64,000 nt of DNA, from the NCBI GenBank assembly GCA_028284765.1, contig JANQRA010000002.1, positions 429,832 to 493,831 on the forward strand, read 5' to 3'. Under the pieces are notes generated by a model. It did no database searches. It saw only the letters and a list, made by a program, of their open reading frames with translations, and had not been told where the DNA came from. Below, one piece after another: positions 1 to 64,000 of the stretch. Made by a program: the position numbers and the translations under genes. Position 1 is the first letter of the stretch. Each line of letters begins with the position of its first letter. Source of the stretch: Acidimicrobiia bacterium (GTDB lineage: Bacteria; Actinomycetota; Acidimicrobiia; Spongiisociales; ZC4RG35).

Positions 1-329
1 TCTTCAGGAATCTCGTAGGTGGTTGCCAAGCGATAGACCTTCTCGTTGGCGTCGACATACTCGGCGGCTGCCTCGGGTTCGAAGGCCGAGACCTCGCTGC
101 TGGGAACGACCCAGACGCTCACGCCTTCTCCCCTTCGCGTGTATACGTCACGCGCATTCTGCAAGGCGGTTCTTGCGTCGGGGGCGTGCAGAGACCCGAT
201 GTGAACGTGTGAGATCCCACGACGAGCCCTCACGAAGACCTCCCACATCGGCCAGCCCTCTGACGAACCTTCCACCCGTTCTTCCAGCTCAGCTTTCTCT
301 CCGGGTGCCACCGGAACGTCGTATGTCAC
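1..329 (-). CDS. paaB: Phenylacetyl-CoA epoxidase subunit PaaB (partial)
   Basis: This is the structural subunit of the ring 1,2-phenylacetyl-CoA epoxidase, the multicomponent oxygenase of aerobic phenylacetate breakdown. The 109 visible codons contain [26 protein letters not shown] and [15 protein letters not shown], which are the hallmark PaaB strings. The GTG start at 329 overlaps the paaA stop (GTGA), indicating translational coupling. The gene runs off the left edge of the window, so the C-terminus and any paaC-E genes are not seen. Confidence 0.93.
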
Positions 330-1252
330 GCTGCCCTCCTCTGCTGCTTTGCGGCGTGTGCGCTGGCTGCCTCCCGCACCCACGTGCCTTCGTCCCACGC
401 CCGCTTCTTGTGCTCAACGCGGTCTCGGTTCATCGGACCACTGCCCCTGACGACCCTCCAAAACTCTTCCCAATCGATCGGACCGAAGTCGTAGTGACCG
501 CGTTCCTCGTTCCACTTGAGATCTGGGTCGGGGATCCTCAAACCGAGATAGTCGGCCTGAGGCACGGTCATGTCGACGAACTGTTGGCGCAGATCGTCAT
601 TCGTGACTCGCTTGATCTTCCAGGCCATCGACTGCTCGGTATGGGGCGAGTCCGAGTCGTTTGGGCCGAACATCATCAGCGACGGCCACCACCAGCGATC
701 GATTGCATCCTGCGCCATTGCCTTCTGCTCTTCGGAGCCCTGGCAAAGTCTGATCAGAAGCTCATATCCCTGTCGCTGGTGGAACGACTCTTCCTTGCAT
801 ATACGGACCATGGCCCGCGAGTAGGGGCCGTAAGAGCAACGGGTCAACATAACCTGGTTGGTGATGGCTGCCCCATCAACGAGCCAACCGATGGTACCCA
901 TATCAGCCCAGCTGAGGGTGGGGTAGTTGAAGATCGACGAGTACTTGTGCTTGCCCTGATGGAGAAGCTCCTGAAGGTCATTGCGTTTGACTCCGAGAGT
1001 CTCCGCAGCCGAATAGAGGTAGAGGCCGTGTCCGGCTTCGTCCTGAACCTTGGCCATGAGGATGGCCTTTCGATGAAGGCTCGGAGCCCTTGTGATCCAA
1101 TTGCCCTCCGGCTGCATTCCGATGACCTCGGAATGCGCATGTTGGGCTATCTGACGGATGAGAGTCTTGCGATAACCCTCTGGCATCCAATCTGACGGTT
1201 CGATCTTCGATTCTGAGTCGATGATCTCCTGAAAACGCGCGGGCGGCGCCAT
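326..1252 (-). CDS. paaA: Phenylacetyl-CoA epoxidase catalytic subunit PaaA
   Basis: Catalytic diiron subunit that epoxidises phenylacetyl-CoA. Family strings are [45 protein letters not shown] and [11 protein letters not shown]; the last two carry diiron ligands. The ATG at 1252 gives 308 residues, aligns with the N-terminus I recall for E. coli PaaA, and follows an AAGGGA Shine-Dalgarno. A GTG at 1303 would add 17 residues and is less likely. The gene heads the operon, is coupled to paaB, and lies about 65 bp downstream of a perfect palindrome that should be its operator. Confidence 0.95.
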
Positions 1253-1316
1253 TTGGTCCCTTCCGTGTCGATCGTTGGAGGAATTTCGATTTGTGTCTGA
1301 CACGGAAGGAACCGTA

Positions 1317-1336
1317 ACAAACGAACGTTCGTTTGT
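1317..1336. promoter_or_regulatory. TetR-type operator, candidate PaaR site
   Basis: The sequence ACAAACGAACGTTCGTTTGT is a perfect 20-bp palindrome. It contains two overlapping matches to the pseudopalindrome CNAACGNNCGTTNG that I recall for the TetR-family phenylacetyl-CoA sensor PaaR of Thermus. It lies just upstream of paaA, where a repressor relieved by phenylacetyl-CoA would act. The regulator gene is not in this window, so its identity is inferred. Confidence 0.75.
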
Positions 1337-1353
1337 CTATGGCGTTTGCGCTC

Positions 1354-3396
1354 TCACGCTGCGAGTCGGCTCATGAGTCGAGCCAATCCATCGTGGGTGA
1401 GAGACTGTGGCCCATCGCTGAGCGCTTGATCAGGGTCCGGATGCACTTCGACCATCAGGCCATGCGCGCCGGCGCCCACAGCTGCCATGGCAAGTGGATG
1501 TACCAGATCCCGATCACCAGCCGCATGCGACGGGTCGACGATCACTGGAAGATGTGAGCGTCGCTGAAGAACTGGGACCGCGGTTACATCGAGCGTGTTG
1601 CGAGCAGCCGTTTCGAAGGTCCGAATCCCACGCTCACACAAGATCACCCGCTGATTTCCGCCGGCCAGGATGTATTCCGCAGCCTGTAGAAGCTCGTCGA
1701 TCGATGCGCTGAGCCCGCGTTTCAGCAACACGGGCTTGTTCACCAATCCCACCTCGGACAGAAGCGCGAAGTTCTGCATGTTTCGGGCACCAATCTGGAG
1801 GACGTCGACCATGTCGGCCATTCGCTCCACATGTTCCGGTGCCCCCACCTCGGTAACCACAGGTAGGTCGTAAATACGGCCGGCCTCCGCCAGAAGCTCC
1901 ACGCCTTCCCACCCCAGACCTTGAAAGCTGTACGGACTGGTCCGTGGTTTGAAACAGCCACCCCTCAGCACATTTGCCCCCGATTCTTTGACTACTCGGG
2001 CAGTGGACATCACCTGATCTTCAGATTCGACCGAGCACGGCCCGGCAATCATGACCAGCTGGTCACCTCCGAACGCAACCCCTCGCACATCGACAATCGT
2101 GTCCCGGCCTTGCTCGGATCTCTCCGCCAACCTGGCTGAGCTTGCGGGTGAGGGCTTGCGGTCAACCGCAATCTCGCGAACCTGGAGAGGTGCTGATGGC
2201 GTTTCTACCCGATGCGGTCGAAGATCGGTTGAGGGATACGTCCCGAGAATTCGCAGGTAGGAAGTGTGGGTCTTCACAGCTGCGAGAGCCGATGCAACGT
2301 GAGGGTCAGCTCGATTCCCCTCGAGGTCGAGGTAGAAAAGCTCCTGCCACGGATCCTCGAGCAGCGGCCGGGACTCCAGCTTCACCAACGGGATCGAGGC
2401 CTTGGCGAATACGTCCAGGACCTTTGCCAGGGCGCCAGCGTCATTGCTGACTGTGAGCACAACTGAGGTCTTCGCGGGAACGTTTTCCGCCACTGGCACC
2501 GGAGTAAGGGAGACCGCAACGAAGCGAGTCTGGTTCGACGTCCTGGTGTTGATCTCATCCTCGATCACATCGAGGCCAAACAGATCCGCGGCTTGCTGGC
2601 CGGCGATTGCAGCGACGGTGGGGTTATTGATCTCAGCGATTCTCTGAGCGGACTTCGCAGTATCCGTCGTGTAGACGACTTCGACGTTCTTCAGCTCTGA
2701 CAAGAATTCGGCACATTGAGCGACGGCCTGTGGATGACCGTGGATCGTCTTGAGGTCGGCCAACTGTGAGCCGGGAACACCGAGAAGGCAGTGGACCACC
2801 TTGACCTTCACCTCTCCAACGATCGTCAGCTTGGTGTCCAGGAGTTGGTCGTACACCTCGGCGATAGCTCCCGAGGTGGTGTTTTCGATCGGAAGAACAC
2901 CGAGGTCGGCACGGCCTTCCTTCACGGCCGCGACCACTTCGGAGAAGCGATCACACGAAACCCAAGAACGCTTCTCGACCGTTGGAGTCAAGGAGAGAGC
3001 GGCCCTATGGCTGTTGGAACCGTCGACCCCTTGGATGGCGATGGTGACTTCAGAATTTGTCCCACTTTCGGCCTGCTGGGCGTGCTCGAACTGGACTCGG
3101 AGCGAGTCAGCCATGATCTGTTCCCAAAGGCGAGACACGAGATCTGGGTTCAGCGAGTGGTCCTTGGCTGCCGCTAGACGCTCCAGGATCACCTTCTGTT
3201 CGCGACTGTCATCGCGAAACGGGGTCCGGGTGAGACTCTTGTTGTCTGCAATTCGCCGAGCTACAGAATTGCGAGACGCGAGCAGCGACAGGATTTCATT
3301 GTCAATGCGATCTACTTCCTGGCGTAGATCGTCTATTCGAGGGCCTTCGGGTTCTGAGTTGGAAGAGTCGAGAATGCCGTACATCGGTATCTCCAT
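1354..3396 (-). CDS. Fused chorismate mutase / prephenate dehydratase / ACT / DAHP synthase
   Basis: One uninterrupted 680-residue frame holds four domains. Residues about 20-100 are an AroQ-type chorismate mutase (IDDLRQEVDRIDNEILSLL). Residues 115-297 are prephenate dehydratase with the TRF motif at 291-293. Residues 309-390 are an ACT domain with GAL and ESRP (341-344), the phenylalanine-binding signature. Residues 430-680 are a type I-beta DAHP synthase (AGPCS, FKPRTSPYSFQGLG, GARNMQN, VIVDPSHAAG). The chain thus joins the first step of the shikimate pathway to the two steps that turn chorismate into phenylpyruvate. CM-PDT and CM-DAHPS fusions are well known; all activities on one chain is unusual. 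A Phe-rich leader and terminator precede it, and tyrA is divergent. The alternative start at M5 changes little. Confidence 0.93.
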   Translation of the reverse strand: MEIPMYGILDSSNSEPEGPRIDDLRQEVDRIDNEILSLLASRNSVARRIADNKSLTRTPFRDDSREQKVILERLAAAKDHSLNPDLVSRLWEQIMADSLRVQFEHAQQAESGTNSEVTIAIQGVDGSNSHRAALSLTPTVEKRSWVSCDRFSEVVAAVKEGRADLGVLPIENTTSGAIAEVYDQLLDTKLTIVGEVKVKVVHCLLGVPGSQLADLKTIHGHPQAVAQCAEFLSELKNVEVVYTTDTAKSAQRIAEINNPTVAAIAGQQAADLFGLDVIEDEINTRTSNQTRFVAVSLTPVPVAENVPAKTSVVLTVSNDAGALAKVLDVFAKASIPLVKLESRPLLEDPWQELFYLDLEGNRADPHVASALAAVKTHTSYLRILGTYPSTDLRPHRVETPSAPLQVREIAVDRKPSPASSARLAERSEQGRDTIVDVRGVAFGGDQLVMIAGPCSVESEDQVMSTARVVKESGANVLRGGCFKPRTSPYSFQGLGWEGVELLAEAGRIYDLPVVTEVGAPEHVERMADMVDVLQIGARNMQNFALLSEVGLVNKPVLLKRGLSASIDELLQAAEYILAGGNQRVILCERGIRTFETAARNTLDVTAVPVLQRRSHLPVIVDPSHAAGDRDLVHPLAMAAVGAGAHGLMVEVHPDPDQALSDGPQSLTHDGLARLMSRLAA

Positions 3397-3451
3397 GAAG
3401 TGACGGCGCGCGGTGCGCTAAGGGTGGACGAATGATCAGCGGAGGTGGGGT

Positions 3452-3470
3452 AAAACGGCGCTACGCGCCG
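3452..3470 (-). terminator. Attenuator terminator of the phenylalanine leader
   Basis: On the minus strand CGGCGC-GTA-GCGCCG forms a 6-bp GC stem (3456-3470) followed directly by TTTT (3452-3455) and lies upstream of the fusion gene start. The leader-peptide stop codon is in the loop. The minus-strand segment GCGCT inside the leader ORF (near 3487-3493) can pair with AGCGC of the 3' arm, giving a possible antiterminator. A second pairing, AGAACAGC with GCTGTTCT inside the leader, could form the alternative hairpin. Confidence 0.75.
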
Positions 3471-3538
3471 AAATAGCCGTCAAAGAACAGCGCGAAGTGG
3501 GACCGAGCGTCCCGAGCGGTGTTGGCTGTTCTCTTCAT
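3461..3538 (-). CDS. Phenylalanine-rich leader peptide (attenuation peptide)
   Basis: This 25-codon ORF lies between the predicted promoter and the aromatic fusion gene. It begins ATG AAG AGA ACA after a GGGGA Shine-Dalgarno and ends TAG within the terminator loop. Residues 14-23 read HFALFFDGYF: four Phe and one Tyr in ten residues, immediately before the terminator. That is the layout of enterobacterial pheL-type leaders, where stalling at Phe codons under starvation favours an antiterminator. The peptide has no function expected beyond being translated. The assignment rests on position and composition; I know of no homologue. Confidence 0.82.
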   Translation of the reverse strand: MKRTANTARDARSHFALFFDGYFGA

Positions 3539-3547
3539 GAATCCCCG

Positions 3548-3576
3548 ATTGTGTCGGTAAAAACGTTTCCCGTCAA
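3548..3576 (-). promoter_or_regulatory. Promoter of the leader and fusion gene
   Basis: On the minus strand TTGACG (3571-3576) and CACAAT (3548-3553) are separated by exactly 17 bp, giving a good -35 and a fair -10 for a housekeeping sigma factor. Transcription would begin just upstream of the leader-peptide Shine-Dalgarno. A divergent TATTGT at 3583-3588 could serve tyrA, whose ATG at 3598 would then be nearly leaderless. Confidence 0.65.
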
Positions 3577-3597
3577 GACCCCTATTGTCTGGCTGCC

Positions 3598-4605
3598 ATG
3601 GATCCAGGTCGCGCACACATCTTTGGTACCGGTCTCATCGGCGCTTCCGTTGGACTCGGTCTGCGACGTCTCGGTTGGGAAGTGGGCGGCTGGGACCCTG
3701 ATTCCTCTGCATTGGTTGGGGCCAAGAACCGGGGAGCACTGACGCTCGCACTCGACGGACCCGACCCAGGAGGGGCCGATCTCGTGGTGCTTGCCGCTCC
3801 CCCATCGGCTGTCATGACACAACTCGGCATGCTCGAAACCGATGCTCTGGTGACCGACGTTGCGGGGGTCAAGGGACCCGTCGTGGAGGCGGCCGATCAT
3901 CTCTCCAGATTCGTCGGAGGCCACCCCATGGCAGGTGGCGAGACCAGCGGTGCATCGATGGCATCGGCCTCTCTATTCCAAGGGGCAACCTGGGTGGTCA
4001 CCACCGATGGCGCGGACAACTCGGAGATCCAATCGGTGACAGGACTCGCTGCAGCACTGGGTGCGAACCCTGTGACCATGACCGCCGGAGAACACGACGC
4101 GGCCGTGGCCCGGATCAGTCACCTGCCTCATGTCCTGGCCGTAGTCCTCATGAACATGAATCGTTCCGAGGTTGAAGCCATTGCGGGAGGAGGGTTCCGC
4201 GATCTGACTCGTGTAGCCGCCGGCGATACCAACCTATGGCTCGACATCCTCACGAGCAACAGAGAAGCTTTGAACGCTGTCATCGCCGATCTCCGCACAC
4301 GACTGGATCGTTGGACATCAGGCGAACGGGATGACCTGCATTCACTTCTGGAGAACGCTCGGAAACGACGTCTCGACCTGGGTGAACACAACACTCAGAT
4401 TCGGGTCGTACTCCTCGACAAGCCCGGCGAGATTGCGCGTGTCGGTCACGCCTTGGAGAAGAGCAAGGTGGACGTACGTGATCTTCAGCTGCGTCACGGC
4501 GAGCACGGCGGCGGTGGCGTTCTCACGATTTCTGTGCGCCGGGATGGACGGGACCCTCTCGTGAAGGCGTTGACCGATGAGGGTTTTGAGATTCAGTCTG
4601 GCTGA
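3598..4605 (+). CDS. tyrA: Prephenate dehydrogenase with ACT domain
   Basis: Oxidatively decarboxylates prephenate to 4-hydroxyphenylpyruvate for tyrosine synthesis. The Rossmann motif GTGLIG is at residues 10-15, and GGHPMAGGE is the conserved substrate-domain string. A C-terminal ACT domain starts near residue 265 (IRVVLLDKPGEIARV) and probably senses tyrosine. It is divergent from the phenylalanine-branch fusion, so the two prephenate-consuming activities share one 200-bp control region. No Shine-Dalgarno is evident before the ATG. Confidence 0.93.
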   Translation: MDPGRAHIFGTGLIGASVGLGLRRLGWEVGGWDPDSSALVGAKNRGALTLALDGPDPGGADLVVLAAPPSAVMTQLGMLETDALVTDVAGVKGPVVEAADHLSRFVGGHPMAGGETSGASMASASLFQGATWVVTTDGADNSEIQSVTGLAAALGANPVTMTAGEHDAAVARISHLPHVLAVVLMNMNRSEVEAIAGGGFRDLTRVAAGDTNLWLDILTSNREALNAVIADLRTRLDRWTSGERDDLHSLLENARKRRLDLGEHNTQIRVVLLDKPGEIARVGHALEKSKVDVRDLQLRHGEHGGGGVLTISVRRDGRDPLVKALTDEGFEIQSG

Positions 4606-4651
4606 ACTCGGCGGAACTGATCGTCGCTCAGGCGCGTCAAAGAGATCGAGG

Positions 4652-5239
4652 ATGAGACGAGTATTCACCGTTGCCGTGCTGGCAATCACGTTCTTGGGGC
4701 CGATGACAGCGCCTCCCGCCAAGGCATGTTCGTGCGTTCTTCCAGAGGACGTCCAGGAATGGGTCGACGATGCGGAGGCGGCGTTCGTAGGAACAATGAT
4801 TGACATCAGACGAGACGGCCTGGACGACTTCGAAGTGGAATACGTGGTCGAGGTGGAGACATGGGTCAAAGGCGACGCTGGAGATCCCATCACGGTGATC
4901 TCAGGCCAAGGAAGCGGCGACTGTGGATTCGGCGACCAACGCGGTGCCAGGATGGGCGCGCTCTTGCACCAAGAAGGCGACCAGCTGTACAGCAACATCT
5001 GCAGCCAAATCGACCCTGAGACCCTGCTCGCTTCCGCAAAGGAGCCCACGGCAGGTCCGACCGAACCGACCACTCCACCCCTCGTCGTCGAGCCTGAAGC
5101 CCTTCAACCCGAAGAGTCCAACACTCAGATAGTCGCAATGGTGGTCCTCGGTGCGACCCTCATTGGCCTTGTCCTGCTGATCACAATGACGAAGGGGCCC
5201 CACAGGGCCCCTTCGTCGGACAGAGACGGTTCGGGTTAG
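4652..5239 (+). CDS. Secreted NTR/TIMP-like protein with C-terminal membrane helix
   Basis: The 195-residue product begins with a signal peptide (RRVFTVAVLAITFLG) ending at AKA. The mature N-terminus would be CSCVLPEDVQEWVDDAEAAF, which resembles the Cys-x-Cys start of netrin/TIMP-like domains. A Pro/Thr/Glu-rich stretch follows, then one membrane helix (IVAMVVLGATLIGLVLLIT). The start at 4652 is chosen over 4577 because it begins the signal peptide, follows GAGG and avoids overlap with tyrA. The last codons lie in a perfect hairpin shared with the convergent neighbour. The function is unknown; extracellular binding or inhibition is a guess from the fold. Confidence 0.7.
   Translation: MRRVFTVAVLAITFLGPMTAPPAKACSCVLPEDVQEWVDDAEAAFVGTMIDIRRDGLDDFEVEYVVEVETWVKGDAGDPITVISGQGSGDCGFGDQRGARMGALLHQEGDQLYSNICSQIDPETLLASAKEPTAGPTEPTTPPLVVEPEALQPEESNTQIVAMVVLGATLIGLVLLITMTKGPHRAPSSDRDGSG
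5188..5217. terminator. Hairpin between convergent genes, likely bidirectional terminator
   Basis: GACGAAGGGGCCC (5188-5200), loop CACA, and its exact complement (5205-5217) form a perfect 13-bp stem. There is no clear U tract on either side. It lies inside the last codons of the plus-strand gene and just past the stop of the minus-strand gene, where a two-way terminator would be expected. Confidence 0.6.
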
Positions 5240-5916
5240 CCGCCCAGGTACTCGACGGTGACCTTGATAACGGGGTTGTCCCAGTCGTGCACGGAGGGGT
5301 CGAGATCTGCCCGACCCTTGATGCCGTGGTGAACCTTGACGACGCCATTCTCGGCGATCGCAGGGTTCGACATGCCTGTCTGACCCAGACCATCACAAGG
5401 TGGAACCAAGTCGGCATAGGCCTCAGTGTTCTTCTCGGAGCCGGCGTCGTAGGCACGTCCGTAGAAGGTCCGGACGTCGGCACCACCAAGACGCGCATTT
5501 CGAATTGAAGCGAACCCGTCGTTGGTGCAGATGAGCATCCCAGCCAAACTCAGCCGCGAACCTCGTGAGTCTGACCCGATGATCACCTCGGCCGAACCAC
5601 CGGGAGCGATCGGGCCTCCACCAGCAACCGCAACCTGATTCACGAGCGAGTTGGCATTCAGCTCGTCCACAAGCACCGGAACACCGCCATTCTCAGCGAG
5701 CTGAGCGAGACCAGGAGACGCTGCCCGTCGATGTCGCCACAGTCGGAAACTCCGGTCATGGGTAGCCACAACCATTGGAGTCATAAGTTGACCGTCGGTC
5801 AGATTGGTGATTGTCACCCGAAACGTGGGCTCCTCGTAATCGCTGGCTGATGCCGGCACCACCATCAGCGTCATCAACATTGCCAACGCAACCACGATCG
5901 TCGTTGATCGCTTCAT
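5236..5916 (-). CDS. Secreted spondin-domain protein
   Basis: The 226-residue product has a signal peptide (TTIVVALAMLMTLMVVPASA). Its body matches the bacterial spondin_N pattern: FRVTITNLTDGQLMTPMVVATH, then a segment of the type SPGLAQLAENGGVPVLV, and a C-terminal beta-rich end. Such domains are predicted extracellular beta-sandwiches; the ligand is unknown. It converges with the NTR-like gene, overlapping at the stop codons, and is divergent from a two-component system that might control it. Confidence 0.8.
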   Translation of the reverse strand: MKRSTTIVVALAMLMTLMVVPASASDYEEPTFRVTITNLTDGQLMTPMVVATHDRSFRLWRHRRAASPGLAQLAENGGVPVLVDELNANSLVNQVAVAGGGPIAPGGSAEVIIGSDSRGSRLSLAGMLICTNDGFASIRNARLGGADVRTFYGRAYDAGSEKNTEAYADLVPPCDGLGQTGMSNPAIAENGVVKVHHGIKGRADLDPSVHDWDNPVIKVTVEYLGG

Positions 5917-6043
5917 TGTCTTTCCTCCTCATTTAGGACGGATAGCTGATGATTCGGGACATGTCTCACAACGCTGACAACCACTCCTAAACGTTCTCGA
6001 AACAGATATGGCGCTCACGGAATCACCCCATAGGTTCAACCCG

Positions 6044-6742
6044 ATGACAACATCGGTTGCGGGCAAGCGAGTTCTAGTTGTCGACGACGAGGAGACCGTT
6101 CGCGATGTCGTGGCTGCCTACTTAGGTCGAGAAGGGTTCGAGGTCGAGACAGTCTCAGATGGAGCTGCGGCGTTGACGAGCTTCGAGCGACGAGCACCTG
6201 ACATGATCGTCCTCGATGTCATGCTGCCGCGCCACAGCGGTCTTGAAGTGCTCATGGCCGTAAGGAGGATCAGCACGACCCCGGTGATTCTGCTGACTGC
6301 ACGAACCGAAGAAGCCGACCGGGTTGTCGGACTGGAACTCGGAGCGGATGACTACGTGGTCAAACCATTCTCACCACGCGAGGTCGTGGCGAGGGTGAAA
6401 GCGGTCCTCAAGCGGGTGGGACGTCAGGAGTCCATCAGCGACAGACTCGAGTTCGAAGGGATGACTATCGACGGAGCAACACGAACCGTCCAAGTCGGCC
6501 AAACGCACCCCGAATTGACCCCGAGGGAGTTCGATCTTCTCTACTTTCTGGCGAGCTCACCCAGACAGGTTTTCTCACGCCATCAACTACTCGAGCACGT
6601 GTGGGAGTCGTCACCTGAATGGCAAGACCCAGCAACCGTGACGGTCCACATCGGTCGACTCAGACACAAGCTCGAAGCCGACCCCCTCGAGCCGCGTTGG
6701 ATCGGCACCGTCTGGGGAGTCGGCTACAGGTTCGAGCCATGA
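6044..6742 (+). CDS. OmpR/PhoB-family response regulator
   Basis: The receiver domain spans residues about 8-120 with acidic pocket VVDDEE, phosphoacceptor Asp58 in IVLDVMLPRHSG and the conserved Lys in VVKPFS. The C-terminal winged helix (LTPREFDLLYFLASSPRQVFSRHQLLEHVW) is a trans_reg_C DNA-binding domain. The ATG at 6044 is preferred because the receiver starts a few residues later; 6008 would add 12 residues. Neither has a convincing Shine-Dalgarno. The stop overlaps the kinase start (ATGA), so the pair is cotranslated. The target genes are unknown. Confidence 0.93.
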   Translation: MTTSVAGKRVLVVDDEETVRDVVAAYLGREGFEVETVSDGAAALTSFERRAPDMIVLDVMLPRHSGLEVLMAVRRISTTPVILLTARTEEADRVVGLELGADDYVVKPFSPREVVARVKAVLKRVGRQESISDRLEFEGMTIDGATRTVQVGQTHPELTPREFDLLYFLASSPRQVFSRHQLLEHVWESSPEWQDPATVTVHIGRLRHKLEADPLEPRWIGTVWGVGYRFEP

Positions 6743-7965
6743 GAGCCTTCTCTTGGGGCATGGCGGCCGTTCTCTTCGGTCTCGCCCTTCTGGAGGTCAG
6801 CATGCAGCCGACTTGGCCAGAACGGCTGGAGTTAGGTCTGATTTTCCTATTGATGACGATCTCGATGGGGGCAGCTGCGAAGTGGCTACCCGTAGCCGCC
6901 AGACGAAACAGGTCGATCAAGGTGACTGTGGCGGTGCTCTCGCTTGCCGCATTCTCGATCGTCATTCTTGGTGCACTGGCGGTTGGGAATCGGATGTTCC
7001 TTTCGAGCCACGACCTGAATCTTCTGCTGGTGGTGATTGCCTTTGGCCTCGTGAGTGCCATCGGGTTTGCGCTCGCGGTGAGTGGCCCGTTGACCCGCGA
7101 TCTCGACAAGCTGTCAACTAGTGCGGGAATAGTTGCCACGGGAGACCTGAGTCCCCACCTTGACCTGGACCGTCAAGACGAGATAGGCCAACTCAGCCTC
7201 TCTCTCAACAGGATGGTTACCCAGCTCGAGGACGCTGAGACGGCACGACGAGAGTTCTTCTCGGCTGTGGGGCACGACCTGAGGACCCCGATCTCCTCGA
7301 TCAGAGCGTCGGTGGAGTCAATCAGGGACGGTGTTGCCGAAGATCCCGACTCCCTCCTTCAAGCGGTGGAGCGCGACATAAGCATCCTGTCCAACCTCGT
7401 CGAAGACATCTTCCTGCTTGCCAAGCTCGATTCCGGCGTACAAGAGGTCATCGCCGAGATCATCGACGTCACCGAGATCGCCGACGAGACGCTCGAGGTG
7501 TGCAGACCAGTTGCCGCGAGACGCGGCGTCCAAGTCATCGTCGAATCTGCCGAACGACTCCTGGCGAACGGCGATAGCCGCTCCTTGGGAAGAGCGCTCC
7601 GCAACCTCGTTGACAATGCCGTGCGTCATGCTCCGGACGGATCTGTCGTGACGGTGGCCGTTCAATCTCATGCCGATGCGATCCATGTCGAAGTCAGGGA
7701 CGAGGGCCACGGCTTCGATGATGAGTTTGCCAAGGTCGCTTTTGAGCGTTTCACCCGGTCAGAGTCCGATCGCGGCCGTTCTACCGGGGGTTCGGGCCTT
7801 GGGCTCGCTATAGCCAAAGGTCTGATTGAGACTATGGACGGCTCGATCTGGATTGATGCCAAGGGACCCGGCGGGTCCGTAGTGCTGGAGCTACCGGCGA
7901 TCAGGCCAGAGCGACCAGATCTAGAAGCTCCTCGTCGAAGTACTTCATCTCTCCATCCGGCATGA
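6739..7965 (+). CDS. Sensor histidine kinase
   Basis: This 408-residue membrane kinase has several N-terminal hydrophobic segments (MRAFSWGMAAVLFGLALL; LLLVVIAFGLVSAIGFALAV). They are followed by a HAMP domain, a HisKA domain with phosphoacceptor His in AVGHDLRTPISSIRAS, and a HATPase with N box (LRNLVDNAVRHA) and G boxes (DEGHGF, GGSGLGLAIAKGL). The start at 6739 forms ATGA with the response-regulator stop. The last 65 nt overlap the 3' end of the convergent ABC-F gene. The signal is unknown. Confidence 0.93.
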   Translation: MRAFSWGMAAVLFGLALLEVSMQPTWPERLELGLIFLLMTISMGAAAKWLPVAARRNRSIKVTVAVLSLAAFSIVILGALAVGNRMFLSSHDLNLLLVVIAFGLVSAIGFALAVSGPLTRDLDKLSTSAGIVATGDLSPHLDLDRQDEIGQLSLSLNRMVTQLEDAETARREFFSAVGHDLRTPISSIRASVESIRDGVAEDPDSLLQAVERDISILSNLVEDIFLLAKLDSGVQEVIAEIIDVTEIADETLEVCRPVAARRGVQVIVESAERLLANGDSRSLGRALRNLVDNAVRHAPDGSVVTVAVQSHADAIHVEVRDEGHGFDDEFAKVAFERFTRSESDRGRSTGGSGLGLAIAKGLIETMDGSIWIDAKGPGGSVVLELPAIRPERPDLEAPRRSTSSLHPA

Positions 7966-9499
7966 GCATCGCCCGGTCGGGCATCAACTGAGCGACGAAG
8001 TCGGTGTCATGAGACACCATGACGATGGTTCCTTCGTAGATCGTCAATGCGTCGAGCAGAGCTTCCTTCGCCTGGGGATCGAGGTTGTTGGTCGGCTCGT
8101 CGAGCATCAACACGTTGGGCCGCGAAACAACCAACATCGCCAACGCCAACTTGGTCTTCTCTCCACCGGAGAGAGTTCCGGCGTCCTGATCGACCTTGTC
8201 TGCCAACAAGAAGTGACCCAACAACGACCTCACGGTGACGTCGGGGACGTCAGTGACATCGCGCATGTGCTCGAACACAGTCTTGCCAGCGGTGATCTGC
8301 TCGTGCTCCTGGGCGTAGTAACCCAGAGTGGCCCGATGGCCCAACGAAACTTCACCTAGGTCGGCGGTCTCTACCCCAGCGAGGATCCGCAGAAGCGTCG
8401 TTTTCCCGGCACCGTTGAGGCCGATGAGCAGCATCCGCTCACCGCGTTCGACGGCAAATTCGATGTCGACGAACACCACGTTGTCCCCGAAGGCTTTGGC
8501 TACACCGGTTGCGGCCAATGGCACTCGGCCGGAGCGCTCGGGCTGAGGGAACTGCAGTCGAACCTGCTTACCTGACTTCTGCACCTCGACGAGGTCGCGC
8601 TTCATACGATCGACACGCGTCTCCATAGCTCGCGCGACTTTCGCCATCTTCTCGGTTGTCCCCTTGAAGCGACGGATGTTCTCTTCGAGTCGAGCAATTG
8701 CCTCGTCCTGATGCTTCCGCTCTCGCTCCTTCCGTTCCTGACGGAGATCGCGCTCGACGAGATAGTGCGAGTAGTTGCCTCTGTAGGCCTCGATCTCGCC
8801 GTGTTCCAACGCCAAGACCGAGGTGATCGCTTCGTCGAGCAGGGGCAGGTCGTGGGAGATCACCAACATCCCACCTTTGTATGTGGACAAGTAGTCGATC
8901 ATCCAGGCCTTGGCATCGAGATCCAGGTGGTTGGTCGGCTCGTCGAGAAGCAGTACATCGGTCTCGGCGAAGAGGATCCGCGCCAGCTCGACTCTGCGTC
9001 TCTGGCCACCGGACATCGACCGCACCGGCTGGCCCAACTCGTCGTTCCCTATGCCGACATTGGATGCGATTCGCTTGGCTTCCGCTTCGGCGACAAACCC
9101 ACCCTTGGCTTCGAATTCGTCGTGGAGACGAGAGAACCGGACGATTCCCCGGTCCCTCTCCTCACCGGTCAGCGACTCGAGACGCTGACGGCTGTGTTCG
9201 ATCCGGCGCTGCATTGCTCCGATATCGCGCGCCATGAGGATTCTCTCGAGACCAGTGGCGTCATCGTGCTCCAGATCGGGAAGCGCCGCCTCTTGGGAGA
9301 AGTAACCGATGTTGCCGGATCGGAGAACCGTGCCTTCAGCCGCGGGTAGTTCGCCGATGAGGGTCCGCATGAGAGTTGTCTTCCCCGCCCCGTTGCGACC
9401 CACCAACCCAATTCGGTCGCCTGATTGCACACTGAAAGAGACATCTCGGATGAGAGTCCGGATGCCAGCATCAATTCGAAGGTCGCGCGCGATCAGCAT
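7901..9499 (-). CDS. ABC-F family ATP-binding protein
   Basis: Soluble tandem ATPase of the ABC-F (EttA/Uup-like) group, which act at the ribosome rather than in transport. The two cassettes carry Walker A GRNGAGKTTLM and GLNGAGKTTLL, signatures MSGGQRRRVELAR and LSGGEKTKLALAM, and Walker B LLLDEPTNHLDL and LMLDEPTNNLDP. A charged linker (ERDLRQERKERERKHQDEAIARL and onward) separates them. There are no membrane segments. The subfamily (translation factor or antibiotic resistance) cannot be settled by eye. Confidence 0.92.
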   Translation of the reverse strand: MLIARDLRIDAGIRTLIRDVSFSVQSGDRIGLVGRNGAGKTTLMRTLIGELPAAEGTVLRSGNIGYFSQEAALPDLEHDDATGLERILMARDIGAMQRRIEHSRQRLESLTGEERDRGIVRFSRLHDEFEAKGGFVAEAEAKRIASNVGIGNDELGQPVRSMSGGQRRRVELARILFAETDVLLLDEPTNHLDLDAKAWMIDYLSTYKGGMLVISHDLPLLDEAITSVLALEHGEIEAYRGNYSHYLVERDLRQERKERERKHQDEAIARLEENIRRFKGTTEKMAKVARAMETRVDRMKRDLVEVQKSGKQVRLQFPQPERSGRVPLAATGVAKAFGDNVVFVDIEFAVERGERMLLIGLNGAGKTTLLRILAGVETADLGEVSLGHRATLGYYAQEHEQITAGKTVFEHMRDVTDVPDVTVRSLLGHFLLADKVDQDAGTLSGGEKTKLALAMLVVSRPNVLMLDEPTNNLDPQAKEALLDALTIYEGTIVMVSHDTDFVAQLMPDRAMLMPDGEMKYFDEELLDLVALA

Positions 9500-9564
9500 G
9501 GGTCAGTTGGGTGGAACGGCGTCAGTCTATGGAAAACTGGATCGGTGAGCGAGGTGATTATCCG

Positions 9565-10323
9565 ATGATGAGGGCGTGGGTTCGAGGAGTTCCGAATTGC
9601 TTCGACGGAGCGATCATCGGTGAGAGCGGTCGAAAGCCCGATGTGGCCAAGGCCCGGCTCCAACACGACGACTACGTGCTGCGGCTCGAAGACTCCGGCC
9701 TCGACGTCGAAAGAGTTGCCGTCGACGAGTCACATCCCGACTGTGTATTCATCGAAGACACAGCCGTGCTCATGGGTGACCAAGTAGTGCTGTGTCGACC
9801 TGGAGCCGAGGCACGACGAGGTGAGGTAGACGCGGTTGGCGAGGCGCTAAGAGGACACTTTGAGGTGACCACCCTTACGGAACCAGCCACCCTCGACGGT
9901 GGCGACGTGATGGTGATCAACGACGTCGCGTATGTCGGTCAAAGCGAACGAACCAATGAGGCAGGGATCGATCAACTGTCGGAGGTTGCTGCATCCGAGG
10001 GGATGAGAACAGTCGCGATCGGCGTTAGTGGTGTCTTACATCTGAAATCCGCAGTCCTCCCGGTTGGCGGAGAGGCTGTGGCCGTGGCACGGGGCACCGT
10101 CGACGAGTCCAAACTGGAGAGCTTGCGGCTACTCCGTGTGGCTGATGACGAGCGGGCCCAGTTCAGTGCACTGCCTCTTGCAGACCGCCTGTTGGTGACC
10201 GCCAGTGCACCCCAGACGGGACGGCACCTCGAAACACTCGGATTCGACGTCGACGTGATCGACGTCTCGGAGATCCTCGCCGCCGACGGAGGCTTGACCT
10301 GTATGTCGATTATCGAGCGATGA
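9565..10323 (+). CDS. Dimethylargininase-family (DDAH) amidinohydrolase
   Basis: A 252-residue pentein-fold hydrolase resembling N(G),N(G)-dimethylarginine dimethylaminohydrolase, which makes citrulline plus dimethylamine. Catalytic-site strings are HPDCVFIEDTAV, LDGGDVMV, the His in GVLHLKSAV and the near-C-terminal nucleophilic Cys in GGLTCMSI. ATG 9565 is preferred over upstream 9511 because homologues start at RAWVRGVP. It is coupled by ATGA to the following P-loop kinase. Arginine deiminase-like or related substrates remain possible. Confidence 0.85.
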   Translation: MMRAWVRGVPNCFDGAIIGESGRKPDVAKARLQHDDYVLRLEDSGLDVERVAVDESHPDCVFIEDTAVLMGDQVVLCRPGAEARRGEVDAVGEALRGHFEVTTLTEPATLDGGDVMVINDVAYVGQSERTNEAGIDQLSEVAASEGMRTVAIGVSGVLHLKSAVLPVGGEAVAVARGTVDESKLESLRLLRVADDERAQFSALPLADRLLVTASAPQTGRHLETLGFDVDVIDVSEILAADGGLTCMSIIER

Positions 10324-10907
10324 GCTACTTAATCGGGGGTCCACCGGGTGGCGGAAAAACCACGCTCGGCCTGTTCCTTGGCCGCGAACTCGGGGTACCG
10401 TCGTTGACAATCGACGACATCAGAACCGGTCTTCTCGCCGTCACGACACCGGCTTCGCATCCCGACCTCCATCTGATCGGTATGCCCGATGCGACGACCT
10501 ACTTCACAGAGACAGAGCCTACGGTGATGATGGAACACGCTGTTGCCCAGCACACAGCACTTTGGCCAGCGGTGGAACGTGTGCTCCGGAAACGGCAGAA
10601 CAACGACCAGCCCCTGGTGATGGATGGCTGGCATCTCATCCCGGGCTTGGTCGCCACTTCCGAGCTGGACTCGCTGAGGCCTTTCTGGATCGACGTCGAC
10701 AACGAGGTACTCGAACAGAGAGAGCGAAACGTGTGGGATTTCTACGCCAAGTCGCGCGACCCTGAGCGGATGTTCTCCAACTTCATGTATCGATCAACGA
10801 CTTGGAACGACCGCATGGCGGCCGAAGCTCGCGCCCTCGGACTCCCGGTTCTACGACAGGACGGCTCCAGATCTGTTGAGCAGCTGGCTGCGGAGGTCCT
10901 CAGCTAG
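10320..10907 (+). CDS. P-loop kinase-like protein
   Basis: A 195-residue protein with Walker [12 protein letters not shown] at residues 6-16, a Walker B-like segment ([12 protein letters not shown]) and an Arg-containing lid region ([19 protein letters not shown]). The layout resembles AAA_33/zeta-toxin and 2-phosphoglycerate-kinase-like small-molecule kinases. It follows the DDAH gene with an ATGA overlap, suggesting a shared pathway. The substrate is unknown. Its end overlaps the convergent clpP end by 8 nt. Confidence 0.8.
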
Positions 10908-11505
10908 TCAGACCAGGCGGGATCGCGGCAGGGGCAAGGATCGTGTCGATGAGCCCGTAGGCGACAGCCTCGTCCGCTGTTAGCCAGCGATCCCGGTCCG
11001 TGTCCTGCTCCACCTTTGAAACGTCTTGGCCGGAGTGTCGAGCGAGGATCTCATTGGCGAGAGCGCGCTGTCTCAGGATCTCTGCGGCGTGAATCTCTAT
11101 GTCTGATGCCTGGCCACCGACGTTCTGGACCCATGGCTGATGGATCATCACCCGTCCATGGGGAAGGATCGACCTCTCACCCGCCTCTCCCCCTGCGAGG
11201 ATCAGGCTGGCCGCCGACGCAGCCATACCGATACAGGTCGTGTGGACTGCGGGTTGGATGTGTTGCATCGTGTCGTAGATCGCAAACATCGAATCCATCG
11301 AGCCACCGGGTGAGTTGATATAGAGGGCAACTGGCTTATCGGGATCTTCCGACTCGAGGTGGAGCAACTGGGCAACGACCAGATTGGCGACCTCGTCATC
11401 AACCGGACGACCGAGGAACACGACACGATGCCCCAGAAGTCGTGAGTAGATATCAAACGCTCTCTCTCCTCGGCTCGTTTGCTCTACAACGGTCGGTACC
11501 AACAT
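10900..11505 (-). CDS. clpP: ClpP-type serine protease subunit
   Basis: A 201-residue proteolytic subunit of ATP-dependent Clp protease. The catalytic triad reads Ser97 (GMAASA), His122 (MIHQPW) and Asp168 (QDTDRDRW), the spacing known for ClpP; INSPGGS is the oligomer/oxyanion strand. The ATG at 11505 follows AGGAG by 6 nt; a TTG two codons earlier overlaps that Shine-Dalgarno and is less likely. No second clpP, clpX or tig is adjacent, unlike housekeeping loci. Two GCAACT-N4-RGTTGC dyads lie in its promoter, suggesting a regulated, perhaps accessory, ClpP. Confidence 0.93.
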
Positions 11506-11520
11506 CTTCAACTCCTAACT

Positions 11521-11536
11521 GCAACTTTTTAGTTGC
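11521..11536. promoter_or_regulatory. GCAACT-N4-RGTTGC dyad, site 1 (clpP proximal)
   Basis: GCAACT-TTTT-AGTTGC is a perfect dyad; one more base on each side also pairs (TGCAACT...AGTTGCA). It lies about 15-30 nt upstream of the clpP ATG, downstream of a candidate -10 (GATACT on the minus strand, 11544-11549), where a bound repressor would cover the transcription start. Confidence 0.7.
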
Positions 11537-11555
11537 ATGTCACAGTATCAGATGT

Positions 11556-11571
11556 GCAACTACATGGTTGC
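11556..11571. promoter_or_regulatory. GCAACT-N4-RGTTGC dyad, site 2 (clpP distal)
   Basis: GCAACT-ACAT-GGTTGC has its centre 35 bp from the centre of site 1. The candidate clpP -10 falls between the two dyads, so this one would cover the -35 region. It abuts the 3' end of the repeat-protein gene. Confidence 0.7.
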
Positions 11572-11572
11572 G

Positions 11573-11974
11573 CTATGTCGATTTTCGCCTGAACAACGAG
11601 ACCAGAAGCGAGCCAAGGAAGCCCACAACTAGACCGACAGCCAGCGACTGAGAGCTGCCGAGGACGAGCTTGGACTCCGCATCGATCGAGACGTCCTTGC
11701 CGAGCGCAAGACCTACATAAGACCGGCTGAGATCAACCTTGCGCCCGGCGGCAACCAAGGCACCTCCCTGGTCCACTGTGACCCGGTTGCCGGCACCTAT
11801 CACCCAGCCGCCGCCTTGAGTGATCTCCATATCCTTTCCAGCGCCGATGATTTGTGCGCCGCCCTGCCTCAGATCGAGATCGTTCTTGGCGCCGACCACA
11901 AAGGCTCCAGCCTGAGCGACCGTCACGTCCTCGCCTCCCACAATCGGGAAGAAGCCCATCCTTGCTTCAGTCAT
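11573..11974 (-). CDS. Small protein with six 16-residue repeats and a C-terminal membrane helix
   Basis: A 133-residue product of unrecognised family. About six tandem 16-residue units follow a short N-terminus, for example DLDLRQGGAQIIGAGK and DMEITQGGGWVIGAGN. Regular alternation of polar and small/hydrophobic residues suggests a beta-solenoid-like fold reminiscent of bactofilins. A hydrophobic segment (LAVGLVVGFLGSLLVSLF) and RRKST end the chain, consistent with a membrane anchor facing the cytoplasm. ATG 11974 has GGGG 5 nt upstream. The gene lies between the clpP operators and the SRPBCC-ArsR operator, hinting at a shared regulon. Confidence 0.7.
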   Translation of the reverse strand: MTEARMGFFPIVGGEDVTVAQAGAFVVGAKNDLDLRQGGAQIIGAGKDMEITQGGGWVIGAGNRVTVDQGGALVAAGRKVDLSRSYVGLALGKDVSIDAESKLVLGSSQSLAVGLVVGFLGSLLVSLFRRKST

Positions 11975-12013
11975 CATTTCCCCTTTCGAACCGGAACCTA
12001 CTCGCGGCATTGC

Positions 12014-12029
12014 GCAACTGCTAGGTTGC
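12014..12029. promoter_or_regulatory. GCAACT-N4-RGTTGC dyad, site 3 (SRPBCC-arsR operon)
   Basis: GCAACT-GCTA-GGTTGC ends 5 bp before the ATG of the SRPBCC gene (12035) and lies 40 bp upstream of the repeat-protein start on the other strand. This is the expected place for autoregulation by the ArsR protein encoded downstream. So close to the ATG, it would cover the promoter of a leaderless transcript. Confidence 0.7.
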
Positions 12030-12034
12030 AGTTC

Positions 12035-12379
12035 ATGGACCTACCTGAAGTGAAGCGAAGCGTCGAGATAGAGGCTGAGCCGGACGAAGTGTGGGAGCGA
12101 GTGGTAGATGGCGACCTCTCCGAAGAATGGCTCGGTGTCACCGTGGAACCCCGAGTTGGCGGCAACGTCCGGGTACCTGACAAAGAGATGATCGGGACCG
12201 TCGAGGAGATCGTCCCTGAAGAGTCGATCACATGGTCGTGGCGTGAGGTCGACGGAGATCCTTCGCAAGTGACGATCAAGATCGAACCAACTGAGCACGG
12301 GAGCCGGGTCACGGTCACCGAACGACTGCTCGACTATCAGATCACGGGCGTCCGGCCCTTCTACGCGCAGGCGGCATGA
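12035..12379 (+). CDS. SRPBCC (AHSA1-like) domain protein
   Basis: A 114-residue START/SRPBCC-fold protein: EVKRSVEIEAEPDEVWERVV, then GGNVRVPDKEMIGTVEEIVPEESITWSWRE and a C-terminal beta-strand/helix. Such proteins form a hydrophobic cavity for small ligands. They often sit beside ArsR-family regulators, as here through an ATGA overlap. The chain is shorter than the usual 140-160 residues. The start is set by the ATG five bases after the operator. Confidence 0.8.
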   Translation: MDLPEVKRSVEIEAEPDEVWERVVDGDLSEEWLGVTVEPRVGGNVRVPDKEMIGTVEEIVPEESITWSWREVDGDPSQVTIKIEPTEHGSRVTVTERLLDYQITGVRPFYAQAA

Positions 12380-12687
12380 CCGACCCACAACCGGTGCTGC
12401 ATGCACTCGCTGACCCGACACGACGCGCCGTGTTTGAACGACTCAACTCGAAAGGCCCGGCCTCGGCTTCCGCACTCGCCACCGAGATGCCCGTGAGTCG
12501 ACAAGCGATCGCCAAGCATCTCAGAATTCTCGGCGAGGCAGGACTCGTCGACCGACGATCGAGCGGTCGACAAGTCGTCTATGAAGCGAAACTCGAAGCT
12601 CTCGATGGCGTATCCGCCTGGATCAGCGACGTTGGAAGCCAGTGGGATCGCCGCCTGGAGCAGTTGAAGAGGTCGTTCGAAGCCTGA
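12376..12687 (+). CDS. ArsR-family winged-helix regulator
   Basis: A 103-residue HTH_20/ArsR protein: LHALADPTRRAVFERLNSKGPASASALATEM, recognition helix PVSRQAIAKHLRILGEAGLV, and wing DRRSSGRQVVYE. No cysteine-rich metal motif is present, so it is probably not a metal sensor. It is translationally coupled to the SRPBCC gene, which may present or remove its signal. The GCAACT-N4-RGTTGC dyad at the operon start is the likely autoregulatory site. Matching dyads occur at clpP and before the atp operon. Confidence 0.9.
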   Translation: MTDPQPVLHALADPTRRAVFERLNSKGPASASALATEMPVSRQAIAKHLRILGEAGLVDRRSSGRQVVYEAKLEALDGVSAWISDVGSQWDRRLEQLKRSFEA

Positions 12688-12830
12688 CCCAAAGGTTCTT
12701 CCAACGGGCCAGCGCAGTTAACCGTCAGGTCACATTCGCTCGATACAAAGATGTCGTCATAGACCTCCAAGGGCTTGTGACGACAACAACAGATCCCTCC
12801 TCCCAGGGGCACTTCGGGGTGACGGCGACG

Positions 12831-13781
12831 TCACCCCGATTTCGTTGCAAGGGAAGCCAGCACTTCATCCGAAACGTTGCCACCACAAAGGATGATCCCT
12901 GCCCGAGAATCTCCCAGTTCTTCGCTCATCTGCCGGTTGGCTGCAATGGCGACACCTGCGGATCCCTCGATCCTCATCTGATGCCGATCCATGAAGGAAG
13001 TCATCGCTTCTGCAATTTCGGCTTCGGAGACGAGGACGAAATCGTCTATGAGGTCGCGACAGAACTCATAGGTGATCGCACCTGCTTCAACTCCGCCATG
13101 CGTCCCGTCGGAGAGAGTGTCAGCCGAAGGTATGTCGACGATCGAGCCTGCTTCCAGCGAGGCCCTCACTACGGCCGAGTTCTCTGGGGAGCAGGCAACG
13201 ATTCTGATGTCAGGATGGCGGGCACGGAGCACGCTCCCCACACCCGAAAGGAGCCCACCTCCCCCGACGGCGATGAAAATCACGTCCAGGTCCCCAACGT
13301 CCTCTCGCAGTTCGAGCCCGATGGTCCCTTGCCCGGCAATCACATCGAGATCGTTGTACGGAGGGATGTAGGTGCGCCCGGTCCCCTCAGCCGCTGTCCT
13401 GGCGACACGCTCGGTCACCACCGAGTCAGTCCCTACAACCTCGACGGCAGCCCCAAGGGTTCGGATGCGCTCGACCTTCGACCTGTCTGCATTCTCCGGC
13501 ACGAAGACAGTTACCGCGGTTCCGACCTCGCGTCCGGCGTGTGCAACAGCCGCCCCATGATTCCCGGTAGAGGCTGTGACGACTCCTCTCGATAGCTCCA
13601 CATCAGACAACGCTGTCAACTTGGCGCTGGCTCCTCTGAGCTTGAACGAACCGGTCGTCTGCAGGTTCTCGCATTTGTAGAAAACACTTCCGTCCTCGAT
13701 GGTCGGCGTGTGCTGGACCATCGACCGGATCCGCTCGCGAGCCCCTACCGCGAGCCGGTTCATCTCCGTCGTGGAGGTCAA
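12831..13781 (-). CDS. Threonine/serine dehydratase family PLP enzyme
   Basis: A 316-residue fold-type II PLP enzyme. The PLP lysine is in TGSFKLRGA, the Asn loop in TASTGNHGAAVA, and the phosphate-binding loop in VGGGGLLSGV. It lacks a C-terminal ACT domain, like catabolic threonine/serine ammonia-lyases. The TTG start at 13781 overlaps the aminotransferase stop (TTGA); ATG 13763 is an alternative. Cotranscription with an aminotransferase suggests joint amino-acid conversion, but the substrate is not determinable; diamino-acid or serine racemase-type activity is possible. Confidence 0.85.
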   Translation of the reverse strand: MTSTTEMNRLAVGARERIRSMVQHTPTIEDGSVFYKCENLQTTGSFKLRGASAKLTALSDVELSRGVVTASTGNHGAAVAHAGREVGTAVTVFVPENADRSKVERIRTLGAAVEVVGTDSVVTERVARTAAEGTGRTYIPPYNDLDVIAGQGTIGLELREDVGDLDVIFIAVGGGGLLSGVGSVLRARHPDIRIVACSPENSAVVRASLEAGSIVDIPSADTLSDGTHGGVEAGAITYEFCRDLIDDFVLVSEAEIAEAMTSFMDRHQMRIEGSAGVAIAANRQMSEELGDSRAGIILCGGNVSDEVLASLATKSG

Positions 13782-14914
13782 CTCAGCGATTCGAGCAACT
13801 CGCCGATCCGGTCCAACGCAGGTGTCAGAATCTCCGGCGGTAACCCGAAACTCACCCGCATGAACCCGTCCATCCCGAAATGATCTCCGGGAACAACCAG
13901 AACGCTCTTCTCCACTCGAAGGCGCTCAGCTAGATCGCTCGAGTTGATGTCCAGCGTGTATGGCAGGAGAGCTACCGCCGACGCCTGATGGGAAACCGAC
14001 TCGAATAGACCGCCGTATCGTGCCATCCATTCCTCGAGATTGGGGAAGCCCTGCCGAATGAAACGACGGGTGCGATCAACCAACCTCTGGCGTACTTCCG
14101 GGCGGAGGGCATATTCGCCTAGCTTCATAGAGACCGCCGTTGCCGAAATGGTCAGATACTCGTGACGTGCCCACATCGCGTCGAGTGTCCCAGGGTCGGA
14201 GACTGCCCACCCCAGCCGGAGGCCAGGCATGCCGTAGGCCTTGCTCATCGAGCTGACGGCCACCACCCGGTCGTATCGTCCAAAAAAGGAGGGCGTCTCT
14301 GTGTCGGTAGAGCGCTCGGCTCCGCGGTACACCTCGTCTGAGAGAATGAATGCGCCAACACTGTCGGCAATCTCGACGATCCGGTCCATCTCGGCCTCGG
14401 TGAGGATGCTTCCAGTCGGATTGTTGGGATTGCAGAGAGCAATGAGGCGCGTGCCTGCCTTAACCCTGTCCTCCAACTCGTCGAGATCCGGTGACCACTC
14501 CCGAGATCTTTCGAGCCCAAACGTGTCGACTTCCACACCCCGGTTCTTCGCCAAACCCCATACCTGCATGTAGTTGGGGACCATCACCACCATGTGCTCG
14601 CCGGGTTGCACGAGGGATGTGACAGCCAGATAGTTGGCTTCGATGCCACCAACAGTCACGAGGACGTTTTTCTCGGCGGCTCCTTGGTAGATCGCTGCAA
14701 TGTTCTGGCGAAGCTCCGGAATGCCATTCACCTCCGGGTAGGTGAGCTCCGTTTTGAGGACTTCGTCAAGAATTCTCTGGTCTTGGCCAACGAGCTCTTC
14801 CACAGTGACAGGGTGCACCCCGCTCTCCGAGAGATTGAACTCGACCGTCTGCTCGTAACGGGACATCATTCGCTCCATCACGAACGGCTGGAACTCCTGG
14901 GTGTTTGGCTGCAT
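13778..14914 (-). CDS. Class I/II PLP-dependent aminotransferase
   Basis: A 378-residue fold-type I aminotransferase: NPNNPTGS, SDEVYRG and the PLP lysine in SSMSKAYGMPGLRLGW. Its overall feel is of the group annotated as aspartate/capreomycidine-synthase-like aminotransferases; substrate specificity is unresolved. It is the first gene of a two-gene operon with the PLP dehydratase and is divergent, within 33 bp, from the CoxG-like gene. Confidence 0.85.
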   Translation of the reverse strand: MQPNTQEFQPFVMERMMSRYEQTVEFNLSESGVHPVTVEELVGQDQRILDEVLKTELTYPEVNGIPELRQNIAAIYQGAAEKNVLVTVGGIEANYLAVTSLVQPGEHMVVMVPNYMQVWGLAKNRGVEVDTFGLERSREWSPDLDELEDRVKAGTRLIALCNPNNPTGSILTEAEMDRIVEIADSVGAFILSDEVYRGAERSTDTETPSFFGRYDRVVAVSSMSKAYGMPGLRLGWAVSDPGTLDAMWARHEYLTISATAVSMKLGEYALRPEVRQRLVDRTRRFIRQGFPNLEEWMARYGGLFESVSHQASAVALLPYTLDINSSDLAERLRVEKSVLVVPGDHFGMDGFMRVSFGLPPEILTPALDRIGELLESLS

Positions 14915-14946
14915 CGGCGTCAGCCTATCGGTCTATCTTTCCTGTC

Positions 14947-15381
14947 GTGCCTGAGGAGAAGTTCACCTACACCTCCATCGCCGAGGTCCCAATCGGGACG
15001 GTGTGGGCCGCTATGGACCAACCCGACACGTGGGCTTCGATCAGCGGCATCGACCGTGTGCGAGAACCCAGATTCGAGGACGGCCGGCTGGTCGGGTTCG
15101 CGTTCGACACCAACGTCGCTGGCAGGGCATACGCGGGGATAGCCACACCTGGAAATCGAGTGGAGGGTGAATCCATCAGCTGGCGGATTCAGAACTCGGA
15201 GATAAAGGGAACCGTTGCCGTTGAGCTGCAGCCGCTCGACCAGAAGACGAAGATCGAGGTTGCTCTTCACGTCGAAAGCAATGGGATGATGTCACGGATG
15301 TTCTTTCCGGTGATCGCAAGCGTGGTCGGGAGCGGGTTGCCACGCACTGTGGACGAGTTTGCCGCTGGGTTCGACAGCTGA
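14947..15381 (+). CDS. SRPBCC (CoxG-like) protein
   Basis: A 144-residue polyketide-cyclase/CoxG-like SRPBCC protein (FTYTSIAEVPIGTVWAAMDQPDTW; LPRTVDEFAAGF). GTG 14947 is chosen because the domain starts right after it and the upstream TTG (14905) overlaps the divergent aminotransferase. No Shine-Dalgarno is seen, so the mRNA may be leaderless. Its stop overlaps the start of the ATP-grasp gene by one base, implying joint function. Confidence 0.78.
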   Translation: MPEEKFTYTSIAEVPIGTVWAAMDQPDTWASISGIDRVREPRFEDGRLVGFAFDTNVAGRAYAGIATPGNRVEGESISWRIQNSEIKGTVAVELQPLDQKTKIEVALHVESNGMMSRMFFPVIASVVGSGLPRTVDEFAAGFDS

Positions 15382-16895
15382 TGAACCTCCAACCGCAACC
15401 CGGTTCGGCTGAAGAACGAGAGGCGTTCGCTGCGCTCCAAACCCGCTTTCAGCAGGAATACAGCCGAGTGTTCGCCGACCCCAGAATTCCGCGCACCGTC
15501 GTCGTGGTGCCCAGCATGAGCATGCCTACGGAGGAACTGCTGAAAATCTCGGGAGTCCACCACTACGAGGAGCGCATGCTCTGCATGTTGCTTCTGCTCC
15601 ACATGCCAACGACCCACGTGGTTTTCGTCACCAGTCAGCCAATTCGACCAGCGATCATCGACTACTACCTCCATATGCTCCCCGGAGTTCCCGCTGCGCA
15701 CGCCTGGAGTCGCCTGACGTTGCTGGATGCGGCTGACACCTCCATCGTTCCTTTGTCACAGAAGATCCTCGACCGACCTCGGATGCTGGAGAGGATTCGT
15801 TCGAAGATCGTTTCGCCTGAGACCTCGCACATGACCTGCTTCAACGCGACGACTCTCGAACGCACCGTCTCTGTGCAACTGGGACTCCCGATGTACAACG
15901 CCGATCCCGAACTACACGACTTGGGCAGCAAGAGTGGCGCACGAACGCTCTTCAAGGACAGGGGAATACCGCACCCGGCGGGCTTCGAGCATCTCCAGGA
16001 CGAAGACGACGTCGTCGAGGCTGTGGTGGAACTCAAGGGATCACAACCCGAACTGCGACGAGCGGTCGTCAAGCTGAACGAGGGGTTCTCGGGCGAGGGC
16101 AACGCAGTCCTGCGCTTCGACAGCGAGGAACGGATGGCCAAGAGTGAAGTCCACCGCCGCCTGCGCCGGAGTCTCCAGTTCGAAGCGGAAGGCGAGACCT
16201 ACGAAGCTTTCATGAGCAAGATCGAGGACGACGGCGGGATTGTCGAAGAGTTCATCGCCGGCAAGCACAAAACGTCCCCATCGGTCCAGTACCGCATCGA
16301 TCCCCACGGCACCCCGATTGAATTGTCCAGCCACGACCAGGTCTTGGGAGGGCGCGCCGGACAGGTGTACTTGGGCTGCAAGTTCCCTGCCGACGAAGCG
16401 TATCGAGCGGAGATCCAGGAGCATGGCTCGAATGTGGCTCAGTCTCTTGCCAAGCAAGGAGTCATTGGTCGCTTCGGCGTCGACTTTGTTTCAGTTCGCA
16501 AACGGGGCGACTGGCGTCACTACGCAATAGAGATCAACCTTCGTAAAGGCGGAACCACTCTCCCCAACTTGATGCTCGAATTCCTGACGAAGGGGGCATA
16601 CGACCCGGGCACGGGCCTCTACACCAACCCAGACGGCCACCAGCGGGCGTACGTTGCTTCGGACAACGTCGAGAATCCATCGTATCGGGGCCTGTTGCCG
16701 ACCGACCTGATGGACATTGCCGTCTACAACGGAATCCACTTCGACCCGGCCAATCAACGCGGCGTCTTCTTCCACCTTCTGGGTGCATTGTCTGAATTCG
16801 GAAAGCTGGGGATGATGGCGGTAGCAGAGTCACCAGAAGAGGCCAACGCCCTCTACGACCAGGCGATCGCCGTCCTCGATCGAGAGACCAACTAG
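15381..16895 (+). CDS. ATP-grasp ligase, PGM1-like
   Basis: A 504-residue protein. The N-terminal 170 residues form a pre-ATP-grasp-like domain (VVVVPSMSMPTEELLKISGVHHYEER is split across this start). The ATP-grasp domain follows: lysines in RRAVVKLNEGFSGEGNAVL, IVEEFIAGK, and metal ligands in HYAIEINLRKGGTTLPNL. The C-terminal region (residues about 410-500) resembles the end of PGM1, the peptide ligase of pheganomycin synthesis. It probably ligates a carboxylate to an amine, but the substrates are unknown. It is coupled to the CoxG-like gene and faces an aminotransferase operon. Confidence 0.8.
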   Translation: MNLQPQPGSAEEREAFAALQTRFQQEYSRVFADPRIPRTVVVVPSMSMPTEELLKISGVHHYEERMLCMLLLLHMPTTHVVFVTSQPIRPAIIDYYLHMLPGVPAAHAWSRLTLLDAADTSIVPLSQKILDRPRMLERIRSKIVSPETSHMTCFNATTLERTVSVQLGLPMYNADPELHDLGSKSGARTLFKDRGIPHPAGFEHLQDEDDVVEAVVELKGSQPELRRAVVKLNEGFSGEGNAVLRFDSEERMAKSEVHRRLRRSLQFEAEGETYEAFMSKIEDDGGIVEEFIAGKHKTSPSVQYRIDPHGTPIELSSHDQVLGGRAGQVYLGCKFPADEAYRAEIQEHGSNVAQSLAKQGVIGRFGVDFVSVRKRGDWRHYAIEINLRKGGTTLPNLMLEFLTKGAYDPGTGLYTNPDGHQRAYVASDNVENPSYRGLLPTDLMDIAVYNGIHFDPANQRGVFFHLLGALSEFGKLGMMAVAESPEEANALYDQAIAVLDRETN

Positions 16896-16896
16896 C

Positions 16897-18126
16897 TCAG
16901 ACCGCTTTGGCGATATCGATTCGAGTGATACGTCGACCCCGGACACTGCGGGCAGTCATCAAGAAATCACCCAACTCAACGCTGTCGCCCGGCCGCATGA
17001 GCTTGCCCGAGAGACCGAGGAGGAGCCCGGCAGCGGTGTTCCACTCGCCTTCTGGGACGGGAACGCCGATCTGCAAGAGATCTTCAACGGGCAACGATCC
17101 AGCCAATCGCCAATGCCCTGGAGCAACTTCTTCGAGGTCAGGAACACCGGGTCCATCCGAAATCGAACCCAGGAGCTCACCAGCGACGTCTTCGATGGTC
17201 ACGATTCCGATTGTCACCCCGTACTCGTCGACAACCACTGCGAGGTTGTTGTTGTGCTCCTGCATGTCGGAGAGCAAGGCGGTGACACTCTTCGATTCCG
17301 GGACAACAAGCGGTTCGTAGACGACCGACTCTATCGATGTCGAAGAGTCGTGACGCACCTTGATCATGTCGCGGAGGCGTACGACACCGTCGATGTGATC
17401 AAGTGACTCGGTATAGACCGGAAGCCGCCGGTGCCCGGCTTCGAGTGCGGTGTCGAGGGCGTCCTCGAGGGGTGTCGCGCGATCGATCGCCACGATGTCG
17501 GGACGTGGAACCATGATGTCGTCGACCCTTCGATCACCGAAGCGGAAAGCTCGGTCGATCAGTTGCTGATCGTGCTCTGTGATCTCACCTTCGCCTGCAG
17601 CCTCGGCCGCCAGCATGCGCAACTCGTCCTCGGTCACCGTGGCCGACGTTGTGATCCCCTTGCCTGGCATCTGCAGATCAGCGACAAACACGAGGAGCCC
17701 AACGATGGGCCGGAAGATCCGCTCGAGGAACGCGATCGGAGCCGAAACGAACATCGCGGTGCGTTCCGCGTGACGGACGGCGTAGGTCTTGGGTATGGCC
17801 TCGCCGTAGATGTAGAGGACGATGGTCAACACGACAGATGCCACAGTCACACCGACGTTCCCAAACCAATTCTGGGCCAGGATTCCGGTGATTGTCGCGG
17901 CACCGATCTGAGCCAGGAGGGCCAGGAGCAAGATCAGATTGAGAACGGACGGAAGACGCTCGATCAAGGACAGAAGTCGGACCGCTCGCTTGCCACCTGA
18001 GGCAGCGAGTGCCCGTGCCCTGAACTCGGTGATGCGCAGGAGTGATGCTTCGGCAGCCGCAAGGAAGACTGCAAGCAGCAGCAAGGCTATCAACGCAATT
18101 AGAAGAGGGATGTCAGCCGAAGTCAC
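16897..18126 (-). CDS. CNNM/CorC (HlyC-like) membrane protein with CBS domains
   Basis: A 409-residue protein with a DUF21/CNNM membrane region (residues 1-140, several hydrophobic helices; AEASLLRITEFRARALA). A CBS pair follows (DDIMVPRPDIVAI; VVDEYGVTIGIVTIEDV) and then a C-terminal CorC_HlyC transporter-associated domain. The family is linked to Mg2+ homeostasis and efflux; the older name hemolysin is historical. It stands alone and is convergent with the ATP-grasp gene, one base apart. Confidence 0.9.
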   Translation of the reverse strand: MTSADIPLLIALIALLLLAVFLAAAEASLLRITEFRARALAASGGKRAVRLLSLIERLPSVLNLILLLALLAQIGAATITGILAQNWFGNVGVTVASVVLTIVLYIYGEAIPKTYAVRHAERTAMFVSAPIAFLERIFRPIVGLLVFVADLQMPGKGITTSATVTEDELRMLAAEAAGEGEITEHDQQLIDRAFRFGDRRVDDIMVPRPDIVAIDRATPLEDALDTALEAGHRRLPVYTESLDHIDGVVRLRDMIKVRHDSSTSIESVVYEPLVVPESKSVTALLSDMQEHNNNLAVVVDEYGVTIGIVTIEDVAGELLGSISDGPGVPDLEEVAPGHWRLAGSLPVEDLLQIGVPVPEGEWNTAAGLLLGLSGKLMRPGDSVELGDFLMTARSVRGRRITRIDIAKAV

Positions 18127-18171
18127 GTGGCAATCAAACTATACGAACCATGGGCTCTAGCCTTCGCGTCA

Positions 18172-18258
18172 CGAGTCCATCTCATGGACTCGAACCTGAT
18201 TTCATCAGGCCCGTAGGCGCGAGTCCATCTCATGGACTCGAACCTGATTTCATCAGGC
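18172..18258. repeat. Tandem double-hairpin module, two identical 39-bp copies
   Basis: Two perfect 39-bp copies (18172-18210 and 18220-18258) are spaced 48 bp start to start. Each contains two hairpins. A is GAGTCCAT-CTC-ATGGACTC; B is CCTGAT-TTC-ATCAGG. On the minus strand the inner copy encodes the last residues of TypA and supplies its TGA stop. The matching module after atpC suggests a repeat family at gene 3' ends, perhaps acting as terminators or mRNA-end stabilisers. Confidence 0.85.
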
Positions 18259-20062
18259 GGCGTCGTTCGGACTCCGAGAGGAACCGCTTGCGAACCCGAA
18301 TCGAGTCTGGGGTGACCTCCACCAGTTCATCATCTTCGATCCACTCGATTGCCGTCTCCAACGTCAGCGGACGTGGCGGCTTCAGTTTGATCGCGTCGTC
18401 AGCACCAGACGCACGAATGTTGGTGAGCTGTTTCGCCTTTGCAGGGTTGGCCAGCATGACGTCTGGCCTCGAGTTCTCACCGATCACCATCCCCTCGTAG
18501 ACAGGATCGCCGGGCTTGATGAACAGCTCGCCGCGGTTCTGCAAGTTGTCGAGGGCAAATCCGGTGGCCGCGCCCTGACGATCGGAGATCATCGCGCCTC
18601 CTGTCCTGCCAGCAATGTCGCCAGCCCAAGGTATCCATCCACTGTGCTGCTGATTGACCAGGGCCGTGCCGCGGGTGGCAGTCATCATCTCCGAGCGAAA
18701 GCCGATGAGGCCACGGGCTGGCCCAGAGGCTGTCACCACGGTCCGCCCCCGGTCGCCGGGTCTCATATCTTCGACCTGACCCCTCCTCGACGCAACGGAC
18801 TGCGTCACCGCACCGACGTACTCGTCCGGAACGTCAATGAGGGCACGTTCTCTCGGTTCGTGCTTGCTTCCGTCGATCTCCCGAATGATCACCTCCGGTC
18901 GGCTCACTTGGAGCTCGAACCCTTCACGACGCATCGATTCGATGAGGACAGCGAGTTGGAGTTCACCCCTCCCAGCGACCTCGATCATGTCCGGACTCGA
19001 CGTGTCGGCGATCTTGATCGAGACGTTTCCGAGTACCTCACGTTCGAGTCGGGCACGGATCTGACGCGACGTGAGCAGCGAGCCCGACTGACCGGCCATT
19101 GGAGATGTGTTGACTCCGAAAGTCATTCGAAGCACCGGTTCGTCCACTGAAAGACGAGGGAGCGGCTGTGGATCATCGGGATGGGTGAAGGTGTCTCCGA
19201 TCTGCACCTCAGGGAAGCCCGAGACCACAAACAGGTCTCCTGCCACCACTTCAGGAACCTCCGTGCGACCGAGGCCCGAGAAACTGAGAAGGTTGGCGAG
19301 GCGACGTTTGACGACCTTTCCGCCTGCCTGGGCAAGGCCAATCTGTTCTCCCTGTCTGAGGGTCCCGTGCTCGACTCGCCCAATTGCCAGCCGACCTAGG
19401 TAGTCGGATGCATCCAGGTTGGTGACGAGAGCCTGGAGATCTGCGGCCGCATCGCCAGTGGGCGCAGGGATCGTGTCGATGACTGTGTCCAGAATTGGGG
19501 AGAGATCAGACCCGTCTTCGGGCACGCCCACCCCGGCCACGGCCATCCCATTTCGGGCGATAGCTGAGATGATTGGGAACTCGATGTGGTGTTCTTCGGC
19601 ATCGAGATCGAAGAAGAGCTCGTAGATCTCGTCTGCAACCTCACTCAACCTGGCGTCTGGGCGATCAACCTTGTTGATCACCACGACGGCAGGCAGGCCC
19701 CGACCCAAGGCTTTGGACAAGACATACCGGGTCTGGGGCATAGGACCCTCGGCCGCGTCGACGAGCAGTAGCACTCCGTCGACCATCGTCAATGCACGCT
19801 CAACTTCACCGCCGAAGTCCGAGTGACCGGGCGTGTCGACGAGGTTGATCCTCACCCCCTTCCACTCGATGGCAGCAGCCTTGGCGAGGATCGTGATGCC
19901 GCGCTCGCGCTCCTGGTCGTTGGAATCCATTACTCGATCGACAGGGTTTTCGTGCGCGGCAAAGACACCGGCTGCATTGAGCATGGCGTCGACGAGGGTC
20001 GTCTTGCCGTGGTCTACGTGCGCGATCAGAGCAACGTTTCGGACAGAAGGGGTTCCCGACAT
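18230..20062 (-). CDS. typA: Ribosome-associated GTPase TypA/BipA
   Basis: A 610-residue translational GTPase that binds ribosomes and assists 50S assembly under stress. G1 is HVDHGKTT, G3 [17 protein letters not shown]4 NKVDRPDAR, and the switch I region [10 protein letters not shown]. Elongation-factor-like domains follow, then the TypA-specific C-terminus ([18 protein letters not shown] and [14 protein letters not shown]). The last residues (LMKSGSSP) are encoded by the repeat module. It follows atpC on the same strand with about 120 bp of hairpin-rich spacer. Confidence 0.96.
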
Positions 20063-20097
20063 GGGGGGCAGATTGTACCGGTGCTAGCTCTCAGCCG

Positions 20098-20189
20098 GAG
20101 ATTCGGCGAACGAATCTCAAGCCGATTTCATCGGCCAGCATCGAGACTCGGAGATTCATGGCATGAATCTCCGAGCTGATCTCATCAGC
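20098..20189. repeat. Second tandem double-hairpin module between atpC and typA
   Basis: Two diverged copies of the A-B hairpin module lie here. Copy 1 has GAGATTCG-GCGAA-CGAATCTC and GCCGAT-TTC-ATCGGC. Copy 2 has GGAGATTCAT-GGC-ATGAATCTCC and GCTGAT-CTC-ATCAGC. The B hairpins share the hexamer-YTC-hexamer form of the module after typA. The atpC stop codon lies inside the last B hairpin. Stems are conserved by compensatory changes rather than sequence. Confidence 0.8.
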
Positions 20190-20517
20190 CCGATTCCTCG
20201 GCCTCTTCGGCCTCGGCGAGTTCCGCCGCGGCCTCACGAGCGGCAGCGGCATCCTCGGTCACTTGAGCTCGGTCGGTGATGAGCGTGACCTGATTGTTCA
20301 AGACTTGGAGGAAGCCTCCATGCACACCAATCGTCGTGCGCTCGCCCGACTCTGACTCGATCTCCACGGGCCCCGTGGCAAGAGCCCCCATGAGAGGCTC
20401 GTGGTCCGCCATGATGCCGAGCTCGCCTTCCGGGGTGCGGGCAACGACGATCGTCGCCTCGCCGCTCCAGATGGTTGCCTCGGGCGACACCACGTCGACT
20501 CGAAATGCCTTAGCCAA
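20185..20517 (-). CDS. atpC: ATP synthase F1 subunit epsilon
   Basis: A 110-residue epsilon subunit of the F1 rotor stalk (FRVDVVSPEATIWSGEATIVVARTPEGELGIMADHEPLMGAL). The beta-sandwich is complete; the C-terminal helical part is short and Ala/Glu-rich, which may weaken epsilon inhibition. It is the last gene of the atp operon. Its TGA is embedded in a repeat-module hairpin. Confidence 0.95.
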   Translation of the reverse strand: MAKAFRVDVVSPEATIWSGEATIVVARTPEGELGIMADHEPLMGALATGPVEIESESGERTTIGVHGGFLQVLNNQVTLITDRAQVTEDAAAAREAAAELAEAEEAEESG

Positions 20518-20643
20518 TGGCTCTTCCTTTCAACGATGCGGCAGCTGTGGCCGACCGGCGTCTGTTCGATCGTGGCGCCTCGTCCGCGACAGCAGGACCC
20601 GACACGCAGGCCCGCCAAAGGTCACGATCGAAGTCGGTCGCCA

Positions 20644-22071
<1,428 letters not shown>

Positions 22072-22090
22072 TTAGCTCCGTTTTTCTTCC

Positions 22091-22137
22091 TTCTGTGTCA
22101 GTTTGCCCGCACATAGGGGCGGCTATCTGACACAGAA
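22091..22137. repeat. Intercistronic stem-loop between atpG and atpD
   Basis: TTCTGTGTCAG (22091-22101) and its exact complement (22127-22137) form an 11-bp stem. The 25-nt loop can itself pair through GCCC and GGGC. It lies in the short atpG-atpD spacer. As there is no U tract it is more likely an mRNA processing or stability element, or a partial terminator, than a full stop. Confidence 0.6.
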
Positions 22138-22150
22138 CGGGGTTGGGTTG

Positions 22151-23029
22151 TCATTTCTTGGTATCTACCAAAGCTTCTGCGCCACCAACGATCTCGGTGA
22201 TGGCGGTTGTGATCTCAGCTTGACGGGCACGGTTGGCCTGGACCGTCAGGTTCTTGATCAAGTCTTCTGCGTTGTCAGTCGCTGCCTTCATGGCACGTCG
22301 GCGGGCGCTGTGCTCTGACGCTGACGCCTCAAGCAGCATGTTGAAGACCAGGGCCTCCACATATCGTGGCAACAACTGGTTGAGAATCTGATCCGGCGAC
22401 GGCTCGAACTCGTAGCTGACCGCCGGCCCCTCACGTGTCTCAGGCGGCGTGATTGGCAGCACCTCGTATGTAGCCGGCGTCTGCGTCATCGCTGAGTCAA
22501 ACCGTGTGAAGAACGCCTCGAGAACATCAATTCGCTCTGATGCGTAAGCCTCCATCACGGCATTGCCGATGGCGCGGGCATTCCCGTAGCCAGGCCGATC
22601 GGTGACTCCCAGATAAGCCTGCTCGATTCGATAGCCGCGATACCGGAAGTAGGCCTGTGCCTTCTTCCCGACCGCATAGATGAAAACATCTTTGCCACTC
22701 CGCTCGAGCTCAGCGATCCGTTGTTCGGCGAGACGGATGATGTTCGATGCGTAGGCACCGGCCATCCCCCTGTCCGACGAGACGATTAGGAGCCCATAGG
22801 TTTCTGGCTCACGGCGTTGCAGTAGCCGGTGGCCACCGCCCGCTCCAGCCGCACCCACGTTCTCGATCACTTCGACCAGTTTGGCCGTGTAAGGCTTGGA
22901 GCCTTCGACCCTGGCTGTCGCCTTGGGAATGCGGCTGGCCGCGATCAACTCCATCGCGCGAGTGATCTTCTTCGTAGCCTCAACGCTCTTAATTCGGCGT
23001 CGGGTGTCGCGAAGTGCGGCGCCTGCCAT
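22151..23029 (-). CDS. atpG: ATP synthase F1 subunit gamma
   Basis: The 292-residue central rotor shaft. The N-terminal helix is RDTRRRIKSVEATKKITRAMELIAASR and the C-terminal helix ends NRARQAEITTAITEIVGGAEAL; both form the coiled coil inside the alpha/beta ring. LLIVSSDRGMAGAYASNI is the conserved core strand. It starts 6 bp after atpA. Confidence 0.97.
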   Translation of the reverse strand: MAGAALRDTRRRIKSVEATKKITRAMELIAASRIPKATARVEGSKPYTAKLVEVIENVGAAGAGGGHRLLQRREPETYGLLIVSSDRGMAGAYASNIIRLAEQRIAELERSGKDVFIYAVGKKAQAYFRYRGYRIEQAYLGVTDRPGYGNARAIGNAVMEAYASERIDVLEAFFTRFDSAMTQTPATYEVLPITPPETREGPAVSYEFEPSPDQILNQLLPRYVEALVFNMLLEASASEHSARRRAMKAATDNAEDLIKNLTVQANRARQAEITTAITEIVGGAEALVDTKK

Positions 23030-23035
23030 TAGTCC

Positions 23036-24577
23036 CTACTCGTCCGATCCGGACGCTTCGAAGGTTTCCTTGTAGGCGTTGATGCCGTCGGCCATCTCGT
23101 CGCCCTCTGGCAACTTGCCCGTCTCGCGGATAGTGGCCAGAACGTTCGAGTGGCGACTACGGAAGAACTCCCGAAGCCCCGACTCGAAACGCCGGATGTC
23201 CTCGACCGGCACATCGTCCATATGACCCTCGGTCACGGCGAACAGACCCAAGACCTGCTCCTCGACGGGAACCGGCTGGAACTGCGGCTGCTTCAGCATC
23301 TCGACCACACGACGACCGCGCTCTAGCTGCGCAAGCGACGAAGCATCGAGCTCCGAACCGAACTCGGCGAACGCTGCCAGCTCTCGGAACTGGGCCAGGT
23401 TCAAACGAAGCGGGCCGGCAATCTTCCTCATCGCGTTGATCTGTGCGGCACCACCAACTCGGGAGACAGACTCACCAGCGTCGACTGCCGGACGAACACC
23501 CTGGAAGAACAGGTCTGTTTTCAAGAAGACCTGACCGTCAGTAATCGAAATGACGTTGGTCGGAATGTACGCAGAGATGTCGTCAGCCTTGGTCTCGATG
23601 ACCGGCAGACCGGTCAGCGAGCCCCCGCCCAGCTCATCCGAGAGCTTGGCGCAGCGCTCGAGCAGACGGCTGTGCAGGTAGAAGACGTCACCCGGGTACG
23701 CCTCACGCCCTGGAGGACGACGAAGCAAGAGTGAGATCTCGCGGTACGCAACGGCCTGCTTCGACAGGTCGTCGAACATGATCAGGGCATGCTCACCGTT
23801 GTACATCCAGTGCTGCCCGATGGCCGAGCCGGCATAGGGCGCGTACATCTGCAGGGCCGGAGCATCCGACGCGGCAGCGTTGACGACCACCGTGTACTCC
23901 ATAGCGCCGTGCTCTTCGAGCGTGGAAACGACTTCGGCGACGGTTGAAGCCTTCTGGCCGACGGCGACGTAGATGCACTTGACGGCCTTGTCCGTGCCCC
24001 AGTACTGCTTCTGGTTGAGGATGGTGTCAACAAGAAGAGCGGTCTTACCAGTTTGACGGTCACCGATGATCAGCTGACGCTGACCACGGCCGACCGGAGT
24101 CATCGAGTCGATGGCTTTGATACCGGTCTGAAGGGGTTCGAACACTGGCTGTCGTTGAACGACCGATGGGGCCTGAGTCTCGAGCAGACGACGCTCACTC
24201 GACTCGATGGGTCCTTTGCCGTCGATCGGGTTGCCGAGCGGGTCGACCACACGACCGAGGAGGCCGTCACCAACCGGGACGGAAAGCACATTGCCGGTTT
24301 GCTTGACGGGATCGCCCTCTTCGATGTGGGTGTACTCACCCAAGAACACGACACCGATATCGCTCTCGTCGATGTTCAAGGCCACGCCGACGAGCCCACC
24401 CGGGAATTCGAGGAGTTCTGAGGCCATGACGCTGGGCAGCCCCTCAACGCGAGCTACACCATCAGCAATGGAGGTGACGTAGCCGACCGTTTCCTTGGAA
24501 GTGTCCGGCGCCCAACCCTCGAGTTGAGACCGCAGTGACTCAGTTATCTGGTCGGCGGTGATTGTTAGATCTGACAT
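23036..24577 (-). CDS. atpA: ATP synthase F1 subunit alpha
   Basis: The 513-residue regulatory nucleotide-binding subunit. P-loop [15 protein letters not shown], the alpha-specific segment [25 protein letters not shown], and the arginine-finger region [24 protein letters not shown] are visible. It directly follows atpH. Confidence 0.98.
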
Positions 24578-24582
24578 GAGGC

Positions 24583-25116
24583 TTACTTGCTCACTTTCTG
24601 GCGAACCGAATCAACGCGTTTGGCGATCGAGCCGTCGATGACCGTGTCACCGACCCTGGCGACGATCCCACCGATGACCGATGGGTCGACGACCACCTTG
24701 ACTTCGACGTCCTTGCCGGTGGCTTTGCGGAGGGCTGATGCGAGACGTTCGATGGTCTCATCGTCGAGAGCGACGGCAGATGTGACTTCCGCCACCTCCT
24801 TGTCTCGAGACGAAGCGGCAGCTTCCGCTACTGCCATGGCGATGGCTGGCAGATCGGAAGCGTGATTCTGGCTGACAACCAACTGGACCAGGCCGACGGT
24901 TAGGGAATGTGCCCGTCCACCGATCAGTTCGTCGACGATTGCTTGCTTCTTTTCGAGGGGGAGTTGGGGATTGGTCAGGTTCGAGCGCAGCTCAGGCGAG
25001 GTGTCGAACGAGCGCGAGACAGTGAGCAACTCACTCTCAACACGTTCGAGCTCACCTTCTCCCGAGGCCATCTCGAAGATGCCTCGTGCGTAGCCCTTGA
25101 CTCGAGAATCGACCAT
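24583..25116 (-). CDS. atpH: ATP synthase F1 subunit delta
   Basis: A 177-residue peripheral-stalk cap linking F1 to the b subunits. It has the OSCP pattern: [22 protein letters not shown] near the N-terminus and the C-terminal strand pair [26 protein letters not shown] (read in two parts). It is a stand-alone delta, unlike the b-delta fusion of mycobacteria. Confidence 0.94.
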
Positions 25117-25178
25117 TAACGCGCTCCTCCGTTGGCATGGTCGCGAGGCTCCAGCAGGTCGACGGAGGGGTGCGTCAT

Positions 25179-25724
25179 TTAGAGCTTCTCCAGGTCTGAG
25201 AGGTACCGGTTGATGAGGTCCTGATGTGCCTGAGCATCAAGAGACTCTCCAACGATCTTCTCCGCGAGATCGACCGAGATGCTTCCAACCTGACTCTTTG
25301 CGTCAGCGAGCGCGCGAGCCTTCTCACCAGCTGCGTCTTCACGGGCCTTGGCGCGAATCTGCTCTGCGTCAGCCTCGGCCTTGGCAATGATGTCGGTGCG
25401 CATCTGCTCCGCGGTCTGGCGAGCCTCTTCGACGATCGAGTTGCCTTCGGTTTTGGCATCGGCGAGCCGAGCCTTGTAGTCCGACACGAGACTCTCGGCC
25501 TCTTCCTTGGCCTTCTCGGCCGCGGTGACTTCACCAGCAATGGCTGCCTGTCGGGCCTCCATGGTCTTGCTCATGTTGGGCCACACCCAGCGCCAGACGA
25601 AGAAGTAGACAATCGCGAAAGCGATGATTCCGGCGACGAGCTCAGGCCAGGCCGGAAGCAGCAGTTCAGCTGAACTGGCTTCGCCCTCCTCTACGGCGAG
25701 TATCAATAGTGACGAATAGTCCAC
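25179..25724 (-). CDS. atpF: ATP synthase Fo subunit b
   Basis: A 181-residue peripheral stalk subunit. One N-terminal membrane helix (PELVAGIIAFAIVYFFVWRW) is followed by a long charged coiled coil (MEARQAAIAGEVTAAEKAKEE and onward) that dimerises and reaches atpH. It lies one base from atpE. Confidence 0.96.
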   Translation of the reverse strand: MDYSSLLILAVEEGEASSAELLLPAWPELVAGIIAFAIVYFFVWRWVWPNMSKTMEARQAAIAGEVTAAEKAKEEAESLVSDYKARLADAKTEGNSIVEEARQTAEQMRTDIIAKAEADAEQIRAKAREDAAGEKARALADAKSQVGSISVDLAEKIVGESLDAQAHQDLINRYLSDLEKL

Positions 25725-25725
25725 G

Positions 25726-26823
<1,098 letters not shown>

Positions 26824-26833
<10 letters not shown>

Positions 26834-27255
26834 TCGAGTTCCCTTTCCTTACCTTTCGCCATCGCCACCATCTCGGCACCGATCAAAATCAAATATGTCA
26901 CAACTGCAGTGATGCCGAAGGCCAGTCTGTCGACAGGCGCGAACTCAGCAATCAGCAACATCGTGAGCGTCAACAGCCCCAATCGGAGGAAGAAGCCGAT
27001 CAAGGCAGCGGCATGATAGGCAGCAAGACTGATCCTGGCGGAAATCGAGAGAATCGCCCCAGCGAGTAGAACATTGAGAACTACTACGACCACGCCCAAC
27101 GCCGCACTCCAGGCGCCGTCCCAACCTCTCGTCAGCCAAAAAACCGCGATGAAGATGGGGCCCGGATAGATGGCTCGCGCCACGGTGTGACGTGCGAGCT
27201 TGATCTCGACGTCGCTACGCGGAATCTGAGGCTCAGCGCTCACGGTCGTACTCAT
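26824..27255 (-). CDS. atpI: AtpI-like ATP synthase accessory membrane protein
   Basis: A 143-residue protein with four predicted membrane helices, in the place of atpI. It is weakly conserved; candidate roles known for AtpI are c-ring assembly and Mg2+ handling. Assignment rests on topology and on overlaps with both neighbours (23 nt with atpZ, 10 nt with atpB). Confidence 0.8.
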
Positions 27256-27469
27256 CCTGTTCTTTGAGCATCGACCAGATCCTCATGAAGCCGACATAGG
27301 AACCCAGAATCACGCCGGCAATCACCAACCACGGCTCAGTACCTATCCACAAGTCGAGGAGGTAACCCACCAGCGCTCCGGAGAGGATGGATTCGAGAAA
27401 GGATCCGGATCGCGCCCAACTACTGGACAGCGTGGCTTGGGCCGATTTGGTGGCGGAGTTTTCTTTCAC
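27233..27469 (-). CDS. atpZ: AtpZ/AtpQ-like small membrane protein
   Basis: A 78-residue protein with two membrane helices (FLESILSGALVGYLLDLWIG; WLVIAGVILGSYVGFMRIW). It matches the AtpZ (putative F0F1-ATPase/Mg transporter) family that opens many atp operons. The start is GTG at 27469 with no evident Shine-Dalgarno, 9 bp from a Rex-type operator. Confidence 0.82.
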   Translation of the reverse strand: MKENSATKSAQATLSSSWARSGSFLESILSGALVGYLLDLWIGTEPWLVIAGVILGSYVGFMRIWSMLKEQDEYDRER

Positions 27470-27478
27470 GAGAGATGC

Positions 27479-27496
27479 TTGTGAACCGATTCACAA
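27479..27496. promoter_or_regulatory. Rex-type redox operator before the atp operon
   Basis: TTGTGAA-CCGA-TTCACAA is a perfect dyad identical in its arms to the recalled consensus TTGTGAA-N4-TTCACAA bound by the NADH/NAD+ sensor Rex in actinobacteria. It sits between the predicted promoter and the atpZ start codon, where Rex would repress at low NADH and release when NADH rises. Rex control of respiratory and atp genes is documented in Streptomyces. No rex gene is in the window. Confidence 0.8.
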
Positions 27497-27510
27497 AGCG
27501 TATTGGCGAG

Positions 27511-27539
27511 TTAGTGCTTGACCAAATCGAACCTAGCAA
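27511..27539 (-). promoter_or_regulatory. Candidate atp operon promoter
   Basis: On the minus strand TTGCTA (27534-27539) and CACTAA (27511-27516) are 17 bp apart. The -35 overlaps the fourth GCAACT-N4-RGTTGC dyad and the start region precedes the Rex-type dyad. An alternative pair is TTGGTC (27520-27525) with TACGCT (27497-27502), which would put the Rex site over the start point. Confidence 0.45.
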
Positions 27540-27551
27540 CTCCCAAGTTGC
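27536..27551. promoter_or_regulatory. GCAACT-N4-RGTTGC dyad, site 4 (atp operon / CAP-SLH gene)
   Basis: GCAACT-CCCA-AGTTGC is a perfect dyad 16 kb from the three copies at the clpP/arsR locus. It overlaps the predicted -35 of the atp operon and lies about 85 bp upstream of the divergent CAP-SLH gene. Either could be the target of the ArsR protein at 12376-12687, though this is not shown. Confidence 0.6.
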
Positions 27552-27598
27552 GGGGTGCAGTTAGCGAAGAAACCACTCAAGAATCCGCCGTTCCTTGC

Positions 27599-27622
27599 CG
27601 ATTGGGCCATTCAGCCCAATCG
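27599..27622. promoter_or_regulatory. 9-bp hairpin in the CAP-SLH 5' region
   Basis: CGATTGGGC-CATTCA-GCCCAATCG is a perfect 9-bp inverted repeat 7 nt before the GGGGGAA Shine-Dalgarno of the CAP-SLH gene. It may be an operator or a 5' UTR hairpin affecting translation or mRNA stability. It has no U tract and so is not an intrinsic terminator. Confidence 0.5.
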
Positions 27623-27636
27623 CGAGTCGGGGGAAC

Positions 27637-28689
27637 ATGACCAATAGCGCTGCAGCCAATCACAACACACGATTTGGTCGTCTAATGCTGGCCGTGATCC
27701 TGGGGTTCACGCTCGTTCCTGTGGTCAGCCAACCTGCCGAAGCCGCCATCTCCCGGGATGCGTTCGAGCACTGCCTCCTCGATCGAGCCAACGAAGAGCG
27801 CGCGGCGCTGAACCGCCCACAACTCCAGATGGCCTACGACAAGATCGATGCCGTGCGCGACTGGTCCGAGTGGATGAGATTCAACGAGTTCAAGCACATG
27901 CCCTCTTCAGTCCGCAACCCGATCCTCCCGCCGAATTGGAACACTTGGGGCGAGAACATCGCAATGCACTCGTGGCAGAACATGCCCAACTGCGACACCA
28001 TTCACGAGATGTGGATGAACTCGTCCGGCCATAGGGCGAACATCCTCAACCCCTCGTTCCGCTTCCTGGCGGTCGGGACCTACGTCGATGGCAGCGGATG
28101 GTGGGCCACGCAGCTCTTCTTCAACGCATCCGACTACTACCCAGCTTGTACCGGCACCTTCTGCGATGACGAGGGGTCCATATTCGAGAACGACATCGAA
28201 GCCATCGCCGCTGCCGGAATCACCCAGGGATGCAACCCACCGGTGAACAACAAGTACTGCCCCACCGAATACGTGACGCGTGGCGTGATGGCGGCGTTCA
28301 TCGTGCGCGCGCTGAACCTCTCAGGCTCAGGGAACGTCGACTTCATCGACGACAACAACTCCATTTTCGAGAACGACATCGAAATCCTGGCCAACGCGGG
28401 TATCACCAAGGGATGCAACCCGCCGGCTAACACGATGTTCTGCCCCGACGACTACGTCACTAGAGAAGTCATGGCCGCGTTCATGTCCCGAGCACTGGGA
28501 TTGACCGACACAGGGGGCATCGACTTCGTCGACGACAACAATTCGATCTTCGAGACCGAGATCGAGCGTCTCGCCCATGAGGGAATCACCAAGGGATGCA
28601 ACCCACCTGCGAACACGATGTTCTGCCCGAAGGACTACGTCACCCGTGGTGTGATGGCGGCGTTCCTCGCCAGAGCTCTCGACCTCTAG
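27637..28689 (+). CDS. Secreted CAP-domain protein with three SLH-like repeats
   Basis: A 350-residue exported protein. After a signal peptide ([21 protein letters not shown]) comes a CAP/SCP domain with [29 protein letters not shown] and conserved His/Glu pocket residues. Three repeats follow of the form D-D[47 protein letters not shown], each with two cysteines. They resemble the SLH-like repeats common in actinobacterial exoproteins and likely anchor it to the envelope. ATG 27637 follows GGGGGAA and starts the signal peptide. It shares CTAG with the glyA stop. Confidence 0.88.
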
Positions 28690-29957
28690 ACGTGCCCTGC
28701 GAAGTCGTGCGGATATGGACTGTGCGCCTCAGTTAGCTCCGAAACACGACCCGAAACCTCAGTCAGAGCCGCTTCGTCGTCCCTTTCCTTGAGTGCCCGG
28801 GCCAAAAGGGACGCCACTTCCGCTGCTCCCCCTTCGTCGAAACCTTGGGTGGTCATGGCTGGAGTTCCGATCCTCAAACCCGAAGCCCGGAATGGAGGGC
28901 GAGGGTCATTGGGGATCGTGTTGAAGTTGAGCGTGATCCCAACACCGTCGAGCAGCTTGGCTGCTTCCTTACCCGTGAGCTCCTCGTCGACGGATCGCAG
29001 GTCGATGAGGAAGAGGTGATTGTCCGTGCCGCCCGACACGACACGCACCCCCTCATCCTGAGTCTGAGTGGCCATTGACTTTGCGTTGGCCACCACCTGC
29101 TCGGTGTAGTCGTGAAACTCAGGGCGCATTGCCTCTAGGAAGCAAACGGCCTTGGCCGCGACCTGGGACTCAATCGGTCCGCCCTGAACGTTTGGGAACA
29201 CCGCCTTGTTGATGGACTGGCCGTACTCCTCCTTCGCCAGAATCAAGCCACCACGGGGACCGCGCAGAGCCTTGTGAGTCGTGCCCGTGACGATGTCTGC
29301 GTGGGGAACCGGAGACGGATGAGACTTGCCGGCGACGAGTCCGATGAAGTGCGCCGCATCGACCATGAAGATGGCCCCGATTTCGTCAGCAACCTGACGA
29401 AACCCCTCGTAGTCGAGTGTGCGCGAGTAAGCCGAGTATCCGGCAAGAACGATCTTCGGCTTGTGCTCGTGGGCGAGTTTCCGGACCTCGTCCATGTCGA
29501 TGATCTCGGTTTCGGGATCGACCCCGTAGGCGACGAAGTCGTAGTACAGGCCACTGAAGTTGACTGGCGAGCCATGGGTGAGGTGACCGCCCTGGTCGAG
29601 CCGCATTCCGAGGACGGTGTCTCCCGGTTCGAGAAGGGAAAAGTACACCCCCATATTCGCCTGGGCTCCCGAGTGTGCTTGGACGTTGGCGAACTCCGCT
29701 CCGAACAGCTCTTTGGCGCGATCGATCGCCAACTGCTCCATCTCGTCGACCACCTGGCAACCCTCGTAGTAGCGACGTCCTGGGTACCCCTCCGCATACT
29801 TGTTGGTGAAGATCGAGCCTGACGCCGTCATCACCGCGGGCGAGGCGAAGTTCTCGGAGGCGATGAGATGAATGTTGGAATTCTGGCGTTCGAGGTCTTT
29901 GCGAATGAGTCCTGCGATCGCAGGGTCAACCTGCTCGATTGAGTCCATTGAGATCAT
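28686..29957 (-). CDS. glyA: Serine hydroxymethyltransferase
   Basis: A 423-residue PLP enzyme that converts serine and tetrahydrofolate to glycine and methylene-THF. The PLP lysine is in [38 protein letters not shown] and [11 protein letters not shown] are family strings. ATG 29957 gives the usual length and begins 18 bp after tsaC; a further in-frame start upstream at 30026 would overlap tsaC. The 3' end shares the palindrome CTAG with the convergent stop. Confidence 0.96.
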
Positions 29958-29974
29958 GGCGCCGAGCGTACCGC

Positions 29975-30532
29975 TCAGATCTCGATGGGACCTACCCGGA
30001 TCAGTTGCGGTTCGAATGTCGTGCAATCCACAACAGTTGAAGCGGTTCCACCTGGAGATGTTCCCGGGACGTAGACAGACACTCGATCACCCAAGGTGTC
30101 GCGTGCTAGGCGGTCGTCCATGGTCTCCGGACCTCCCGACAGGTTGGCCGAAGTGACTGCCAGGGGGCCAGTGAGATTCAACAGCTCGATCGCGGTTGGA
30201 TGGTCCGGCACCCGGACTCCCACGGAGCGTCTCTGGCGGTGGCCGACCCACTCAGGAAGAACGACCTTGGGTTGCACCACAAGGGTCAGGGCCCCAGGCC
30301 AGTGTTGGTAGGCAAGCTCTTCAGCCCGCCCCTGAATGTCGCTGATGAGCTGTGCCTGTTCCACGGAGCCAACCAGCAAACCGACCGGCTTGTCGTGGGG
30401 TCTACCCTTCAACTCGTACAAGCTCTGTATGGCCTCAGCGTCGAATGGGTTGGCTCCCACGCCATAGACAGTGTCAGTAGGGAGCCCGATGACCTCACCT
30501 CGGAGGACTGCCTCGACCGCGGCTTCGATCAC
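29975..30532 (-). CDS. tsaC: L-threonylcarbamoyladenylate synthase
   Basis: A 185-residue Sua5/YciO/YrdC-domain enzyme making threonylcarbamoyl-AMP for the t6A37 tRNA modification. Typical strings are [41 protein letters not shown] and the core [11 protein letters not shown]. It has only the catalytic domain (TsaC type). GTG start overlaps the prmC stop (GTGA). Confidence 0.93.
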
Positions 30533-31254
30533 GGTTTTACGGCAACGATGTATCGATCTCGGTCGGCGAGGTCTTTGCGAACGACCGTCGGCAAGTCGAG
30601 GAATGAACCCGCTGCTGAGGTTCCTTGAGTCTCACCAATCTCACAAACGACAACGCCACCAGGTCGCATCCATCTCGAAACCGAAGCCCCGATTGCTTGG
30701 ATCACTTCGAGACCAGTGGGACCCGCGATCGTTGCCACCTTGGGCTCGCGTTTCACGTCTTCTGGTAGCGAGTCGTACTCGTTCTCGGCGATGTAAGGCG
30801 GGTTGACCACGAGTAGGTCCACCTCACCGAGAAGCGAAGCCGGTAGTGGGTCGAAGAGGTCTCCAACGGCGAGGTAGATGTCCAGCCGGTTGCGGTACTT
30901 GTTCTCGGTGGCGACCTCGATGGCATCCTCGGAGATGTCGGTTGCGAAGACTGCGGCGGTTGGGAACTCCCTCTTGAGGGCGAGCGCTAAGGCACCAGAT
31001 CCGGTGCACAGATCCACGATCACCTCGGGGTTACGCACCATCTTGGATGCGATCTCGTAGAGGCCTTCGGTCTCGGGCCGCGGAACCAAGACCCGTTCGT
31101 CCACCAGGAGGTCAAGGGGCCCAAACGCGGCACTGCCTTCGATGTACTGCAGAGGCTCACCGTCGAGTCGGCGCGCGACCAGCTGCTCCAGCTCAGCCGT
31201 ATCGTCGGCAATGGCCTCGAGACGCGTCAGTTCGTGTGGGGGGATTTGTGACAT
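30529..31254 (-). CDS. prmC: Release-factor glutamine methyltransferase
   Basis: A 241-residue SAM-dependent enzyme that methylates the GGQ glutamine of release factors. The N-terminal helical domain is shorter than usual (E. coli about 277 residues). PLQYIEGSAAFGPLDL, VPRPETE, the SAM loop VDLCTGSGALALAL and the catalytic NPPY are present. It follows the prfA cluster, its substrate, though a lipoprotein gene lies between them. Confidence 0.93.
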   Translation of the reverse strand: MSQIPPHELTRLEAIADDTAELEQLVARRLDGEPLQYIEGSAAFGPLDLLVDERVLVPRPETEGLYEIASKMVRNPEVIVDLCTGSGALALALKREFPTAAVFATDISEDAIEVATENKYRNRLDIYLAVGDLFDPLPASLLGEVDLLVVNPPYIAENEYDSLPEDVKREPKVATIAGPTGLEVIQAIGASVSRWMRPGGVVVCEIGETQGTSAAGSFLDLPTVVRKDLADRDRYIVAVKP

Positions 31255-31306
31255 GTCTGGCCGGACAGTCTGCCAGAAGTGACCCCAATGTCACCTGCAG
31301 ACCGGA

Positions 31307-32281
31307 TCAGACTCCGCATCCCCCGCTCAATACCGGGGTCAGGGTCCCTCCTCTGAACTCGTAAACGACCATCCATTCCGACTCGTAGCTGTGAGCGGCA
31401 ATGACGACTTCGCGCACGCCGTCACCATTGAGGTCCGCAACAGTTGTGACGGCTTGATGGGTGCCGAGCATGATTTCCCCAGGAGTGACATATATCGACT
31501 CGACATCTGTTGTTTCAACGTTCCCAGCTGCAACCGAACGCAAAAAGACGACTGAGTAGCCCTCAGTCTCCCCTTCGAACGTGATATCAAAATCTTCGGC
31601 GACGACCAGCTTCTCGTCTACTCCATCGCCATCGAGATCGACGCGGACAATCTGTTTGACGATCGGGCGCTCAACTTGGAGACCCAGCTCGGTGAGGAAC
31701 TCAGCTGCAAAACCGACATGAGCATTGTCGCTTGCGAGAGTTTCGATCCCATCGACCACTATCCGTTCGGATGTTGAGACTCCGACGATGGGACAACGCT
31801 CGCCGGCAACAATGACACCGCTCCGGTCCGACCAGAACCCTGGAGGGACAGTCGGTGTCCGGATCCACTCGCCAAGCCACTCGCAGGTACTGGCCAAGCC
31901 TGTCGATCGCAGTCGATCCACATTGTCGAGATAGAGCAATTGAAAGTCTTCGTTGCCTACGAGAGGAAGCGTGTTGGACTCGGAGTGTGGGACCCACTCA
32001 TCGCCATCCCACCAACCGAGAATGCCAATCCACCCAAACGCAGTCACAACCGGCACTGAAGCCCAGTTCCCCTGAAGCAACGTGGTGGTCGTTGTCGTTG
32101 CGGGTGCGGTGGTGGTGGTCGCAGAGTCGGTCGATGAGGTGGTAGACGACTCAGCAGTTGTGGTTGTCAGAACATCATTGGTTGAGCGGGGTTCTCCGCC
32201 AGCCATCGTCGTCGTCGGTTCGGATGTCGATGTGCAAGCAGCTGCGATCAATGCCACAACAACGGCCAAGATTGGCTTCAC
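31307..32281 (-). CDS. Lipoprotein with Thr/Ser-rich linker and FG-GAP-like Ca-binding motifs
   Basis: A 324-residue predicted lipoprotein: lipobox LIAAAC with Cys16, then a Thr/Ser-rich linker (residues about 20-70). The globular part contains two Asp-rich loops (DLDGDGVDEKLVV and DLNGDGVREVVIAA) of the kind seen in FG-GAP/VCBS or dockerin-like calcium loops. The function is unknown. It interrupts the normally compact prfA-prmC pair and has its own 40-bp upstream gap. Confidence 0.75.
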   Translation of the reverse strand: MKPILAVVVALIAAACTSTSEPTTTMAGGEPRSTNDVLTTTTAESSTTSSTDSATTTTAPATTTTTTLLQGNWASVPVVTAFGWIGILGWWDGDEWVPHSESNTLPLVGNEDFQLLYLDNVDRLRSTGLASTCEWLGEWIRTPTVPPGFWSDRSGVIVAGERCPIVGVSTSERIVVDGIETLASDNAHVGFAAEFLTELGLQVERPIVKQIVRVDLDGDGVDEKLVVAEDFDITFEGETEGYSVVFLRSVAAGNVETTDVESIYVTPGEIMLGTHQAVTTVADLNGDGVREVVIAAHSYESEWMVVYEFRGGTLTPVLSGGCGV

Positions 32282-32321
32282 GTCACACCAACGTCATGGT
32301 CGCGAGCCCGGTTCCAACCGT

Positions 32322-33386
32322 TTAGGAGCCGCCTTCGGCGAGCTTCTCTGCCTGCTCGGCAGCGGCGAGAGCGTCGACGAACTCATCCAAGGCGCCTTCA
32401 AGGACTGCGTCGAGGCGCTTGATCGTCAGCCCGATACGGTGATCGGTCACCCGATTGTCCTTGTAGTTGTAGGTCCGGATCTTCTCCGACCGCTCCCCTG
32501 TCCCCACCTGGCTTTTTCGGGCACCTGCCAGCTCGGCGGCAGCCTTCTCCTGCTCAGCCTGTAGTAGCCGGGCCCGCAGGACGCGGAACGCCTTGTCTTT
32601 GTTCTGCAGCTGGCTCTTCTCGTCTTGCATCGACACGACGATCCCCGTTGGCACGTGAGTCAGACGCACCGCGGAGTCGGTGGTGTTGACGGACTGCCCA
32701 CCGGGACCCGTGGACCGATAGGTGTCGACCTTGACGTCGTTGGGGTCGATTTCGATATCGACCTCTTCAGCCTCGGGCAGGACGGCGACCGTCGCTGTCG
32801 AGGTGTGGACTCGACCTTGCGACTCGGTCTTGGGTACGCGCTGCACTCGATGGACTCCACCCTCGTACTTGAGTTTTGACCAGGCGCCTCTGCCTTTGAT
32901 GTTGACGATCGCCTTGTCGTATCCACCGGTCTCGGACTCGGAGGACTCCATCATCTCCATCCGGTAGCCGAGCGACTCAACGTACTTCTGATACATCCGC
33001 AACAGATCGCCCGCCCAAATCGAGGCTTCGTCTCCCCCGGCTGCCGACCTGACCTCCATGATCACGTCCTTCTCGTCGTTGGGGTCTTTGGGAACCAACG
33101 CAACCTTGATCTTCTCTTCCAAGGCCTGGATCTCTTCCTCGAGGTCGGAAGCCATCGCAGCGAAGTCAGGATCGTCCGACATCTCTTTGGCCTCGACGAG
33201 ATCCTTCGAGGCCTGTCGCCAACTCTGGATGTCAGCAACGACGTCCTTCATGTCGGAATGCCGTTTGCCCAGCTCAGCGAGTTTCGAAGGGTCGGAAAGA
33301 ACTTCGGGATCGCCGAGTTGCGCTTCGACCTCTTCAAAGGAGGTCTCGATTTCGGCGAACTTGGCGCTGAGTGAATGGTCCACCAT
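32322..33386 (-). CDS. prfA: Peptide chain release factor 1
   Basis: A 354-residue class I release factor recognising UAA/UAG. The GGQ loop is in RSTGPGGQSVNTTDSAVRLTH (read in two parts), with EVRSAAGGDEASIWAGDL and GVHRVQRVPKTESQGRVHTS also conserved. ATG overlaps the DUF1385 stop (TAATG). prmC, its methyltransferase, lies downstream. Confidence 0.97.
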   Translation of the reverse strand: MVDHSLSAKFAEIETSFEEVEAQLGDPEVLSDPSKLAELGKRHSDMKDVVADIQSWRQASKDLVEAKEMSDDPDFAAMASDLEEEIQALEEKIKVALVPKDPNDEKDVIMEVRSAAGGDEASIWAGDLLRMYQKYVESLGYRMEMMESSESETGGYDKAIVNIKGRGAWSKLKYEGGVHRVQRVPKTESQGRVHTSTATVAVLPEAEEVDIEIDPNDVKVDTYRSTGPGGQSVNTTDSAVRLTHVPTGIVVSMQDEKSQLQNKDKAFRVLRARLLQAEQEKAAAELAGARKSQVGTGERSEKIRTYNYKDNRVTDHRIGLTIKRLDAVLEGALDEFVDALAAAEQAEKLAEGGS

Positions 33387-34387
33387 TAAAGGTCTCCCGT
33401 CCGGGCGTCCTCCCTCACGGACAGCGCAAAGGCAGGAAGCTCGCCACGCGCTGTGACGTCTTCCAGTTGTTCCTCGTCGAGGGCGACCACGAGGCTCGAT
33501 ATTGCCACCTCGATCTGATCGTCTTCGGGAACCGACGTGGTCAGTTTCTGAAGCCAGATGCCGGGCCTGGCCAGGATGTCTGCGAGCGGGCCGGGTCTGG
33601 TGCCGGAGAATCTGATCAGCTCATAGGCCAGCCCAGCGATGATCGGGATACCGAGGATTCGAGAGACGATCAAGAACACCCATCCCGGTTGCCCGAGGAA
33701 TGAGAAGATGACGATCGAGCCCAGGACGACAATGAGCAGGAAGTTCGTCCCGCAGCGCGGATGTTCGGGCGGGTACTTGGAAACGGCTTCGATCGTCAAC
33801 GGATCCCCTGCCTCATAGGCGTGGATCGACATGTGCTCGGCACCGTGATACTCGAAGACCCTCGCGATCTCTGAAGACCTTCCGATCAGCCAGATGTAGC
33901 CGATGAAGAGGACCAGGCGGATCACTCCTTCGAGTGTGCTGAAGAGAAGGTCTGAGTCCTCGGACACCGCTCCGGCGGCGAGAGCGGGCAAGAGGATGAA
34001 TACCCCGGCGAAGAAGATGAAAGCCAGCGCCATCGTCCAACCGATCTGGGCACCGGTGAGGGGTTTCTCCTCCTCTTCGGTCGCAACTTGGGCCGACCAC
34101 GAAAGGGCCTTGAACCCGAGAGTCAGCGACTCACCGAGGACAAAGATCCCCCGAATGAAAGGGATTTTGGCCCAGCGGTTTCTCTCAGAGAGACGGGTGA
34201 GGTCGTTGCGACGGGCAGTGATCTGACCGTCGGGTTGCCGTACGGCAACTGACCAGGCGCTGGGGGCGCGCATCATCACGCCTTCGATTACGGCCTGACC
34301 GCCGACTGTTTTGGCAGGATCTATCCCGTGCTCGACGGGATTCGACTCACTCTGAGTCAGCGGCTTCTTCCTCAGCAGGTGCGTCAC
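33386..34387 (-). CDS. DUF1385 (YqhQ-like) membrane protein
   Basis: About 333 residues with the DUF1385 signature ([24 protein letters not shown]), [24 protein letters not shown] and at least four membrane helices. The family is widespread, often beside prfA/rpmE in actinobacteria, and has no established biochemical role. The start is uncertain. GTG 34387 is the nearest start codon before the domain and overlaps rpmE by 41 nt; a frame reaching 34444 is also open. Confidence 0.85.
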
Positions 34388-34604
34388 CGGCCTTGGTGAA
34401 CGAGCTCTTGCCGTAGCGCTTCTGGAAGCGCTCAACACGACCACCGGAGTCGACGAGCTTCTGCTTACCCGTGAAGAACGGGTGGCATTCGTTGCAAAGC
34501 TCGATTGTCATGTCACCGGGCTTGGTGCTCCGAGTGGTGAAGGTGCTGCCGCACGAGCAAGTGACGTTTGTGACGTCGTAGTTGGGATGGATGTCGGTCT
34601 TCAT
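34347..34604 (-). CDS. rpmE: 50S ribosomal protein L31
   Basis: An 85-residue L31 ([22 protein letters not shown] is the start, read as two parts). The four cysteines, C16/C18 and C37/C40, mark the zinc-binding C+ form. An acidic tail (EEEAADSE) extends past the usual end and overlaps the DUF1385 frame. It follows rho. Confidence 0.96.
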
Positions 34605-34618
34605 GACGCCTCTCTTGA

Positions 34619-36034
34619 CTAACCGCTCGTCTTCGCCACTTCGGCGAGGAACTCGGTGTTGGACTTGGTTGTCTTCAAACGATCGATGAGAAGCTCGATC
34701 GCGGCTCCGGGCTCGAGAGCGAGTAGCACTCTACGAAGCTTCCAGACCTGCGTCAGCTCCCTACGGTCGAACAACAGCTCTTCCTTACGTGTTCCCGACA
34801 TCTCGATGTTGACCGCGGGATAAATCCGCTTGTCAGCGAGCTTGCGGTCGAGATGAAGCTCCATGTTGCCGGTGCCCTTGAACTCCTCGTAGATGACCTC
34901 GTCCATCTTGGACCCGGTCTCGATGAGAGCAGTCCCGAGGATGGTCAGCGAGCCGCCTTCCTCGATGTTTCGGGCGGCACCGTAGAAACGCTTCGGTGGG
35001 TACAACGCTTGTGAGTCCACACCACCTGAGAGGATTCGACCCGATGCGGGCGTTGCGAGGTTGTGGGCTCGGGCGAGGCGGGTGATCGAGTCGAGCACGA
35101 TGACCACATCGGTGCCCTGTTCAACAAGCCGCTTGGCACGCTCGATTGCCAGCTCCGAGACCTGCGTGTGCTCTTCGGCGGGACGGTCGAACGTGGAGTA
35201 GATGACCTCGCCCTTGACGGTCCGCTGCATGTCCGTGACCTCTTCAGGCCGCTCATCGACGAGGACAACCATCAGATAGCACTCTGGATTGTTCTCGGTG
35301 ATCGACTGAGCGATCTCCTGGAGGACGGTCGTCTTTCCAGCCTTGGGCGGAGACACGATCAGTCCACGCTGTCCCTTACCAATCGGAGCAATCAGATCAA
35401 CGATCCGGGTGAGGATGTTGTTGGACTTGCCTTCGACCTCGAGTCGGAGACGCTCGTCCGGGAAAAGCGGGGTGAGGTTCTCGAACTTGGGCCGCTTCAT
35501 AGCCTCGTCTGGATCCACGCCGTTGACCGACGCGATCCGGACGACAGCCGGGAACTTCTCCTTGGAACGCGGCGGGCGGATTGGGCCCGACACGATGTCT
35601 CCCTTGCGCAAGCGGAACTTGCGCACCTGATTGGCAGACACATAGACATCTTTCTCACCGGATTTGTATCCGGTGACGCGGAGGAAGCCATACCCCTCGG
35701 GAAGGATGTCGAGGATGCCCTCACGCACCTCGAGCTGGTCTTCTGGGATTCTCTCCTCTTCGCGACGACGCCGGTTGCGCTGGCGCCCGCCACGGTTTTG
35801 GCCGTCCCTGTTCTCCCCACCTTGATCCGACTTGTTGTCGGGCTTCTCAGTGCGGGCTGTGGCCTTCGGAAGATCAACAGCGTCTTCCGGCTTGGCCTCG
35901 GCCACCTCACCTGCGTCCATCAACGCGGTGATCAGTTTGGACTTTTGGAGTCCTTCGGTGTCGATGCCGGCGGCCTTGGCGACCTCTCTCAGTTCATCGA
36001 TTGGTTTGCTCTGTAGTTGAGCTCGTGTGGTCAT
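34619..36034 (-). CDS. rho: Transcription termination factor Rho
   Basis: A 471-residue hexameric RNA helicase. A Rho_N domain (residues 1-45), a basic Arg/Gly/Asn-rich insert ([15 protein letters not shown]), the cold-shock-like RNA-binding domain ([14 protein letters not shown]) and the ATPase core (Walker [26 protein letters not shown]-type loop) are visible. The basic insert is typical of actinobacterial Rho. ATG 36034 follows AAGGAT. The 162-bp leader between thrC and rho holds no recognised element, though Rho autoregulation there is plausible. Confidence 0.96.
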
Positions 36035-36196
36035 TGGATCCTTCGTGATTGATCCCCATGTGGGGGTGTCGGATCGGAAACCGCAGCACACAGGGCGAGT
36101 CCCTGATGGGCAGCGGGGGTGCTGTCACGCGTTGTGCCAGCAACCGACATGGTAGCCGGTACGGACTTCAGCGCAAAGCTGGCCCGTGTTATTCCA

Positions 36197-37378
36197 CTAT
36201 CGGAGCAAATGGGCCAGCTCTGAAGCGTCCGGGTCGATGGTGCTGAAATGCTCGCTTCTGCCTTCGAGACTCGGGAACCAGGTCGGAGGGTCGATTGAGT
36301 CGTCGAACTTGGCGGGATGTGCAGTTGACACGATCAACATCGGTCGGTCGGTCTTCGTCTCATCCCCGGCTGCCCACGCTGTGGCCGTATGAGGATCAAG
36401 GCGATATCCATAGAGCCCATCGACACGGGCGATCGTGGAGCGCATCTGGGCGTCGTCGGACCAAGATGCCCTGAATTCGGTGGTCGGGTCACCTTTGAAA
36501 CGTTCGAAGTTGGAAGGCACCTGAATGTCCATGGCCGGTGCGATTGTTGGAATGACTGCGGCTCGCTCAGCCTGACCAACATTTACGAGATCCGCCAGGT
36601 AGTGGTTGGAGTTGTTGGCAATGGTGATCGACGCGATCTCCGCACCCATCTGCTTTGCCAGCCAAGCCGAATACACATTCCCAAAGTTCCCGGTGGGCAC
36701 CACTATGTCGTGCGGTTCTCCGATCTGACTCGACGCGTAGAGGTGATATCCAACTTGAGCAGCCACCCGCGCGAAGTTGATCGAATTGACGGCCAGCAGG
36801 TGGTCGTTCGCCGCAAAACTCTCTTTGACCATCCGCTGGCAGTCGTCAAACGTGCCCCGGACCGCAACGGCGCGAACATCGTGATCGCCTGTCGTGGTCA
36901 TCTGTCGTCGTTGAAAGTCAGAGACCCGTCCCTCCGGGAACAGCATCACGATCTTCAAATGGGTGCGACTGATCGCTTCAATGGCGGCCGATCCGGTGTC
37001 TCCGCTAGTCGCGCCGAGCACCACGCCGGCCTCGACTTCTCGGGCCAAGAGGCGGCACACCACCTGGAGGGCGTGGTCCTTGAAAGACAGGGTCGGTCCA
37101 TGGAACAGCTCGAGGACCAGCCTGTCACCGACTTCGACGATCGGAGCGACGTCGGGGTGGTGAAAGGCGGCCGCAGCCTCCGAGACGATGCCAGCGACAT
37201 CGACCGCTCCGAACGCCTCGAGCGCACTCACCATTGCCTGCTGATAGGTCTGGATGCCGAGGGGTGCAGTCGGGATCGACTCCGGTGTGTACAGACCCCC
37301 GTCCGGTGCGAGACCGTTCACTAGGGCGCCCGCAAAGGTCACAAGGTCGGCTTCACCACGGGTCGACGAGTATCTCAT
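36197..37378 (-). CDS. thrC: Threonine synthase
   Basis: A 393-residue PLP enzyme converting O-phosphohomoserine to threonine. It starts MRYSSTRGEADLVTFAGAL, has the PLP lysine in GPTLSFKDHALQ, and GATSGDTGSAAIEA and PTGNFGNVYSAWLAKQMG as cofactor loops. It belongs to the long (E. coli/yeast-like) class rather than the short class. ATGA overlap with the AK-HSD gene. Homoserine kinase, its substrate supplier, is absent downstream. Confidence 0.95.
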   Translation of the reverse strand: MRYSSTRGEADLVTFAGALVNGLAPDGGLYTPESIPTAPLGIQTYQQAMVSALEAFGAVDVAGIVSEAAAAFHHPDVAPIVEVGDRLVLELFHGPTLSFKDHALQVVCRLLAREVEAGVVLGATSGDTGSAAIEAISRTHLKIVMLFPEGRVSDFQRRQMTTTGDHDVRAVAVRGTFDDCQRMVKESFAANDHLLAVNSINFARVAAQVGYHLYASSQIGEPHDIVVPTGNFGNVYSAWLAKQMGAEIASITIANNSNHYLADLVNVGQAERAAVIPTIAPAMDIQVPSNFERFKGDPTTEFRASWSDDAQMRSTIARVDGLYGYRLDPHTATAWAAGDETKTDRPMLIVSTAHPAKFDDSIDPPTWFPSLEGRSEHFSTIDPDASELAHLLR

Positions 37379-39843
37379 GTCGTTGCGCCCAGATAGTTGG
37401 CAAGCCTTAGGACGTCGGCAAACACTCCGCCTGCGGTGACATCCGGGCCGGCTCCAGGGCCTTGTACAACCAGCGGATTATCGCTGTACCGCCGGGTGTG
37501 AAACATGACGATGTTGTCGGTGAGTCGGATCCGGGCAAAAGGATGGTCTTGGGTGTACTCCTGCAAGGCAATCCTGCAGCCGTCCGTCGGGTGTATCGAC
37601 CCAACGAATCGGAGGACCTCGCCTCGACTCCGGGTCTCCAGAACACGAGTCGCCATCTCGCCCTCGTAGTCCTTCAGCCGGACCAGAAACTCATCAACCG
37701 ATCCTTCTTCGAGCCCCGGCGGAATCAGGCTTTCAATGGGGACGTCCTCCAGCCCCACCTTCAAGCCCAACTCGCGGGCCAGGATCACCACCTTGCGGGC
37801 GACATCCATACCCGAGAGATCTTCCCGTGGGTCGGGCTCCGTGAAGCCCTGCTGGCGGGCCTCCGCAACGATCTCCGAGAACGGTTTGGTCCCGTCAAAG
37901 CTGTTGAAGAGGTATGACAAGGTCCCGGAAAACACGCCTTCGATGCTGTGGATCTCGTCACCGGTCTGGACGAGGTCGCGGAGAGTCTGGATTATCGGGA
38001 GAGCTGCTCCGACCGTCGTTTCGTAGAAGTAGTGGGCATTCGCCCGGCGGGAAGAGTCGACCAGCTCGGCGTAATAGTCGAGGTCTCCGCTGTTCGCCTT
38101 CTTGTTGGGGGTTACCACGTGGATGCCCCGGCGCAGCCAGCCTGCGTACAGCGAAGCGACGGTGTCACTGGCCGAGCAATCGATGATCGCCGCGTGAGGA
38201 ACGTTGTCGGTGTGCACGTAGTCCGCGAGGAGGCTCAAATCAGTGTCGATGCGGCGAGCGTCGTCGGAGAACGTATCTCGCCAGGATTCAAGACCGATTT
38301 GCTGTTCATCAAGAACCATCCGTGTAGACCCGGCGATGGCCCTGAGACGCAGATCGATCCCGAAGTCATCACGCAGGCGGTCCACACGCTCTGTCATCTG
38401 GTCGAGAAGAGTTCCCCCGACGTGCCCGGGACCGATGAGGCCAATCGAAAGGGTCTGGGACGAGAGGTAGAACCCGGCATGAGCAGCACGCAGCGCTCTC
38501 GCTGCCTGCGACTCGTCGATCACCACGGAGATGTTTCGTTCGGAGGAGCCCTGAGCAATCGCGCGGACGTTGACTCCCGCCCGGGCCAATGACCCAAAGA
38601 ACCTGGCGGCGATTCCGGGTGTGCCGGACATCCCATCGCCCACTGCAGCGAGGATCGTGCAGCCCCGCGTCATATCGAGCTGTTGGATCCGGCCGAATCC
38701 GCGCTCGGCTGCAAAGGCATCCTCGACCAGGCCAAAGGCTGTCTCGGCCTGCGATTCAGGAACGGCGAAACAGATCGAGTGCTCGGAGCTTCCCTGGGAA
38801 ATGAGGATCACGGAGACCCCTCCCGCGCGGAGCGAGCCGAACAACCGCTCGGAGATGCCGGGCACTCCAATCATCGTGGTGCCTTCGAGGTTGAGCAGAG
38901 CGATTCCACCGATGGAGGCGAAACCCTTGACCGGCGTGTCGGCAGTAGATGTGGGCTGAATGCGAGTGCCGGGGTGGTCCGGGTTGAAGGTGTTCCGGAT
39001 CACGACCGGTGTCTGGGTCCGAATGGCTGGCGTCATCGTCGCCGGATGGATCACGTTTGCGCCGAAGTAGGCCAGTTCCATCGCTTCGTTGAAGGACAGC
39101 TCGTTGAGTGTGCGCGGTTCTTGAACAAGGCTGGGGTCCGCTGTCATCACACCGTCGACATCCGTCCAAATACAAACCTCATCGGCGTCAAGCAGAGCTC
39201 CGAAGATCGACGCCGAATAGTCACTTCCGTTGCGCCCGAGGGTGGTGGGTGCGCCTGATGGGTCACTTGCAATGAAGCCCGTGATCACGACGGTCCCCTC
39301 GCCGTGTTCCGTGAGCCAATCGGACAACCTGTCGTCGGATGTGGACCAGTCGACCACCGGCGCCACGTCTGCTGGCGCAACGACCAGGACGTCACGAGCG
39401 TCGAGGAAGGCCGCTTCGCGGCCCCGAGACTCGAGAAGCGTTGACAGAAGACGCGCCGACCAAATCTCTCCGTACCCAGCAACCGTTCCGGTAGCTGAGT
39501 CGGACGCTTTGCCCATCACGGACGACGCTCTGAGGACGTCGGCGATGTCTACCAGGTCCTGTTCGACTCCTGCGATCAACTCAGCCGAATCATCGCCGAG
39601 TACCTCTTGGACCAGCTCTATCTGCGACGCCCGAATCTCCTCCAACGCATCGAAATACGTTCCATCACGTTGTCCGGCGAGAGTGGCCGATTCGATCAGC
39701 CGATCCGTCATGCCCGCGGTGGCCGACACGACAACTGCGGATCGCTCCTCAGAACGGCCCTCGACAATTTCGGCAACCGCCTTGTAGGCGGCAGCGTCGC
39801 GGAGGCTCGTCCCACCGAACTTGTGCGCAACCCACGAGGTCAT
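37375..39843 (-). CDS. thrA: Bifunctional aspartokinase / homoserine dehydrogenase
   Basis: An 822-residue fusion matching the size of enterobacterial ThrA. The aspartokinase domain (residues 1-290) starts with HKFGGTSL and includes GRNGSDYSAS. Two ACT-type regulatory units occupy about 310-460. Homoserine dehydrogenase follows from about 467 (GLIGPGHVGGTLLDQ, TPNKKANSGD, EGVFSGTLSYLFN). It catalyses the first and third steps from aspartate and should be feedback-controlled by threonine. Actinobacteria usually carry separate lysC and hom, so the fusion is notable. It opens the operon with thrC. Confidence 0.95.
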   Translation of the reverse strand: MTSWVAHKFGGTSLRDAAAYKAVAEIVEGRSEERSAVVVSATAGMTDRLIESATLAGQRDGTYFDALEEIRASQIELVQEVLGDDSAELIAGVEQDLVDIADVLRASSVMGKASDSATGTVAGYGEIWSARLLSTLLESRGREAAFLDARDVLVVAPADVAPVVDWSTSDDRLSDWLTEHGEGTVVITGFIASDPSGAPTTLGRNGSDYSASIFGALLDADEVCIWTDVDGVMTADPSLVQEPRTLNELSFNEAMELAYFGANVIHPATMTPAIRTQTPVVIRNTFNPDHPGTRIQPTSTADTPVKGFASIGGIALLNLEGTTMIGVPGISERLFGSLRAGGVSVILISQGSSEHSICFAVPESQAETAFGLVEDAFAAERGFGRIQQLDMTRGCTILAAVGDGMSGTPGIAARFFGSLARAGVNVRAIAQGSSERNISVVIDESQAARALRAAHAGFYLSSQTLSIGLIGPGHVGGTLLDQMTERVDRLRDDFGIDLRLRAIAGSTRMVLDEQQIGLESWRDTFSDDARRIDTDLSLLADYVHTDNVPHAAIIDCSASDTVASLYAGWLRRGIHVVTPNKKANSGDLDYYAELVDSSRRANAHYFYETTVGAALPIIQTLRDLVQTGDEIHSIEGVFSGTLSYLFNSFDGTKPFSEIVAEARQQGFTEPDPREDLSGMDVARKVVILARELGLKVGLEDVPIESLIPPGLEEGSVDEFLVRLKDYEGEMATRVLETRSRGEVLRFVGSIHPTDGCRIALQEYTQDHPFARIRLTDNIVMFHTRRYSDNPLVVQGPGAGPDVTAGGVFADVLRLANYLGATT

Positions 39844-39888
39844 CGACCGAGGCTAGATATCAAGCGACCCGTTGAAAAAAGGAGAAGC

Positions 39889-41046
39889 TCAGGTCGTGTA
39901 CTCGGCGTTGATTTTCACATAGTCGTATGTGAGATCCGTCGACGAGTAGGACGCCAAGGAGTCTCCGAGACCAAGGCTGAGGTCAATCGAGAGCACGGCA
40001 GGACTCATATCCGGTTCGTACCCTGTCGGGCGACCTTCTGCGAACACCTTCGTCCCATTGAATGAGATCGTCATCTCATCGACATCGACAAGGGCGAAGC
40101 TACCTCCAACCGGAGCCGCTCCGGCTGCGGCGACTACCCGTCCCCAGTTTGGATCACGTCCAAAGGCGGCGGTCTTGACCAGAGATGAGGTTGCCACCCG
40201 CTCGGCCACGCTTCGCGCCTCGTGATCATTCAGGCCACCCGACACTTGGACGTCAATGATCACCGTTGCGCCCTCGCCGTCGGCCACTATCTGCTGCGAT
40301 AGGTCGGCAGCGACCTCACAAATCGCTTCCCTTACCGTCGCTGGATCACCGGGACCATCTGTTGCGCCGTTGGCCACCAGGATCACGGCATCGTTCGTAG
40401 AACACTCACCATCAACCGAGATCTTGTTGAAGCTCTCATCAACAGCTTCGGCGAGTACCTCCGCTGCAGCCTGAGGAGACAGAGAGGCGTCGGTGGTGAT
40501 GACAGCCAACATCGTTGCGAGCTTCGGATGAATCATCCCGGCTCCCTTAGCCATACCGCCGACGGTTATGCCCGACCTGGACACGACCTTCGTCTTGGTT
40601 CGTGTGTCGGTCGTGAGGATCGCTCCAGCGGCTGCGGCACCTCCCTCAGGGCTAAGACTCGACGCGAGCGTCGGGAGACCGGCACGTATTTTCGATAGCG
40701 GAAGCGGTGCGCCGATCAGACCGGTCGACAGAACAACGACCTCCTCCGTCGTTATTGAAAGAAGCCGAGCGGTGTCGGCAGCGGTGGCCATTGCATCCAA
40801 CTCACCACGTGCGCCTGTGGCTGCGTTGGCAACACCCGAATTGATGACAACAGCTTGTGGCTGTGCAGCCTCCAGGTGCCTCATGCTCACGACCACGGGC
40901 GCCGCTCTCACCTGGTTGGTGGTGAACATGCCCGCCCCGGTTGCCGGCGTCAGAGACCTCACCATCGCCAAGTCTGGAACCTGGCGTCTCCGGATCCCTG
41001 CCGCCATAGCGGACGCCACAAATCCCTTTGGGGCCGTTACCGACAT
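39889..41046 (-). CDS. argJ: Arginine biosynthesis bifunctional protein ArgJ
   Basis: A 385-residue ornithine acetyltransferase that recycles acetyl groups between acetylornithine and glutamate, and possibly has NAGS activity. The self-cleavage region is KGAGMIHPKLATMLAVITTDA (about residues 167-187; Thr nucleophile in LATML). The catalytic end SNDPNWGRV-type appears as FGRDPNWGRVVAAAGA. It is divergent from carA with an ARG box in the 62-bp gap, and lies outside the usual argCJBD order. Confidence 0.95.
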   Translation of the reverse strand: MSVTAPKGFVASAMAAGIRRRQVPDLAMVRSLTPATGAGMFTTNQVRAAPVVVSMRHLEAAQPQAVVINSGVANAATGARGELDAMATAADTARLLSITTEEVVVLSTGLIGAPLPLSKIRAGLPTLASSLSPEGGAAAAGAILTTDTRTKTKVVSRSGITVGGMAKGAGMIHPKLATMLAVITTDASLSPQAAAEVLAEAVDESFNKISVDGECSTNDAVILVANGATDGPGDPATVREAICEVAADLSQQIVADGEGATVIIDVQVSGGLNDHEARSVAERVATSSLVKTAAFGRDPNWGRVVAAAGAAPVGGSFALVDVDEMTISFNGTKVFAEGRPTGYEPDMSPAVLSIDLSLGLGDSLASYSSTDLTYDYVKINAEYTT

Positions 41047-41087
41047 TCCACCTCGCCCCGGTTTGTGTGTATGCGATCATACTGGAT

Positions 41088-41110
41088 AACATGCATTCTG
41101 ACTGCATAAT
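41088..41110. promoter_or_regulatory. ARG box (ArgR operator) at argJ/carA
   Basis: A 23-bp element, AACATGCATTCTGACTGCAT followed by AAT, is 20/23 identical to the one before argF. It resembles actinobacterial ARG boxes (recalled form ATGCAT...TGCATA). Its last two bases are the first two of the carA ATG, so bound ArgR would cover the start of both carA and the argJ promoter. Confidence 0.8.
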
Positions 41111-42176
41111 GGCATATCTGGTTCTCGAAGACGAAACGGTCTACACCGGCACCATGACAGGTGCACCGGGCGTGGCATCGGGCGAGCTCTGTTTCACAAC
41201 GTCGATAACCGGGTACCAGGAGGCAGTGACCGACCCGAGCTACCAGGGCCAGGTCCTGGTCTTCAGCTATCCGCTGATCGGGAACTACGGGGTGGACGAC
41301 CGCCTGTCCGAGTCAGCACAAACCCACACGCGGGCAGCGGTGATGCGCCAAGCCAGGCCGGCTTGGTCGGAATGGCTATACACCAGAAGTGTCGTGGCGC
41401 TGACCGAAGTGGATACGAGACAGTTGGTGAGACACATACGTGATTCAGGTGCCATGCGATGCGCAGTGGGTGCGGAGGATCCGTCAGCCCTCCTCGACGT
41501 CGCCCTGAATGAGCCACACATCGACTTCGAGCGGGCACAGCTCGAGCCCGGACTTGCGATGCCACCGCTCGCATTGCAGGTGTCGACCCAAGAAGTACTC
41601 CGGTTTGGGTCCGGCCCGAGGGTCGTCCTGCTCGATCTAGGCACGAAGCGATCGGTCATCAAAGGTCTCATGGACCAAGGACTCGAGGTGGTCCTGGTTC
41701 CTGCCCATTTCGATGCGGAAGCGATCAAGAGCCTGAATCCGAGCGCTGTGCTCATCGGCAACGGGCCCGGAGATCCTGCGCAGCTGGTCGAGCAGATCGA
41801 AACTGTCAGGTCCCTTTTAGGCGCAGTCCCATTGTTTGGCATCTGCCTCGGCCATCAGCTACTCGCACATGCACTCGGCATGCGGACCTTCAAACTCCTA
41901 TTCGGCCACAGAGGCGCCAACCATCCGGTCCGCGATACACGCTCAGGTCGAGTTCTGGTGACTTCCCAAAACCATGGCTTTGCAGTCGAGCCCGGTGACT
42001 CGGCGGAGATCAGCATGATCTCCCTCAATGACGGAACAGTCGAGGGCCTTGCCGGGGAAGGGTTCTCGAGCGTGCAGTTCCACCCCGAAGCTTCGCCAGG
42101 CCCAAGCGACGCATCGTGGTTCTTCGAAGAGATAGGTGACACGTGCCGAAGCGCACTGATATCCACAGCGTCCTGA
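41109..42176 (+). CDS. carA: Carbamoyl-phosphate synthase small subunit
   Basis: A 355-residue glutaminase subunit. The N-terminal domain has [14 protein letters not shown] and the C-terminal class I amidotransferase has the nucleophilic Cys in [15 protein letters not shown] and the His/Glu pair in [14 protein letters not shown] 41109 starts the conserved LVLEDE segment; there is no Shine-Dalgarno, so the mRNA is probably leaderless. It overlaps carB by 34 nt. Confidence 0.96.
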
Positions 42177-44788
42177 TCATCGGCTCAGGGCCAATTGTGA
42201 TCGGCCAAGCCTGCGAATTCGATTACTCGGGCTCTCAAGCATGTCGCGCGCTGAAGAACCTCGGATATCGAGTAGTGCTCGTCAACTCGAACCCAGTGAC
42301 CATCATGACCGATCCGGAGTGGGCAGACGCCACCTACATCGAGCCTCTGGATCTGGAAGCCCTGACCGCCGTGATCGAAAAGGAGCGGCCCGACGCACTC
42401 CTTCCAACCCTGGGCGGACAAACGGCTCTCAATCTTGCGATCGAGCTTGACGAGGCAGGCGTTCTCGAGAAGTACTCGGTTGAGTTGATCGGTGCAAGCG
42501 TCGAAGCGATTCAAAGGGCTGAGGACAGACAACGCTTCCGCGAGTTGATGGCTGAAGTCGGCGTTCCAGTACTCGAGGGCGTCGTTGTGAGCGATGTGAG
42601 CCAGCTGTCGAGGGGAACGGCGCCCTCTGTCGTTCGACCCGCCTTCACACTAGGAGGCGCTGGTGGTGGGCATGCCGACACCGACGAGCAGCTCGAAGAG
42701 TTGGTGGCAAGAGGCATCGAGGCCAGCCCGATAGGAGAAGTCCTTGTCGAGGAGTCCGTCAAGGGCTGGTCGGAATTCGAGCTCGAGGTGATGTGTGATT
42801 CCGCTGGTTCGTGCATCGTCGTCTGCTGTATTGAGAACATCGACCCGACTGGAGTCCACACTGGGGACTCGTGGACAGTCGCACCACAGCAGACGCTGAG
42901 CGACCCCGAATATCAGCGCATGAGGGACGCCGCATTCACATGCGTCAGGGCGGTTGGAGTCGCCACCGGTGGGGCGAACGTCCAGTTCGCCTACAACCAC
43001 GGGACACGGGAGCTCAGGATCATCGAAATGAACCCCCGTGCATCGCGATCCTCAGCACTCGCCTCGAAAGCAACGGGATACCCAATCGCGAAGCTCGCTG
43101 CTCTACTCGCTGTTGGGCTCACCCTCGAGGAGCTGCCCAACGACATCACGCAGATGACCACCGCCGCCTTCGAGCCGACTCTCGACTACGTGGCAGTCAA
43201 GGCCCCTCGTTTCGACTTCGCCAAGTTTGGAGTGGACGAACCTGAGCTGGGCACTCAGATGCAGGCAGTGGGCGAAACTCTCGGCTTGGGAAGGACCTTT
43301 CCCGAAGCTCTACTCAAGGCTTGGGAGGGCCTGGAGGGAGACGCCGAGCTCCCAGCCTTCAGCGATGCTCATCCCTACTTCCTCGAGGAGCTGGCGTCGA
43401 TTGCGGCGGCCAAGGCCGAACTCGGGAGCACCCGGGATATCAACAAAGCGAAGCGGTTCGGGCTCACTGATTCTCAGATCGCGGAGGTTCTCGCACTGAC
43501 CGAACACGAGGTGCGATCCGCGAAGCGCAGCCCCAACCGGCTGTCCGTCGACTCGTGTGCCGCCGAATTCGAAGCGACTACCCCGTACTACTACCTGTCT
43601 TACGAGGGCTCGCCTACGACAGAGACGACCCGTCCAGTCCTGATAATCGGCTCGGGGCCAAACCGGATCGGTCAAGGAATCGAGTTCGACTATTCCTGCG
43701 TTCGCGCCGCACACGCCTTCAAGGAGATGGGACACGAAGTCGTCCTGGTCAACTCCAACCCGGAGACCGTGTCGACGGACTACGACACCAGCGACCGTCT
43801 CTACATCGAGCCACTAACGGCGGAGCGCATTCTCGACATATGCGCCATCGAACAGCCAGCCGGAGTCGTCGTCGGTCTCGGCGGCCAAACTCCACTCCGC
43901 GTGGCGGCTGTGTTGGCCGCATCTGGTATCCCGTTGATCGGGCCCACGCTCGAGGCGATCGATCTGTGTGAGGATCGCACACGTTTCGCAGCCCTCCTCG
44001 GGGAACTCGGCATCGAGTCTCCAAATTGGGGAAGAGCTGACACGACGACGGACGCCCGTGCCGTTGCCGAGGAGATCGGCTATCCGGTCATTGTCCGACC
44101 TGACTATGTCCTGGGCGGACAGGGCATGGTCGTGGCGCGCAAAGCAGCGGATATCACCGTCACAGGACCGGTGCTGATCGACGAGTACCTCGAAGGAGCT
44201 ATCGAGTTCGACGTCGAGATCCTCACTGATGGCATCAGGGCGTGGGTTGCAGGAATCCTCGAGCACATCGAAGAAGCCGGGACGCACTCCGGTGACTCAG
44301 CATGTGTGATCCCGGGACCGTCGGTCACCCCCGAGCTTCGCGACCACATCGAGTGGATCGCGCAGGAGCTTGCAGGAGCTCTAGAAATGAGCGGTCCTCT
44401 CAACCTCCAGATCGCGTTGCACAATGGAAAGGTCGTTGTCTTGGAGGCAAATCCGCGAGCGTCGCGGACACTTCCCTTCGTCGCCAAGGCACTCGGGCTC
44501 CCAATCGTCGACTGGGCATGTCAGTTGATGTTGGGCAAGAAGATCGCCGAGCTTGGCCTGCCTCGTCGGCCCCAACCCACACGGGTCTGGGCAAAGCAGC
44601 CGGTCTTCCCTACCGACCGATTCCCCGGCGCCGACGTTCGCGGACCGGAGATGCGGTCGATCGGGGAAGTCATGGCCGGTGGTGCGACACCCGGCGCGGC
44701 ATACGCTCGAGCCCTTCGCGCTGCCGGTCTGTCGAGCATGCCAGGCCCGATCGGTCCCACGCTGCAGAGTCTTGGAGTGTCACCTTGA
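42143..44788 (+). CDS. carB: Carbamoyl-phosphate synthase large subunit lacking the allosteric domain
   Basis: The 881-residue chain contains both ATP-grasp synthetase halves, each opening with [12 protein letters not shown] or [12 protein letters not shown] (residues about 11 and 499) and each with HTGDS and a P-R-A-S-R metal loop. The chain ends shortly after [11 protein letters not shown], just where other CarB proteins enter the MGS-like allosteric domain (about 140 residues). The oligomerisation region between the halves is also about 50-60 residues short. Neither an internal stop nor a shifted frame encoding the missing part was found, and argC starts at the stop codon. It should synthesise carbamoyl phosphate without UMP/ornithine/IMP control. 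Confidence 0.93.
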
Positions 44789-45816
44789 GCCCGGCCAGAG
44801 TCGGTGTTGTCGGTGCCTCCGGATATGCAGGCGCGGAGTTGATGAGACTGTTGTCTTCCCACCCGGGAGCCGACGTCGTATTCGCATCGGGCTCCAGTTC
44901 TGCGGGACAGAAGATCGCCGATCTCTACCCGAGCCTCTCAGGCGTGTTTCCCGACCTCAGGTTGAGGCAACACCAAGACCTTCCAACCGGGCTCGACGCA
45001 GTGTTTCTCGCACTCCCCCATGGGGCCTCACAGAAGCTGGTCCGGAGTATCGACAGCCCAGCGCTGATCGACCTCGGCGCCGACTTCCGATTCACCGATG
45101 TCGCGACCTATGAGGACTGGTACGGCGGCGCCCATCAAGCCCCCGACCTGAACGAAAGCTTCGCATATGGGCTGGTTGAGCTGTTCCGAGACGAGATTGC
45201 CCGAGCGAATGCTGTCTCAGTGCCGGGGTGTTATCCGACCGCATCGGTCCTGACGATGGCCCCCCTACTCGCTGCCGAGCTAGTCGAGCCCTCATCCGTC
45301 GTGGTCAACGCGATCAGCGGTGTTTCAGGGGCCGGCCGAGATCCGAAGCCGACCACCATCTTCGGGGCGGTTGCCGAAAACGTCGCCGCATACGCCGTAT
45401 CCGCTCACCGACACACGCCGGAGATGGAAGAGATACTCGGGAGGCTCGCCGTTCAGGACGTCAGCCTCATTTTCACGCCCCACCTGGCTCCAATGAATCG
45501 CGGGATCCTGGCGACCTGCTACATGCGCCCGACCGGTTCCGAAACGGAAGAGGATCTTCTCGATGCCATGGCAACCGCCTACAAAGGCGAGCACTTCGTC
45601 TCAGTGACTGAGGGACTGCCGTCCACGAAGGCGACACAAGGCTCCAATTCGATCCATATGACGGTTCGAAAGGATCAACGAACTGGATGGGTTGTTGCCA
45701 TCGGCGCCCTGGACAACCTCGGCAAAGGTGCCGCCGGTCAGGCAGTGCAGTGCGCAAATGTGATGTTGGGACTCGAGGAGACAACTGGCCTCGCAACTAC
45801 AGGGGTGTATCCGTGA
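44785..45816 (+). CDS. argC: N-acetyl-gamma-glutamyl-phosphate reductase
   Basis: A 343-residue NADPH-dependent enzyme of arginine synthesis. [18 protein letters not shown] is the Rossmann start, the nucleophilic Cys is in [12 protein letters not shown], and HRHTPEMEE is conserved. The TTG at 44785 overlaps the carB stop (TTGA) and follows GGAG by 7 nt. Confidence 0.94.
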
Positions 45817-46709
45817 GTCTCGACCTGTTCGCGAAGGGTCTCTCCGACCCCACGATGAGAGCGTCAGTCCTGGCCGAAGCGGTGCCATACGTCGCTCGGT
45901 TCCGGGGCAAGAAGATAGTCGTGAAGGCTGGTGGCCACTCGCTGACCGACCCGAAGGTGACCGAAGACTTCATTTCGGACGTCTTCCTGATGCACACGCT
46001 GGGCATGAAGCCTGTGGTCGTCCATGGCGGTGGGCCCCAAATCACGGAATGGTTGACAAAGCTCGGTCTTGGGGCCGAGTTCAAGAATGGCCATCGAGTG
46101 ACGGACGCTGCGTCCTTGGAGGTCACTCGGATGGTCTTGGTTGGCAAGGTCAACAGGGACATCGTCTCAGGGATCAACAAACATGCACCGGTGGCCCTCG
46201 GGATCTCGGGTGAGGACGTCGGTCTGCTCACGGTCGTCCAGCGAGACCCGGAGCTCGGGTTCGTCGGAGACATCACTGAAGTGAATGCGTCGCTAATCGA
46301 TCGGCTCCTAGCCGAGGGTCTCATCCCGGTGGTAGCCACCATCGGGTCAGATCGAACTGGCCAATCCTGGAACATCAATGCCGACCTCGGAGCCTCGGCC
46401 CTCGCCGCCGCCGTCGGTGCTCACAAGCTGATCTACCTAACGGACGTGCCGGGGATATTCCGAGATCTCAGCAATCCAACCTCTCTCATCAGCCAGACGT
46501 CTCCGGAGGAGTTGGAGGCGATCATCGCCGACGGGAGCATCTCGACGGGGATGCTTCCCAAAGCCGAGGGAAGCTTGCGGGCCGTGCGCCAAGGCGTGAT
46601 GTCGGCACACATAGTCGACGGCTCATTGCCTCACGCCCTCCTCGTCGAGCTCCTCACCGACGCCGGCGTCGGAACGATGATCTCCCAACTGAAAGAAGAC
46701 AACCCATGA
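45813..46709 (+). CDS. argB: N-acetylglutamate kinase
   Basis: A 298-residue amino-acid kinase. The ATP/substrate loops are KAGGHSL (normally KYGGNAM) and VHGGGPQI, with NINADLGASALAAAVGA and GTSISTGMLPKAEGSLRAV-like ADGSISTGMLPK near the end. The N-terminal helix before the kinase core, a mark of arginine-sensitive hexameric enzymes, is present. GTG start overlaps the argC stop. Confidence 0.94.
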   Translation: MSLDLFAKGLSDPTMRASVLAEAVPYVARFRGKKIVVKAGGHSLTDPKVTEDFISDVFLMHTLGMKPVVVHGGGPQITEWLTKLGLGAEFKNGHRVTDAASLEVTRMVLVGKVNRDIVSGINKHAPVALGISGEDVGLLTVVQRDPELGFVGDITEVNASLIDRLLAEGLIPVVATIGSDRTGQSWNINADLGASALAAAVGAHKLIYLTDVPGIFRDLSNPTSLISQTSPEELEAIIADGSISTGMLPKAEGSLRAVRQGVMSAHIVDGSLPHALLVELLTDAGVGTMISQLKEDNP

Positions 46710-47875
46710 CCACAGCCCCGACGTTCAGCTCCGTGGATGCCAGTCGTCTCATGGGAACGTACCCGTCACAGCCCGTGCGTTTCGTCAAAGGCCGAGGCAC
46801 CGAGCTATTCGACGACCAGGGCAAGCGCTATCTGGACTTCCTATCCGGTCTTGCCGTGACGAGCATCGGACACTCTCATCCCGCTGTCGCCAGAGCCATC
46901 GCGACCCAGGCGGAGAGACTCACGCATGTCTCCAACCTCTTCGCCACAGAACCCGGCGAGAAGCTCTCGGTGATGATCGACGACTTGATCGGAGGTGGTG
47001 GCCAGGTCTTCTTCTGCAACTCCGGCGCGGAAGCGAACGAGGCTGCCTTGAAGCTCGCACGCAAGTGGGGAGGGCCCGGGAGGTACGTCGTCATCACCGC
47101 CGACCGCTCTTTCCATGGACGCACTCTGGCAACCCTCCACGCAACCGGGCAGCCCGAGAAGCACGCTGCGTTCGAGCCACTGCCAACGGGATTCCGACAT
47201 GTCGCCTGGGACGACATCGGTGCCTTCGAAGAAGCCATCAGCGAAGAGGTCGCTGGAGTTCTCATCGAGCCGGTCCAAGGAGAAGGCGGGGTGCGTGTGC
47301 CGTCAGACGGGTACCTGCATTTGGTCCAAGAGCTGTGCCGGGAGCACGGAATCCTGTTCATGGTCGACGAGGTACAGACCGGCTTCGGCCGAACAGGTGA
47401 TTGGTTTGGCTTCATGCATCACGACGTAAAGCCCGACGTCGTGACAATGGCGAAGGCCCTCGGCAACGGGATGCCGATCGGGGCGATGTGGGCGCGCGAG
47501 GGTGTCGCCTCGACTTTCGCGCCGGGAGACCACGCCACGACGTTCGGTGGACAGCCGCTAGCGGCCGCAGCTGCTATCAGTGTGTTGGAGGTCATGACAG
47601 CGATCAACGCCCCGCAAAAGGCGACCGATTCCGGTGCGCTCCTCCACCAAGGTCTCATGAAGATCCCGGCGGTGGTGTCCATCCGGGGACTTGGTCTGCT
47701 ACTTGCCGCCGAGCTGGCGGAGCCGAAGGCAAAGGACGCTGCCAGGGCCGCCCTAGAAGCAGGTCTCGTAGTCAATGCGGTGACGGATTCGGCCTTGCGC
47801 CTCGCTCCGCCACTCAACGTCACACGGTCTGAAGTCGAAGAAGCGATCGAGATCCTGAGACAGGTTTTAGGCTAG
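46706..47875 (+). CDS. argD: Acetylornithine aminotransferase
   Basis: A 389-residue class III PLP transaminase. FCNSGAEANEAALKLAR, GEGGVRVPS, VDEVQTGFGRTG and the PLP lysine in VTMAKALGNGMPIGAM are visible, with ATTFGGQPLA from the partner subunit. ATGA overlap with argB; its TAG shares CTAG with the convergent argR stop. Confidence 0.95.
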   Translation: MTTAPTFSSVDASRLMGTYPSQPVRFVKGRGTELFDDQGKRYLDFLSGLAVTSIGHSHPAVARAIATQAERLTHVSNLFATEPGEKLSVMIDDLIGGGGQVFFCNSGAEANEAALKLARKWGGPGRYVVITADRSFHGRTLATLHATGQPEKHAAFEPLPTGFRHVAWDDIGAFEEAISEEVAGVLIEPVQGEGGVRVPSDGYLHLVQELCREHGILFMVDEVQTGFGRTGDWFGFMHHDVKPDVVTMAKALGNGMPIGAMWAREGVASTFAPGDHATTFGGQPLAAAAAISVLEVMTAINAPQKATDSGALLHQGLMKIPAVVSIRGLGLLLAAELAEPKAKDAARAALEAGLVVNAVTDSALRLAPPLNVTRSEVEEAIEILRQVLG

Positions 47876-48336
47876 CTCTCGTCTAATCCCGCCAGCGACG
47901 CAAGCTCTCTGCGCAGGTCTCCTCCGCTGGTTCCCTCGACAGAGATCACGAGGACCGTGTTCTCGCCGGCGATCGTGCCTAGCACCCCTGGATGTTTCGA
48001 CTCATCGATCGCCTGAGACACAGGGTCAGCGAATCCATTCGGCGTCCTGACGACCACCACGTTGCCACTGTGCTCCAGCGACATCACCCAGCGTTGAAAA
48101 ATCACGGATAGAGCCTCCAACTGGTCCTGGTCGGTGGTGCCTGGGGTGGCGTACACCAGGGCGCCGCTCGAGGCCCGGACCTTGACCACCCCCAGTTCCG
48201 CAAGATCACGGGACACCGTTGTCTGGGCAACGTCATAGCCGGCCTCCGCAAGCGCCTTTGACAACGCTGTCTGTGTTGAGATCTCCTGCTCGGCAATCAG
48301 GTCGAGGATCATTCCCTGTCGGGCGCGCTTGGTCAT
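47872..48336 (-). CDS. argR: Arginine repressor
   Basis: A 154-residue regulator with an N-terminal winged helix (QGMILDLIAEQEISTQTALS; DVAQTTVSRDLAELG) and a C-terminal oligomerisation/arginine-binding domain (GTIAGENTVLVISVEG). It binds ARG boxes when arginine is abundant. It is divergent from argF and stands between argD and argF, so it probably controls the whole block. Confidence 0.95.
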   Translation of the reverse strand: MTKRARQGMILDLIAEQEISTQTALSKALAEAGYDVAQTTVSRDLAELGVVKVRASSGALVYATPGTTDQDQLEALSVIFQRWVMSLEHSGNVVVVRTPNGFADPVSQAIDESKHPGVLGTIAGENTVLVISVEGTSGGDLRRELASLAGLDES

Positions 48337-48415
48337 CGTCTCATCTCAGGACAGATCCTGACATGTTTCTCGCCTCCACGTCACCCAGGGGTTGCGATAC
48401 AACCTGATTCTGCTT

Positions 48416-48438
48416 AACATGCATACTTCCTGCATAAT
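48416..48438. promoter_or_regulatory. ARG box (ArgR operator) at argF
   Basis: AACATGCATACTTCCTGCAT plus AAT matches the carA element at 20 of 23 positions and lies 12 bp before the argF ATG. The gap to argR (48337-48449) is short, so the same box may also affect argR expression. Confidence 0.82.
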
Positions 48439-48449
48439 CATACAGACTC

Positions 48450-49337
48450 ATGAAACACTTACTAGAAATCGACGACTTGGCGCCGCATGAGATCCAGAAG
48501 GTGCTCGACCTGAGCAAAAGCTCGGCGACGAGATCTGGTGGGTCTCCAGGAATCGCCCTCGTGTTCGAAATGCCGTCAGCGCGTACCCGCAATTCCGCGG
48601 AAATGGCTGCATTCCAAATCGGGGCCCATCCCGTGTACATCGATGAGTCGGAGTTGGGTTTCGACACCCGAGAGTCAGTGGAGGACATCGGGCGAACACT
48701 TGCTTGCTACTACTCGATCGTCTGTGCACGGCTCCACGACCACCAAACCTTGGAGCGCCTTGCTTCGCTCGATGCAGTTCCAATTGTGAATCTGCTGTCG
48801 AGCGAATCGCATCCTCTACAGGCACTTGCAGACCTGCTGACGATCGAAGACGAGTTCGGGTCCCTGGAAGGCGTTCAGATCGCATATGTGGGAGAGCCAA
48901 ACAATGTCTGGAAGTCGCTCGCACTGGGAGCGGCAGCGCTCGGCATGACGGTCAAGACTGCGGTACCCGAAGCCCACTACCCAACCGAAGACGACCTTGC
49001 CCGTGTCAAGCGTTCCGGAGCCGAGGTACTCGTCACCAATGACCCGCTCGAGGCAGTTGAAGGAGCTCACGTCGTCTACACCGACAAATGGGTGTCGATG
49101 AGCGACAACGTCGACGCGATCAGTAAGAAGATGGAGTTCGCCGGTTTCACCGTCACCGAACAACTCATGACTGCGGCTGCACCGGATGCGATCTTCATGC
49201 ACTGTCTGCCGGCCTCTAGAGGTGACGAGATGACGTCGGCGGTGATCGACGGCGAATCGAGCCGGGTCTGGGCACAGGCTGCCAACCGCATGCACGCGAC
49301 GCGTGGCTTGTTCGCCTGGCTGCTCTCACTGGACTGA
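48450..49337 (+). CDS. argF: Ornithine carbamoyltransferase
   Basis: A 295-residue transferase joining ornithine and carbamoyl phosphate. The carbamoyl-phosphate loop is SARTRNS (usual STRTRxS), HPLQALADLLTI binds substrate, and the ornithine loop has MHCLPAS. The variants SARTR and VGEPNNVWKS are minor departures. No Shine-Dalgarno is evident. It is transcribed away from argR and followed by proB. Confidence 0.93.
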   Translation: MKHLLEIDDLAPHEIQKVLDLSKSSATRSGGSPGIALVFEMPSARTRNSAEMAAFQIGAHPVYIDESELGFDTRESVEDIGRTLACYYSIVCARLHDHQTLERLASLDAVPIVNLLSSESHPLQALADLLTIEDEFGSLEGVQIAYVGEPNNVWKSLALGAAALGMTVKTAVPEAHYPTEDDLARVKRSGAEVLVTNDPLEAVEGAHVVYTDKWVSMSDNVDAISKKMEFAGFTVTEQLMTAAAPDAIFMHCLPASRGDEMTSAVIDGESSRVWAQAANRMHATRGLFAWLLSLD

Positions 49338-49384
49338 CAGGGAGACGTCCTCCGTTACCGTGCGGTGATGGAGGGCAGGAACTG

Positions 49385-50479
49385 ATGCGACAGGCGATAC
49401 CCCCCGGTCGACCTGTGGTGCTCAAGGTTGGCTCTTCGAGTTTGGCTGAGCAGACGGGGGGCGTGCGTCGCGAGGCAATCGCCACGGTGGCCGACCACGT
49501 CATGTCCCTTTGGGACCGGGGCAACCCCACGATTCTTGTGACCTCTGGCGCAGTCGCCGCCGGGCTACCAGCTCTAGGGCTGACAGATCGGCCCCGCGAT
49601 CTCCCGGGCCTGCAGGTGGCGGCAGCCGTCGGACAGGGTCAACTGATGGCGAGCTACACCGAGGCCTTCGCAGCTCACGATCGAAGCGTCGGCCAGGTGT
49701 TGATCACGCGGGATGTTCTTGCTCGCCGCGACCAGTACCTCCATGCCAAGGAGAGCCTCCACAGGATGCTCTCTCTAGGTGTGGTCCCGATCGTCAATGA
49801 GAACGACACGGTTGTGGTCGACGAACTGCGATTTGGCGACAACGACCGGCTGGCGGCAATCGTGTCCCACTTGGTCGATGCCGGGATGTTGATACTTCTC
49901 ACAGACACCAAAGGGCTGTTCTCCGAAGACCCAGCCTTCGCATCAGCCCAACTCCTCAACGCTGTCCGTGCCACCGACCAGGCACTCCAAGTTCTCATCG
50001 ATCTTGAGAAGCGAGGCAAGTTTGGCTCTGGCGGACCGTCGACCAAGGTGGCAGCCGCTCAGATGGCGGCTTGGTCCGGTATTCCGACCGTGGTGGCCGA
50101 GACATCGGAGAATCAAGTGGCGTACCGGGCTTTGTCCGGTGAGGAAGTCGGGACATGGGTCGCACCCCGCGAAGCCAAGCTGTCCGCACGCAAGCTCTGG
50201 ATCGCTTTCGGACTCCCTACCCATGGCCGAATCTCAATTGACGCCGGTGCATCGACGGCAGTCGTTGCGGATGGTAGGTCCCTGCTCGCTGTTGGTGTCA
50301 CAGCGGTCGATGGCCGGTTCGGGGCCGGAGCTGCGGTGGAAGTCGCAACTCAGTCGGAGCTCATCGCAAAAGGGCTGGTTGCGATGTCGTCTGATGAACT
50401 CGAGCACTCACGCGGCAAGCACTCTGAGCACGGAGGAGGAATAGCCGTGCACCGCGACGATCTCGTAGTTCTCTCATAG
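49385..50479 (+). CDS. proB: Glutamate 5-kinase with PUA domain
   Basis: A 364-residue enzyme making gamma-glutamyl phosphate for proline synthesis. The kinase domain has VLKVGSSSL, TSGAVAAG, NENDTVVVDELRFGDNDRLAA (split) and GSGGPSTKVAAAQMA. A C-terminal PUA domain (residues about 275-360) is present. It is followed within 10 bp by proA. Confidence 0.94.
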   Translation: MRQAIPPGRPVVLKVGSSSLAEQTGGVRREAIATVADHVMSLWDRGNPTILVTSGAVAAGLPALGLTDRPRDLPGLQVAAAVGQGQLMASYTEAFAAHDRSVGQVLITRDVLARRDQYLHAKESLHRMLSLGVVPIVNENDTVVVDELRFGDNDRLAAIVSHLVDAGMLILLTDTKGLFSEDPAFASAQLLNAVRATDQALQVLIDLEKRGKFGSGGPSTKVAAAQMAAWSGIPTVVAETSENQVAYRALSGEEVGTWVAPREAKLSARKLWIAFGLPTHGRISIDAGASTAVVADGRSLLAVGVTAVDGRFGAGAAVEVATQSELIAKGLVAMSSDELEHSRGKHSEHGGGIAVHRDDLVVLS

Positions 50480-50489
50480 GATCGCGGCC

Positions 50490-51989
50490 ATGGCTGCACC
50501 TCTCAATCAGCTCGAAGCAGGCATGGCCATCGTTTACGGAGGCGATCGGATCACCAAGGTCTCGGAGGAACTTGCCGCTTTGTTCCAAACTGGCGACAAG
50601 CTGTTTGTCGTCGAAGAAACCGGTGACCTCCTTCATGTGACCGGAGACGACTTTCAAGCAGCCAAATCAGCTGTCGACGCAGCACACCGCGCGTTTGGAA
50701 AGATGGGTGCAGTCCGAGACCAGGCGATAACCGACTTCTTCGAGTCATTCGCGGAACGGCTCGAAGATTCCGAAGTAGTGGAAGCAATCACGAGTGCCAA
50801 CGAGACCGATGTCGCGAGGGCCACAGCCAAGGGTCGCTCAACTACTCGGTTGTCATTGATCGATTCCATGCGCGAAGACATGGTCCAAGGGCTGCGGATG
50901 TGGGCCGCCACGCCCACCGAGCGCGGGAAGGTCGTCGAGCACATAGAGCACGAAGGCTGGTCGCTGGAGCAGGTGATCTCTGGACTGGGCGTGATCGCCT
51001 TCGTATTCGAAGGCCGACCCAATGTGTTGGCCGACGCGTGCGGAGTTCTTCGTCTTGGAAACACAGCCGTCTTGCGAATCGGCTCCGATGCCTTAGACAC
51101 GGCAAAGGCGATCATGACGCATGCCGTGGAGCCAGCGCTCATCGATTCCGGTTTGCCATCGGGTGCGTTGACCCTCATCGACTCGAGATCCCATGGTTCC
51201 GGATGGGCGCTCTTCTCGGATTCTCGCCTCAGCTTGGCGGTGGCCCGGGGCTCCGGGAACGCGGTGACCCAACTCGGCGCAGTCGCCCGCCAAAGCGGCG
51301 TGCCGCTGAGCATGCACGGGACGGGCGGCGCATGGATTGTCGCGTCCGAGAATGCCGACGCGCTTCGTTTCCACTCCGCCGTCTACAACTCTCTTGATCG
51401 CAAGGTCTGCAACACCCTCAACACCTTGTGCATCGTGGAGTCTCGGGCAGCCGATCTGGTCCCTGTCTTCTTGGATGCCCTCGAGAAGGCAAGCAGTCGA
51501 CGAGGTGCCAACCCCAAACTCCACGTGACCGAGTCGGTTCGCGCGTTCGTGCCGGATCGCTGGTTTGCCGAAACGACAGTGATGCGGTCCACAGGGAATG
51601 CGACCGAGCCGATGACTGAAGTGATTGACGGCGACAGTCTCGGGATGGAGTGGGAGTGGGAAAACAGTCCTGAAGTGACTGTGACGCTTGTGCCTGATGT
51701 CGAATCGGCTATCGAACTGTTCAATGAGCAGAGCCCCCGGTTTGTGGCGAGTCTGATTTCAGAGAGCGATGAGGAGCACTCCGCCTTCTTCGATCTGATC
51801 GATGCCCCGTTTGTGGGCGACGGCTTCACCCGTTGGGTCGATGGTCAATACGCTCTCAATCGCCCCGAGTTGGGTCTCTCCAACTGGCAATACGGCAGGC
51901 TGTTCGGACGTGGCGGCATTCTCTCTGGCAACTCGGCATTCACGATCCGATCGAGGGTTAAACAAGACCTGATCGATCTCGGCCGCTAA
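50490..51989 (+). CDS. proA: Gamma-glutamyl phosphate reductase with N-terminal extension
   Basis: Reduces gamma-glutamyl phosphate to glutamate semialdehyde. The dehydrogenase core (residues about 60-499) has VFEGRPNVLADACGVLRLGN, the catalytic Cys in SLDRKVCNTLNTLC, and the C-terminal GRGGILSGNSAFTI. At 499 residues it exceeds the usual 415-420. The first 55-60 residues (NQLEAGMAIVYGGDRITKVS and onward) form an extra small domain I do not recognise. Confidence 0.93.
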   Translation: MAAPLNQLEAGMAIVYGGDRITKVSEELAALFQTGDKLFVVEETGDLLHVTGDDFQAAKSAVDAAHRAFGKMGAVRDQAITDFFESFAERLEDSEVVEAITSANETDVARATAKGRSTTRLSLIDSMREDMVQGLRMWAATPTERGKVVEHIEHEGWSLEQVISGLGVIAFVFEGRPNVLADACGVLRLGNTAVLRIGSDALDTAKAIMTHAVEPALIDSGLPSGALTLIDSRSHGSGWALFSDSRLSLAVARGSGNAVTQLGAVARQSGVPLSMHGTGGAWIVASENADALRFHSAVYNSLDRKVCNTLNTLCIVESRAADLVPVFLDALEKASSRRGANPKLHVTESVRAFVPDRWFAETTVMRSTGNATEPMTEVIDGDSLGMEWEWENSPEVTVTLVPDVESAIELFNEQSPRFVASLISESDEEHSAFFDLIDAPFVGDGFTRWVDGQYALNRPELGLSNWQYGRLFGRGGILSGNSAFTIRSRVKQDLIDLGR

Positions 51990-52390
51990 GCACTCCCGGC
52001 GATGTTGGCTGTGATGATCGCCAGATGCTCCCGGTCTCTCGGACGGTTGGCAATCTCCTTGTAGGTGACGATGTGCTCGAGCAGGACACACGGAATCCCA
52101 TCGATCGGCTCGGCGGTGTCGATCAGCTCATCGATGTCGAAGTCTCCGTAGTACCAGTAGTTGCCGAACGTGAGGTCGGCGCCGACCCGGTACATGGTCC
52201 GCCCGTTCTCGAAGGCTTCTGGTTGCCCTATCTCCTGGACTAGCGACCAGGCAGAGCCTCTGGTAATCACATCGAGATCGTTGACGGAATCGATCCATCC
52301 CCGCAACAGGAGAGGAGCGCTGCCGAAGAGAGCCCACTCCCCTGCCGGTAGGTCGAGTTCCCTCAGTGTCCTGATGCTTGGATTAGACAT
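51986..52390 (-). CDS. Nucleotidyltransferase-like protein
   Basis: A 134-residue protein with a minimal NT-fold pattern: GSAPLLLRGWIDSVNDLDVI gives GS followed by DxD, and a later Asp/Glu stretch (DFDIDELID). It resembles MNT/AbiEii-like small nucleotidyltransferases or kinase-like relics; activity is uncertain. ATG 52390 overlaps the cyclase end by 8 nt, so they are cotranslated. It converges with proA (CTAA). Confidence 0.6.
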   Translation of the reverse strand: MSNPSIRTLRELDLPAGEWALFGSAPLLLRGWIDSVNDLDVITRGSAWSLVQEIGQPEAFENGRTMYRVGADLTFGNYWYYGDFDIDELIDTAEPIDGIPCVLLEHIVTYKEIANRPRDREHLAIITANIAGSA

Positions 52391-53588
52391 CGTTTCGCCT
52401 CTCGACGAACCACGTCGGTAGGGCGCCTTTGCCTTTGACCTCCACTGTGCCCCGCGGCACGCAGACATGAGTGTCTTTGATCATTTGATAGGTCGACTCC
52501 GACACTTGGACTCGACCAGCCTCACCAGTCGACTCCATTCTGCTAGCAGTGTTGACTGTGTCTCCCCAGACGTCGAATTGGAACTTGGAGGTCCCAACAA
52601 CACCACTAACAAGGGGCCCGGAACTGATCCCGACCCTGAACGATCGTTGCCCGCTCTCGGCCAGAAAGCGTTGGATCTCCAGAGCGGCGTCAACAATCGC
52701 CGAGGCGTGACTTTCGTTCGGCGTAGGCACGCCAGCCGCCGCCATGTACGCGTCCCCGATGGTCCGGATCTTCTCGATGTCGTGGGCCTCCGCTATCTCG
52801 TCGAATCGCGTGAAGACGGCATCGAGTGTGCCGACGAGGTCAGAAGCCGAAGAGTCAGCAGCCCTCTCTGAGAAACCCACCTCGTCGGCGAACATCACCG
52901 ACGCCGACGTGTACTCACGTGGGGTGGTGTGACCCTGGCTCTTGAGGTCCTCGGCCACTTCGGCAGGAAGGATGTTCAACAAGAGGTCATCGGACCGCTG
53001 GCGTTCTGATGACAACTCTTCCTGGATCAGGTCTCTCTGGCCTACGAAGTCGTTCATCACGATGTAAACGAAAGTCGTGATGCCGAGGATGTTCCCAACA
53101 AAGAAGAAGAGGATCACGCTCTGGGACAAACTGTTTGTGATGCCGATCTCGGGTTGGAGCACGAAGCTGACCACCACGATTGCCGCGTAGGCGATCGCCC
53201 AGCGGTTGGCCGCCGATCGATCGCGGAAGACCAAGGCAGCCAACGGAGCCATGATCCCCCAGATGATCACTGCAGAGGAGCCCAAGAAGCCACCCAGGGA
53301 CAACTGCAGCAAGAAGGGCAGCACGAGGTACGAGAAGAGCTGAAAGAACTCGAACAATTCGTAGTGACCGAAACGCATTAACACAAAGATGCTGAGCAAT
53401 GTCACGGCCCCATACAGACCGGGTATGAGAGCTGCATTCGTTTCGCCAAGCGACCAGTAGAGGACTCCCCACGCAAGACCGACCACGGAACCGACGAGGG
53501 AAGCCGTCATCAGCAGGCGCTTCTTCAGCCGCTCGTCGGAAGTGTCGGTCGGCGAATGGCCGGCGTCGAGAACGCGACTGAGTATCAC
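52383..53588 (-). CDS. Membrane-bound class III adenylate/guanylate cyclase
   Basis: A 401-residue enzyme. Six or so N-terminal hydrophobic helices (residues about 25-175) lead through a helical linker (SSERQRSDDLLLNILPAEVAEDL) to a class III catalytic domain. It has metal Asp residues in SVMFADEVGF and IRTIGDAYMAAAG, and WGDTVNTASRMES with the transition-state Asn/Arg. Lys/Asp specificity residues favour ATP (cAMP). The GTG at 53588 overlaps the preceding small gene's stop (GTGA) and is preferred over 53642, which would overlap that gene fully. The sensory input is presumably membrane-derived. Confidence 0.88.
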   Translation of the reverse strand: MILSRVLDAGHSPTDTSDERLKKRLLMTASLVGSVVGLAWGVLYWSLGETNAALIPGLYGAVTLLSIFVLMRFGHYELFEFFQLFSYLVLPFLLQLSLGGFLGSSAVIIWGIMAPLAALVFRDRSAANRWAIAYAAIVVVSFVLQPEIGITNSLSQSVILFFFVGNILGITTFVYIVMNDFVGQRDLIQEELSSERQRSDDLLLNILPAEVAEDLKSQGHTTPREYTSASVMFADEVGFSERAADSSASDLVGTLDAVFTRFDEIAEAHDIEKIRTIGDAYMAAAGVPTPNESHASAIVDAALEIQRFLAESGQRSFRVGISSGPLVSGVVGTSKFQFDVWGDTVNTASRMESTGEAGRVQVSESTYQMIKDTHVCVPRGTVEVKGKGALPTWFVERRNDV

Positions 53589-53752
53589 CTCGTAGTCGAC
53601 GCCCCGATCGCGGCTCCGACAGCCACTCCAATGGCAATCCAATAGGCATCACCCGTGGCCGCGAAGATCGCGGCACCAACTCCGGCTCCGATGCCCACAC
53701 CGGCGCCGGCACCGATCACAGGCCTCTTCCCGTTTCCGTTGTCTTCGGCCAT
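53585..53752 (-). CDS. Small glycine-zipper membrane protein
   Basis: A 55-residue ORF starting MAEDNGNGKRPVIGAGAGVG and rich in GxxxG and AxxxG spacings; two hydrophobic stretches (VIGAGAGVGIGAGVGAAIFA; WIAIGVAVGAAIGA) suggest a helical hairpin in the membrane. Its TGA overlaps the cyclase GTG start (GTGA), the typical arrangement of coupled genes. No homologue is recognised. It may be a membrane partner of the cyclase. Confidence 0.65.
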   Translation of the reverse strand: MAEDNGNGKRPVIGAGAGVGIGAGVGAAIFAATGDAYWIAIGVAVGAAIGASTTR

Positions 53753-53826
53753 GAGAAGACGCTAATGGCAAGGCGGCGACCGAACGGTCCGAGGTCGGGT
53801 TCGGACCGCCCTGCTTCAATTGCTTC

Positions 53827-54717
53827 ATGCTCGACAGCTTCCGTGAAGGAGAACTGGCTCGTCCCGATGGACGTGTCGTGGCCTGGACCGAGTTCGGTGA
53901 GCCGACCGGTCAGCCCCTGCTCCGCATTCCCGGAACGCCGGGGTCGCGATGGAGCCTGGTCGCCGACACCACCCCGTGGCGGGAACGAAACCTCTGGGCC
54001 ATTACGACGGAAAGGCCAGGGTTCGGACGGTCGACCCGACTGCCGGGCAGAGGGTTTGCCGAACACGCCGATGATCTGGCGGCCATTCTCGACAGTCTTG
54101 GTATCGACCGGATACCTGTCGTCGGAGGAAGTGGCGCCGCGCCCCACATCCTCTCGTTCTGCGCGCTGCACCCAGAGCGAGTGTCGGCTGCGACCGTTCT
54201 TGTTGGGATCGCCCCGCTCACAGAGCAAGAAGTCGATCAGATGATCCCGTTCAATGCCAAAGGCCATCGAGTGGCAGCTTCGGGGGACATCGAAGCAATT
54301 CGCGCACATCAGGCACCGGTACGTGAAGCGATCCTCGACAGCCCCGAAGGAGCGCTTGCCGGGCTCATGGAAACGGCACCTGAAGAAGACCGCGAGATCC
54401 TCTCTGACCCTGCTTTTCGCGCCACGTTCGCTAAGGGGATTACGGAGGCACTCGCAGGCAGTGTCGATGGCTGGGCCGATGAGAGCCTTGCCTTCAGACA
54501 ATCGTGGTCCGACTTCGCACCCGGGGACATCGCGACAACAGTGACCTGGTTCCACGCCGCCGGAGACCGCAACTGCCCGCTCTCGGCAGCCAAGCGATTG
54601 GTCGATCAGATCCCGAAGGCCACCTTGGTCGAGTGGCCGGAGGAACTGGGTCATCTCCACGGACTCAAGATCGAAGCCGAAATCCTCGACGAGCTGTTGG
54701 GCCGCGCCAGGAGCTGA
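53827..54717 (+). CDS. Alpha/beta hydrolase
   Basis: A 296-residue alpha/beta-fold hydrolase. The oxyanion/strand segment is LLRIPGTPGSRW, the nucleophile elbow is VVGGSGAAP (Ser in GGSGA rather than GxSxG), and the catalytic His is in LGHLHG near the C-terminus. It resembles aminopeptidase/esterase-like members with TERPGFGRS in the cap-proximal loop. The substrate is unknown; it is divergent from the glycine-zipper/cyclase operon. Confidence 0.85.
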   Translation: MLDSFREGELARPDGRVVAWTEFGEPTGQPLLRIPGTPGSRWSLVADTTPWRERNLWAITTERPGFGRSTRLPGRGFAEHADDLAAILDSLGIDRIPVVGGSGAAPHILSFCALHPERVSAATVLVGIAPLTEQEVDQMIPFNAKGHRVAASGDIEAIRAHQAPVREAILDSPEGALAGLMETAPEEDREILSDPAFRATFAKGITEALAGSVDGWADESLAFRQSWSDFAPGDIATTVTWFHAAGDRNCPLSAAKRLVDQIPKATLVEWPEELGHLHGLKIEAEILDELLGRARS

Positions 54718-54769
54718 CCGGCGAATCGGCGTTCTTGCCTCCTCAGGCGTACCATTCACACGACATTCC

Positions 54770-54841
54770 GCCCTCGTAGCTCAGGGGATAGAGCACCGGC
54801 CTCCGGAGCCGGGTGCGCAGGTTCGAATCCTGCCGAGGGCG
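54770..54841 (+). tRNA. tRNA-Arg (anticodon CCG)
   Basis: A complete cloverleaf. The acceptor stem is GCCCTCG/CGAGGGC, the D-stem GCTC/GAGC, and the anticodon stem CCGGC/GCCGG with loop CTCCGGA, giving anticodon CCG. The T-arm is GCAGG-TTCGAAT-CCTGC with a 4-nt variable loop, and the discriminator is G. CCA is not encoded. It decodes CGG. It lies just upstream of a tandem hairpin repeat. Confidence 0.97.
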
Positions 54842-54872
54842 CCTTCCTCCCCACCGGTTCGTGTCGGTCACC

Positions 54873-54993
54873 GTCGAGCCTGCACACCGTTCCGGCCGGC
54901 GGGACGCCATGCAGGTTCGAGGGACTGGGCCAGAGCCGTCACCGGTCGAGCCTGCACACCGTTCCGGCAGGCGGGACGCCATGCAGGTTCGAG
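54873..54993. repeat. Tandem 49-bp hairpin repeat downstream of tRNA-Arg
   Basis: Two copies (54873-54921 and 54945-54993), 72 bp apart, differ at one base. Each is an imperfect palindrome with outer arms CGAGCCTGCA and TGCAGGTTCG and an inner GTTCCG/CGGGAC stem. CAGGTTCGAGT is shared with the minus strand of the typA module, possibly by chance. They lie in the gap between the tRNA and the ASCH gene and may act as terminators. Confidence 0.75.
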
Positions 54994-55028
54994 TGACAGG
55001 ACCAGACTTGCGAGACCGTCGAGCGTCG

Positions 55029-55607
55029 CTAGCCACGCAGCTTTGCCAGGACCGCCTCTCCTCGAGGCGAAAGCTCGTACCCCGGCGAGTGGCTGATCGT
55101 TAGACCGAGGTTCTTCAGCTTCCTGACATCGTCTTTGAACTTCTGCTTCGGCAGACCCATCTCGTCTGCCAGGTCTTGCGCACGCACCTTCGGCTGGTCG
55201 GAGATCAGACCCAGGAAGTCCCTGGTCCACGGGCCTCGCTCGGAAGCGCGATCTAGACGAGCCAAGCGTTCCAATACATCAGCGAAATCTGATTCGGATA
55301 AATCGCTTCGGGAACGCAGCTCATCCCGTGGGTCTGGGAGCACCTGACCTAGGTGGACGCGGTAGACGTCGCCGTCCGGTCGGGATGCCAGATCCCTCAA
55401 GAGATCGTCGAGGTCGACGCCAGCCCGCCGACACTCCTCTTCCGTGATGGCGTTCGGGTCGACGATCTCGACACTGACGATCTCAAGCAATCCAATAGCG
55501 GTCCTCAGTGTGCCTCCGGTCCTGACGGTCGGCCGCTTCCACGACCGAAACACGAGGTCGACTTTCCCTTCAAGCACGGAGTCGAGAAACGACTTCTTCA
55601 ACAACAC
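55029..55607 (-). CDS. ASCH-domain and winged-helix protein
   Basis: About 192 residues. The N-terminal half resembles an ASCH (RNA-binding-like PUA relative) domain: LEGKVDLVFRSWKRPTVRTGG and LLEIVSVEIVD. The C-terminal part looks like a winged helix (VRAQDLADEMGLPKQKFKDDVRKLKNLGLTISH). The start is uncertain: GTG 55607 leaves a 61-bp divergent promoter, while an ATG at 55670 would share CATG with the Ku start codon. A role in nucleic-acid handling is inferred only. Confidence 0.65.
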   Translation of the reverse strand: MLLKKSFLDSVLEGKVDLVFRSWKRPTVRTGGTLRTAIGLLEIVSVEIVDPNAITEEECRRAGVDLDDLLRDLASRPDGDVYRVHLGQVLPDPRDELRSRSDLSESDFADVLERLARLDRASERGPWTRDFLGLISDQPKVRAQDLADEMGLPKQKFKDDVRKLKNLGLTISHSPGYELSPRGEAVLAKLRG

Positions 55608-55668
55608 CGCATCGACGCTAACCAAGCCGGCAGCAATCCTGTCCCGGCCCGTCGATAGACTCAGAGTC

Positions 55669-56457
55669 ATGCCAAGAGCCATTTGGAAAGGTGCGATCAA
55701 CTTCGGGCTGGTGACCATCCCGGTCGGCCTCTACACGGCAACCGATAACAAAACCCCGCGGTTTCGCCAGCTCCGCAAGTCAGACCACTCCCCAATCAAA
55801 TACAAGAGAGTTGCCGAAGTTGACGGTGAGGAAGTCTCCTACGACGAGATCGTCAAGGGATACGAGTTCGAAAAGGACAGGTATGTCGTCTTCACCGACG
55901 AGGACCTCGAGGCGGCGGTTCCGGAAGGCAACAAGCTCGTGGATGTCATCCAATTCGTGGACGAGTCCGAGATCGACCCGATGATGTACAAGAAGTCGTA
56001 TTTCCTGGCGCCGGAGAAGACCGGCATCAAGGCCTATCGCATTCTGGAAGAAGCGCTCGAAGACAAGGGCCGGGTCGGAATCGCCAAGGTCAACATCCGC
56101 GAGAAGCAGCAGCTCGCCACTCTCAGGGCCAAAGACGGGGTCATAGTCATGGAGACGATGTTCTGGCCCGACGAGATCCGAGAAGGTGAATTCGAGGAAC
56201 TGGATGCCGATATCGAAATCCGGCCCGAAGAGGTCGAGATGGCGGGGTCGATCATCGACAACCTCACCAAACCGTTCGATGCTGACGAGTTCGAGGACAA
56301 GAGCCGAGGAGTAATCGAAGAGCTCGCGGCGAAGAAGGTCGCCGGCGAAGAGATCGTGGCCCCATCGTCGCCCGAGCCGACCAAGGTGGTGGACCTCCTC
56401 GAAGCCCTCAAAGCCTCAGTCGAGGCGACCAAGGAGAAGCAGGCGAAGGCAGGCTGA
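55669..56457 (+). CDS. ku: Bacterial Ku, DNA end-binding protein
   Basis: A 262-residue homodimeric NHEJ factor. It begins MPRAIWKGAINFGLVTIPVGLY, has YDEIVKGYEFEKDRYVVFTDEDL and SYFLAPEKTGIKAYRILEEAL, and ends in a basic C-terminal tail. It loads ligase D on double-strand breaks. No ligD lies in the window. The start at 55669 opens the conserved domain. It is followed directly by a sugar kinase (TGA-GTG). Confidence 0.95.
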   Translation: MPRAIWKGAINFGLVTIPVGLYTATDNKTPRFRQLRKSDHSPIKYKRVAEVDGEEVSYDEIVKGYEFEKDRYVVFTDEDLEAAVPEGNKLVDVIQFVDESEIDPMMYKKSYFLAPEKTGIKAYRILEEALEDKGRVGIAKVNIREKQQLATLRAKDGVIVMETMFWPDEIREGEFEELDADIEIRPEEVEMAGSIIDNLTKPFDADEFEDKSRGVIEELAAKKVAGEEIVAPSSPEPTKVVDLLEALKASVEATKEKQAKAG

Positions 56458-57291
56458 GTGCCGCTCTACGGCGCTGTCGAGATCGGGGGCACCAAGACTG
56501 ACGTCGCCTTTGGCACGTCGATCGACGACCTGACAGAGCCGGTTCGCCTGCCAACCACTTCGCCTGGTGAAACTCTCCAACGGGTGATAGGCCTCCTCGC
56601 CGAGAAGGAGGTGGATGCTGTCGGAGTCGCAAGTTTCGGTCCGCTCGATCTCCGGGCAGGTGCCATCGCCAACACTCCTAAACCCGGATGGAGTGGGATC
56701 GCGATCCGTGAGCCGATCATCGACCACTTGGATGTGGGGGTCGTCGTCGATACGGACGTGAACGGTTCAGCCCTCGGCGAAGGTCGCTGGGGAGCGGCGA
56801 CGGACTATGACAACTACGGCTACGTCACGTTGGGCACCGGCATCGGAGCTGGCATCGTGGTCAACGGTCAGACGGTCAGTGCGAACAGTCATCCCGAAAC
56901 TGGACACATCAACGTCACGCGACACGCCGGAGACGATTTCCCAGGGGCCTGCCCATTTCACGGAGACTGTCTGGAAGGAATGGCGGCCGGACCTGCCCTC
57001 GAGGCGCGCTTCGGCGCACCGTCCGAATGGAAAGAAGAAGCGGTTGGGTTGGCAGCTTTTTACGTCGCTCAGTTGATGAGATCACTCATCTACGTGTCTG
57101 CGATTGATCTGGTGATCGTGGGCGGCGGAGTCAGCAAGAGTGCCGGTTTCCACGACCGGCTGCGAGAAGAGTCGGCAAGTGCTCTTGCGTCATATCCGTT
57201 CGCACGGGACATGCACAACTTGATTACCCCGCCGGGGCTCGGAGACCTATCCGGACTTGCCGGAGCCCTTGTCCTCGCTGGGTCGGCCTGA
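56458..57291 (+). CDS. ROK-family sugar kinase (fructokinase-like)
   Basis: A 277-residue ROK kinase. EIGGTKTDVAFG is the phosphate loop, DTDVNGSALGEGRWGAA the sugar site, TLGTGIGAGIVVNG the second loop. HPETGHINVTRH and CPFHGDCLEGMAAGPAL carry the His/Cys zinc ligands typical of ROK fructokinases. It follows Ku by zero spacing but is functionally closer to the nearby GH1 and sugar-uptake genes. GTG start at 56458. Confidence 0.88.
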   Translation: MPLYGAVEIGGTKTDVAFGTSIDDLTEPVRLPTTSPGETLQRVIGLLAEKEVDAVGVASFGPLDLRAGAIANTPKPGWSGIAIREPIIDHLDVGVVVDTDVNGSALGEGRWGAATDYDNYGYVTLGTGIGAGIVVNGQTVSANSHPETGHINVTRHAGDDFPGACPFHGDCLEGMAAGPALEARFGAPSEWKEEAVGLAAFYVAQLMRSLIYVSAIDLVIVGGGVSKSAGFHDRLREESASALASYPFARDMHNLITPPGLGDLSGLAGALVLAGSA

Positions 57292-58611
57292 TCAGCCCCT
57301 AAGTCGCTCGATCTCAGACCGGTACCAGTCGAAGCTGGCCTTCGGGGTCCGTTCCAGAGTGTCGCGGTCAACCCAGATCAGGCCAAACTTCTGGTCATAG
57401 CCCTGGGTCCATTCGATGTTGTCCATCAGCGACCACACGAAGTACCCATCTACTGGAGCGCCAGCAGCCCGGGCATCCACAACTGCTCGGACATGCGCTG
57501 CCAGATAGTCAATCCGTCGCTGATCGTGCACCACGCCATCGTCGTTGGGGCCATCGGAGAAACTCGCTCCGTTTTCTGTCACGACGAGCGAGGCCGGGGA
57601 GTACTCCTCGTGGAGATCAACCAGGTAGTCGCGGAGTCCGCCAGGATCGATGGCCCATCCCATTTCGGTATACCCGTCAGACGGATCAGGACCGGGGTCT
57701 ACCTCGGGATCATCCAGTTCCTCAGACCCGGCGGAAACAGGAAGTGTGGTGTAGTAGTTGAGTCCGAGGAAGTCGTTGGCTGTCGCGATCACTTCCATGT
57801 CCCCGACTTCGATCATCTCACCGGCATCGAGGCGGCCGAGGTCGGAGTACCGCCTCATGATGTCTTCGGGGTATCCGCGACCGTGCAACGGGTCGAAGAA
57901 CCATCGGTTCCTGAATCCATCGAAGACAACCGAGGCCCCTGCGTCGGCTGGGTCGTCCGACGCCGGACGAGCAGGACGGCAATCGATACCCGGCCCTACA
58001 GCCGCTTCTGACACCTCTCCCTTGATGGCACTCACTGCAAGGCCGTGACCGACTAGCAGGTGATGGCCAGCTCTAAGGGCAGAGTTCCAGTCGGTCAGGC
58101 CGGGAGCGAAGACGCCGTATAGGTGGCCCAGAAACGCCGCGACCCATGGTTCATTGATCGTGATCCAGTTCTTCACCCGATCACCGAGCCGTGCGGAGAC
58201 CACGCGGGCATAGTTTTCGAATTGGTGGACGATGTCGCGCGATACCCAACCACCGGACTCCTGGAGGTCTTGTGGCAGATCCCAGTGATAAAGGGTCGGC
58301 CACGGCTCGATGCCCCGCTCTACGAGACCATCGACCAATCGGTCATAGAAGCCAAGTCCGGCCGCGTTGACGTCCCCCGTCCCCTCGGGGAGGACCCTGG
58401 TCCAAGCGATCGAAAACCTGTACGCATCGACACCGAGGTAAGCGAGGAGGTCGAGGTCCTCTTCCAGCCGGTGGTAGTGGTCACAGGCCGGATCGGGACC
58501 GACGGGCGTCTTCCCGTCCGCATGGAAACGATCCCAGATCGACTCGCCTTTGCCGTCGGCGCGCGAGGCACCTTCTATCTGAAAGGCCGATGTGGCCACT
58601 CCCCATCTCAA
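57292..58611 (-). CDS. GH1 beta-glucosidase
   Basis: A 439-residue glycoside hydrolase family 1 enzyme. WGVATSAFQIEG starts the barrel, acid/base Glu154 is in WITINEPW, and the nucleophile is in VVTENG (about residue 346). It has no signal peptide, so it cleaves imported beta-glucosides in the cytoplasm. TTG start at 58611; TGATCA places its stop directly against the ROK stop. It follows the MalK-type gene and is probably cotranscribed. Confidence 0.94.
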   Translation of the reverse strand: MRWGVATSAFQIEGASRADGKGESIWDRFHADGKTPVGPDPACDHYHRLEEDLDLLAYLGVDAYRFSIAWTRVLPEGTGDVNAAGLGFYDRLVDGLVERGIEPWPTLYHWDLPQDLQESGGWVSRDIVHQFENYARVVSARLGDRVKNWITINEPWVAAFLGHLYGVFAPGLTDWNSALRAGHHLLVGHGLAVSAIKGEVSEAAVGPGIDCRPARPASDDPADAGASVVFDGFRNRWFFDPLHGRGYPEDIMRRYSDLGRLDAGEMIEVGDMEVIATANDFLGLNYYTTLPVSAGSEELDDPEVDPGPDPSDGYTEMGWAIDPGGLRDYLVDLHEEYSPASLVVTENGASFSDGPNDDGVVHDQRRIDYLAAHVRAVVDARAAGAPVDGYFVWSLMDNIEWTQGYDQKFGLIWVDRDTLERTPKASFDWYRSEIERLRG

Positions 58612-58624
58612 GTTGAGAGGAGAC

Positions 58625-59854
<1,230 letters not shown>

Positions 59855-60198
59855 TAAGACTCTCCTTCTAAACCTCTTGACTGAAGCTAGCGCAAAAACT
59901 CATCACGCGTCGCAGCTCACCGGTCGTGACTGATCACAACGCCCTCTCCGGGGCCGAGTTCTACCTGACCGCTCACCCGATCACGACATCGGGATCTGCG
60001 GTGGAAACGCGCGCATTGCCCGAACTGACAACCACGTTTGCGGGACAGCCGGACAGGTTCATCGAGCATCGGGCGAGAGTAGCGCCGGGCCAGTTCGCGG
60101 CATCGAACTTCGTCGATGCCATCAAAACCGGATTATGGTCAATCCGGCATTGGCTGCTCACTCGCGTGAGTGGCAATCCCGAGGAGGAAAGGAAACGA
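59855..60198. promoter_or_regulatory. Divergent 344-bp control region of the sugar locus
   Basis: No gene is credible here. Between the divergent ATPase and binding-protein genes it holds inverted repeats CCGGATT-ATGGTC-AATCCGG (60128-60147) and CTCAC-TCGC-GTGAG (60157-60170), candidates for a sugar-responsive repressor. A GGAGGAAAGG Shine-Dalgarno precedes the binding-protein ATG. An open frame reaching 59926 is not needed. Confidence 0.55.
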
Positions 60199-61542
60199 AT
60201 GAAATTCAAACGCCAATGGCTCATTGCGCTGCTGGCGGTGCTTGCACTCGTTATCTCTGCTTGTGCGTCTGAAGAAGGCGGCGGCGACGGAGATGGCACC
60301 ACCACTACGGAGGGTGCAAGTTCTGATCTTGAAGGAACCACTGTCACTGTCTTCTCGTCTGAAGACGGCACGGATGAGGCGACTGGTATCCAGGCTGCCC
60401 TGGATGTATTCGCAGAGCGCAACGGGATGACGATCACCCACACGGGTGCTCGTGACTTCTCGGACCAGATCAACGCCCAGGCCGCAGGTGGTAACCCACC
60501 TGATATCGCCATGTTCCCGCAGCCCGGCAAGGTCCTCGACTTTGCTGCTGAGGGCTTCTTGCTACCACTCCCGCAGGACGTCGATGACGCCGTGCGCCCA
60601 CAGTGGCCAGCTGGAACACTCGAGACCTACGAGTACGACGGTGGCACGTACGCGATTCAGGTGAAGACGGACTACAAGTCGATCGTTTGGTACAACACGC
60701 AAGTGTTCGCTGACGGTGGATACGAAGTTCCAACGTCACTTGACGCCCTGGTGGATCTCAGCAATCAGATGATTGCTGACGGCCAGACCCCGTGGTGTGT
60801 TGGTATCGAATCCGGCCCGGCAACGGGTTGGGTGTTCACCGACTGGATGGAAGACATGACACTGCGTCTGCAGGGTCCTGACTTCTACGACCAGTGGGTT
60901 TCCAACGAGATCCCCTTCGACGATCCGCGCGTCGTTGAGATCGGTCAGACGATCCTCGACATCTGGAACACAGAAGGCAACACCTACGCAGCCGGTGGCA
61001 CTATCGCCGCTACGGCGCACAGCGCCGACCACGGCCAGCCGCTTGCGGACGGAACTTGCGCCATGGTGCGTCAGGCTTCGTTCTTTGCAGCGTTCTTGCC
61101 CGAAGGCACGACGGTTGGTGACGACGGTGAGATCAACACCTTCTACTTCCCATCAGCCGACGACACTCAGCCGGTGTTGACCGCAGGTAACTCAGCGGGC
61201 GCATTCCGTGACGCACCAGAAGTCTGGGCAGTCATGGAGTACCTGGGCTCGACCGAGTACGCCGAAGAGCGTCAGAAGGCACAGAGAGCGAACAAGGGTG
61301 GAGGCGCATCAGGATTCCTGACCGCCAACCTCAACGTCGATCTCAGTCTGTGGGATCCGGTCGAGGCGGCATTCATCGACGTGTTGTCTACGGCCGACCC
61401 GGCCCGTTTCGACGGTTCTGACCTGATGCCGGCCGCAGTGGGCGCAGGCGCATTCTGGACCGAAGGAACCAGTGCTGTTAACGGTGATAAGTCCATCGAG
61501 GACGCCTTCGCCGCCATACAGGCTGTATACGCCGACAACTGA
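60199..61542 (+). CDS. Sugar ABC transporter substrate-binding lipoprotein
   Basis: A 447-residue binding protein. The signal peptide ends in LVISAC (lipidated Cys22), followed by a Gly/Thr linker (GGGDGDGTTTTEGASS) and an extracellular family 1 binding fold (IQAALDVFAERNGMTITHTGA; PPDIAMFPQPGKVLDFA). It resembles AglE-like alpha-glucoside binding proteins; the GH1 neighbour suggests a glucoside. ATG 60199 is chosen for the signal peptide and Shine-Dalgarno. Confidence 0.9.
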   Translation: MKFKRQWLIALLAVLALVISACASEEGGGDGDGTTTTEGASSDLEGTTVTVFSSEDGTDEATGIQAALDVFAERNGMTITHTGARDFSDQINAQAAGGNPPDIAMFPQPGKVLDFAAEGFLLPLPQDVDDAVRPQWPAGTLETYEYDGGTYAIQVKTDYKSIVWYNTQVFADGGYEVPTSLDALVDLSNQMIADGQTPWCVGIESGPATGWVFTDWMEDMTLRLQGPDFYDQWVSNEIPFDDPRVVEIGQTILDIWNTEGNTYAAGGTIAATAHSADHGQPLADGTCAMVRQASFFAAFLPEGTTVGDDGEINTFYFPSADDTQPVLTAGNSAGAFRDAPEVWAVMEYLGSTEYAEERQKAQRANKGGGASGFLTANLNVDLSLWDPVEAAFIDVLSTADPARFDGSDLMPAAVGAGAFWTEGTSAVNGDKSIEDAFAAIQAVYADN

Positions 61543-61569
61543 TCATCTAGCTCAGTTTGCAAACATCAG

Positions 61570-61605
61570 GAACCGGCCCGTCACACGGGCCGGTTCTTTT
61601 TGTTA
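61570..61605 (+). terminator. Intrinsic terminator between binding protein and permease
   Basis: GAACCGGCCCGT-CAC-ACGGGCCGGTTC forms a 12-bp stem followed by TTTTTGTT. It is the best intrinsic terminator in the window. Placed between the binding-protein gene and the permeases, it probably lets the binding protein be made in excess by partial termination. Confidence 0.9.
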
Positions 61606-61638
61606 GGTTTGCGCCACGCACCTGACGAGGAGGATTTG

Positions 61639-63588
61639 TTGGACCGCTTGATCGTGACCGTGGTTGGCATCGTCGCCACTATCGGAATCAGTGCGATCAT
61701 CTTCTACGGAGCCAACGCCCTCTTCGATCTGGCGGAGACGGAGTTCCCTTGGTTCAACACCGCCGTCGGCGCGATCTCTGCCTTGACAGTGTTCGGGATC
61801 CTCTGGGGCAACCGAATCCTGGCAACGCCAATCCTCGCCACTGTCATCGCAGTCGCGGTCGGAGCCGCAACCGGGTATGGCCTCGGCATCGTCAAAGACA
61901 AACGGACACGACTGTATGTGGGCCTCGGTGGAGGTCTGGCCCTCGGAGTCGTAGCGGGGGTCTTTGTCCGGTCTCCTTACTGGCCATCGATTGATCCAGT
62001 TGCTGCGATCATCGGCCTGGCGGTCGGTGGTGTGATCGGTTTCCTGCTGTGGTCCTTGACAGGACGCAAGCACGACCTGATGCCGAGACTGATGATCGGA
62101 CTCTCTCTCGGATGGCTACTAGGAGCGTGGCTGGCAGCTGACTTCGTCCTCAGCCTGGATGACGACGGCAACGTCACCCGGATCGAAGGTGGCGGAACTC
62201 AGGTCGAGGCGATCATCGCCGCCGCCGTGCTTGGCCTACTAGTGGGCGCTTGGATCGGATCGGTCCCATTCCCGGAGAAGATCCGGCGGGCCGAAATCAC
62301 CGAAGGCAGCCGCAAGTACATCTTCCTGGCTCCTGCCCTTCTGTTCGTCGTCGGCACTTTGGTAATCCCCCTCGCCCGAACCATCTGGCTCGGCTTCCTC
62401 ACAGGTACTCCAACCAACCTGGAGTGGACTGGTCTCACCAACTACGGAGACATCTTCACCGACCCGGGCATCATCAACTTCGAAAACTGGACCTCAATGT
62501 TCGAGAGTCGCTTGTTCTGGGGCGCAGTTGTCCTACTGATACTGGGCGTATTCCTTGGCCGGTGGATGGGACGGTCGGGCGGCACCGGCCTGGGCACCGG
62601 CTTCTATTTCGGCGCAGGCCCCCTGAGCCTCCTGACAGGCGGCGCAGTGTTGATCGGCTTCGCCATCTTCGTTGCGATCAGAGGCACGATCGCCAACAAC
62701 CTGTGGTGGATCTTCTCGGTGATCATCTTCTCAGTGTCGGTGGGCCTCGCGGTCGCCGTCCTTGCAGACCGCTCGAAAGGCGAGAACATCGCCAAGTCTC
62801 TGATCTTTCTGCCGATGGCGATCAGTTTCGTGGGCGCTTCGGTCATCTGGCGTCTCATGTATGTCGCTCGCCCGCCGGGTGATACTCAGACCGGTGTGTT
62901 CAACGCACTTTGGGTCAAGGTCGGCGAGTGGAGCAACTCGACTACGGCCAGCACCATCATCGTGGCAGCCATCGGCCTGGTAGTAGCGGGGCTGCTCTAT
63001 CTAGCTTGGCGGGGTTGGCAAGCAGACTCCAACGCAATCGCTGCCGGATCACTCGCCCTGGTCGTGCCGCTTGCGTGGCTCGCATATCGGTTCTTGGGTC
63101 CGGGTATCGGTGGCTTCACCACTAACTCCGCTGGCGAGGTCGTCGCCAATCCGGTGATCTTCATCCAGACCGCTCCGTGGAACAACTTCTGGATGATGGT
63201 GGTGTTGATCTGGATCCAAACCGGGTTTGCCATGGTCATCTTCTCCGCAGCCATCAAAGCAGTCCCCGAAGAGCTGCTCGAGGCAGCAAGGATCGACGGT
63301 GCCACCGAGTCCCAAACCTTCTGGAGAGTCACCATCCCGCAGATCTTCCCCACCATTGGAGTGGTGGTCACCACTCTCATCGTGACTGTTCTCAAGGTGT
63401 TCGACATTCCAAAGGTCATGACCAACGGCAACTTCGACACTCAGGTGTTGGCCAATGAGATGTGGGAGCGGGCGTTCACCCAGTTCAACTTCGGTTTGGG
63501 CTCGGCCGTAGCGGTCGTCCTCTTCATTGGCGTGCTGCCGGTGATGTTCATCAATATCCGTCGGATGCAGCGGGAGAGACTGGGATGA
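61639..63588 (+). CDS. Sugar ABC transporter permease with large membrane insertions
   Basis: A 649-residue permease, twice the usual 290-330. The transport core is typical of the MalF/UgpA type: YIFLAPALLFVVGTLVIPLARTIW, LIFLPMAISFVGASVIWRLMY and the EAA loop EELLEAARIDGATESQTFWRV. Extra membrane regions lie before the core (residues 1-220), inside it near 62515-62690, and near 62935-63110. The TTG at 61639 follows GAGGAGG; TTG 61636 is one codon earlier. It is coupled by ATGA to the second permease. Confidence 0.88.
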   Translation: MDRLIVTVVGIVATIGISAIIFYGANALFDLAETEFPWFNTAVGAISALTVFGILWGNRILATPILATVIAVAVGAATGYGLGIVKDKRTRLYVGLGGGLALGVVAGVFVRSPYWPSIDPVAAIIGLAVGGVIGFLLWSLTGRKHDLMPRLMIGLSLGWLLGAWLAADFVLSLDDDGNVTRIEGGGTQVEAIIAAAVLGLLVGAWIGSVPFPEKIRRAEITEGSRKYIFLAPALLFVVGTLVIPLARTIWLGFLTGTPTNLEWTGLTNYGDIFTDPGIINFENWTSMFESRLFWGAVVLLILGVFLGRWMGRSGGTGLGTGFYFGAGPLSLLTGGAVLIGFAIFVAIRGTIANNLWWIFSVIIFSVSVGLAVAVLADRSKGENIAKSLIFLPMAISFVGASVIWRLMYVARPPGDTQTGVFNALWVKVGEWSNSTTASTIIVAAIGLVVAGLLYLAWRGWQADSNAIAAGSLALVVPLAWLAYRFLGPGIGGFTTNSAGEVVANPVIFIQTAPWNNFWMMVVLIWIQTGFAMVIFSAAIKAVPEELLEAARIDGATESQTFWRVTIPQIFPTIGVVVTTLIVTVLKVFDIPKVMTNGNFDTQVLANEMWERAFTQFNFGLGSAVAVVLFIGVLPVMFINIRRMQRERLG

Positions 63589-64000
63589 CAGCCACCCAAG
63601 AGAAACCCACAACGACAGCCACCACAGGGAACGGCAAGCGGCCGCTGGGAAACCGAATCTATGGGTTCCTGCGATCCGTTCCGACGTGGGCGCTCTGGAT
63701 CCTGGTGATCTTGTGGACGATCCCGACCTTCAGCCTCTTCGTGAACTCGTTCCGGGAGCGTGACGCTCAGCGATCGAGCGGCTTCTGGAACGCCTGGCAG
63801 GACAACGCCAACGGTTTCGAGTTCCCGACGCTCAACAACTATCAGGAAGTCCTTTTCCCCGACGTCGGCGCCGGCTTGGGCAATGCCCTACTCAACTCGG
63901 CCTCGATTGCGATCGTCGCCACCATCATCCCAATCGCCATTGCAGCCTTCGCGGCGTACGCCTTTGCCTGGATCGAGTTCAGGGGTCGTGAGTGGATCTT
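63585..64000 (+). CDS. Sugar ABC transporter permease, MalG-type (partial)
   Basis: The first 138 codons of the partner permease. A Thr-rich cytoplasmic N-terminus is followed by a membrane helix (TWALWILVILWTIPTFSLFV) and a periplasmic loop (FPTLNNYQEVLFP). The first core helices come next (NALLNSASIAIVATIIPIAI). The rest, including the EAA loop, lies beyond the window. ATG overlaps the previous stop (ATGA). Confidence 0.9.
   Translation, partial: MTATQEKPTTTATTGNGKRPLGNRIYGFLRSVPTWALWILVILWTIPTFSLFVNSFRERDAQRSSGFWNAWQDNANGFEFPTLNNYQEVLFPDVGAGLGNALLNSASIAIVATIIPIAIAAFAAYAFAWIEFRGREWI

Follow-up and report, generated by a model that had tools for sequence, protein, structure and literature searches.

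We suggest, with a probability of about 0.5, that a fused aromatic-pathway gene is controlled by a ribosome-mediated, phenylalanine-responsive attenuator that uses neither an intrinsic terminator nor an antiterminator. The gene lies in the window, i.e., the stretch of 64,000 nucleotides of the Acidimicrobiia bacterium contig JANQRA010000002.1 that was analysed. Judged from its sequence, the leader is very probably a Phe-responsive attenuator of some kind, and if this is true, control of transcription would be coupled with ACT-domain feedback on one and the same enzyme.

The regulated gene (1354..3384, minus strand) encodes a protein of ~676 residues in which chorismate mutase II, prephenate dehydratase, an ACT domain and type I DAHP synthase are fused. 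Three of these parts were identified with Pfam (PF01817, PF00800 and PF00793), while the ACT part was confirmed via an alignment to the prephenate dehydratase 2qmx. The fusion joins the first step of the aromatic pathway, DAHP synthase, to the phenylalanine branch in a single enzyme, and no other prephenate dehydratase is encoded in the genome (a single PF00800 match). Its start is most likely at 3384, with the Shine-Dalgarno sequence GGAG (3391..3394, minus strand) ahead of it, rather than at 3396; the pairing partner of this GGAG is not conserved. The neighbouring gene on the plus strand, tyrA, encodes prephenate dehydrogenase and is divergently oriented. All parts of the leader are on the minus strand in the gap between these two genes, and the whole leader region, from the promoter to the start of the fusion gene, covers 3576-3384.

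The promoter proposed in the first-pass annotation is found at 3576-3548 on the minus strand, with the -35 element TTGACG at 3576-3571, a spacer of 17 nt and the -10 element CACAAT at 3553-3548. It is the only promoter-like site of the region (shuffles give 0.1 +/- 0.3). The -10 element ends 9 nt ahead of the ATG of a short open reading frame, so the transcript is predicted to start within a few bases of this codon and the leader ORF would be near-leaderless. A Shine-Dalgarno sequence, GGGGA, had also been assigned to the leader; this coincides with the predicted transcript start or precedes it, the relatives have no conserved one there, and we do not retain it. The ORF itself (3461..3538, minus strand) has 25 codons, reads MKRTANTARDARSHFALFFDGYFGA and ends with the stop codon TAG at 3463-3461. 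It is Phe-rich as described, with four Phe and one Tyr among its last 11 residues. The GC stem and the TTTT are both present as well; however, the stem holds the stop codon and therefore overlaps the ORF rather than coming after it. An Rfam search of the window found no leader family at gathering score, and only a tRNA matched. Taken alone, the fold of the window leader is not unusual (z -0.77); it is the comparison across genomes, not the fold of a single leader, that gives significance.

Full-length fusions were identified by protein search in 13 genomes of the family of the window genome, itself included, and scanning the class (395 genomes) brought three more, all in a second family of the order. 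No fusion was found outside the order in a phylum-wide draw of 396 genomes, nor any further one among the 14 genomes of the second family. The conservation of the leader in relatives with the same gene had been set beforehand as the refutation test, and the leader is kept at 16/16 full-length fusion loci, 13 in the same family and three in the second. The claim that an ACT-containing aromatic fusion enzyme is preceded by a Phe-codon leader is strongly supported by this. Each of the 16 genes has an upstream ORF of 20-25 codons that ends with FG(A/V)-stop, at a distance of 63-87 nt from the fusion gene. The distance from the -10 element to the leader ATG is 6-10 nt in all 16 genomes; a stricter pattern, TTGAC[AGT], a spacer of 17-18 nt and a -10 element ending 7-10 nt before the ATG, is present in 15 of them, with a weaker site in G008. 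The tree of the fusion proteins shows deep divergence, where G000, G008 and G016 are on long branches and G000 and G008 are only weakly placed.

Covariance models of the leader point to the same gene. The model R1, made from the first 13 leaders and run over the 395 class genomes, matched only its own 13 genomes and G255 (E 6.8e-4). This leader, from the other family, was found blindly and turned out to precede the 14th fusion gene. The model R2, made from all 16 leaders and run over the 138 genomes of the order, found every true leader at E <=1.4e-8, with the next match at E 0.0014. No confident leader without a fusion was found in the 138 order genomes (R2) or the 395 class genomes (R1). The next match (L170, in G234) reads FF..GFFGV-stop and has a 7 bp stop-loop hairpin with a UAA loop; it was rejected as probably a chance match, because it has no ATG, GTG or TTG start and argR/argG-like genes are located downstream. 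Five weak matches (L171-L175, E 0.01-0.05) contain no convincing leader, the minus-strand stretches being possibly slightly offset. Nor was such a leader found before unfused prephenate dehydratase or DAHP synthase genes of the same family and order, a check that included two paralogues of the window genome (L136, L137) and in which 4 or 5 prephenate dehydratase stretches without a match could not be judged.

The residue common to all leaders is Phe, not Tyr. There are 2-6 Phe in the last 12 codons of 16/16 leaders, while Tyr occurs once or twice in the leaders of one family and not at all in the other. The three leaders of the second family, which end with RFGFAFSFGA, RLGFLAFSFGA and DFQFGFAFFFGA, have 3-6 Phe and no Tyr. 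The remainder of the peptide is not conserved. As the codon-position substitution counts of the leader ORFs show no third-position excess, coding is deduced from the ORF, its start, its stop and the Phe codons; with an unconserved peptide, this suggests that the ORF is retained for its codons and structure instead of its product. The arrangement is that of a ribosome-mediated attenuator, i.e., codons for the putative end product near the end of a short leader ORF, placed between the promoter and a gene of the pathway of that amino acid.

All 36 pairs of leader segments were examined for genome-specific pairing. Two conserved helices were found, P1 (z -4.6) and, more weakly, P2 (z -2.5), and no others; four further pairs have p 0.01-0.04, which is near the chance expectation for 36 tests. 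The conserved parts and their pairing are thus what the comparison across genomes shows. In P1, leader codons 2-6 pair with the stretch of Phe codons: the 5' strand AGAGAACAGC (3525..3534, minus strand), which takes up leader codons 2-5, pairs with 3491-3482, where the 3' strand GCTGTTCTTT (3482..3491, minus strand) comprises the regulatory Phe codons. The complementarity AGAACAGC/GCTGTTCT, noted previously, is part of this 10 bp helix. With the set reduced to 12 groups, one representative genome each, the strands pair with their own partners at -199.4 kcal/mol vs -154.8 +/- 10.7 for swapped strands, and none of 50,000 permutations was as good. Compensatory changes are also seen, as one pair goes from A-U to U-A and to G-C in G026 and G017 (ten sequences, one register), and the strands covary, G-U pairs included. 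The other complementarity proposed as an alternative pairing, GCGCT/AGCGC, is not conserved across the genomes.

P2 is a hairpin of 6-7 bp with the stop codon in its loop (CGGCGC-GTA-GCGCCG in the window, 3470-3456, minus strand). Its 5' arm CGGCGC (3465..3470) covers the codons for Phe-Gly-Ala, its 3' arm is GCGCCG (3456..3461), and the loop at 3464-3462 includes the TA of the TAG stop. Over the 16 sequences, P2 is 99% paired and two pairs have double-sided changes. This count was reached in 5/500 shuffles (control (a)), so the case for P2 comes mainly from its strict conservation. The TTTT after P2 is unique to the window genome: the relatives have no U-tract there, with 1-4 T in the next 8 nt, and five consecutive T occur in none of the 16 leaders. 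Elsewhere in the window, at least one terminator is of the canonical U-tract type, with a stem of 14 bp, so the missing U-tract at the leader is not a mere habit of the genome. Between convergent genes, at 5195-5240, the window also has a perfect hairpin of 11 bp, GACGAAGGGGC/GCCCCTTCGTC, a likely bidirectional terminator with a weak U-tract.

Between P2 and the Shine-Dalgarno sequence of the fusion gene there is an unstructured, C-rich and G-poor tract (3398..3455, minus strand), which begins with TTTTACCCCACCTCCGC and holds a conserved CACCYCACCYCCGC-like motif. Its composition over the 16 genomes is C 50.8%, T 25%, A 13% and G 12.1%, in a window of ~60% GC overall. The mean of C minus G is 19.9, vs 0 +/- 5.2 in random 50-nt windows, and by this measure the fusion gene ranks first among the 28 upstream regions of the window. 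A tract of this kind 3' of the leader ORF is what a Rho-dependent leader attenuator has, and Rho is encoded in the genome (window 34634-36025). The tract is a candidate Rho-utilisation region, which is no proof of Rho action.

P2 could be the effector by itself, halting or pausing the polymerase without a U-tract until a ribosome on the last Phe codons blocks the hairpin. It is the most conserved part of the leader and contains the stop codon as well as the last Phe codon, an overlap of regulatory codon and stem that resembles the actinobacterial ilvB leaders (PMC1262725). However, a stem of just 6-7 bp that lacks a U-tract is a poor candidate in an organism that uses the canonical type of terminator, and the C-rich tract would be left unexplained; we regard this direct occlusion as unlikely.

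Control could instead act on translation, with the C-rich, anti-Shine-Dalgarno-like CACCUCC motif masking the Shine-Dalgarno sequence of the fusion gene for as long as no ribosome is stalled in the leader. The motif does resemble the 16S anti-Shine-Dalgarno sequence, and near-leaderless ORFs are also seen in Cys leaders. The masking itself is not conserved, as the partners of the Shine-Dalgarno sequence vary from genome to genome, its pairing with the motif has no genome-specific excess (z +0.9), and the spacer pairs with it less well than swapped segments do (z +3.2). Translational attenuation of this kind is therefore improbable.

The mechanism suggested by the first-pass annotation was the classical one of pheL, in which the stem would terminate transcription intrinsically and a competing antiterminator would form from the upstream complementarities. 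The window leader, with its TTTT after the stem and the order of its parts, looks like pheL, and canonical Phe/Tyr attenuators are present elsewhere in the class, before DAHP synthase genes that are not fused. The stem is conserved, but the U-tract that would make it a terminator is not, and the stem encloses the stop codon. For an antiterminator, the Phe-codon strand was compared with the two arms of P2, and neither shows conserved, genome-specific pairing with it (z -0.4 and +0.8). A pheL-type attenuator thus appears quite improbable. Finally, it is hardly credible that the inverted repeats are DNA operators for a regulator of the divergent tyrA/fusion pair and the ORF incidental: the palindromic DNA of P2 and the divergent gene order in the window would fit, but the start, stop and promoter spacing of the Phe-rich ORF are fixed in 16/16 genomes and the two strands of P1 covary, G-U pairs included, both of which argue against it.

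With no terminator, no antiterminator and no masking of the Shine-Dalgarno sequence, the likeliest effector of the Phe-responsive attenuator would be Rho, acting at the C-rich tract, although we give Rho itself only even odds. From the conserved parts we infer the stalling on Phe codons, the direction of the response and the involvement of Rho and P2, as follows. RNA polymerase would start a few bases from the leader ATG and a ribosome would load onto the near-leaderless ORF. When Phe-tRNA is ample, the ribosome would pass the Phe codons, halt at the stop codon and depart; P1 and P2 could then fold, shutting the leader to more ribosomes, and Rho on the exposed C-rich tract would end transcription ahead of the fusion gene or soon after its start. 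A shortage of Phe-tRNA would stall the ribosome at the Phe codons, where it would prevent P1 from closing; a ribosome at the last of these codons would also cover the 5' arm of P2 and adjoin the Rho tract, with readthrough as the outcome. P2 may be a pause, an aid to termination, an occlusion point or a reporter of ribosome release. Two points of geometry speak against this scheme. If the final Phe codon occupied the A site, the ribosome would reach only to about the stop codon, and it is hard to see how Rho could then be kept from the tract at +8 and further downstream. P2 would be free to form if the stall came at the upstream Phe codons, 8-9 codons ahead of the stop. We put forward tentatively, as a joint reading that we rate at somewhat less than even, that this is a distinct architecture, in which P1 pairs the start of a near-leaderless ORF with its sensor codons, P2 has the stop codon in its loop and a Rho tract follows directly, so that one stalled ribosome would open both helices and block Rho-dependent termination with no need of an antiterminator, and that the leader has been passed on along with a single fusion gene of the aromatic pathway.

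Canonical aromatic attenuators were also seen at other loci. In a family of small genomes (~1 Mb) of the same class (L129, L131-L135), a Phe/Tyr attenuator upstream of DAHP synthase has the leader (L)NN(T/A)YFYF(S/R)EHI-stop, the terminator AATCGGGC-AAAA-GCCCGATTTTTTT and the antiterminator TTGCCC/GGGCAA. Another Acidimicrobiia contig (L067) has the leader MSTVYVFAFYFAGERPRAMGTR-stop, a GC stem and TTTTT ~154 nt upstream of a DAHP synthase ORF. In Gemmatimonadales (L032, 2830-2990), MVSLQTRYFYFTNAGAARSPSGVGSVL-stop and a seven-T terminator stand before a prephenate dehydratase/DAHP synthase gene, an independent Phe/Tyr attenuator. Short ORFs rich in F and Y, with a T-run, are found upstream of type I DAHP synthase in KSB1, Thermodesulfovibrionales, Nitrospirae and Chloroflexi (L036, L039, L042, L052, L059, L085 and L097), e.g., MAHFFYFRSPA-stop and MNHFYFYRNPA-stop. 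Since the canonical type precedes unfused DAHP synthases in the class and elsewhere, the departure from it at the fusion gene is more notable.

A comparative survey from 2005 reported no RNA control of Phe or Tyr genes in Actinobacteria (PMC1262725), and among the papers searched none deals with leader attenuation in Acidimicrobiia. The leader described here is a conserved and testable candidate for a Phe attenuator where that survey reported none, without the textbook terminator and antiterminator. It shares with pheL/pheA of enterobacteria and with trpL-type leaders the short, product-codon-rich ORF before an enzyme of the same pathway and the structured leader RNA. Unlike these, it has no U-tract terminator or antiterminator, its ORF is near-leaderless, its stop codon is in a hairpin loop and its Phe codons pair with the start of their own ORF.

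Leaderless poly-cysteine attenuators of mycobacteria were reportedly described by Canestrari 2020. Candidates for Cys leaders of mycobacteria are given in PMC1262725 and PMC4633059; for actinobacterial Cys leaders Rho was proposed since terminators are missing (PMC1262725), while PMC13236596, where it cites Canestrari 2020, places the mycobacterial cysteine genes under translation attenuation. As in these, a leaderless short actinobacterial ORF has its regulatory codons near the stop and no obvious intrinsic terminator; the fusion leader differs in its Phe codons and aromatic pathway, two conserved helices, a conserved C-rich tract and no masking of the Shine-Dalgarno sequence seen. The actinobacterial ilvB leaders share the overlap of regulatory codons and hairpin (PMC1262725), but their terminator has a U-tract, and the M. 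tuberculosis leader has an antiterminator too, as described for mycobacterial ilvB1 (PMC13236596); the fusion leader has neither.

The fusion leader may also be a compact case of how a leader ribosome could control Rho. In E. coli tnaC, a ribosome beside a Rho-utilisation tract just after the leader stop codon decides termination, and the proposed ribosome of the fusion leader would likewise adjoin a Rho tract directly past the stop. tnaC responds to free Trp through nascent-peptide arrest in a catabolic operon, whereas the fusion leader would respond to codon starvation in a biosynthetic one.
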